A stretch of 29,533 nt of DNA from a virus, in IMG/VR virus record IMGVR_UViG_3300024346_000365, positions 1 to 29,533 of that record. One strand, given 5' to 3'. Shown here one piece after another: positions 1-29,533 of the stretch (positions are counted from its first letter, which is position 1; each line of letters opens with the position of its first letter). Below the pieces are notes generated by a model. That model saw only the letters and a list, made by a program, of their open reading frames with translations. It was not told the DNA's origin and searched no databases. The position numbers and the translations under genes are program-made.

Positions 1-561
1 CGAAGTGCATTGGAAGAAGCTACTCTTAAAATATCACATTTCACTGGTAAAATCGCCGATAAAAAGGGATTTACTATGACTAAAGTTGGAGATAGTAATC
101 CAGGTGCAGTAGTAGTATTAAAGGGCGACGAAAAAGCCATTATTGGATATGCTAGAAAATACTTAGGCGCTGAAGAAGGCGAGTCACTTTCTCAAATCCA
201 GAGCGATCAAAGCGGCGGCAATGATGTAAAAGAAGATACTGCTGATAGCGACGCTGAAGTAGATTCTGATATTCAAGGTAAAATTTGCCAATGCTGTGAT
301 AATAAAATTGGAGAAGACGGTTGTGGTTGTAACGAAGATTGCAAACACTGTGGTGGAATGGGTAAGCCAATTGAAGACGAATCCGAACATCAAACTGAAG
401 CTAAAAAATTAGACCCAGTTGGTAAAGCAGATGCTGATATCGATAATGACGGTGACGTTGACTCTTCAGATGAGTATTTAAAGAATCGCCGCAAGAAGAT
501 CGGTTCAAAGATCGACGCAACTAAATTAAAAGAAATGGCAAAAGCCGCAGCTGCTAAGTAA
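1..561 (+). CDS. Virion/head-associated protein with Cys cluster and EF-hand-like loop (5' truncated)
   Basis: The reading frame is open from base 1, so the true start lies upstream of the window and this is the C-terminal part. About 185 residues are visible. A compact start is followed by an acidic stretch, then a cysteine cluster (codons about 97-118: CQCC, CGC, CKHCGG) that looks like a metal-binding knuckle. Near the C-terminus is a D-x-D-x-D-G-x-x-x-x-x-D-E loop (DADIDNDGDVD) of the dockerin/EF-hand type, followed by a basic NRRKK segment. I recall similar C-terminal segments in structural proteins of marine T4-like phages. The protein ends in an Ala/Lys helix. A capsid-associated role is inferred from this and from the neighbouring late genes. 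The specific function is unknown. Confidence 0.7.
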   Translation, partial: RSALEEATLKISHFTGKIADKKGFTMTKVGDSNPGAVVVLKGDEKAIIGYARKYLGAEEGESLSQIQSDQSGGNDVKEDTADSDAEVDSDIQGKICQCCDNKIGEDGCGCNEDCKHCGGMGKPIEDESEHQTEAKKLDPVGKADADIDNDGDVDSSDEYLKNRRKKIGSKIDATKLKEMAKAAAAK

Positions 562-624
562 TTGTACTAGCAGTCATAAAGATTTAATATATAATTTAAT
601 GATGACTAAAATATGGAGGATATC

Positions 625-912
625 ATGAGAAAATTAATTGAATGGTTAAAGGGGTTGTTTGGAATAACCAAAGAATTGACACCTGTTAACCCAGTAACTG
701 AACCTAAAAAGGCAGCAGTTCAAAAAGGACCTGCAGTAAAGTATAAAAAAGATGCTCAATGGACTTCTTTTACTAAGGCTCAACTTAATAAGTTAACCAA
801 AGCTAAAATCGAAGAAGTAGGTCGTAGACTTGGAGTTGAAGTTGATATGAGAAAAAGAAAGGCTGATTTGGTCGATCAAGTATTTAAAGCTTCAAAAGAA
901 GCATTGAAATAA
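625..912 (+). CDS. Small basic protein with SAP/Rho-N-like C-terminal helices
   Basis: This is a 95-aa protein. I chose the ATG at 625 because GGAGG (615-619) sits 5 nt before it; the in-frame ATG at 613 overlaps that ribosome site. The N-terminus is a short amphipathic/hydrophobic segment (LIEWLKGLFGI), then a Lys/Pro-rich linker. The last ~45 residues (LNKLTKAKIEEVGRRLGVEV...RKADLVDQVF) have the spacing of a SAP, HeH or Rho-N helix-extension-helix fold, which often binds nucleic acid. It lies between two probable virion genes and may be a small structural or DNA-packaging accessory protein. I do not recognise a named family, so the function is inference. Confidence 0.75.
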   Translation: MRKLIEWLKGLFGITKELTPVNPVTEPKKAAVQKGPAVKYKKDAQWTSFTKAQLNKLTKAKIEEVGRRLGVEVDMRKRKADLVDQVFKASKEALK

Positions 913-962
913 TTTTTGTTATAACTTAACGTTAAGAAACAAATTAAACAAGGAGAATAACA

Positions 963-1280
963 ATGGCACAATGGGGAAAAACAGATACCGCTGCTGACGC
1001 ACCTGCGTATCTAGAAACTGACGCCAATAACACAAACAAATCGCATGATAAAGATAATGCAGTATTTGTTGATTTAACAGAAGCAGGTGTTGCTGCTAAC
1101 AGAGCTAAGGGTCTAAAGACTCCAGGCTGGAATTTGTATAACACTTATACTACTGCCGATGGCCGTACTAGAAATATTGTTGAACCATTAGTAACTATGA
1201 AAGTTACAGCAGTTGCTGCTGGTGACTTGGGTGTTACTGGTGATACCGCTGTTGAAGATGCTATCGTAGCTGACGCTTAA
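963..1280 (+). CDS. Conserved marine T4-like phage structural protein, 105 aa
   Basis: This protein follows an AGGAG site (ACAAGGAGAATAACA before the ATG). It has no membrane segment. The central segment, with KDNAVFVD, then RAKGLKTPGW, then TYTTADGRTR, resembles a small protein I recall from cyanophage and pelagiphage structural clusters. The C-terminus is Ala/Val/Asp-rich and beta-prone. Codon use and spacing match the neighbours. A virion (neck, tail or decoration) role is inferred from the family pattern and context. A perfect 12-base palindrome (925-936) lies in the short gap upstream. No enzymatic motif is visible. Confidence 0.75.
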   Translation: MAQWGKTDTAADAPAYLETDANNTNKSHDKDNAVFVDLTEAGVAANRAKGLKTPGWNLYNTYTTADGRTRNIVEPLVTMKVTAVAAGDLGVTGDTAVEDAIVADA

Positions 1281-1310
1281 GACAATTAGGCAAGTTTTTA
1301 CATTATGGTT

Positions 1311-1685
1311 ATGAAGTTAACAGAATCAACCTTTCTGCTCTATGCGATGAAACACTATGACAATCCGCAATGTACGGAGATGTCAGAGTTTGAAGAGGAT
1401 ATGAAGAGATTCCAATATCTCAGAAAACTCTTCTCGCGCTATAGGCAAGATAATGACTTAAAGGAAAGGTTGATTTTGAATCATTTAATTGTGATATTTA
1501 ATGTGTTTGGAGTAGACGCAACTAACATGTTGTTTTTTAAACTGCATGAGTTTCATAGCTATCTCAAACCGTTTGTGCTATATTTAAACTATATGCCACA
1601 AGTATTACAGTACGATGAGTTAATAATTAACTCAGAAAGTATCACTAGTGATATTTTTATTGAAAACAAACTCAGGGAAATATAA
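1311..1685 (+). CDS. Conserved phage protein of unknown function (MKLTE...HYDNPQC type)
   Basis: This is a mostly helical 124-aa protein. Two in-frame ATGs lie at 1305 and 1311; neither has a clear ribosome site. I chose 1311 because relatives I recall from marine T4-like phages begin MKLT. Features include the HYDNPQC segment near residue 15, a long amphipathic middle and LNHLIVIFNVFGVDATNMLF, which looks like a buried helix pair rather than a confident membrane span. The next gene starts 3 nt after the stop, so the two are probably co-translated. No catalytic motif is visible. It may be a head- or tail-assembly factor, but this rests on position only. Confidence 0.75.
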   Translation: MKLTESTFLLYAMKHYDNPQCTEMSEFEEDMKRFQYLRKLFSRYRQDNDLKERLILNHLIVIFNVFGVDATNMLFFKLHEFHSYLKPFVLYLNYMPQVLQYDELIINSESITSDIFIENKLREI

Positions 1686-1688
1686 GAG

Positions 1689-2228
1689 ATGGTAGTCGAT
1701 TTATTTTTAGTTTTTAACTTCATTAAGAGGCTTGTTACGCCGTTTAATAAGTGGGAAGCATATAAAGAAGGTGTTATCGATATTAAAGGTAATATACTTC
1801 TCCGCCGTAAAGATTTTACTACGAAAGCTCAAAGTAATTCTTTCGGTGTGTTCGATCAACTTATTTTAAATCTTAAGAAGCTTTTAGCAAAACTACCTGG
1901 TGGTCAAACTAAACTTGCATCTTATGCAGCTGCTCTTTGGTTAATTAAAGAACAAAAGTCAGTTGAAGAAAATCAGATGCTTTCAGAAGGTAATGATGAG
2001 TATTTAGCAGAACAATTTTTAGAATCAGCTGAAGCACGTTTTATGCTTGAATACGCTGATATAGAAGAAGCTGCTAAGAAAGAAGAAGAAAATACTGTAG
2101 GTGGTGGAGCGATCGCTGGTTTAGGTGTTGGTGCGCAAGGAGAACCTGGTGTATCTAAAAAGGCACAGCAGAAACATAAAACCCGAGTCGTTAAAAGAAA
2201 GAAACTTGCAGATTTTGCAAAGGAATAA
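1689..2228 (+). CDS. Conserved phage protein of unknown function, basic C-terminus
   Basis: This 179-aa protein begins with a hydrophobic amphipathic segment followed by RLVTPFNKWEAYKEGVID. A central helical region (FGVFDQLILNLKKLLAKLPGG) is followed by an acidic coiled region. A Gly-rich linker (GGGAIAGLGVGAQG, ~residues 139-152) leads to a very basic tail (KHKTRVVKRKK). The order resembles a conserved protein next to structural genes in marine T4-like phages, whose function I do not know. The octamer GCGATCGC occurs in the coding sequence (2109-2116), using a GCG codon that looks rare here. The lysozyme gene starts 1 nt after the stop, with its ribosome site inside this gene's last codons. 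Confidence 0.75.
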   Translation: MVVDLFLVFNFIKRLVTPFNKWEAYKEGVIDIKGNILLRRKDFTTKAQSNSFGVFDQLILNLKKLLAKLPGGQTKLASYAAALWLIKEQKSVEENQMLSEGNDEYLAEQFLESAEARFMLEYADIEEAAKKEEENTVGGGAIAGLGVGAQGEPGVSKKAQQKHKTRVVKRKKLADFAKE

Positions 2229-2229
2229 C

Positions 2230-2685
2230 ATGAAACAAGAAAACAAAGAAAACGTATTTGAACAGTTAAAAATTGACGAAGGAGTCGTGTATGCTATATA
2301 CAAAGACCACCTCGGCTATCCCACCTTTGGAGTCGGTCATCTTGTCCTCGACAGTGACCCGGAATTCGGAGAACCAGTTGATACAGAGGTTAGTGAAGAA
2401 AGAGTTAGGGAATGTTTCGATAGAGATCTTGGCGTTGCCATATCAGAGTGTCACGCTTTATACGGAGAAGGGGCATTCGGAGACTTTCCAGGGGAAGTCC
2501 AGGAAATCTTGGTTAATATGATGTTCAATATGGGTCGTACAAGACTAAGTAAATTTAAAAACTTTACTGCTGCTTTAGAAGACCATGATTGGAAAAGAGC
2601 TGCTGTTGAAGGCCGTGATTCAAGGTGGCACAAACAAGTAACCAATAGGGCAGAGCGTCTTATGGTTAAGATGGAATCAGTTTAA
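2230..2685 (+). CDS. T4-type lysozyme (endolysin, GH24 muramidase)
   Basis: The 151-aa product aligns by eye with phage T4 lysozyme (164 aa) along its length. It hydrolyses the MurNAc-GlcNAc bond of peptidoglycan. The catalytic Glu (IDEG, E17), Asp (YKD, D26) and Thr (YPTFGVGH, T32) match T4 residues E11, D20 and T26. The MVFQMG-like helix (NMMFNMG) and the C-terminal SRW...TNRAERL segment are also conserved. The ATG at 2230 follows AAAGGA by 5 nt; the longer frame back to 2125 would run deep into the upstream gene. There is no signal peptide, so release would need a holin, as in T4. With the spanin pair downstream it forms a lysis cassette. Confidence 0.95.
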   Translation: MKQENKENVFEQLKIDEGVVYAIYKDHLGYPTFGVGHLVLDSDPEFGEPVDTEVSEERVRECFDRDLGVAISECHALYGEGAFGDFPGEVQEILVNMMFNMGRTRLSKFKNFTAALEDHDWKRAAVEGRDSRWHKQVTNRAERLMVKMESV

Positions 2686-2693
2686 TATAAATA
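2686..2693 (+). promoter_or_regulatory. T4-type late promoter (TATAAATA)
   Basis: An exact TATAAATA overlaps the base just after the lysozyme stop and lies 38 nt before the next ATG. This is the T4 late consensus read by gp55-type late sigma factors. No TTGACA is present upstream. The downstream gene looks like a head-assembly protein, fitting late expression. Confidence 0.6.
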
Positions 2694-2731
2694 AGTTAAA
2701 GATTTACTTTTAAATAAAGGAGAATAGAATA

Positions 2732-3061
2732 ATGTCTATTGAGAAAATTATTGCAGAGGCTATTGAAAACAACCCTCTCAAACTAAAAGAAGCGTTTGAA
2801 GAAGAAATGAATGCTAGAGTTCGTGCTGCTCTTGAAGAGAAGTACAAAGAAATGACAACAGTTTCAGAAGAAGCTGAAGCAATTGTTGAAGGCGAAGAGT
2901 CTGATGAAGACGAAGGCGACGACGAAGAAGTTGCTAAAGAAATGAAAAAAATGCACAAAGACGGCGCTGAAAAAGCCGACGTTTTAAAGGCAGTTAAAGA
3001 AAAATATGGTTGTTCAGGCGATAAAGCAGAAGGTCTATACGCTTCAAACTGCACTGGTTAA
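2732..3061 (+). CDS. Acidic prohead core/scaffold-like protein
   Basis: This is a 109-aa, highly charged protein. An N-terminal helix (IEKIIAEAIENNPLKLKEAFEEEM) leads to a strongly acidic centre (EGEESDEDEGDDEE). A C-terminal segment, KKMHKDGAEKADVLKAVKEKYGC, ends in a short Cys-containing tail. Small acidic helical proteins of this kind occur as prohead core proteins (T4 gp67/gp68) in marine T4-like phages, and the N-terminus also recalls gp22-type scaffold segments. The call is by composition and context. AAGGAG lies 10 nt upstream of the ATG, and a TATAAATA late promoter precedes it. A 6-bp hairpin (3057-3073) contains the stop codon. Confidence 0.7.
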   Translation: MSIEKIIAEAIENNPLKLKEAFEEEMNARVRAALEEKYKEMTTVSEEAEAIVEGEESDEDEGDDEEVAKEMKKMHKDGAEKADVLKAVKEKYGCSGDKAEGLYASNCTG

Positions 3062-3074
3062 GACACTCTTAACT

Positions 3075-3290
3075 GTGTGGGAATGGATCAAATCTTGGTT
3101 CATAGGAAAACGGTATACAATTATCGTTTCCTATGATTCCAAATTTGGCAATTTAGACGATAAAACTTTTACAGGTGTTCGTAAGATTAAAAAGAGCAAC
3201 TGGAAAGAATTGAGCTTTATTACTTCAGCAGATAAGCTAGTTACTGTTCGTTCAGTTAGTGGTTTATTGTATCGTATTGAGGAAGAGTAA
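3075..3290 (+). CDS. Small conserved phage protein, beta-rich, unknown function
   Basis: With the GTG start at 3075 the product is 72 aa. An alternative ATG at 3006 would give 94 aa but overlap the upstream gene by 56 nt. I prefer the GTG because relatives I recall from cyanophages begin just before a short aromatic helix (WEWIKSWF here), followed by KRYTIIVSY. The rest is beta-strand-like, ending SGLLYRIEEE, which is typical of a small marine T4-like phage protein of unknown role. The gene ends one base into the next start (TAATG), so it is probably translationally coupled to the spanin. No clear ribosome site supports either start. Confidence 0.65.
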   Translation: MWEWIKSWFIGKRYTIIVSYDSKFGNLDDKTFTGVRKIKKSNWKELSFITSADKLVTVRSVSGLLYRIEEE

Positions 3291-3673
3291 TGACACAAGT
3301 ATGGTTAACATTAATATTGGTTCTTGGCGGAGGTTGTTACTACCTATTCGATCAGAATCAAACTTTAATAGGTAACAATGTCAAACTCGAATTTGCTATT
3401 GAAGAACAAAAAGCTGCGATCGTAGCTATTCAAGAGTCCTATGAAAAACAAGGTAAAGCCCTTGGTAATATGGCTCGAGCAAACCAAGCAATCGAAGCAG
3501 AAAAAGATTCATATCTTGAAATCTTTAAAAAGCACAATCTCGACTTACTAGCTATTAAAAAACCTGGTTTGATTGAGCTTCGTATTAACAATGGTACGAA
3601 GAAAGTATTTGAGGAGATAGAGAATGATAGCAAGAACATTAGTGTCACTGCTACTGCTAACGACGATAGTTAG
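3290..3673 (+). CDS. Inner-membrane spanin (Rz-like), candidate
   Basis: The 127-aa product has one N-terminal transmembrane segment (WLTLILVLGGGCYYLF, ~residues 5-20). A long charged coiled-coil region follows (~25-90), then a polar tail. This is the layout of an Rz-type i-spanin: anchored in the inner membrane with a periplasmic coiled coil that binds the outer-membrane partner and fuses the two membranes at lysis. The last 50 nt overlap, in another frame, the start of a lipoprotein gene, as in classical Rz/Rz1 pairs. The endolysin lies ~600 nt upstream. No sequence motif defines the family, so the call rests on architecture and context. Confidence 0.7.
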   Translation: MTQVWLTLILVLGGGCYYLFDQNQTLIGNNVKLEFAIEEQKAAIVAIQESYEKQGKALGNMARANQAIEAEKDSYLEIFKKHNLDLLAIKKPGLIELRINNGTKKVFEEIENDSKNISVTATANDDS

Positions 3674-4157
3674 TGGATGTAGTTTATTACCTCAACGACC
3701 AATAGAGATTGTTAGTAAACCTGTACCTCTGAACATTATACAACCTGAATTACCGCGGCCGATTAATTTGTCCGAGATTCAGATGAGTGTTGTATCAGAA
3801 GCTGTTATAACTAATCCTTGTAAAAAATCAATATCATTTGAACCGCAAAAGTTTGATGATAAAGGTATAGAACAGTTAAAAAGACCTAAAGCATGTGACT
3901 TATCTGAAAGAGATAATCCGTCATGGCCAGTAGGTTATACATATCTTGATAGATTTCTTGATGAAAACAAAATCGCAGGCGGAGGTTCTATAGTATTTGT
4001 AGCAACCACTGTAAAGAATTACGAAGTTCAAGCTGCAAATTTCCAAGAGCTGCGTAGATACATCAGAGAATTAGGTGAGGTTATCGTTTACTACAAAGAG
4101 GTAACCACTAATACTAAAAAAGATAATTCAACAGGCGGACAACCAGATAACAACTAG
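3624..4157 (+). CDS. Outer-membrane lipoprotein spanin (Rz1-like), candidate
   Basis: The 177-aa product starts with a lipoprotein signal peptide: MIAR, then a hydrophobic core, then the lipobox IVSG-C with the lipidated Cys at residue 19. Pro-rich segments follow (PIEIVSKPVPLNIIQPELPRP), as in many Rz1 proteins. A C-terminal domain (~110-165) carries YEVQAANFQELRRYIRE and VIVYYKEV, a segment I recall in lipoproteins of marine podo- and myophages. It begins inside the i-spanin gene in another frame, with GAGGAG 8 nt upstream of the ATG. It would pair across the periplasm with the upstream coiled-coil protein to disrupt the outer membrane. It is larger than lambda Rz1, so the extra domain may add a function. 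Confidence 0.7.
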   Translation: MIARTLVSLLLLTTIVSGCSLLPQRPIEIVSKPVPLNIIQPELPRPINLSEIQMSVVSEAVITNPCKKSISFEPQKFDDKGIEQLKRPKACDLSERDNPSWPVGYTYLDRFLDENKIAGGGSIVFVATTVKNYEVQAANFQELRRYIRELGEVIVYYKEVTTNTKKDNSTGGQPDNN

Positions 4158-4231
4158 CCCATCTTGGTCCGCTCTCAGTCAAAAACAATCAATATAATAT
4201 CTAAACTTAATACATTTAAGAATAAATACTA

Positions 4232-4260
4232 TTGACAAATCATGGTTAATGTGATATAAT
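4232..4260 (+). promoter_or_regulatory. Sigma70-type early promoter, extended -10
   Basis: TTGACA (4232-4237), 17 bp, TATAAT (4255-4260) with TGA before it (TGnTATAAT). It precedes the coiled-coil membrane protein gene, leaving a leader of about 17 nt with a TTGGAG site. Confidence 0.9.
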
Positions 4261-4283
4261 AAACAATCAATTTGGAGATGTCT

Positions 4284-4811
4284 GTGTCAGACGAGTTAAA
4301 TCCATTAAAGACCGATATTGCTTTAATCAAAAACGATTTAAAAAATATTGAACGTTTCTTCGATAAAGTTGACGAAGCCATGGATCAAATGGTTTCAATC
4401 AGTCAAGATATCGCAGTACAGCAAAACGTGCTAGAGTCATTTGAGCGTAAGCTTGACAGCGTTGAAAGCAAATTAGATACTCAAAGCAGAGTAGCTATAG
4501 AATCAAGATTTGCTTTTAAAGAAGAGCTTGACGATCACAAGTACAGATTCAAACAAGCTATGAATGAAGGGATGGGTGATGCACAAACTGCTCACCAAGA
4601 ACATAATGAAAAGCTTAGAGAATGGATGGAAGGCAGCCGAGAGCGTACTTTAGTAGCAATTACAACTCTAACTAAAGAGTTTGACATGAAGATTGAAGAA
4701 CAAGAGAAGCGTCTTCGTGGTTTAGAGAATCTCAAGTATTATATGCTTGGAGCAGTCGCTATCGCTACTGCCGCTGGTAACTATGTTATTGATATGATGA
4801 CCGGAAAATAA
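4284..4811 (+). CDS. Coiled-coil protein with C-terminal membrane anchor
   Basis: I choose GTG at 4284 (175 aa), since TTGGAG (4272-4277) is 6 nt upstream; ATG 4278 and TTG 4272 overlap that site. Most of the protein is a charged heptad-like coiled coil (LKNIERFFDKVDEAMDQM; LESFERKLDSVESKLD). A C-terminal hydrophobic segment (YYMLGAVAIATAAGNYVI) leaves only a few polar residues after it, giving a tail-anchored topology with the coiled coil in the cytoplasm. Proteins of similar layout occur in marine T4-like phages without known function. It lies next to the lysis cassette but has its own early promoter, so a holin role is unlikely; host membrane remodelling or replication-complex anchoring are alternatives. 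Confidence 0.8.
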   Translation: MSDELNPLKTDIALIKNDLKNIERFFDKVDEAMDQMVSISQDIAVQQNVLESFERKLDSVESKLDTQSRVAIESRFAFKEELDDHKYRFKQAMNEGMGDAQTAHQEHNEKLREWMEGSRERTLVAITTLTKEFDMKIEEQEKRLRGLENLKYYMLGAVAIATAAGNYVIDMMTGK

Positions 4812-4824
4812 AATTATTTAAAGG

Positions 4825-4853
4825 TTGACAAATGAGCCAAAATATGATATAAT
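4825..4853 (+). promoter_or_regulatory. Sigma70-type early promoter, extended -10
   Basis: TTGACA (4825-4830), 17 bp, TGATATAAT with TATAAT at 4848-4853. The expected start near 4860 leaves at most about 25 nt before the primase ATG at 4885, and about 10 nt before the alternative TTG. Confidence 0.9.
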
Positions 4854-4884
4854 GGTCTCATAAATTGAATTGAGTAAAACTTAT

Positions 4885-5901
4885 ATGATTGATTACGTTG
4901 ATATACAGTATGCACAGTCTCTCGCCGGTCGTATGGAGAGATTTAAAGTCACGCGAACCAACCCCTACAGAATAAACTTCCGTTGCCCATTATGTGGTGA
5001 CAGCCAAAAGTCTCGCTCTAAAGCTAGAGGCTGGCTCCTTGAGAAAGATAATAGCTTTGTTTATTATTGTCACAACTGTAATGCTAGTCAATCTTTCTCA
5101 TACTTTCTTAAACAAGTCGACCCAATGGCCTTTAAAGACTATGTGTCTGAGAAGTTTATGAGCAAACATAAGAAGCCAGAAGAAAAATCAATACTTGAAC
5201 GTACTAAATTTGAAGCACCCAAGTTCGACAGTAAATCAGCAATAAAAAGTATAAAAAAAGTTAGCCAATTGGTCCATAACCATTATGCGAAAATATATAT
5301 ATTAGAGAGGCAAATACCTTCGGCGCAACACTATCGCATGTACTACACTCCAAAGTTTAAGACTTGGGTAAATAGTATAATACCAGATAAATTCGAAAGC
5401 GTCGAGCATGACGAGCCTCGTTTAGTAATTCCGTTCTTCGATAAAGATAAGAAGATGTTTGGTGTTTCAGCAAGAAGTTTTAAACCAGACTCAAAGCTGC
5501 GATACATTACTATCATGTTTGAGGATAAACCAAAAATATTTGGCCTCGATACAGTCAACTTCGCTAACCAGTATTATGTGGTTGAAGGTGCATTTGATAG
5601 TATGTTTTTAAAGAATGCGGTTGCAATGGCAGGTGCTGACGGAAATACTAATGCTCTTAATAATACAGAAAATGCTGTATTTGTATTCGATTCTGAACCT
5701 CGCAATAAAGAGATTCACAAACGAATGGAGAAAATAATAGATGCAGGTTATAAAATTGTGATATGGCCAGCAGATGTTCCAGGTAAAGATATAAATGAGA
5801 TGGTACTCAACGGCTATAAAGATATAGAAGGTACCTTAAGAAATAATGTGTATAAGGGATTGGAAGCAAAAATGAAGTTAAACTACTGGAAAAAATCGTA
5901 A
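4885..5901 (+). CDS. 61: DNA primase, T4 gp61-like
   Basis: The product is 338 aa from ATG 4885 (343 aa from TTG 4870; T4 gp61 is 342 aa). It makes the RNA primers for lagging-strand synthesis together with the replicative helicase. The N-terminal zinc ribbon has Cys pairs CPLC and CHNC (residues 34, 37, 62, 65) and the KARGW segment aligns with T4 gp61. A TOPRIM-like region follows, with the glutamate in VVEGAFDS (E234) and the acidic motif FVFDSEPRN (D269). Neither start has a strong ribosome site; a weak GAG lies 10 nt before the ATG. A strong early promoter lies directly upstream. NrdA follows after 65 nt, linking priming with dNTP supply. Confidence 0.93.
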   Translation: MIDYVDIQYAQSLAGRMERFKVTRTNPYRINFRCPLCGDSQKSRSKARGWLLEKDNSFVYYCHNCNASQSFSYFLKQVDPMAFKDYVSEKFMSKHKKPEEKSILERTKFEAPKFDSKSAIKSIKKVSQLVHNHYAKIYILERQIPSAQHYRMYYTPKFKTWVNSIIPDKFESVEHDEPRLVIPFFDKDKKMFGVSARSFKPDSKLRYITIMFEDKPKIFGLDTVNFANQYYVVEGAFDSMFLKNAVAMAGADGNTNALNNTENAVFVFDSEPRNKEIHKRMEKIIDAGYKIVIWPADVPGKDINEMVLNGYKDIEGTLRNNVYKGLEAKMKLNYWKKS

Positions 5902-5966
5902 TGACTCTTCGCAACATCACCCTCAATAATTCACTACAAAAAAAATTAAATAATTAGGAGAGTAGT

Positions 5967-7760
5967 ATGCAATACTGCGGAATAGAAGTCGACAACAAAA
6001 GAAATAAAATATTATCAGAACAATCATTGAAGTTATTGCAAGACTACTATTGTAGAGAAGATGAAAAATCCCCGCAGCAAGCATTCGCCAGAGCTTCAGT
6101 AGCTTTTAGTAATGGTAATATGAAATTAGCACAAAGGATATACGATTATGTATCTCAAGGCTATTTTATGTTCTCATCTCCTGTTCTATCAAACGCAATA
6201 TTAAAAGGTGAAGATGTTAAATCATTACCTATCTCATGCTTTCTAACATATGTTCCCGACACATTAGAAGGGTTGATCGATCATTCTGCAGAACTACGTT
6301 GGCTGTCAGTTAAAGGTGGTGGAGTTGGTGGTCATTGGTCAGACATCAGAGCTGTATCTAATAAGGCACCAGGGCCCATGCCATTTCTACATACAGTTGA
6401 TGCTGATATGGTAGCTTATAGGCAAGGACGAACACGTAAAGGTTCTTATGCTGCTTATATGGATTGTGACCATCCTGATATTGTAGAGTTCGTTAATATG
6501 AGAATACCGACAGGTGACGTGAACAGAAAGAATCTGAATCTTCATCACGCTGTCAATATAACTGATAAATTTATGGAAGCAGTTAAAGCTGGTGACTCGT
6601 GGGATCTTCTAGATCCTAATAATAAAGTAGTTAGAGAAACAGTATCTGCACGTAAAATATGGGAACTAATACTCGAAACAAGATATCGTACTGGTGAGCC
6701 ATACATGAACTTTATCGACACAGCTAATGCTGCTCTACCACAATCTCAAAAGGATTTAGGTTTAAGTATTAGAGGTTCAAATTTATGTAACGAAATACAT
6801 TTAGTAACAAACGAAGAGCGAACAGCAGTCTGTTGTTTATCTTCAGTCAATGTAGAAAAGTATGACGAATGGAAAAATACTAATATGGTAAAAGACCTTA
6901 TTGTATTCTTAGACAACGTCTTGCAATTCTTTATTGATAACGCAGGTGATGAGATCTCAAAAGCTCGTTACTCTGCACAACAAGAGAGATCATTAGGTCT
7001 CGGAGCTATGGGCTTCCACTCTTACCTACAAAAACATATGGTTGCATTTGATAGCCAAGAGGCTGCTGATTTAAATGAAGAAATCTTTTCTGAAATGAAA
7101 ATCAAGTCAATAGAAGCATCTGAAAAAATGGGTAAACAAAGAGGTGAAGCACCTGATATGAAAGGTACTGGTAGGCGAAACGCGCATATGTTAGCGATCG
7201 CTCCAAACGCAAATAGTTCAATGATCGTAAATACATCTCCAAGTATTGAACCTTGGAAAGCAAATGCATTTACTTCTAGGACTAGGGTCGGAAGTCACCT
7301 AAATAAGAATCCATACCTCGAAAGAGAATTGGATAAAATTGGAAAGAATACAGACGATGTATGGTCAATGATTATTACTAATGGTGGCAGTGTTCAGCAC
7401 CTTGAGTTTTTAGATGATCACACAAAAGAAGTATTTAAGACAGCTATTGAATTGGATCAACTGTCACTTATCAGATTAGCAGGACAAAGACAGAGACATC
7501 TATGTCAAGGTCAGTCTTTAAACATATTTTTCCCTGCGAACGCTAATAAACAAACATTGCACAAAGTACATTATGAAGCCTGGAAACAAGGAACGAAGGG
7601 TTTATATTATTTAAGAACAGAAACATCTAACAAAGCAGAAAACGTAACTACTAAAGTGGCAAAAGAAATGTTAGATGATATTATTAACCCCCAAACAGTA
7701 CAATTTAGCTCGCCGAACCAAGAGGATCAACAAGATGATTGTCCAAGTTGCCAAGGATAA
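5967..7760 (+). CDS. nrdA: Ribonucleoside-diphosphate reductase alpha subunit (class I)
   Basis: At 597 aa it is shorter than E. coli NrdA (761 aa). The N-terminal ATP-cone is absent, so dATP feedback through that domain should be missing. It reduces ribonucleotides to deoxyribonucleotides. The redox cysteines are C91 (PISCF) and C290 (AVCCLSS), and the active site NLCNE gives N272, C274 and E276, equivalent to E. coli N437, C439 and E441. The radical-transfer tyrosines are in LYYLRT (Y547, Y548). The C-terminal CPSC (C592, C595) is the swinging reductant tail. AGGAG lies 9 nt before the ATG. The Grx-NrdB gene begins 4 nt after the stop, so all three activities are co-produced. Confidence 0.97.
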   Translation: MQYCGIEVDNKRNKILSEQSLKLLQDYYCREDEKSPQQAFARASVAFSNGNMKLAQRIYDYVSQGYFMFSSPVLSNAILKGEDVKSLPISCFLTYVPDTLEGLIDHSAELRWLSVKGGGVGGHWSDIRAVSNKAPGPMPFLHTVDADMVAYRQGRTRKGSYAAYMDCDHPDIVEFVNMRIPTGDVNRKNLNLHHAVNITDKFMEAVKAGDSWDLLDPNNKVVRETVSARKIWELILETRYRTGEPYMNFIDTANAALPQSQKDLGLSIRGSNLCNEIHLVTNEERTAVCCLSSVNVEKYDEWKNTNMVKDLIVFLDNVLQFFIDNAGDEISKARYSAQQERSLGLGAMGFHSYLQKHMVAFDSQEAADLNEEIFSEMKIKSIEASEKMGKQRGEAPDMKGTGRRNAHMLAIAPNANSSMIVNTSPSIEPWKANAFTSRTRVGSHLNKNPYLERELDKIGKNTDDVWSMIITNGGSVQHLEFLDDHTKEVFKTAIELDQLSLIRLAGQRQRHLCQGQSLNIFFPANANKQTLHKVHYEAWKQGTKGLYYLRTETSNKAENVTTKVAKEMLDDIINPQTVQFSSPNQEDQQDDCPSCQG

Positions 7761-7764
7761 GAAA

Positions 7765-8973
7765 ATGGATGTAACAATATACACAAAAACTAACTGTCCT
7801 TTTTGCGAAAAAGCCAAAGCCTGGTTTAAGCAAAGAGGAATACAATATACAAAAATCGTACTAGACGATGAAGAACAACGACTTTCGTTTTATCAAAAGA
7901 TATCTAATGGCAAAGAAGTACGATCAGTACCACAAATTTTTATTGATGATAAGCACATTGGTACTTACAACGATTTAATGGCGATCGCTGATACACTTGT
8001 TAAGAAGCAAGGTGGTCTAATGGAATTCAGTGAGACATATAAGCCGTTTCATTATCCATGGGCTGTTGATATTACAACAAGACATGAAAAGATGCATTGG
8101 ATCGAAGATGAGCTAGACTTATCAGAAGATGTAGCCGATTGGAAAATGGGTAAGATGACTCCCATAGAAAAAGAATATGTTACTAATATTCTTCGTTTGT
8201 TTACTCAATCAGATGTTGCTGTTGGTCAGAACTATTTTGATCAGTTTATTCCTAAGTTTAAGAATAATGAAATCAGAAATATGCTAGGGTCATTTGCGGC
8301 TCGTGAGGGTATCCATCAGAGAGCTTATGCTTTACTGAATGAAACCCTTGGACTACCTGATAGTGAGTACCACGCGTTTCTAGAGTATTCAGAAATGGCC
8401 GATAAGATTGACTACATGAGAAAAGCTGATACCAATACTTTACGAGGTCTTGGTTTATCATTAGCTAAATCAGTATTCAATGAAGGTGTTGCTTTATTTG
8501 CTTCTTTCGTTATGTTACTTAACTTTCAACGCTACGGTAAAATGAAAGGTATGGGTAAGGTAGTAGAGTGGTCTATTCGTGACGAGTCAATTCACGTTGA
8601 AGGTAACTCAAAACTATTTAAAGCATTTATTAAAGAGCACAGTCGTGTTGTTGATGATGGCTTCAAAAAAGAAATCTACGAAATGTCAAAGGATATTGTA
8701 GATCTCGAAGATAAGTTTATTGAGCTTGCTTACGCAATGGGTGCTATCGAAGGCCTAGCTAAAGAAGAAGTCAAACAATATATTCGTTATATTACAGACA
8801 GACGCTTACTACAGCTTGGTATGAAGCCAAACTTTAAAGTAAAAGAGAATCCACTTCCTTGGTTGGAATGGGTATTAAATGGTGCAGATCACACAAACTT
8901 CTTTGAAAATCGTGTAACCGAATATGAGGTTGCTGGTTTACAAGGAGATTGGGATAACGCCTACGCAAGTTAA
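7765..8973 (+). CDS. nrdB: Glutaredoxin-ribonucleotide reductase beta subunit fusion (NrdB)
   Basis: The product is 402 aa. Residues 1-80 are a glutaredoxin with active site CPFC (C11, C14) and the cis-Pro segment SVPQIF. Residues ~88-402 are a class I beta subunit. Iron ligands fit D150, E181, H184, E240, E274 and H277, and the radical tyrosine is Y188 in EGIHQRAY, matching E. coli D84, E115, H118, E204, E238, H241 and Y122. The C-terminal tail should dock on NrdA. ATG 7765 follows AAGGA by 8 nt; the upstream ATG 7735 lies inside nrdA. The fused glutaredoxin probably re-reduces the NrdA tail. Grx-NrdB fusions are known in a few bacteria. GCGATCGC occurs at 7981. Confidence 0.96.
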   Translation: MDVTIYTKTNCPFCEKAKAWFKQRGIQYTKIVLDDEEQRLSFYQKISNGKEVRSVPQIFIDDKHIGTYNDLMAIADTLVKKQGGLMEFSETYKPFHYPWAVDITTRHEKMHWIEDELDLSEDVADWKMGKMTPIEKEYVTNILRLFTQSDVAVGQNYFDQFIPKFKNNEIRNMLGSFAAREGIHQRAYALLNETLGLPDSEYHAFLEYSEMADKIDYMRKADTNTLRGLGLSLAKSVFNEGVALFASFVMLLNFQRYGKMKGMGKVVEWSIRDESIHVEGNSKLFKAFIKEHSRVVDDGFKKEIYEMSKDIVDLEDKFIELAYAMGAIEGLAKEEVKQYIRYITDRRLLQLGMKPNFKVKENPLPWLEWVLNGADHTNFFENRVTEYEVAGLQGDWDNAYAS

Positions 8974-8987
8974 TTGAGTAACAAATA

Positions 8988-10187
8988 ATGATTGATATAG
9001 TACCATTTCAAAATGTTTTAGATCAACTTAAGGACGATGGAAACTATCGTGTCTTTAACGATATAGTTAGAGAGCGCGGTAAGTTTCCTCGTGCTACATG
9101 GTATTCTAAATATAGTCCAAAAACAATAATTAGTTGGTGCTCCAACGATTATCTAGGTATGGGTCAAAATCAATATGTGATTGATGCGATGTCTACTGCT
9201 TTAGAAAAGACAGGAAGTGGTAGTGGAGGAACACGTAATATTGGTGGCACCTCTCACTATCATGTTACGTTAGAAAAAGTATTAGCTGATTTGCATTCTA
9301 AACCAGCTGGTCTTTTGTTTACTTCAGCTTATGTTGCAAACGAATGGAGCATGATCGCTCTATCACGTATTATTCCAAAAATATGTTTTGTTTCTGATAA
9401 TAAGAATCACGCTTCATTGATTGTTGGGATAAACCACTCTCGCGCTCATAAACATATATTTGAACATAACAATATGGAATCGCTAGAAGAGTGTTTACAA
9501 GTTACTGTTGAAGCTGGTTATGTACCATGTATTGTATTTGAATCAGTATATAGTATGGATGGAGATGTCGCTCCTATTGAAGAGATTTGCGATTTAGCAG
9601 ATCAGTATGGTGCAATCACATATATCGACGAAGTACATGCCGTAGGTTTATACGGAGACACAGGTGCAGGATACTGCGAAAAATTAGGATTACAAGAGAG
9701 GGTAGATATAATTAATGGAACTTTGGGAAAAGCGTTTGGTGGCCACGGAGGTTATATTGTTGGTGATAATGTTGTGCTTGATGCTATCAGAAGTGTAGCA
9801 AGTGGATTTATATTCACAACTTCTTTATCTCCTGTAATGTGTGCAGGCTCTATTGCCTCAATACGATACTTGCAAGACCATAATGAGATTAGAGAGAAAC
9901 ACCAACGTAACAGTTCAATTGTAAAAGAAATGATTATAGAAGCTGGACTCGAAGTACACGAAGAAGCTTGTACTCATATTATTCCAGTTATGGTTGGAGA
10001 TTCTAAACGTTGTAAAGCAATGTCAGATTATCTCTTAAACACTCATGGAATCTATATACAACCAATTAACTATCCAACTGTTGATAGAGGAACAGAACGA
10101 TTAAGAATTACGCCCACCCCCATACATACAACCACAATGATGTATGAGTTAGTTGAGGCACTCGTAGACACGTTTGAAAATATTTAA
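8988..10187 (+). CDS. hemA: 5-aminolevulinate synthase (ALAS)
   Basis: This 399-aa protein aligns along its length with alphaproteobacterial ALAS (Rhodobacter, ~400 aa), which condenses glycine and succinyl-CoA to 5-aminolevulinate, the first step of C4 tetrapyrrole synthesis. The PLP lysine is K248 (NGTLGKAF); D214 and H217 lie in [10 protein letters not shown]. The glycine-rich [10 protein letters not shown] segment, ESVYSMDGD and the QPINYPTV...GTERLR segment are intact. The TGTRN and YIDE-H pattern fits ALAS better than KBL or BioF, although these are in the same fold family. It sits 14 nt after nrdB, in the same operon. It is an auxiliary metabolic gene, probably raising host heme or porphyrin supply, and it implies a host able to use the C4 route. 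Confidence 0.94.
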
Positions 10188-10206
10188 ATTTGCCTAAATA
10201 ATTATT

Positions 10207-11043
10207 ATGAAATGGTTAACTTTATTCACATCACTTACACTGGCAACAACAGCTGCCTACTTTAGTATTGTCGGTTTAATGACAATCTTTAGTGGTGCTG
10301 CTTTGAGTATCGCCTTTATGGCAAGTGTACTTGAATTTGGTAAAATTGTTTCTGCTGCGTGGTTACACTACGAATGGGAACGTATTAATAATTTAGTACG
10401 TGCTTATTTTACTGGTGCAGTTATTGTTCTCATGCTTATAACAAGTATGGGTATTTTTGGATATCTTTCCAAAGCACATATTGATGCTGCAATAACCGGT
10501 GATAGTTTTAGCCTTGAAGCAAGTATTTTAGATAAGAGATTAGATGGTAAGCAATTACAACTAGATAATCTTACAGGACGATTAGAGAGTTTAGATTATG
10601 TCTTACAGACAAGTCAACCGAAAGATCGTAACTATGTTAATAAAGTACAGACAACAGAACGCAACGAAATTAATGCTAGTATTGATTTATTAGTAGACGA
10701 TATCGTAGAATTGAACGAAAAGAAGATGCCAATATTAAGACAGCAATTAGACCAAGAAGCAGAACTTGGGCCTGTCAAATATATAGCGGACATGATATAT
10801 GGTGACGATGCAGAATCTTATTATGATAATGCAGTTCGTTGGATTATATTAACAATCATATTCGTATTTGATCCTCTTGCTATTATGCTCTTAATTGTGA
10901 GTACAGCAGCATTTAAACGTGAACGAGAGAAACCCGCTAAACCTCTTATTGATGAGAATCAAGTAATGAATATGGAAATTGAAGAACAACGTAGTGATGG
11001 GACAGGCGGACTATTCTCTGCGGTAACGAGACGAAAAATATGA
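10207..11043 (+). CDS. Membrane protein with coiled-coil insert, unknown function
   Basis: The 278-aa product has three N-terminal hydrophobic helices (~4-28, 30-53, 65-87). A large soluble helical region follows (~100-195; RLDGKQLQLDNLTGRLESLD), then a fourth membrane helix (~212-236, WIILTIIFVFDPLAIMLL) and a basic/acidic tail. The ASVLEFGKIVSAAWLHYEWERI segment, with acidic and basic residues in or near the membrane, resembles a membrane protein family I recall in large marine phages, of unknown function. The gene lies in the nrd-ALAS operon and overlaps the co-chaperonin start (ATGA). There is no signal for export. An effect on the host inner membrane is likely but unproven. Confidence 0.85.
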   Translation: MKWLTLFTSLTLATTAAYFSIVGLMTIFSGAALSIAFMASVLEFGKIVSAAWLHYEWERINNLVRAYFTGAVIVLMLITSMGIFGYLSKAHIDAAITGDSFSLEASILDKRLDGKQLQLDNLTGRLESLDYVLQTSQPKDRNYVNKVQTTERNEINASIDLLVDDIVELNEKKMPILRQQLDQEAELGPVKYIADMIYGDDAESYYDNAVRWIILTIIFVFDPLAIMLLIVSTAAFKREREKPAKPLIDENQVMNMEIEEQRSDGTGGLFSAVTRRKI

Positions 11044-11303
11044 GTATCAAAATGATAGGTGACAATGTGTTAGTAGCAGCTGCGCCAAAAGAAACAGAGA
11101 CAGCGGGTGGTATTATATTATCATCTGAAGTTAAAGCAACAGCATCAGAACCTGGTGTAGTAATTGCTAAAGGGCCAGAAGTAACTTGGCTCGAACAAGG
11201 CGATACGGTATATCTCCAATGGGATAAATCAATGCCAGTCAGAATTAAAGGACAAGACGCTGTCATAGTCCATTCCGATTATATCAGGGCAGTAATATCA
11301 TGA
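11040..11303 (+). CDS. GroES/gp31-like co-chaperonin
   Basis: The 87-aa product fits the Cpn10 fold: MIGDNVLVAAAP, mobile-loop region TAGGIIL, GVVIAKGP, GDTVYLQWD and a C-terminal strand YIRAVI. In the family the mobile loop, ending in a hydrophobic GGIxL-type motif, docks on GroEL. The segment here (E-T-A-G-G-I-I-L) is well conserved. T4 gp31 and phage homologues replace host GroES to fold the major capsid protein inside GroEL. The gene starts within the preceding stop (ATGA) and its end overlaps the next gene, so all are translationally coupled. It is shorter than T4 gp31 (111 aa) and closer to bacterial GroES length (~97 aa). Confidence 0.85.
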   Translation: MSIKMIGDNVLVAAAPKETETAGGIILSSEVKATASEPGVVIAKGPEVTWLEQGDTVYLQWDKSMPVRIKGQDAVIVHSDYIRAVIS

Positions 11304-11716
11304 ACATGAAAAAATTAATGTGGGGTGGTTTAGGATTCCTTTCATTAGGTGTTGCATATGTAGGAGTTATCCTACCAGGTATTCCTTTTAGTATTCCTGC
11401 TGTATTCGCAGCTTATTGTTTTGCTAAAAGTTCAGATAAAATGCATGCATGGTTATATGGACATAAATTGTTTGGACCGTTTTTAACTAACTGGGAAACA
11501 AAGAAAGTATTTCCACAAAAGGCAAAGTACATGATGTTAGGCATGATGGCTTTCGCTTTATTGTGTATGATAGTATTTACAGGGAACTGGAAAGCAGTAG
11601 CTTATTCAGGTACATTTATGACCCTTGGTGCGCTATGGGGGTGGAGATATCCTTCTACACCAGAAGAATATGATCGCCGTAAAGCAGCTGGGGAAAAAAT
11701 AGGATTGTTTAAGTAA
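11300..11716 (+). CDS. DUF454 (YbaN-like) inner-membrane protein
   Basis: The 138-aa product matches the DUF454 pattern: a first membrane helix (WGGLGFLSLGVAYVGVILPGIP), then FAAYCFAKSSDKMHAWLYGHKLFGPFLTNW, closely matching the aromatic/basic segment of E. coli YbaN. Two further hydrophobic stretches follow (MMLGMMAFALLCMIVF; AVAYSGTFMTLGALWGW) and a short polar tail. The biochemical role of DUF454 is unknown. Such genes are ordinary in proteobacteria but unusual in phage genomes, so transfer from a host is likely. It overlaps the co-chaperonin stop (ATGA), and its own stop overlaps the next start (TAATG). Confidence 0.85.
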   Translation: MNMKKLMWGGLGFLSLGVAYVGVILPGIPFSIPAVFAAYCFAKSSDKMHAWLYGHKLFGPFLTNWETKKVFPQKAKYMMLGMMAFALLCMIVFTGNWKAVAYSGTFMTLGALWGWRYPSTPEEYDRRKAAGEKIGLFK

Positions 11717-11913
11717 TGGACGAAGATTTTCCGACACACAACGATTATGATAATTGGCTCAAAATGAACGCGTTTATGGAACACATGCGTGCGGCTCATT
11801 GGGCTCATATAATGGAACTTGAGCTTGATCGCTTAGATGAAATAGATATGATAGTTGATTGTATGGAGGAGTTTCCGGAAGTAGAAGAATTATTAAAGGA
11901 GATTATCACATGA
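11716..11913 (+). CDS. Small acidic protein, unknown function
   Basis: This 65-aa, strongly acidic and helical protein contains a His/Trp-rich stretch (MRAAHWAHIMELELDRLDEID) and an acidic C-terminal helix. The ATG overlaps the stop of the DUF454 gene, and its stop overlaps a 25-codon reading frame that begins ATGA. Small acidic early proteins in T4-like phages often bind and inhibit host proteins, but nothing here identifies a target. No family is recognised. The support is the intact coupled frame and the codon use. Confidence 0.6.
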   Translation: MDEDFPTHNDYDNWLKMNAFMEHMRAAHWAHIMELELDRLDEIDMIVDCMEEFPEVEELLKEIIT

Positions 11914-11987
11914 GTCTTAAAGTGAAGTTAAGAAAGTATCTATCCCCAGAGTCACACAAAGGTACTATAGTAAATTTATATGTCTAA
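11910..11987 (+). CDS. Putative micro-protein, 25 aa
   Basis: An ATG overlaps the preceding TGA (ATGA), and the frame runs to a TAA at 11985, overlapping the next gene's start at 11980. The product (MSLKVKLRKYLSPESHKGTI, then VNLYV) is basic. It fills the only gap between two coupled genes. Support is context and overlap only, with no recognised family. It could instead be a non-functional bridge in the operon. Confidence 0.35.
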   Translation: MSLKVKLRKYLSPESHKGTIVNLYV

Positions 11988-12177
11988 GAAAACAACTGAA
12001 GAAAAGATTTTGCAGGTAGTTAACCTGTCACCCGATGAGTCATTCATCGAAAAACTAACAGATATACATCCAATGACCCAAATAGCATACGCAAGTGTGT
12101 TACAGGTTGTTGTGTTTGGATTAATGTTATTATCGTTTGCATCTATTAATTATGTAATAACAAATATTATAGGTTGA
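11980..12177 (+). CDS. Small single-span membrane protein
   Basis: The 65-aa product has a soluble charged N-terminus (MSKKTTEEKILQVV) and a C-terminal hydrophobic region (~36-65, YASVLQVVVFGLMLLSFASI). This predicts one membrane span and a very short tail. No family is recognised. Its TGA stop lies inside the TTGACA box of the next early promoter (12174-12179), so the coding end and the promoter share bases. Possible roles include membrane targeting or superinfection interference, without direct evidence. Confidence 0.6.
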   Translation: MSKKTTEEKILQVVNLSPDESFIEKLTDIHPMTQIAYASVLQVVVFGLMLLSFASINYVITNIIG

Positions 12178-12202
12178 CAAACGGTTAAAAGTGTGATATA
12201 AT
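12174..12202 (+). promoter_or_regulatory. Sigma70-type early promoter, extended -10
   Basis: TTGACA (12174-12179), 17 bp, TGATATAAT with TATAAT at 12197-12202. The -35 box contains the stop codon of the upstream membrane protein gene. Confidence 0.9.
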
Positions 12203-12231
12203 ATAAATTAAATTATGTTCAGGAGAATATT

Positions 12232-12471
12232 ATGAGTGATTTTGAAATTTCAAACAGAGGTACAACCGAAGAAATTAGATTATCCAGACAACTCGCAAAT
12301 GAGGTGGATTGGGTAATTCAATCAGGTGGAGTACTTGCTGTCCAGATAGAAAACGCGTATAAGCCATTAAAAGCTTTTTACGAAAGACAACTTGCAAATG
12401 AAGGTTATGAGGAAAGTACTTTCCCTAAGCCTTTGCAGAACGATTTATTCAATAAGGAGATTTGGGAATAA
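12232..12471 (+). CDS. Small conserved-looking phage protein, unknown function
   Basis: The 79-aa product is soluble and mixed helical, with no membrane segment: MSDFEISNRGTTEEIRL, then RQLANEVDWVIQSGGVLAVQIENAYKP, then a charged C-terminus. AGGAGA lies 6 nt before the ATG, and a near-perfect early promoter lies ~30 nt upstream. It is the first gene of a run of four overlapping small genes ending in a glutaredoxin. Its stop overlaps the next ATG (TAATG). No motif points to a function. Confidence 0.65.
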   Translation: MSDFEISNRGTTEEIRLSRQLANEVDWVIQSGGVLAVQIENAYKPLKAFYERQLANEGYEESTFPKPLQNDLFNKEIWE

Positions 12472-12662
12472 TGCCAAAAATCTATGAGAGTCCCGATAAA
12501 GGGAAAACGGTCTATGCAAGAGAAATGGGCTCACCTGTGAGTAGCCGGACTCTTGTAGAAGAATTAAAGAAACCTTATACTAATGGAGTTGTAGGAATGG
12601 ACAATTCAGAAATAGAATTAGCTCGAAAAGTTTCTAAGACTTGGAGCATGGAGCAAGATTAA
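12471..12662 (+). CDS. Small phage protein, unknown function
   Basis: The 63-aa product starts at ATG 12471, which overlaps the previous stop (TAATG) with AAGGAGA 10 nt upstream. The sequence is polar: MPKIYESPDKGKTVYAREMG, then SPVSSRTLVEEL and KVSKTWSMEQD at the end. The KGKTVYAR-type segment recalls short proteins in marine T4-like phages that I cannot name. It ends by overlapping the next ATG. The function is unknown. Confidence 0.6.
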   Translation: MPKIYESPDKGKTVYAREMGSPVSSRTLVEELKKPYTNGVVGMDNSEIELARKVSKTWSMEQD

Positions 12663-13000
12663 TGACTGAATATGTTAAAGTGAGTTGTGTGTCTATGTTT
12701 AGACAAACCTATATGATTCCTGTTGATGAATTGCAGCAAGAGAATACTGAAATTGATATTCTTCAAGATCCAGCTAAACAAATAGAATGGGCTGAAGATA
12801 GTGTATCATCAGAATCAGTAGATGAGTTCTCTCAGAAGTGGTTGGGTGAAACTATTACAGAATCTTCTATATTAACAACAGATCAAGTATTAGATTTATT
12901 TGATAAAGATAATCCTAATCTTGTTAAAGAATGGGATAGAGAACGTAAGTTAAAATTCGTTCGTAATTGGAAGGTACCAGCTCATCCTACTGCAAAGTGA
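12662..13000 (+). CDS. Phage protein of unknown function, 112 aa
   Basis: The start is ATG 12662, overlapping the upstream TAA; a GGAG about 11 nt upstream may serve as the ribosome site. The protein is acidic: MTEYVKVSCVSMFRQTYMIP, then an acidic middle (EDSVSSESVDEFSQKW) and a charged C-terminus with DRERKLKFVRNW. Its TGA overlaps the GTG start of the glutaredoxin gene (GTGA), so the two are probably translated together. No catalytic or metal-binding motif is evident. Confidence 0.65.
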   Translation: MTEYVKVSCVSMFRQTYMIPVDELQQENTEIDILQDPAKQIEWAEDSVSSESVDEFSQKWLGETITESSILTTDQVLDLFDKDNPNLVKEWDRERKLKFVRNWKVPAHPTAK

Positions 13001-13242
13001 TTAAAATTTATGGTGTTGCCTCTTGCGGTACTTGTGAAACTGCTAAGAAAAAATGTCAAGAGTTTGGTGTCGAATACGAATACTACGATATAGTATACCG
13101 ACGATATTATTTAGAAGCTGTTGAAGCCAATGCTGATATGACTAAAATTCCACATATCATTGTAGATGGTGAATACATAGGTGATTATAAAAACCTATTA
13201 AGCTTTCTCAGAGGTGTAAGATATGGAATTAAAGGAATATAA
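12997..13242 (+). CDS. Glutaredoxin-like protein (CGTC active site)
   Basis: The 81-aa product from GTG 12997 begins with a beta strand (IKIYGVAS) and an active-site CGTC (C11, C14). A later cis-Pro segment (KIPHIIVDG) and the GEYIGDYKNLLSFL glutathione-site pattern place it in the glutaredoxin fold. It would donate electrons to NrdA or other disulfides and is distinct from the CPFC glutaredoxin fused to NrdB. The GTG overlaps the previous stop (GTGA); a longer frame from TTG 12967 has no support. A divergent YDIVYRRYYLEAVEAN insert follows the second strand. T4 likewise carries its own thioredoxin/glutaredoxin-like NrdC. Confidence 0.85.
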   Translation: MIKIYGVASCGTCETAKKKCQEFGVEYEYYDIVYRRYYLEAVEANADMTKIPHIIVDGEYIGDYKNLLSFLRGVRYGIKGI

Positions 13243-13401
13243 GTGTTAGATAAATTCAATCACTGGAAAGATGTATGCAAGGTACATTGGAAAGAAATTG
13301 TTACACTATCGGTAGCATTACATTGGATAGTTGACTTGTTTATTTTAGGACCTATTGTATTCTTTTTAGGTGTCATGTTTGGTTTACATTTGGAGCATTA
13401 A
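13243..13401 (+). CDS. Tiny membrane protein, 52 aa (MLDKF family, copy 1)
   Basis: GTG 13243 directly follows the glutaredoxin TAA and has AAAGGA 7 nt upstream. The product has a soluble N-terminus (MLDKFNHWKDVCKVHWKEIV) and a hydrophobic C-terminal half (IVDLFILGPIVFFLGVMFGL). It ends in HLEH, giving one strong span or a tight hairpin of two. The next tiny gene also begins MLDKF and also has a C-terminal span, so the two may be diverged duplicates. Holin-like or membrane-signalling roles are possible; there is no direct evidence. Confidence 0.65.
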   Translation: MLDKFNHWKDVCKVHWKEIVTLSVALHWIVDLFILGPIVFFLGVMFGLHLEH

Positions 13402-13406
13402 TATTA

Positions 13407-13520
13407 ATGTTAGATAAATTTTTAGATAACTTACAAGCGTGGAGTATTACCGCTTTAGTATATGTTGGTATGGCTTTATGGTGCTTAATATTTCTTATTA
13501 TAGGTTTTAGTTATTTGTAG
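13407..13520 (+). CDS. Tiny membrane protein, 37 aa (MLDKF family, copy 2)
   Basis: The ATG at 13407 lies 5 nt after the previous stop, with GGAG 11 nt upstream. The product is MLDKFLDNLQAWSITALVYV followed by a hydrophobic stretch to its end, so one membrane span fills most of it. The first five residues match the preceding tiny protein. The stop is immediately followed by the TATAAATA of a late promoter. The function is unknown. Confidence 0.55.
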   Translation: MLDKFLDNLQAWSITALVYVGMALWCLIFLIIGFSYL

Positions 13521-13555
13521 TATAAATAACCGTTATAAACAATAATAGGGTTATT
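13521..13555 (+). promoter_or_regulatory. T4-type late promoter overlapped by a leader hairpin
   Basis: TATAAATA (13521-13528) precedes the thermonuclease gene. AATAACC (13525-13531) is perfectly complementary to GGTTATT (13549-13555), which follows and partly includes the AGGG ribosome site. Transcripts starting from the late promoter (expected ~13534) would lack the 5' arm, while read-through early RNA would contain the full hairpin. The stem is weak (7 bp, two G-C pairs, 17-nt loop). Confidence 0.5.
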
Positions 13556-13558
13556 AAC

Positions 13559-14041
13559 ATGTATGAATATAGAACAAAATTAATTAAAGTCGTTGATGGT
13601 GATACAGTAGACGTAGATATCGATCTCGGCTTTGGAATCTGGTTAAGAGATGAACGAGTCCGTATTATGGGGATTGATACTCCAGAATCTAGAACTCGAA
13701 ATAAGGTTGAAAAACTTTTTGGAAAGGCAGCTAGTAAAAGATTAAAAGAATTGCTAGGACCAAAACCAGTATTGAGAACTCAGGTTGCTCGTGATGGTGA
13801 AGATATGAAAGGCAAGTTCGGTCGTATCCTTGGAGACTTTGATGTCTACTGTTCAACAACAGACTCATGGCGTCCAGTGACAGTTGTGTTGTCTGCGGAA
13901 GGTCATTGTGTACCTTACACAGGTGGATCTAAAGAAGATACTCTTGCTGCTCATTTAGTTAACAGAGAAAAGTTATTAGAGTCAGGTTATGTTGATAAGA
14001 AACAATATGATAAGCTAATGGCTACAGGTAAATATATTTAA
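13559..14041 (+). CDS. Thermonuclease (staphylococcal-nuclease-like, SNc domain)
   Basis: The 160-aa product has the SNc core: KVVDGDTVDVDID, then RVRIMGIDTPESR and GKFGRILG. The catalytic set of staphylococcal nuclease is present as R35, D40, E43 and R89, with D13 and D15 near the metal site. Such enzymes cleave DNA and RNA with calcium. There is no signal peptide, so it would act in the cytoplasm, possibly in host DNA breakdown or processing of phage DNA. SNc proteins of this length occur in several marine T4-like phages. A late promoter and a possible leader hairpin lie directly upstream, implying late expression. Confidence 0.92.
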   Translation: MYEYRTKLIKVVDGDTVDVDIDLGFGIWLRDERVRIMGIDTPESRTRNKVEKLFGKAASKRLKELLGPKPVLRTQVARDGEDMKGKFGRILGDFDVYCSTTDSWRPVTVVLSAEGHCVPYTGGSKEDTLAAHLVNREKLLESGYVDKKQYDKLMATGKYI

Positions 14042-14057
14042 ATAATGGAGAATTGTT

Positions 14058-14261
14058 ATGCCAATCAAATTCAAAGAAAATCAAGTAGTTAGAGATAAGG
14101 CTACAGGAAAGAAAACCACTCATAGATTTCATATGAACGCAACTGCGTTAAAGGAATTACTTGAAACATTTTCAAGACGTGGTACTTCTCCAAAACTTAG
14201 GCAAAAGATACGCAACGAATTGATTCGAAGAAACGTTGAAATTCCTGCGATCGCTGATTGA
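14058..14261 (+). CDS. Small basic conserved phage protein
   Basis: The 67-aa basic product begins MPIKFKENQVVRDKATGKKT and ends in a KLRQKIRNELIRRNVEIP pattern. I recall very similar small proteins in marine T4-like phages. The charge (many Lys/Arg) suggests nucleic acid or ribosome contact, but the function is unknown. GGAGA lies 8 nt before the ATG. The gene's end contains the octamer GCGATCGC (14247-14254), and the stop codon begins an AT-rich hairpin that precedes the RNA promoter. Confidence 0.8.
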   Translation: MPIKFKENQVVRDKATGKKTTHRFHMNATALKELLETFSRRGTSPKLRQKIRNELIRRNVEIPAIAD

Positions 14262-14282
14262 AAATAAGTCAATTATTTTTCA
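14259..14282 (+). terminator. AT-rich hairpin, possible weak terminator
   Basis: TGAAAATAA and TTATTTTTCA pair around a GTCAA loop, with a T5 run in the second arm. The stem has only two G-C pairs, so termination would be weak. It separates the small basic gene from the RNA promoter. Confidence 0.35.
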
Positions 14283-14290
14283 TCTAGGGG

Positions 14291-14319
14291 TTGACAAGGG
14301 CCCCAAACTGTGATATAAT
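14291..14319 (+). promoter_or_regulatory. Sigma70-type early promoter driving candidate ncRNA 1
   Basis: TTGACA (14291-14296), 17 bp, TGATATAAT with TATAAT at 14314-14319; transcription is expected to start near 14326. No protein gene begins within 400 nt downstream. Confidence 0.9.
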
Positions 14320-14325
14320 ATACTT

Positions 14326-14757
14326 ATATTGAGGGAAACACCCCCGTCGGTAAGAGAAAGTAGAACTCGCGGTTCTACACACCGAGGAGATAGTTTGCAC
14401 GAGATGACGACATTATCGATCGTTCAGAGGCAAGATTAAAGGTGGACAAACCCGTACGGTAGCTTAAGGAAGACCGATCTAGGAATAGATGTAATCACAC
14501 GGGTACAGAACGAATCAATATAGACTGAGGCGAGCTCGGGTATGAAGAAACGCTTGATACCATAGTGGGAGAGAAACCCCGCAGTCGGAAAGGGATAGGC
14601 TATTAGGTTTGCGCCTTATAGCGACACAAGAACTTAGCGGTTCAGGATCTTTTATCTTTAGGAAATTCAGGAGGCTTAATTGCTACCCCTGCTTCTAATA
14701 CTGATATTAACGAGTACGATATAAGTCCGAGGCCAGCCAGTCGCTCTATTTTATATT
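14326..14757 (+). ncRNA. Candidate structured non-coding RNA 1 (~430 nt)
   Basis: This stretch lacks any long reading frame yet has its own strong promoter and about 47% G+C by hand count, well above its surroundings. It is rich in exact local stems: TCGGT/ACCGA (14347-14351/14381-14385) enclosing TAGAAC/GTTCTA (14361-14366/14372-14377); ACCCGT/ACGGGT (14450-14455/14499-14504) enclosing CGGT/ACCG and ATCT/AGAT; GACTG/CAGTC (14523-14527/14582-14586) enclosing GGTAT/ATACC; CTATTAGG/CCTTATAG (14600-14607/14614-14621, one mismatch); and GAAC/GTTC (14630-14633/14640-14643). I recognise no tmRNA, RNase P, 6S or riboswitch signature. The 3' end is unclear, and the RNA may extend into the small gene at 14758. 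A 14-codon frame with a good ribosome site lies at 14680-14724. Confidence 0.7.
14680..14724 (+). CDS. Possible hydrophobic micro-peptide inside ncRNA 1 (14 codons)
   Basis: AGGAGG (14669-14674) lies 5 nt before a TTG that opens a frame reading MLPLLLILILTSTI and a TAA. The ribosome site is perfect, and the peptide is almost entirely hydrophobic, like a membrane peptide or a leader peptide. At 14 codons it could easily be chance, and the region is better explained as structured RNA. Confidence 0.2.
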   Translation: MLPLLLILILTSTI

Positions 14758-14919
14758 ATGAATAAACCCAATAAAAACTTTCTAATTAACTTTAGTCCAC
14801 TATTGATAGTGGCTGTTGTTATGCTAACTATAATCATCTGCTCTTACTTAAATGATAGAGAAGAAGTAGTTGGATACACAGACCACGGAATTCCTATTAA
14901 AAAGAAAGAAATAAAATGA
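14758..14919 (+). CDS. Small membrane protein, 53 aa
   Basis: The ATG at 14758 opens a 53-aa frame with a polar N-terminus (MNKPNKNFLINFS) and one strong membrane span (~14-31, PLLIVAVVMLTIIICSYL). A charged tail follows (NDREEVVGYTDHGIPIKKK). No ribosome site is visible upstream, where the sequence is the 3' end of candidate ncRNA 1, so translation may depend on that RNA's structure. The bS21 promoter begins 9 nt after the stop. No family is recognised. Confidence 0.6.
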   Translation: MNKPNKNFLINFSPLLIVAVVMLTIIICSYLNDREEVVGYTDHGIPIKKKEIK

Positions 14920-14928
14920 AAAAAACAG

Positions 14929-14957
14929 TTGACAAATACACTTTGATGTGTTATAAT
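14929..14957 (+). promoter_or_regulatory. Sigma70-type early promoter for bS21
   Basis: TTGACA (14929-14934), 17 bp, TGTTATAAT with TATAAT at 14952-14957. The bS21 ATG at 14965 is only 8 nt after the -10 box, so the mRNA should be leaderless or nearly so. Confidence 0.9.
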
Positions 14958-14964
14958 AATACCT

Positions 14965-15264
14965 ATGATATACAATAATAAAAACAAACTGATTAATGGT
15001 AGAACCGTTGATCTTAAGCCAGGGCCTAGACACCCTAAAGATAAAAGACCGCAAAGGGACATGCCTTTTGATATAGCACTTAGAAAATTTAGAAAACAGA
15101 TTGAAAAAGCTGGGATCGTAAAAGAACTAAGAGCTAGAGAATTTTATGAAAAGCCAACTGCAAAAAGAAAGCGCAAGAAGGCAGAAGCATGTAAGAGAGA
15201 AATGAAGAGAGTATCTTCAGAGTTCAGCCCTTATAATGCAAAAGGACAAAGACATTACAAATAA
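14965..15264 (+). CDS. rpsU: Ribosomal protein bS21 homologue
   Basis: Residues ~33-82 of this 99-aa protein match bS21: [18 protein letters not shown], then [18 protein letters not shown], close to the E. coli core ([19 protein letters not shown]). bS21 is a small 30S protein near the platform, by the anti-Shine-Dalgarno end of 16S rRNA, and supports initiation on natural mRNAs. Viral bS21 copies are known from marine phages, including a pelagiphage. Here there is a ~30-residue N-terminal extension and a ~17-residue C-terminal extension. The ATG sits at the predicted transcription start with no ribosome site. It lies between two candidate structured RNAs, suggesting a locus aimed at host translation. 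Confidence 0.93.
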
Positions 15265-15278
15265 ATGTTAAAAAAGGG

Positions 15279-15307
15279 TTGACAAACCCTTTCTAATGTG
15301 ATATAAT
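15279..15307 (+). promoter_or_regulatory. Sigma70-type early promoter driving candidate ncRNA 2
   Basis: TTGACA (15279-15284), 17 bp, TGATATAAT with TATAAT at 15302-15307; the start is expected near 15314, just before the first helix of the RNA. Confidence 0.9.
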
Positions 15308-15313
15308 AGTTTT

Positions 15314-15498
15314 ATAGGTTGGTGGGTAAAACCATGACGGCGAGATGGAATCACGGAGTTAATAGCTCTACCATTTAAGACCCACGACGGATATACTGCC
15401 TTCGGGAGCAACACCCTTACTACCGATACGTCTCCACGGAGAGTACCATACTGAGTAGGAACGGAACGCCAAAGAAGCGACCACCAACCACCTTTTTT
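15314..15498 (+). ncRNA. Candidate structured non-coding RNA 2 (~185 nt) with intrinsic terminator
   Basis: GGTTGGTGG (15317-15325) pairs perfectly over 9 bp with CCACCAACC (15481-15489), closing the whole element, and T6 (15493-15498) follows. Inside are AGATGG/CCATTT (15343-15348/15371-15376), GGAG/CTCT (15355-15358/15366-15369), a C-TTCG-G tetraloop (15400-15405), and CTTACT/AGTAGG (15416-15421/15454-15459) enclosing TCTC/GAGA (15431-15434/15439-15442). G+C is about 52% by hand count in an AT-rich genome. A competing pair GTGGGT/ACCCAC (15322-15327/15380-15385) uses bases of the closing helix, so two alternative states are possible. No known RNA class is recognised. A 14-codon frame starts at ATG 15334 but is probably incidental. 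Confidence 0.8.
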
Positions 15499-15512
15499 AT
15501 TATGGAGTTTTT

Positions 15513-15917
15513 ATGGCGTTAGCACGAGGATTATCTACAATCCAAAGCAAACGATACGTATCTAAAATCAACAAAGCTCGTCTAAAAGAGCTTGAATTAG
15601 AGTGGCGTAAACACAACAAATTTATGAAGCAGAAAGGTATGCACGATCTGAGATACGATAATTTCTCAGACTACCTTGACTACTGCTTTGGTAAAATCAA
15701 ACTTAAAACTACTTTCCAACCTTACGAGGCTAAAGAGACTTATCGTCGACAAGATAATAGCGATAAATATCCATCAGCTGCAATGACAAAACCAACTAAA
15801 GCTATTGACAATAGTTGGAAGGCAGAAGAAAGTAAAAACTTTACAGTAGCACCTGCATATAACAAAGGTGCTTATCAAGTAATTCCACGTACAGATGTAC
15901 AGCATATAGGTAAATAA
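15513..15917 (+). CDS. Conserved marine T4-like phage protein, unknown function
   Basis: The 134-aa basic product begins MALARGLSTIQSKRYVSKI and contains a helical charged segment (KARLKELELEWRKHNKFMKQ). An FSDYLDYCFGKIK segment follows, and then a polar Tyr/Pro-rich C-terminus (YKP/YRR-type repeats, DKYPSAAMTKP). This order matches a protein I recall as common in cyanophages and other marine T4-like phages, with no known activity. GGAG lies 6 nt before the ATG. It follows the terminator-like end of ncRNA 2, so it may be read by read-through or from a promoter I do not see. Confidence 0.8.
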   Translation: MALARGLSTIQSKRYVSKINKARLKELELEWRKHNKFMKQKGMHDLRYDNFSDYLDYCFGKIKLKTTFQPYEAKETYRRQDNSDKYPSAAMTKPTKAIDNSWKAEESKNFTVAPAYNKGAYQVIPRTDVQHIGK

Positions 15918-15920
15918 TAA

Positions 15921-16202
15921 ATGAAATGGCCAGAGAGACAACCGTGGCATGACGGTTTTAGAATGCAATTTGATTATGATGATTATATCATGTCAGTTGT
16001 ACAATTTACAGGTTCGTATGGACATAGAGCAGGTTTATGGGAAGTAGCTTTTATGGATAGAGCAACTCAGGACTTTGTAGAACCACCACTTGACTTTATG
16101 AGTGAATATTCGTGGTCAGGCGACGTTGGTATCTATGGGCATCTCACTGATCCAGACGTTGATAGAATCCATGTTGCAATGAGTCAGTTGGGAACACTAT
16201 GA
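15921..16202 (+). CDS. Conserved phage protein of unknown function, 93 aa
   Basis: The 93-aa product is rich in aromatic and acidic residues (MKWPERQPWHDGFRMQFDYD, GSYGHRAGLWEVAFMD). It has alternating beta-like segments and no membrane span. It starts 3 nt after the upstream stop, and its stop overlaps the next start (ATGA). The composition suggests a compact beta protein. I recognise no family with a known role. The dense packing and normal codon use support a real gene. Confidence 0.7.
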   Translation: MKWPERQPWHDGFRMQFDYDDYIMSVVQFTGSYGHRAGLWEVAFMDRATQDFVEPPLDFMSEYSWSGDVGIYGHLTDPDVDRIHVAMSQLGTL

Positions 16203-16405
16203 GTAAGTGGCACGGTGGTAAAGGCTCAGGCCGAAGAACAAATCGAGATGATAAAGCATACTCAGATAATTGGGATAAGATCTTTGGTAAAAAAGACGAT
16301 AAAGATCTAGGGCTTGAAGGTGACACACGCGATCCTATAGAGAAATACTCACACCCAGTTTACACAAGATATCCACATTTAAAAGATGAGAAAGATGAAG
16401 GTTGA
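16199..16405 (+). CDS. Small conserved phage protein (MSKWHGGKGS type)
   Basis: The 68-aa polar, disordered-looking product begins MSKWHGGKGSGRR, followed by DNWDKIFGKKDDKD. I recall the same order, a GGKGS segment then Y-x-x-NWD-x-IFGKK, in short proteins of marine T4-like phages. No function is known. The ATG overlaps the previous stop (ATGA). The sequence after the stop leads into the ligase promoter. Confidence 0.75.
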   Translation: MSKWHGGKGSGRRTNRDDKAYSDNWDKIFGKKDDKDLGLEGDTRDPIEKYSHPVYTRYPHLKDEKDEG

Positions 16406-16425
16406 GTACTTAATGAAAATATATG

Positions 16426-16454
16426 TTGACAAATCAATTTAGATGTGTTATAAT
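16426..16454 (+). promoter_or_regulatory. Sigma70-type early promoter for DNA ligase
   Basis: TTGACA (16426-16431), 17 bp, TGTTATAAT with TATAAT at 16449-16454. The ligase ATG follows 19 nt after the -10 box. Confidence 0.9.
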
Positions 16455-16472
16455 ATACTCATAAATTAAATA

Positions 16473-17609
16473 ATGGAAACGCTTATGGAAAATATAACAT
16501 CGCTACCCACTCTTTATAAAAGAGATACAAAAGGTAAAATCAGACAACTAACTATCCAATATGGATGGGACTCTGATGATGTTGCAGCTGTTAGAAGTAT
16601 TGCAGGGTTACAAGACGGAAAGAAAGTCACATCAGGCTGGAACGAAAGTAAAGCAAAAAATGTTGGACGTTCTAATGCAACTACTGCACAAACACAAGCA
16701 ATATCTGAAGCAATGAGTCTCTTTGATCGTAGAATCGAAAAAGAATATTTTAAAGATATCAAAGACATTGATTCTTATACTGCATTTAAACCAATGTTAG
16801 CTGGTGGTTATAAGCAAGACGATGATATGTTTCCAGTAATTGCTCAACCAAAGCTTGATGGTATTCGTTGTATTGCGAACAAAAGCGGACTTTGGACAAG
16901 AGCAAATAAGCCAATCACGAGTTGCCCTCATATATGGGAAGAGATTAAACCACTCTTTGATAAGAATCCAGAGTACATATTTGATGGTGAGCTATACAAC
17001 CATGCTCTTAAAGATGATTTCAATAAAATTACATCTCTTGTTCGTAAACAAAAAACTACAGAGGCTGATACTTTAGAGGCTGCAAAATTAGTAGAGTACC
17101 ATGTTTATGATATGTACGACTCTTCTAATGGAGATTTAATATTCTCAGAAAGATTCTTTAAGCTATGCGGAAAACTTTCTAAAATGACAACAATCAAAAC
17201 AGTCGATACAGTGTTAACACATACACAAGATTCTCTTGATGAACTATATTCAAAATGGACTGAAGACGGCTACGAAGGCCAAATGGTACGACATGATAAA
17301 TCATACGAAAACAAAAGAAGTAAATATCTTTTAAAGCGTAAGGAATTTCTTACCGATGAATTTGATGTCGTGTCAATGTTAGAAGGTAAAGGTAATTGGT
17401 CGGGACACGTAAAACATTTTGTATTACGTAAACCTGATGGAACAAACTTTGGAGCAGGAGTAAGAGGTAAACAAGAAGTACTAAGTAAATTATGGGCTGA
17501 TGGCAATATGCCAAATTGGGCTACACTCAGATACTTTAATGAGACACCTGATGGAATACCAAGATTCCCAGTTGTTATTGATTATGGATTTGGCAAGAGA
17601 GAAGACTAA
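16473..17609 (+). CDS. ATP-dependent DNA ligase
   Basis: The 378-aa product seals nicks in DNA. The adenylation lysine is K127 in motif I (AQPKLDGIRC). Motif III is EYIFDGELY, motif IV is YEGQMVR and motif V is YLLKRK. A C-terminal OB-like segment follows (GKGNWSGHVKHF...FGAGVRG). The N-terminal ~80 residues (LYKRDTKGKIRQ..., KNVGRSNATTAQTQA) resemble a WGR-like domain found fused to some phage ligases. It is shorter than T4 gp30 (487 aa). ATG 16473 is used here; ATG 16485 (374 aa) is an alternative. The ligase acts with the RNase H and primase of this window in Okazaki fragment joining. Confidence 0.94.
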   Translation: METLMENITSLPTLYKRDTKGKIRQLTIQYGWDSDDVAAVRSIAGLQDGKKVTSGWNESKAKNVGRSNATTAQTQAISEAMSLFDRRIEKEYFKDIKDIDSYTAFKPMLAGGYKQDDDMFPVIAQPKLDGIRCIANKSGLWTRANKPITSCPHIWEEIKPLFDKNPEYIFDGELYNHALKDDFNKITSLVRKQKTTEADTLEAAKLVEYHVYDMYDSSNGDLIFSERFFKLCGKLSKMTTIKTVDTVLTHTQDSLDELYSKWTEDGYEGQMVRHDKSYENKRSKYLLKRKEFLTDEFDVVSMLEGKGNWSGHVKHFVLRKPDGTNFGAGVRGKQEVLSKLWADGNMPNWATLRYFNETPDGIPRFPVVIDYGFGKRED

Positions 17610-17662
17610 TGAATTGGAAATGTAAACAAATTAAGCAATTAGATGCTGGAGAAAAACTATGA
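17609..17662 (+). CDS. Putative micro-protein, 17 aa
   Basis: The ATG overlaps the ligase stop (TAATG) and the frame reads MNWKCKQIKQLDAGEKL to a TGA that overlaps the next gene's ATG. It covers the gap exactly and carries the next gene's ribosome site (GGAG) inside it. Without conservation data it may simply be a translational bridge. Confidence 0.3.
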   Translation: MNWKCKQIKQLDAGEKL

Positions 17663-17877
17663 TGGAAATATTAGAAAACTTAGTTGGAATCATTTTTGTA
17701 TCTGTATTTTTTATATTCAGTTATATAGGAATACATATGTCGTTTGAGAAAGATGCAAAGAAAAGTATTCCTTTAATTTGGGAGAAAGGTGGAATCCTCC
17801 ACAAGTTTCTAAAACCCGAAGAATACAAAGTCTTTGATAAGTCTAAGATGAAATACAAAGACGGAGATAATACTTGA
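17659..17877 (+). CDS. Small membrane protein, unknown function
   Basis: The 72-aa product has one N-terminal membrane span (~6-28, ENLVGIIFVSVFFIFSYIGI) and a soluble charged C-terminus (KKSIPLIWEKGGILHKFLKP, then a Lys-rich end). GGAG lies 7 nt before ATG 17659; a second ATG follows at 17662. The stop overlaps the TTG start of the SleB-like gene (TTGA), so the two may be co-translated. A small membrane protein coupled to a secreted wall hydrolase could help lysis, but no holin signature is certain. Confidence 0.65.
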   Translation: MMEILENLVGIIFVSVFFIFSYIGIHMSFEKDAKKSIPLIWEKGGILHKFLKPEEYKVFDKSKMKYKDGDNT

Positions 17878-18407
17878 AGAAATTCACCAACGTATTATTT
17901 CTTACACTTCTTACTTCTGATGTCAATGCAAGTGCAATTGATTGGGACGTAGTTGGTAAAGGCGATCAGTGGTTAATTGATGAAAATACTTATTGCATGG
18001 CACTCAATATTTACCACGAAAGTAGATCTGAAAATCTTGCTGGTAAGTTTGCAGTCGCTGATGTTGTTATGAATCGTGTATATGATCGTCGTTACCCAGA
18101 ATCAATCTGCGGTGTAATCTACCAAGCAGAAATGAAGCCGTCGTGGAAAGATCCTTTAAATATGATACCCGTAAGGAATCGTTGTCAGTTCAGTTGGTTC
18201 TGTGATGGAAAGTCAGATGAACCCAATGAAGAAGATGCATGGAACGAATCGCTTTTAGTTGCACATCAATCTATTAACGAAGGCCGTATGGCTGGTATTA
18301 CAGAAGGTGCAACTCATTACCATACAACTTGGGTTGAGCCATACTGGGCAAGTTCACTTAATCAAATAGGAACAATAGGATCTCACATATTTTATCGTGC
18401 TGATTGA
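17874..18407 (+). CDS. SleB-type cell wall hydrolase, secreted
   Basis: The 177-aa product has an N-terminal signal peptide (MKKFTNVLFLTLLTSDVNAS, cleavage near residue 21). The hydrolase domain has the SleB (Hydrolase_2) pattern: ALNIYHESRSE with catalytic Glu E49, VADVVMNRVYDRRYP, CQFSWFCDGK, then GATHYHTTWVEPYW and HIFYR. SleB enzymes are lytic transglycosylases cutting peptidoglycan. The TTG start has CGGAG 7 nt upstream and overlaps the preceding stop. With the T4-type lysozyme it gives this phage two muralytic enzymes, one cytoplasmic and one exported. The exported one could instead act in wall remodelling during infection. Confidence 0.9.
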   Translation: MKKFTNVLFLTLLTSDVNASAIDWDVVGKGDQWLIDENTYCMALNIYHESRSENLAGKFAVADVVMNRVYDRRYPESICGVIYQAEMKPSWKDPLNMIPVRNRCQFSWFCDGKSDEPNEEDAWNESLLVAHQSINEGRMAGITEGATHYHTTWVEPYWASSLNQIGTIGSHIFYRAD

Positions 18408-18431
18408 TATAAATACCTCTTTTATGAGAGG
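18408..18431 (+). promoter_or_regulatory. T4-type late promoter with SD-sequestering hairpin
   Basis: TATAAATA (18408-18415) is followed at once by CCTCT (18416-18420), which pairs perfectly with AGAGG (18427-18431), the ribosome site of the resolvase ATG at 18437. Late transcripts, expected to start near 18421, would lack the CCTCT arm and leave the site free. Early read-through RNA would mask it. T4 genes e, soc and 49 are controlled this way. Confidence 0.7.
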
Positions 18432-18436
18432 TTATT

Positions 18437-19006
18437 ATGAAATATGCAGGTGTTGACTACAGTTTAAGTAGTCCAGCTATATGTGTACATGAAGGTGAAG
18501 AATGGAATTATGATAATTGCACCTTTTACTATTACGTTAAACGCGATAAATTGCTACAGGGTGACAAAGGTAGATACCGAGCATCGATGTATCCCGACAA
18601 CTGGACAACAGACCAAGAGAGATATAATCTCATTGGTTCTTGGTCACAAGAGAAATGTTTTGAATGTGACTTTGTTGGTATTGAAGGATATGCTTTTGGT
18701 GCAGTCGGTAGAGTATTTCAGATTGCTGAAAACTGTGGTTTGTTTAAACACAAACTATATGAGAAAGAAATTCCATTTGACGTATATCCACCCACTATGA
18801 TTAAAAAGTTTGGTAGTGGAAAAGGAAACGCAAATAAGTATTTAATGATTGAAGCCTTTGAAGAAGAAACAGGGGTTGACATTCGTGCAGAATGTGGTAT
18901 AATAAACAATTCAATGAATCCAATAACAGATATTGTAGACGCATATTATATTTGTAAATTGGGATTCTATAAACAAACGGAACAATTAAATGATAGTAAT
19001 ATTTAA
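18437..19006 (+). CDS. RuvC-like Holliday junction resolvase (RNase H fold)
   Basis: The 189-aa product begins with GVDYS (D7) in the first strand. IEGYAFGAVGRVFQIAEN carries the second acidic residue (E83), and a late DIVDAYYI motif gives D165 and D168. Together these make the four-acid active site of RuvC-like nucleases. The KKFGSGKGNANK segment is typical of phage RuvC-type junction nucleases. It would resolve branched DNA before packaging, replacing the T4 endonuclease VII (gp49) role. A late promoter and an SD-masking hairpin lie directly upstream. The 3' end contains an internal early promoter (18876-18903) and overlaps the kinase gene by 17 nt. Confidence 0.88.
   Translation: MKYAGVDYSLSSPAICVHEGEEWNYDNCTFYYYVKRDKLLQGDKGRYRASMYPDNWTTDQERYNLIGSWSQEKCFECDFVGIEGYAFGAVGRVFQIAENCGLFKHKLYEKEIPFDVYPPTMIKKFGSGKGNANKYLMIEAFEEETGVDIRAECGIINNSMNPITDIVDAYYICKLGFYKQTEQLNDSNI
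18876..18903 (+). promoter_or_regulatory. Internal sigma70-type promoter within the resolvase gene
   Basis: TTGACA (18876-18881), 16 bp, TGGTATAAT with TATAAT at 18898-18903, wholly inside the coding sequence and ~87 nt before the kinase ATG. The spacer is one base shorter than at the other sites. Confidence 0.65.
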
Positions 19007-19646
19007 CGGGCCACCAGCATGTGGTAAAGATGAAGCAGCTTCTTTGTATAAAGAGAAGTTTGGCTTTGGTAATTTATCATTTAAGTACCAGTTATTTAAA
19101 GAAACTATTAATCATTTTCAATGTGATGAACGATGGTTTATGGAAGGTTATAATAACAGAGACTTAAAAGAGCGTCAAGAACTTGCGCTAAACTGTATGT
19201 CTCGTAGAGAAGCTATGATCCACGTATCAGAAGATATTATGAAACCCAAAGAAGGTTTAGATTACTTCGGTAAAATGGTTGCAGAAGAGATCATCAATGG
19301 TCACAACTATGCGATCGCCGATGGCGGGTTTGTAGAAGAACTTGAGCCACTTATTGAAAGAGTCGGTGCAGAAAATATTATCATTGTTCAGTTAACTCGT
19401 GAAGGATGTGATTATTCTACAGACTCTAGAAAATATTTCAATGGCAATTTAATTAAAGAAGTTACTATTAATCACCCAACAGCAATTGATACTGCTTATG
19501 TCTTAAAAGAAGAAACTAATGTTAAGACATATCGAATACACAATAATGGCTCAGTTAGAAACTTCCATAGTGCACTGACTGATATTTACAATGAATTGAA
19601 AGAAGATTATAACATTGAACAAATTACAGCAGATACCAAAGCCTAA
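18990..19646 (+). CDS. Deoxynucleoside monophosphate kinase, T4 gp1-like
   Basis: The 218-aa product has an N-terminal P-loop, NGPPACGKDEA (G7-D14), and the fold length of T4 gp1 dNMP kinase. A FKYQLFKETI segment and the central ERQELALNCMSRREAMIHVS region fit the LID/substrate part. The AIADGGFVEELE strand fits a late acidic motif, and LTREG follows. It would phosphorylate dNMPs released from host DNA or made by the phage, feeding the dNTP pool together with NrdA and Grx-NrdB. The ATG overlaps the end of the resolvase gene, and an internal promoter lies ~90 nt upstream. Substrate range cannot be read from the sequence. GCGATCGC occurs at 19311. Confidence 0.85.
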   Translation: MIVIFNGPPACGKDEAASLYKEKFGFGNLSFKYQLFKETINHFQCDERWFMEGYNNRDLKERQELALNCMSRREAMIHVSEDIMKPKEGLDYFGKMVAEEIINGHNYAIADGGFVEELEPLIERVGAENIIIVQLTREGCDYSTDSRKYFNGNLIKEVTINHPTAIDTAYVLKEETNVKTYRIHNNGSVRNFHSALTDIYNELKEDYNIEQITADTKA

Positions 19647-20388
19647 CGTAATCAATCTAGCTGATTGTCCAGATCGTAAAGCATATACAGAGTCTGAGTT
19701 TTCAAAGCTTGGAGTCAACGATGTTAACATGCATGTCTACCAGCGATACAATAAAGATTCTATAGAATTTGTTGGAGACCCAGATCTATTAAAACAAATG
19801 ACGCCAGGCGTTACCTCATCTCACCTACTTACCATTAAATGGTGGTACGAAAACACTGATGAAGAATATGGATTATTCTTTGAAGACGATGTAGATTTTT
19901 CTGCTGTAGAGCATTGGAACTTTACTCTAACTGAGTTTATTGATAGTGTTAAAGATGACTGGGGTGCATTACATCTTTGTAACGTTTTTGAATATCCATA
20001 CGAATACGGTATTGAATATCCACCAATGGTTATTCGTCGTCGTAAGCTATGGGACCATGGATTACAAGCTTATGCTCTTACAAGAGAATATGCTTTAAAG
20101 ATTATTGAATACTATTTTGATGGTGCAAAGGAAGGTGCTATTCATTATAAGATGCCATTAGGTGCACCACCTTCATTTGAAAATAATGTACTTCATGGTT
20201 TCGGCAAAGTTTATACCTTCCCGTTATTTAATCAGAACGTTACAGACTTTCGTTCAAAGAATATATATTATTATAACCAACAAGCACAATCTGCAATTTA
20301 CTCATACGAGTTTTTAAAGGATTGGTGGGACAAAAAGGGCGCAAACAAAACGCTCGAAATGATTTTAGGAGAAGCAAATTATGAATGA
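19615..20388 (+). CDS. Glycosyltransferase, family 25-like (GT-A)
   Basis: The 257-aa product begins near VINLADCPDRKAY, the N-terminal strand and DR motif of the family 25 (LPS biosynthesis) fold. It carries the metal/sugar-binding LFFEDDVDF (E90-D94). A TPGVTSSHLLTIKWWYEN helix and the later LQAYALTREYALKII segment are also typical. It would add a sugar to a surface glycan, a virion protein or DNA. No in-frame ATG precedes the catalytic region, so TTG 19615, which overlaps the kinase gene by 32 nt, is the likely start. The GT4-like gene follows after 9 nt. Confidence 0.85.
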   Translation: MNKLQQIPKPNVINLADCPDRKAYTESEFSKLGVNDVNMHVYQRYNKDSIEFVGDPDLLKQMTPGVTSSHLLTIKWWYENTDEEYGLFFEDDVDFSAVEHWNFTLTEFIDSVKDDWGALHLCNVFEYPYEYGIEYPPMVIRRRKLWDHGLQAYALTREYALKIIEYYFDGAKEGAIHYKMPLGAPPSFENNVLHGFGKVYTFPLFNQNVTDFRSKNIYYYNQQAQSAIYSYEFLKDWWDKKGANKTLEMILGEANYE

Positions 20389-20397
20389 GGAATTAAA

Positions 20398-21366
20398 ATG
20401 AGTGTAGTATATAAAGGTGAGATCGTAGAATCAGAACTGTCCGCCAATTCAAAAGGTGGAACTGAAATGATGAGACAGCGTCTTGTTGATTCAGTTGACA
20501 AAGAGCTTTTAGAAAAAGCAGCTGTACATCTATCTCGACCAAGAGAATTGTATGAAGATGTACCAAACATCTTATGGTGCCACGATTTGGCAGAAGATCC
20601 AGAGAATAAGATTCTTAGAGATGGTGGTTGGAGTTTGTTTGATTGGTTTGTATTTGTATCTGCATGGCAAAGAGATCAGTATATTGTAAGATATGGTATT
20701 CCATATTCAAAATGTAGTGTGATTCATAACGCAGTAGAAACAGAATATAAGCCGAAAGAAAAAGATATGGAAACAGTACGTTTCATTTATCATACTACTC
20801 CCCACCGTGGATTAGAACTTTTAGTACCAATCTTTGATGCTCTAGCAAAACAATTTGATAATATTCATTTAGATGTCTATTCAAGTTTTGACATTTATGG
20901 TTGGCCTCAACGTGACGAAGCTTACTCAGGATTATTTAAGACTATTGAAGCTCATCCGAATATGACCTATCACGGTGCTAAGAGTAACGAAGAAGTTTTA
21001 GAAGCTTTAGACAAGTCTCATATATTCCTATATCCAAACATTTGGAAAGAGACATCATGTATTGCTTTGATTGAAGCTATTAAGAGTCAGGTTATTTGTA
21101 TCCATCCAAACTATGGTGCACTTCCTGAAACCGCACAGAATGCTACGATCATGTATGATTGGACAGAAAATACTCAAGACCATGCCAATTACGCTTTTTC
21201 AGTAGCACGTTCATTGTTGCAGCAAATACAACAAAATCCTGCATACTTCAATGGGTTTACTTATAGCGATCGCTTTAACTTAGCAAGAAACAACATACAA
21301 TCGTTCCAAGTTATGTGGAACACACTTTTAAGGAATATTACTAGTGGACAAAGAGAAACCAAGTAA
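20398..21366 (+). CDS. Glycosyltransferase, GT4-like (GT-B)
   Basis: The 322-aa product has the GT-B layout. The N-terminal domain has a GGTEMMRQRL start and a CHDL/FVFVSAWQRDQYIVRYGIP segment. The linker is CSVIHNAVETEYKP and the C-terminal domain carries FIYHTTPHRGLELLVPIF and a late ETSCIALIEAI motif, the EX7E-type nucleotide-sugar site. The acceptor is unknown. Together with the upstream GT25-like enzyme and the downstream sulfotransferase-like protein it suggests glycan decoration. AATGAGGAATTAAA precedes the ATG. The GTG of the next gene lies inside its 3' end. It contains GCGATCGC at 21266. Confidence 0.87.
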   Translation: MSVVYKGEIVESELSANSKGGTEMMRQRLVDSVDKELLEKAAVHLSRPRELYEDVPNILWCHDLAEDPENKILRDGGWSLFDWFVFVSAWQRDQYIVRYGIPYSKCSVIHNAVETEYKPKEKDMETVRFIYHTTPHRGLELLVPIFDALAKQFDNIHLDVYSSFDIYGWPQRDEAYSGLFKTIEAHPNMTYHGAKSNEEVLEALDKSHIFLYPNIWKETSCIALIEAIKSQVICIHPNYGALPETAQNATIMYDWTENTQDHANYAFSVARSLLQQIQQNPAYFNGFTYSDRFNLARNNIQSFQVMWNTLLRNITSGQRETK

Positions 21367-21739
21367 CGTAATTAATTTCCCAAGATTTATTTCAGATGCG
21401 CCAAGGACGGCTGAAGAAGTAAAAGAGAATCTTCAAATGTATAAGGAATCTTATGCTAATGACTTAGCTGAGATCATATGGGAAAACGTCCTATCAGAAA
21501 TGGCTAGAGCAAACTGTGATTTTGACGAAGACATCAATAAGTATTTTCCAAATATGATATTGATCTTTGAAGCGATCAAAGCTTTACACCTACAAACTCT
21601 AGGCGCATCTCATCCTTTACAAGAATTTGCACTAAAAAATGTGGCTATACTTGAGACAGATGAAGATGGAACAACGACTGGTGGGCTTAAAAGTACATTA
21701 TTAGATGAATTAGGGGTTGACAAAGACGAAGATTTGTGA
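21344..21739 (+). CDS. Conserved phage protein of unknown function, 131 aa
   Basis: GTG 21344 is 9 nt after AAGGA and overlaps the glycosyltransferase stop by 23 nt. The product begins with a polar segment (VINFPRFISDAPRTAEEV), followed by long helices. A QTLGASHPLQEFALKNV segment recalls a small conserved protein of marine T4-like phages that I cannot name. The C-terminus is acidic (DELGVDKDEDL). The TGA stop is part of the extended -10 box of the promoter for the RNase H gene, and the -35 box lies in the last codons. This couples the two genes physically. Confidence 0.75.
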   Translation: MDKEKPSNVINFPRFISDAPRTAEEVKENLQMYKESYANDLAEIIWENVLSEMARANCDFDEDINKYFPNMILIFEAIKALHLQTLGASHPLQEFALKNVAILETDEDGTTTGGLKSTLLDELGVDKDEDL

Positions 21740-21745
21740 TATAAT
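21717..21745 (+). promoter_or_regulatory. Sigma70-type early promoter for RNase H
   Basis: TTGACA (21717-21722), 17 bp, TGATATAAT with TATAAT at 21740-21745. The whole -35 box and spacer are coding, and the TGn of the extended -10 is the upstream stop codon. Confidence 0.9.
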
Positions 21746-21776
21746 ATACTCTACAAATTAAATTAATGGATAAATT

Positions 21777-22634
21777 ATGATATTACTAGACTACAATCAA
21801 GTAATGATGGCATCTCTCTTCGCGAGTATTGGCAATCATCACAACGTTGAACCCGACGAAAACCTACTTCGTCATATGTTCTTAAACTCAGTTCGTTTCA
21901 ATCGTAAAAAGTTTCACAAAGAATACGGCGAGATCGTACTCTGCTGTGATAACCCAAACGTTTGGAGACGAGACTACTTCCCCTACTACAAAGCTAATCG
22001 TAAAAAAGGTCGTGATGCTTCTGATATGGATTGGAATAAACTCTTTGAGTGCATTCACCGTATTAGAGCAGAGATCGAAGAATTCTTTCCTTACAAAGTT
22101 ATTAGTATAGAGCGATGCGAGGCAGACGATATTATCGCTACTCTTGTACATGAACATGGCACCATTATGAACACAGGTGCTGAAAAGATATTAATACTAT
22201 CTGGTGACAAAGACTTCATTCAATTACAAACTTATGGTAACGTGGACCAATATAATCCCGTTATGAAGAAGTGGGTAAGACATGACAACCCAGATAAATA
22301 CCTTGAGGAACATGTGTTAAGAGGCGATGTCGGTGACGGTATTCCAAACGTACTTAGTCCTGATAACTGCCTAGCTGTTGGTACAAGACAAAAGCCAATG
22401 ACTAAGAAAAGAATTACACAGTTTCTTTCTGAGCCCGATACAATGGACGAAGAAACAAAACTTAGATTTAATCGAAATAAACAGATGATTGACTTGAGTC
22501 AAATACCATCTGAGTATGGAGATCAAATCTTAGAACAATATAACAATGCAAAAGAAGTTGGTCGACAGCATCTCTTTAACTTCTTTGTAAAGAAAAAGTT
22601 GAAAAACTTGATCACTGATATACAGGACTTTTAA
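21777..22634 (+). CDS. rnh: RNase H / 5'-3' exonuclease, T4 Rnh-like
   Basis: The 285-aa product aligns by eye with T4 RNase H (305 aa), a FEN-1-family 5' nuclease that removes RNA primers and flaps from lagging strands. Motifs: LLDYNQ (D5), RHMFLNSVRFN, CCDNPNVWRRDYFPYYKANR (D58), RCEADD (E115, D117, D118), SGDKDF (D144, D146) and RGDVGDGIPN (D184, D187). The final HLFNFFVKKKLKNL segment matches the T4 C-terminus. A 4-codon frame (ATG 21766) ends on the start ATG (ATGA), which may tune initiation. With primase and ligase in this window it completes Okazaki fragment processing. Confidence 0.95.
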   Translation: MILLDYNQVMMASLFASIGNHHNVEPDENLLRHMFLNSVRFNRKKFHKEYGEIVLCCDNPNVWRRDYFPYYKANRKKGRDASDMDWNKLFECIHRIRAEIEEFFPYKVISIERCEADDIIATLVHEHGTIMNTGAEKILILSGDKDFIQLQTYGNVDQYNPVMKKWVRHDNPDKYLEEHVLRGDVGDGIPNVLSPDNCLAVGTRQKPMTKKRITQFLSEPDTMDEETKLRFNRNKQMIDLSQIPSEYGDQILEQYNNAKEVGRQHLFNFFVKKKLKNLITDIQDF

Positions 22635-22635
22635 A

Positions 22636-23079
22636 ATGATTAGATATTCAATGTCTGAGATTCTCTCAGAACTCCCCTCAATGAAAAAGAAAGCAGATAA
22701 AGTAGCGTACCTTCAAAAGAACGATACCATTCCTTTTCGTAATGTACTACGCTTAATTTATGACGAAGATATTGAGTTTCTGTTGCCTGACACTCCACCC
22801 CCGTGGAAGCCAAACGAATTTGAAGATGAAGCTAAAACTATGCTCTTTAGAGAAGCTAGACGCTTAAAGATCTTCATTAAAGGTGGTGGTTATGACGACA
22901 TGAAACCAGCAATGAAGCGCGAAAACTTATTCATAGCAATGCTAGAAGCTATTGATAATGATGACGCTAAGCTTGTAGCAAATCATATGCTATCACACAA
23001 GAAGGTACCAGGATTAACTAAAGCTACTTTAGAAGAAGCTTTCCCTGAGATATTTACTGCCCCAATGGATATGCGATAA
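22636..23079 (+). CDS. Conserved marine T4-like phage protein (DUF6433-like)
   Basis: The 147-aa product resembles a family I recall as DUF6433: an N-terminal helix with KKADKVAYLQKNDT, then LRLIYDEDIEFLLPDTPPPW and AMKRENLFIAMLEAID. A DDAKLVANHMLSHKKVPGLT segment and EEAFPEIF end the match. No activity is known. It begins 1 nt after the RNase H stop and is probably co-translated. It sits beside replication genes in this window, as I believe it does in related phages, so a replication-associated role is a reasonable guess. The DUF number is from memory. Confidence 0.75.
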   Translation: MIRYSMSEILSELPSMKKKADKVAYLQKNDTIPFRNVLRLIYDEDIEFLLPDTPPPWKPNEFEDEAKTMLFREARRLKIFIKGGGYDDMKPAMKRENLFIAMLEAIDNDDAKLVANHMLSHKKVPGLTKATLEEAFPEIFTAPMDMR

Positions 23080-23089
23080 GGAATGTACA

Positions 23090-23245
23090 ATGGCCAAGCG
23101 ATACACGGATTTCCGTCAATCCAATCGCCCAGATGAAGATATTGGAAAAGATAATAAAACTCAACAACGGCTAGAGGAAAAGCGTAAAAATAAACGTAAA
23201 CAATCTCAAAGGCGCCAAAGGCTAAAAGATAAGTATGACACGTAA
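23090..23245 (+). CDS. Small highly basic phage protein, 51 aa
   Basis: ATG 23090 follows AAGGA by 8 nt and opens a 51-aa frame: MAKRYTDFRQSNRPDEDIGK, then a strongly basic C-terminus rich in Lys, Arg and Gln. Similar short basic proteins beginning MAR/MAK...DFR occur in marine T4-like phages. The sulfotransferase-like gene starts inside its 3' end. Nucleic acid binding is likely by charge, but the function is unknown. Confidence 0.7.
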   Translation: MAKRYTDFRQSNRPDEDIGKDNKTQQRLEEKRKNKRKQSQRRQRLKDKYDT

Positions 23246-23984
23246 TGTTGTTGTCCTAACTAATTTTAGGACAGGAAGTACTTCATTTACTTTAAAGAAA
23301 TCTGACGAATATCGCTTGCCTTATAAAGGTGAGCTTTTTTCTCACGAAAGGCCTCATCCAATTGGTAAATTACCAGCAAAAGAAACTGTAATCAAAGAAT
23401 TTGGTTACCCAGCTTATAGTTGGGTTGATACATATCTAAGCCGATGGAATTTATTTCAAGAATTAAAAGATGGTGCTTCAGCCTGTTATAAGATCATGCC
23501 AAGCCATTTTGATGAAGATTACGATCAGCTTGCAAGTGTTCTGGCTCAAGCAGATAAAGTGTACTATCTCTATCGTAGAGATCTTATGGCTCAAGTTAAA
23601 AGTTGGATGGAAGTAAGACACTCAGGTTCATTTAGTCAAACTGGTTTTAAAACTAACACAGGCGAATACTCAACACGCATGCATCAACTACATCGTGGTA
23701 CTTTAAAAGTCGGTGAAACTTATCGAAATACCATAGATCCAAACGATCCGTTGTTCACAACAAGCAAGACTAATGTTGAAACAAAAGCTCTTGTAACTCA
23801 ATTAGATCGTAACTATCAGGCCATGGGACTCATGTACAAGAAGGTACCAGGTGTCCTTGTGTGTTACGAGGATTACTTTTCTGGAGATCTATATAAACCC
23901 TATAACAGAGAAATTAAATGGACCAGTGAACCCCAGATTGACGAGTGGGTGACTGAATGGACCATTGAAAACTATTTTAAATAA
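23235..23984 (+). CDS. Sulfotransferase-like protein
   Basis: The 249-aa product has an N-terminal strand-loop LTNFRTGSTSF (R12-T16), matching the 5'-phosphosulfate-binding loop of PAPS-dependent sulfotransferases (R-x-G-S-T). It also has YLYRRDLMAQVKSWM (R114, S123), matching the 3'-phosphate-binding R...S pair. A Stf0-like fold is likely. It could transfer sulfate to a glycan built by the two glycosyltransferases upstream. No signal peptide is present, so it would act in the cytoplasm. The ATG lies in the end of the small basic gene. The donor, acceptor and activity are inferred; divergent members of this fold may have other substrates. Confidence 0.75.
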   Translation: MTRNVVVLTNFRTGSTSFTLKKSDEYRLPYKGELFSHERPHPIGKLPAKETVIKEFGYPAYSWVDTYLSRWNLFQELKDGASACYKIMPSHFDEDYDQLASVLAQADKVYYLYRRDLMAQVKSWMEVRHSGSFSQTGFKTNTGEYSTRMHQLHRGTLKVGETYRNTIDPNDPLFTTSKTNVETKALVTQLDRNYQAMGLMYKKVPGVLVCYEDYFSGDLYKPYNREIKWTSEPQIDEWVTEWTIENYFK

Positions 23985-23987
23985 AGG

Positions 23988-24016
23988 TTGACAAACTACT
24001 TAAAGTGTGTTATAAT
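23988..24016 (+). promoter_or_regulatory. Sigma70-type early promoter
   Basis: TTGACA (23988-23993), 17 bp, TGTTATAAT with TATAAT at 24011-24016. It drives the HAD phosphatase gene and starts 4 nt after the sulfotransferase-like stop. Confidence 0.9.
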
Positions 24017-24046
24017 ATCAATATAAATTATGAAAAAAGGTAAAAT

Positions 24047-24628
24047 ATGGATCACAGAACAGATAAATTAATACTAGTAGATTGCGATGGTGTACTACTA
24101 GATTGGAAATACTCATTCGTCAAATGGATGTCTGAGAACAACTACGAAGTTGTAAGAGAAGGTGTCTATGACATCGCTGAAATGTTCGACCTTTCCAAAA
24201 GAGAAAGCAGAATATTAGTACGTCAATTTAATGAATCAGCAAGGATTGGATTCCTTCCTGGTCTAAGGGATGCTATCAAATATGTTAAACGGCTACATGA
24301 AGAAGGTTATATTTTTCACTGTATTACTAGTCTCAGTACTGATTACTATGCCGGTAAACTAAGACAACAGAACCTAGAGAAACTCTTTGGTCCTTCTGTG
24401 TTTGAAAAGATAGTTTGCTTAGATTGTGGTGCTGATAAAGATGATGGCTTACTTCCTTATAAAGATAGTGGATGTATTTGGGTTGAAGATAAACCTTCAA
24501 ATGCTGAATGCGGCTACGATCTTGGATTAAGATCAGTGCTTATAGAACATTTGTTTAATGCTGATTATCAAAATGATTCGATTCCAAAAGTAAAAAATTG
24601 GAAAGAAATTTATGAAATGGTAACTTAG
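24047..24628 (+). CDS. HAD-superfamily phosphatase (5'(3')-deoxyribonucleotidase-like)
   Basis: The 193-aa product has HAD motif I LVDCDGVLLDW (D12, D14), motif II CITSLS (T94/S95), a motif III lysine near ADKDDG and motif IV WVEDKPSNAE (E147, D148). The VDCDGVL start and the cap between motifs I and II fit the 5'(3')-deoxyribonucleotidase group or the phosphatase half of polynucleotide kinases. No kinase domain is attached. It may dephosphorylate dNMPs or DNA/RNA 3' ends. AAGG lies ~7-10 nt before the ATG. An out-of-frame ATG at 24030 opens a 13-codon frame that I do not consider real. Confidence 0.85.
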   Translation: MDHRTDKLILVDCDGVLLDWKYSFVKWMSENNYEVVREGVYDIAEMFDLSKRESRILVRQFNESARIGFLPGLRDAIKYVKRLHEEGYIFHCITSLSTDYYAGKLRQQNLEKLFGPSVFEKIVCLDCGADKDDGLLPYKDSGCIWVEDKPSNAECGYDLGLRSVLIEHLFNADYQNDSIPKVKNWKEIYEMVT

Positions 24629-24669
24629 GATTAATAAATAATTACATGATAGATTGGATAATTTAATTA

Positions 24670-24915
24670 ATGCCCACATACGATTTTCAAAACACAGAAA
24701 CTGGTGAAGTGACTGAACACTTCATGTCTTATACAAAACTAGACGAATTCAAAAAAGACAACCCCCACCTACAGCAAAAGATTACTGCGCCACGTCCCGT
24801 GATTGAGGCCGCACGTCTTGGTCGCATGAAACCCGACCAAGGATTTCGTGATATACTTTCGTCAATGAAAACCAATAAAAGCTATACAGGAAACAAGATC
24901 AATGATTGGAAATAA
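24670..24915 (+). CDS. FmdB-like small phage protein lacking zinc cysteines
   Basis: The 81-aa product starts MPTYDFQNTETGEVTEHFMS, the pattern of FmdB-type zinc-ribbon proteins, but the Cys pairs of that family are absent. The later KKDNPHLQQKI and GFRDILSSMK segments match a small conserved protein I recall in marine T4-like phages. Loss of the metal ligands suggests a fold that no longer binds zinc, or a related but distinct family. No clear ribosome site is visible upstream. The function is unknown; regulatory roles have been suggested for FmdB proteins generally. Confidence 0.75.
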   Translation: MPTYDFQNTETGEVTEHFMSYTKLDEFKKDNPHLQQKITAPRPVIEAARLGRMKPDQGFRDILSSMKTNKSYTGNKINDWK

Positions 24916-24942
24916 TCAGAGATCTGTCAAAGGAGGTTCTAT

Positions 24943-25734
24943 ATGTCAGCAAAACCACGTCGTGAATCACAAAAGGAGAGAAAAAGGCTCGCTCGAAAGA
25001 TAAGGAATGGTACTATGGATAGTAAATTTTCCATGAGAACTATTCAGCCGCTTACAAATACTCAATCAGATTTGTTTGCGGACTATAAGCAAGGGTTTAA
25101 TATCTGCGCCATTGGCACAGCAGGAACAGGAAAGACAATGTGTGCTATGTATTTAGCACTTAATGATATTTTATCAAAGGATGAGTACGATCAAATTGTT
25201 ATCGTACGATCAGCGGTTCAGACAAGAGAACAAGGCTTTATGCCAGGTACTCAAGCTCAGAAAGAAGCAGTCTACGCTACACCTTATGCAGATATCGCTA
25301 ATGACCTGTTTCAACGAGGAGATGCTTGGGATATTCTTAAACAAAAAAATCAAGTTAAGTTTATGACATCATCTTTTGTGAGAGGATTGACATTTGATAA
25401 TTCAATTATTATAGTTGATGAATGCCAATCTATGACGTACCACGAACTCGATAGTATTATTACACGTGTTGGTGAGACAAGTAAAATCTTTTTCTGTGGA
25501 GACACAGCTCAAGATGACTTGGCAACTAATAGACACAAGAATGATGTATCTGGGCTCGCAAGTTTTGTAAAGGTTTTAGAACGTATAAACATGTTTAGCA
25601 TCGTAAAGTTCGGTGTTGAAGATATTGTACGAAGCGGACTTGTTAAAGATTATATTATTGCAAAGGAATGTGCTATTAACGGACAGGTACGAACACCTGT
25701 AAGTTATGGCAAAAGTCAATTTGCGGTAGCTTAA
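24943..25734 (+). CDS. phoH: PhoH-like ATPase
   Basis: The 263-aa product has Walker A IGTAGTGKT (G58-T65), a middle EQGFMPGTQAQKE segment, Walker B IIIVDECQ (D159, E160) and the FFCGDTAQDD sensor-like motif. These define the PhoH family (P-loop NTPase, RecA-like). phoH is very common in marine phages, including many T4-like ones. Its role is unsettled: a phosphate-stress gene in E. coli, with RNA helicase or RNase links suggested for some relatives. AAAGGAGG lies 7 nt before the ATG, an exceptionally strong ribosome site. A stable hairpin (25755-25776) follows the gene. Confidence 0.95.
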   Translation: MSAKPRRESQKERKRLARKIRNGTMDSKFSMRTIQPLTNTQSDLFADYKQGFNICAIGTAGTGKTMCAMYLALNDILSKDEYDQIVIVRSAVQTREQGFMPGTQAQKEAVYATPYADIANDLFQRGDAWDILKQKNQVKFMTSSFVRGLTFDNSIIIVDECQSMTYHELDSIITRVGETSKIFFCGDTAQDDLATNRHKNDVSGLASFVKVLERINMFSIVKFGVEDIVRSGLVKDYIIAKECAINGQVRTPVSYGKSQFAVA

Positions 25735-25742
25735 TAAATAGA

Positions 25743-25783
25743 AGGAGAACATAGACGGGGTTCTTAGGAGCCCCGTGAACTCC
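25743..25783 (+). promoter_or_regulatory. Stable intergenic hairpin with an orphan ribosome-site-like AGGAG
   Basis: ACGGGGTTC and GAGCCCCGT (25755-25763/25768-25776) form a 9-bp stem with a TTAG loop. An upstream GGAG (25744-25747) can pair with CTCC (25780-25783), stacking a second helix below it. No start codon follows the GGAG at a usable distance, and no T run follows the stem. The role is unknown; candidates are a 5' protective hairpin or a protein-binding operator. Confidence 0.5.
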
Positions 25784-25799
25784 AAAACGGTAAAATATT

Positions 25800-26045
25800 A
25801 TGACACAAGAAATAGAAAACTATAGACTGACTTGGTTAACTAAGCAAGTATTCCGCGTGAAGGCTGGTAGCTCGATCGCAGAAGAATGTTTATCTTACCT
25901 TGAAACTAAAGTGGAAGCAAAGAGTTATACTTATTCATTTGACATGGATTCTAACACTTATACTTACATGTTTGAAGAATCAGCAACTGCTGAAGCATTT
26001 AAAGAAAGGTTTTTAGGAGATTCTAGAACAACTGAAGTTAGTTAA
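25800..26045 (+). CDS. Small phage protein of unknown function, 81 aa
   Basis: The 81-aa soluble product has a basic N-terminus (YRLTWLTKQVFRVKAG), a Tyr/Thr-rich beta-like segment (SYTYSFDMDSNTYTYMFEES) and a C-terminal helix (ATAEAFKERFLG). It looks like a compact alpha/beta protein, with no catalytic motif. The ATG has no good ribosome site and lies 23 nt after a strong hairpin, which may influence its translation. I recognise no family with a known role. Confidence 0.65.
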   Translation: MTQEIENYRLTWLTKQVFRVKAGSSIAEECLSYLETKVEAKSYTYSFDMDSNTYTYMFEESATAEAFKERFLGDSRTTEVS

Positions 26046-26066
26046 AACAAAAAGAGAACTTATATT

Positions 26067-26759
26067 ATGGCATTTGAGCATTACGATCACGGTATTGAAT
26101 TACCAAAATTAACACGAAAAACAACAGAAGAAGGACGAAGATACTTTACACCTACTGGTGAAGCTTATCCTTCAGTTACTACTGTACTTGGAGTCCTATC
26201 AAAAGACTCAATCCAGGCATGGCGAAAAAGAGTTGGAGAAGCAGAAGCTAATCGTATCTCAACTCAAGCATCCAGACGTGGTACTGCAGTACACAAAATT
26301 TGTGAAAACTATATAGATAACAAAGAAGATTGGAAAGAAGGTGTACAGCCTGCAAACATGTTTTTGTTTAATACAATGAAAAAAGTATTAGACGAAAAAG
26401 TAAACAATGTTTGGTTCCAAGAATGTTTCCTTTATAGTGACGAACTACAGACCGCTGGCCAAGTCGATTGTATTGGTGAGTGGGAAGGAGAACTAGCTGT
26501 CATTGATTTTAAAACATCAAGACGAGTTAAAAAAGAAGAACACATTCTCGGATATTTTATGCAAGTTGCATTTTACGGGAAAGCCTTTACTGAAATGACT
26601 GGTACTCCAGTTAAAAAAGGCGTAGTGTTTATTGGCGTTGATGATAATGAACCACAAACATTTGTATTTGATATAGATGATTACTTAGAACATTTTAAAG
26701 CCGTAAGGGAGAAATACTCAGAACTCCATGAAAAAAACAAGATACATTTTAAGTTGTGA
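26067..26759 (+). CDS. PD-(D/E)XK exonuclease, RecB-like
   Basis: The 230-aa product has the PD-(D/E)XK order: RGTAVHKICENYI (H76), then GQVDCIGEW (D134), AVIDFKTSRR (D147, K149) and YFMQVAFYG (Q166, Y170). These match the metal and QxxxY residues of RecB/Cas4/lambda-exonuclease-like nucleases. SYPSVTTVLGVLSK-type N-termini are common in phage members. It would process DNA ends in recombination-dependent replication or degrade host DNA. Its stop codon lies inside the start region of the next gene (32-nt overlap). No Cys cluster is visible, so it is not of the Cas4 iron-sulfur type. Confidence 0.88.
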   Translation: MAFEHYDHGIELPKLTRKTTEEGRRYFTPTGEAYPSVTTVLGVLSKDSIQAWRKRVGEAEANRISTQASRRGTAVHKICENYIDNKEDWKEGVQPANMFLFNTMKKVLDEKVNNVWFQECFLYSDELQTAGQVDCIGEWEGELAVIDFKTSRRVKKEEHILGYFMQVAFYGKAFTEMTGTPVKKGVVFIGVDDNEPQTFVFDIDDYLEHFKAVREKYSELHEKNKIHFKL

Positions 26760-27075
26760 AGATATGGGTGTGTTCTTAGGAACATACGATGGGGAAGAGC
26801 TAGGCTATAAAGATGATGGCCGAATCTTTGCGTGTTTCTCAGCTAACAATCCTTTTAAGTTAACAACAGTTTGTTCGTTCAGAACAGAAAGAGCAGCTGA
26901 AGTTTTTAAGAAAGATATGTTCGGCGCAACCAAACGTGACAAGATGTATACTCTACCAGTTGAATCTGAAGATGAGTTTCCAAGTGTAGTTGATATAGTC
27001 AAAGCAGGACATACTGATGACTGTATTGATATGCTCGAGCTTCTTTTTGAAAGCGGAAATCAAACTATACATTAG
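26728..27075 (+). CDS. Conserved-looking phage protein of unknown function, 115 aa
   Basis: The ATG at 26728 lies inside the nuclease gene in another frame. The 115-aa product has an N-terminal strand (TRYILSCEDMGVFLGTYDG), a compact alpha/beta middle (FRTERAAEVFKKDMFG) and an acidic helical C-terminus (DDCIDMLELLFESG). No family or catalytic motif is recognised. The middle recalls small single-domain proteins in marine T4-like phages that read as display-type beta proteins with a RAREV-like helix. Its stop is 3 nt before the next promoter's -35 box. Confidence 0.7.
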   Translation: MKKTRYILSCEDMGVFLGTYDGEELGYKDDGRIFACFSANNPFKLTTVCSFRTERAAEVFKKDMFGATKRDKMYTLPVESEDEFPSVVDIVKAGHTDDCIDMLELLFESGNQTIH

Positions 27076-27078
27076 GGG

Positions 27079-27107
27079 TTGACAAACACATTAAAGTGTG
27101 TTATAAT
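27079..27107 (+). promoter_or_regulatory. Sigma70-type early promoter for the HD hydrolase
   Basis: TTGACA (27079-27084), 17 bp, TGTTATAAT with TATAAT at 27102-27107. The ATG at 27114 begins 7 nt after the -10 box, the expected start of transcription, so the mRNA is predicted to be leaderless. Confidence 0.9.
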
Positions 27108-27113
27108 ATTACA

Positions 27114-27638
27114 ATGATAGACAAAAAAGTAATTAACGACGCCTTGATGCTTGCAATAGAAGCTCATGGCGATCAGCGCAGAAAATACACAGGTGAGCCA
27201 TACATAACTCATCCAATACACGTAGCAAAAATTCTAGAAGATAGTGTTGAACATACTACTGAGATGTTGGCAGCTGCTATCCTACACGATGTTGTAGAAG
27301 ATACTCCTGTCACATTTAGAGACATCAAATCTCACTTCGGAACTGATATTGCTGAACTTGTTCATTACTGCACAAACGTTTCTGAAAAAGAAGATGGAAA
27401 CAGAACGTTTCGTAAAAAGATGGATGCCGATCATTTCGCTTTGGGACCACCCGCGTCTCAAACAATCAAGATCGCAGACCTACTATCGAACTCTGATACG
27501 ATTATACCCCACGATCAGAAGTTCTTTCACAAAGCCTATAAGCATGAGAAACAGTATATGTTGAACATTCTTACTAAGGCTGATCCTATATTGCTTGACA
27601 GAGCACAGACTATGCTGTCTGAACACTGGGAAGAGTAA
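27114..27638 (+). CDS. Small HD-domain alarmone (ppGpp) hydrolase-like protein
   Basis: The 174-aa product matches the stand-alone HD hydrolases of the SpoT/MESH1 type. Residues: H33 in YITHP, HD at H58-D59 followed by ED at E62-D63 (ILHDVVEDT), and D122 with N126 in IKIADLLSN. The KYTGEPYITHP and FGTDIAELV segments fit too. Length is close to MESH1 (~180 aa), with no synthetase or TGS/ACT domain. It would remove the 3'-diphosphate of (p)ppGpp, damping a starvation response, although some relatives hydrolyse NADPH or other nucleotides. Start ATG 27114; an upstream ATG 27096 lies within the promoter. No leader or ribosome site is present. Confidence 0.87.
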   Translation: MIDKKVINDALMLAIEAHGDQRRKYTGEPYITHPIHVAKILEDSVEHTTEMLAAAILHDVVEDTPVTFRDIKSHFGTDIAELVHYCTNVSEKEDGNRTFRKKMDADHFALGPPASQTIKIADLLSNSDTIIPHDQKFFHKAYKHEKQYMLNILTKADPILLDRAQTMLSEHWEE

Positions 27639-27649
27639 TATTCTCTTTA

Positions 27650-27670
27650 GTTATAAGCTTATAACCTTTT
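27650..27670 (+). terminator. Palindromic hairpin followed by a short T run
   Basis: A perfect 16-base palindrome (27650-27665) can form a 6-bp stem with an AGCT loop and is followed by C then T4. This may be a weak intrinsic terminator for the HD hydrolase transcript, before the next promoter. Confidence 0.4.
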
Positions 27671-27691
27671 GATATAAAATAATTTAATATT

Positions 27692-27754
27692 TGTTAACAA
27701 AACAGTTGACAAATGCCATTTGATATGATATAATATACATATTAAATAATTAAA
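27692..27754 (+). repeat. Promoter-leader direct repeat, copy 1
   Basis: A ~63-nt module running from TGTTAACAAAACAG through the -35 and -10 boxes to ATTAAATAATTAAA. It is repeated at 28452-28514 with differences only in the spacer, and begins again at 29524. Confidence 0.85.
27706..27734 (+). promoter_or_regulatory. Sigma70-type early promoter (repeat module 1)
   Basis: TTGACA (27706-27711), 17 bp, TGATATAAT with TATAAT at 27729-27734. Confidence 0.9.
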
Positions 27755-27768
27755 TGAGAATATCAAAT

Positions 27769-28167
27769 ATGAACAGATACATCGTCAAACAAATCACCTT
27801 CAACAAAGAAGAGCAAGAGTACCCAAACCTGTATGGTTGGGATGGTGCTACAAGCCGCTCAAAGAAATGGTTCGCTAAAATGGAACTAATGCACGGCAAT
27901 GTCGGCGAATCTTTTAAAGCAAATCCTGCTTTCATTGCATTATTCAATGACAAGTATGAAGTTGAAGCTCGTGATTTAAATCATGTATTTGAGATAACCA
28001 ACCTCTGGGAAACACCCGACGCAGTTCACACATTCGAGCCTGGTCACAGCACATCTGTTGGTGATCTAATCGAAGACACTCAAACGGGTCAAATCTTTAT
28101 AGTAGCTAACTTCGGATTTACCGAAGTAGTCCCAGCTCGAACTCCTTGTAACTTTGAGGTAGCGTAA
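27769..28167 (+). CDS. Early phage protein of unknown function, ~132 aa
   Basis: ATG 27769 gives 132 aa, and ATG 27754 would add five residues; a weak GAGA lies 9 nt before 27769. The N-terminus (MNRYIVKQITFNKEEQEYPN) is polar. The C-terminal half (DLNHVFEITNLWETPDAVHT; STSVGDLIED; FIVANFGFTEV) matches a short beta-rich domain I recall in phage and plasmid proteins of unknown function. There is no membrane span or catalytic motif. It is the first gene of a repeat-promoter unit and overlaps the next gene (TAATG). An early host-directed role is possible from position only. Confidence 0.7.
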   Translation: MNRYIVKQITFNKEEQEYPNLYGWDGATSRSKKWFAKMELMHGNVGESFKANPAFIALFNDKYEVEARDLNHVFEITNLWETPDAVHTFEPGHSTSVGDLIEDTQTGQIFIVANFGFTEVVPARTPCNFEVA

Positions 28168-28442
28168 TGATTACTTGGGATCAATACACAATGGGTTACA
28201 AAATTCCTGCTAAGTGGGAAGATACATCATGGGGTAACGATGAGTTGCCTTCCTTTGAGACTAACGGTTATAAGATTTGGGTTAATTCTCCAGATCTTGC
28301 TGAAAGAAAAGAATCTCAGGAACATCTAGGACTTAAGTTTCAAGATTGGATCTTTGCTGTTACACATTGCTCGGAAATGGGTGCTGACGAAGACTTACTT
28401 ACAACTATGAATTTCGACGAAGTACTAGAGTTTGTAAAATAA
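28167..28442 (+). CDS. Small early phage protein of unknown function, 91 aa
   Basis: The 91-aa product is acidic with many aromatic residues (MITWDQYTMGYKIPAKWEDT) and an acidic C-terminal helix (EDLLTTMNFDEVLEFVK). No family is recognised. The ATG overlaps the preceding stop (TAATG), so the two proteins are made together. Its stop is 23 nt before the second promoter repeat. Small acidic early phage proteins are often host-enzyme inhibitors or antidefence factors; nothing in the sequence shows this directly. Confidence 0.65.
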   Translation: MITWDQYTMGYKIPAKWEDTSWGNDELPSFETNGYKIWVNSPDLAERKESQEHLGLKFQDWIFAVTHCSEMGADEDLLTTMNFDEVLEFVK

Positions 28443-28451
28443 ATGAAAATA

Positions 28452-28514
28452 TGTTAACAAAACAGTTGACAAACACCTTTTGATATGATATAATATACAT
28501 ATTAAATAATTAAA
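28452..28514 (+). repeat. Promoter-leader direct repeat, copy 2
   Basis: This copy matches 27692-27754 across the upstream arm, both promoter boxes and the AT-rich start of the leader. It differs only in a few spacer bases. It serves the DUF932 gene. Confidence 0.85.
28466..28494 (+). promoter_or_regulatory. Sigma70-type early promoter (repeat module 2)
   Basis: TTGACA (28466-28471), 17 bp, TGATATAAT with TATAAT at 28489-28494. Confidence 0.9.
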
Positions 28515-28528
28515 CTAGGAGATATATT

Positions 28529-29485
28529 ATGGCACATGCATTAGAAATGGTAAACGGTGAAGCTCAAATGGCTTACAGACTTAGCAAAGGGGTGCCTTGG
28601 CACGGCCTTGGAGTTCCTGTGAGTGACGACATGACACCAACTGAAATGATGAAGGCGGCTGGTCTAGACTGGAAAGTCAAAAAAGTACCATCCTTTGTCG
28701 ATCACAATGGCGAACAAATCCCAACAGGTCAGCAATCTCTTATACGAGAAACTGATGGTAAAATCCTTACCAATGTTGGTGGTAACTGGAACCCTTGCCA
28801 AAATGAAACAGCATTTGATTTCTTCAATGATTTCGTTAAAGCTGGTGACATGGTAATGGACACGGCTGGTTCAATCAACGATGGTAAAATGGTATTTGCT
28901 GCTGCTGATGTACAAGATGGATTCACACTTTTTGGTGGTGATGAAGTTAAAGGCTACTTACTTTTCTCTAATCCTCACCAGTATGGTAAGTGTATTGATG
29001 TTAAGTTTGTTATGACTCGTGTTGTATGTAATAACACTTTGTCAATGGCTCTAACTGAAAAATCACAACCTGCTGTAAGGCTATCACACAGAAACGAGTT
29101 TGACGCTTCAGTAGTTAAAGAACTACTTGGTATCTCACACACTCGTGTACAACAGTTTAAAGAAGCTGCAGAGTTTCTTGGATCTAAGCAATACAAAAAT
29201 GCTGACTTCGAAAGATTCCTTGCTAAAGTATTTGGTGCATCTTCTCAAGAACACAAAATCCTTAGTCGAACTGGAGAACGTGCGTTAGAGATTGTAGAGA
29301 CACAACCTGGAGCTAACTTCAAGCCTGGATCTTGGTGGAATGCTTTCAACGCTGTCACATACATGACAGACCACGAACTTGGAAGAAGCGATGACGCAAG
29401 AGCATCATCTTCTTTATTCGGTGCTAACTCAAGGAAAAAGCTAGACGCTCTTGACCTTGCTGTTGAAATGGCGGAGACTGCGTAA
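28529..29485 (+). CDS. DUF932 (phage/plasmid-like TIGR03299) protein
   Basis: The 318-aa product fits DUF932: WHGLGVPVSDDMTPTEMMKA near the N-terminus, the middle VGGNWNPCQNETAFDFFNDF, then MDTAGSINDGKMVFAAADV and the core RVVCNNTLSMAL. The later SWWNAFNAVTYMTDHELGR segment completes the family pattern. DUF932 proteins occur on phages and plasmids; their biochemical role is unknown, with antirestriction or replication-associated ideas suggested from context only. AGGAGA lies 6 nt before the ATG and a repeat-type early promoter precedes it. A hairpin (29473-29494) contains its stop codon. Confidence 0.88.
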   Translation: MAHALEMVNGEAQMAYRLSKGVPWHGLGVPVSDDMTPTEMMKAAGLDWKVKKVPSFVDHNGEQIPTGQQSLIRETDGKILTNVGGNWNPCQNETAFDFFNDFVKAGDMVMDTAGSINDGKMVFAAADVQDGFTLFGGDEVKGYLLFSNPHQYGKCIDVKFVMTRVVCNNTLSMALTEKSQPAVRLSHRNEFDASVVKELLGISHTRVQQFKEAAEFLGSKQYKNADFERFLAKVFGASSQEHKILSRTGERALEIVETQPGANFKPGSWWNAFNAVTYMTDHELGRSDDARASSSLFGANSRKKLDALDLAVEMAETA

Positions 29486-29494
29486 GCAGTCTTC
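29473..29494 (+). terminator. Hairpin at the 3' end of the DUF932 gene
   Basis: GGAGACTGC pairs with GCAGTCTTC (one G-T pair) around a GTAA loop that holds most of the stop codon. No long T run follows, so this may protect the 3' end of the mRNA rather than terminate strongly. Confidence 0.4.
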
Positions 29495-29523
29495 TGACTT
29501 ATAATTGAAAATAAGTAAAAATA

Positions 29524-29533
29524 TGTTAACAAA
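29524..29533 (+). repeat. Promoter-leader direct repeat, copy 3 (cut by window end)
   Basis: TGTTAACAAA matches the first ten bases of the two complete modules. The sequence before it (AAATA) also matches copy 2, so another repeat promoter and early gene probably follow outside the window. Confidence 0.55.

Follow-up and report, generated by a model that had tools for sequence, protein, structure and literature searches.

A single-domain small alarmone hydrolase (SAH) of the MESH1/SpoT fold is predicted to be encoded in a 29.5-kb virus fragment from IMG/VR (29,533 nucleotides, IMGVR_UViG_3300024346_000365; this whole stretch is hereafter called the window). We consider it probable (roughly 0.7) that this enzyme is expressed early from its own promoter, on an mRNA predicted to be leaderless, and that it acts to restore growth of the starved host. 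The enzyme is an ordinary phage SAH, now well supported as such, and its expression layout is unusual, conserved and gene-specific. Phage SAHs and leaderless mRNAs were each already known, and what is newly found is the conservation of the leaderless SAH layout across a phage group. In the literature searched, there was no report of a leaderless layout that is conserved over many phages and confined to the genes of one alarmone hydrolase and one ribosomal protein.

Source of the window

The window carries T4-type replication genes, including a gp61-type primase, which support the assignment of this aquatic phage to the T4-like phages and agree with the initial annotation in this respect. No near DNA match to the window was found among the cultured phages searched, and tRNA and Rfam searches of the window gave no match. 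A PADLOC match to Specificity_I (E = 0.004) and a Pfam match to DUF4690 were taken as noise. Among the genomes scanned, the bS21 proteins nearest to that of the phage are betaproteobacterial (Burkholderiales), which is only suggestive of a host from this group. Downstream of the SAH gene, a DUF932 protein (28529-29485; E = 8e-35) has its own leadered promoter.

A small alarmone hydrolase of the MESH1/SpoT type

The SAH gene (27114-27638, plus strand; ATG at 27114, stop codon at 27636-27638) encodes a stand-alone protein of 174 amino acids with a single domain and without any synthetase or regulatory domain. The protein matches Pfam HD_4 (E = 7e-17) and PHROG 990 (E = 6e-35). It is also matched by the N-terminal part of the RelA/SpoT family TIGR00691 (E = 2.5e-25); the score lies under the full-length cutoff, which a stand-alone domain would not be expected to reach. 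Its best PDB sequence matches are Lmo0812, human and fly MESH1, and the hydrolase domains of Rel proteins. The first metal-ligand histidine is H33 (27210-27212, plus strand, in PYITHP). It is followed by the HDVVED motif (27285-27302, plus strand), which contains H58-D59 (27285-27290) and E62-D63 (27297-27302), and by the last metal ligand D122 (27477-27479) and the conserved N126 (27489-27491), which span 27477-27491 on the plus strand within IADLLSN. In alignments, these residues coincide with the metal ligands and the catalytic residues of the family, and they are invariant both in 31 aligned phage relatives and across nine divergent phage SAHs (the one in the window included). The AlphaFold model (pLDDT 93.9, pTM 0.90) has a MESH1-like all-helical fold. 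It superimposes on human MESH1 with a Z score of 23.9 and an rmsd of 2.0 Å over 169 residues and on bacterial SAHs with Z scores of 19-22, and the next HD proteins score about 12. The initial annotation had read this ORF as an alarmone hydrolase of the MESH1/SpoT type with an intact HD/ED/D motif. Since the family matches, the motif and the predicted fold agree, membership in this family is supported on every testable feature, and the reading as an alarmone hydrolase of this type, with activity predicted, is well supported.

The protein resembles MESH1 (Mesh1-L) and the bacterial orphan SAHs (P. aeruginosa SAH 6yvc, Lmo0812 and XccSAH) in its single HD hydrolase domain, in its metal-ligand and ED motif and in its fold. 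It differs from all of these in being phage-encoded, in an invariant stretch of its own, DGNRxFRKKMDADHFA, and in its predicted leaderless gene; its identity to MESH1 in structural alignments is 25-28%. Other phage SAHs (PHROG 990) are likewise stand-alone, have the same catalytic residues and are 35-44% identical to it; PaSpo of Salmonella phage SSU5 belongs here (42% identity).

Promoter geometry and the predicted leaderless mRNA

A perfect TTGACA-17-TATAAT promoter immediately precedes the SAH gene, with the -35 hexamer at 27079-27084 and the -10 hexamer at 27102-27107 (plus strand); the -10 hexamer ends 6 nt before the ATG. The canonical transcription start, 7 nt after the -10 hexamer, is therefore 27114, the first base of the start codon; under the pyrimidine-purine initiator rule it would be 27113. 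The predicted start (27113-27114, plus strand) thus leaves a leader of 0-1 nt. No Shine-Dalgarno (SD) sequence was found upstream of the SAH ATG in the window. The spacer contains an AACACA-TTAAAG-TGTGTT inverted repeat (27085-27102), for which an operator role was dropped because the repeat is not kept in other clades. In total, the window has twelve perfect sigma-70 promoters of 17-nt spacing, and in one more the spacer is 16 nt long. The perfect promoters lie on the plus strand (e.g., 4232, 12174 and 28466) and are of unusually uniform consensus, and many of them have TGTGA or TGTGT before the -10 hexamer.

The leader length depends on where translation begins. M12 (27147) is invariant in the 31 relatives, and translation from it would give the mRNA a normal leader of about 33 nt. 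However, an M12 start is very improbable. It would cut helix 1 of the model, which comprises residues 4-18, and none of the sequences inspected has an SD-like motif before M12. Moreover, codons 5-11 are under purifying selection in the annotated frame (N/S of 0.32, compared with 0.84 and 2.2 in the other frames), and the stretch upstream of the ATG is not (pS 0.64, pN 0.59). Across relatives, the distance from the -10 hexamer to the first ATG is steady at 6-9 nt, whereas that to M12 differs by as much as 9 nt. The in-frame selection and the position of helix 1 thus identify M1 as the start. A GTG start at 27096 was also rejected: it is inside the promoter, lacks an SD sequence and occurs only in near-identical copies (L002-L005).

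Conservation of the layout among relatives

We collected 80 IMG/VR loci encoding SAH relatives, which together with the window give 49 distinct proteins of 67-100% identity. In 42 of these 49, a sigma-70-like promoter is present whose -10 hexamer ends 6-9 nt before the ATG. The remaining seven are without the leaderless layout: two have distances of 24 and 27 nt, and the other five lack an adjacent promoter. Since many loci are near-duplicates, they represent fewer independent lineages than their count suggests. The layout is kept despite widely diverged spacers and synonymous sites. Among 17 dereplicated leaderless loci (hexamer match of at least 11/12), the -35 hexamer is invariant and the -10 hexamer nearly so, while most spacer columns vary. 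None of the 28 leaderless SAH pairs has an SD-like motif.

The layout is not a general trait of phage SAHs: each of nine homologous SAH genes from cultured phages has an SD-like motif, as read by eye from the printed upstream sequence, and none has a strong promoter abutting the ATG. Lambda cI is a known leaderless case, whose mRNA begins at or close to the start codon and has no SD sequence (PMC9031893). It encodes a lysogenic repressor, in contrast to the SAH gene, which is a predicted early lytic enzyme gene with a layout conserved across many phages.

The layout is common only to SAH and bS21

The second gene with this layout encodes phage bS21 (14965-15264, plus strand; 99 amino acids). 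Its perfect promoter (14929-14957, plus strand) has a -10 hexamer ending 7 nt before the ATG. The initial annotation had proposed that the SAH ATG coincides with the expected transcription start, as in bS21, and the two distances of 6 and 7 nt bear this out. Among bS21 relatives, the closer ones (L088-L119) have 6-9 nt from the -10 hexamer to the ATG where a promoter was found, and the more distant ones (L120-L123) have 31-32 nt. A conserved N-terminal extension (RHPKDKR region) precedes the bS21 core. Phage-encoded bS21 is known from pelagiphage HTVC008M and Bacteroidetes phages (PMC6375957, PMC9723584). The Bacteroidetes-phage bS21 is expressed late with the structural genes, in contrast to the bS21 gene in the window, which has its own sigma-70-like promoter and the leaderless layout.

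As a control, we assembled 311 distinct promoter-gene pairs, drawn from all fetched loci, from the window and from relatives' large contigs; genes were called by a crude first-ATG procedure, the loci are non-independent and promoters were recognized by their match to the consensus. The main peak of -10-to-ATG distances is at 25-35 nt, and the peak at 6-9 nt consists almost wholly of SAH and bS21. After dereplication, 30 of the 34 SAH and bS21 pairs have distances of 5-9 nt, compared with 5 of the 221 other pairs (P = 1×10−29, Fisher’s exact test), and two of these five are in fact bS21 that the filter did not catch. Leaderless geometry is thus found in about 3 of 220 other promoter-gene pairs of the same phages, and its presence in 42 of the 49 SAH homologs is not due to chance. 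None of the 44 leaderless SAH and bS21 cases has an SD-like motif, whereas 153 of the 206 leadered genes do. The first codons of the leaderless genes are A-rich (63% A versus 43%), and their 5′ structure is slightly weaker. Two other genes show a promoter-to-ATG layout of 6-7 nt, coding for a HAD-like protein (MIRFQEYLEEKKGSKGLTIFDIDDT) and MNIFILDNDPIKAAQSQCDKHVVKM; their sites are L144-L150 (contig G001, minus strand near 119818) and contig G002, position 50734.

The layout is therefore conserved and gene-specific in this phage group, as judged from promoter and gene sequences. Together with the promoter geometry, its conservation strongly supports the SAH mRNA as leaderless, in the sense of a prediction, as had been proposed. 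The further proposal that leaderless early mRNAs are a theme of this phage stands for SAH and bS21 only: for the other genes of the window that are driven by promoters, leaders of about 11-28 nt are predicted, and an SD-like motif occurs in several. A general leaderless habit of the phage is thereby rejected.

Possible roles of the phage SAH

The preferred reading is as follows. Host sigma-70 RNA polymerase would transcribe the SAH gene early from the gene’s own consensus promoter, and the mRNA would begin at the AUG itself or 0-3 nt away from it. Ribosomes would be loaded through the leaderless (70S) route instead of SD pairing. The enzyme, presumably metal-dependent, would most likely remove the 3′-pyrophosphate from (p)ppGpp and probably from (p)ppApp as well. 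It could still be made once (p)ppGpp slows ordinary initiation, and the phage would thereby restore the growth of the host and its capacity for translation. What is inferred here is that the enzyme is active and made early, where exactly transcription starts, that translation is leaderless and that there is a physiological benefit; the putative role in keeping host growth going under starvation is plausible.

In E. coli, translation of leaderless mRNAs is usually weak, which speaks against this reading. Leaderless mRNAs bind 70S ribosomes directly, without SD pairing, and bS21 supports SD-dependent initiation. A review (PMC9031893), referring to a preprint by Leiva et al., states that (p)ppGpp inhibits canonical translation and activates leaderless translation, and a second review raises the possibility that (p)ppGpp enhances leaderless translation by way of YchF (PMC10502375). 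If (p)ppGpp favors leaderless translation, the hydrolase gene would be translatable in the very state that its enzyme would end. A feedback can be imagined in which abundance of the enzyme's own substrate favors synthesis of SAH and leaderless bS21 is made by ribosomes short of bS21, since its own mRNA should not need bS21-replete ribosomes; the two would then form a joint translation-repair kit in starved hosts. We regard this extension as rather unlikely; the feedback idea can be tested directly. The layout of SAH and bS21 offers a natural way to ask whether genes are expressed through leaderless initiation once (p)ppGpp stops ordinary translation. This question is debated, and other laboratories did not reproduce the MazF stress-ribosome model (PMC9031893). 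The finding also bears on lytic phage growth in starved aquatic bacteria.

Different substrates have to be weighed against this reading. PaSpo of phage SSU5, a homolog, reverses tRNA pyrophosphorylation by toxSAS (PMC11559606), and this precedent makes counter-defense an equally open and serious parallel role: the main substrate could be CCA-end-pyrophosphorylated tRNA, or (p)ppApp, produced by anti-phage enzymes of the toxSAS/CapRel type, and the phage enzyme would reverse the damage so that translation continues. The presence of SAHs in many unrelated phages (284 records) is in line with this role, which is possible as the main one, although it is not obvious how a leaderless start would help against a block of tRNA charging. 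Since promiscuity can occur in SAHs (PMC9765508), the alarmone and counter-defense roles are not exclusive. It is improbable that the main activity is that of an NADPH 2′-phosphatase, as in metazoan MESH1, by which the cofactor pools of the infected cell would be shifted. The closest solved fold is indeed that of MESH1, its NADPH complex included, but for the bacterial orphan SAH of Xanthomonas, NADPH cleavage is about 40-fold less efficient than for Mesh1, and alarmones are hydrolyzed better than NADPH (PMC9765508).

The layout itself might be without regulatory meaning, a by-product of a promoter squeezed into a tiny intergenic gap. Only 38 nt separate the upstream stop codon (27073-27075) from the SAH ATG, and the promoter fills them; in some SAH relatives the promoter is absent there. 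On the other hand, the gene at 21777 has nearly the same gap to its upstream stop (21739; 37 nt), yet there the promoter (21717-21745) reaches back into the upstream gene, with 31 nt remaining between the -10 hexamer and the ATG, which weakens compaction as the sole cause. The low frequency of leaderless geometry among the other promoter-gene pairs also speaks against it, and we consider this explanation somewhat unlikely.

Putative non-coding regions flanking the bS21 gene

On both sides of the bS21 gene lie stretches that follow a perfect promoter. Just upstream, at 14291-14757, a perfect promoter precedes some 440 nt that lack a long ORF and begin TTGAGGGAAACACCCCC. Similar DNA (73-99% identity) is found in related phages, and it has no Rfam match; this region is a candidate for a structured non-coding RNA. 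Directly 3′ of bS21, at 15279-15512, another perfect promoter is followed by a conserved non-coding stretch of about 200 nt, which also lies beside bS21 in relatives and likewise has no Rfam match. Its consensus fold shows compensatory changes in 8 of the 28 pairs.
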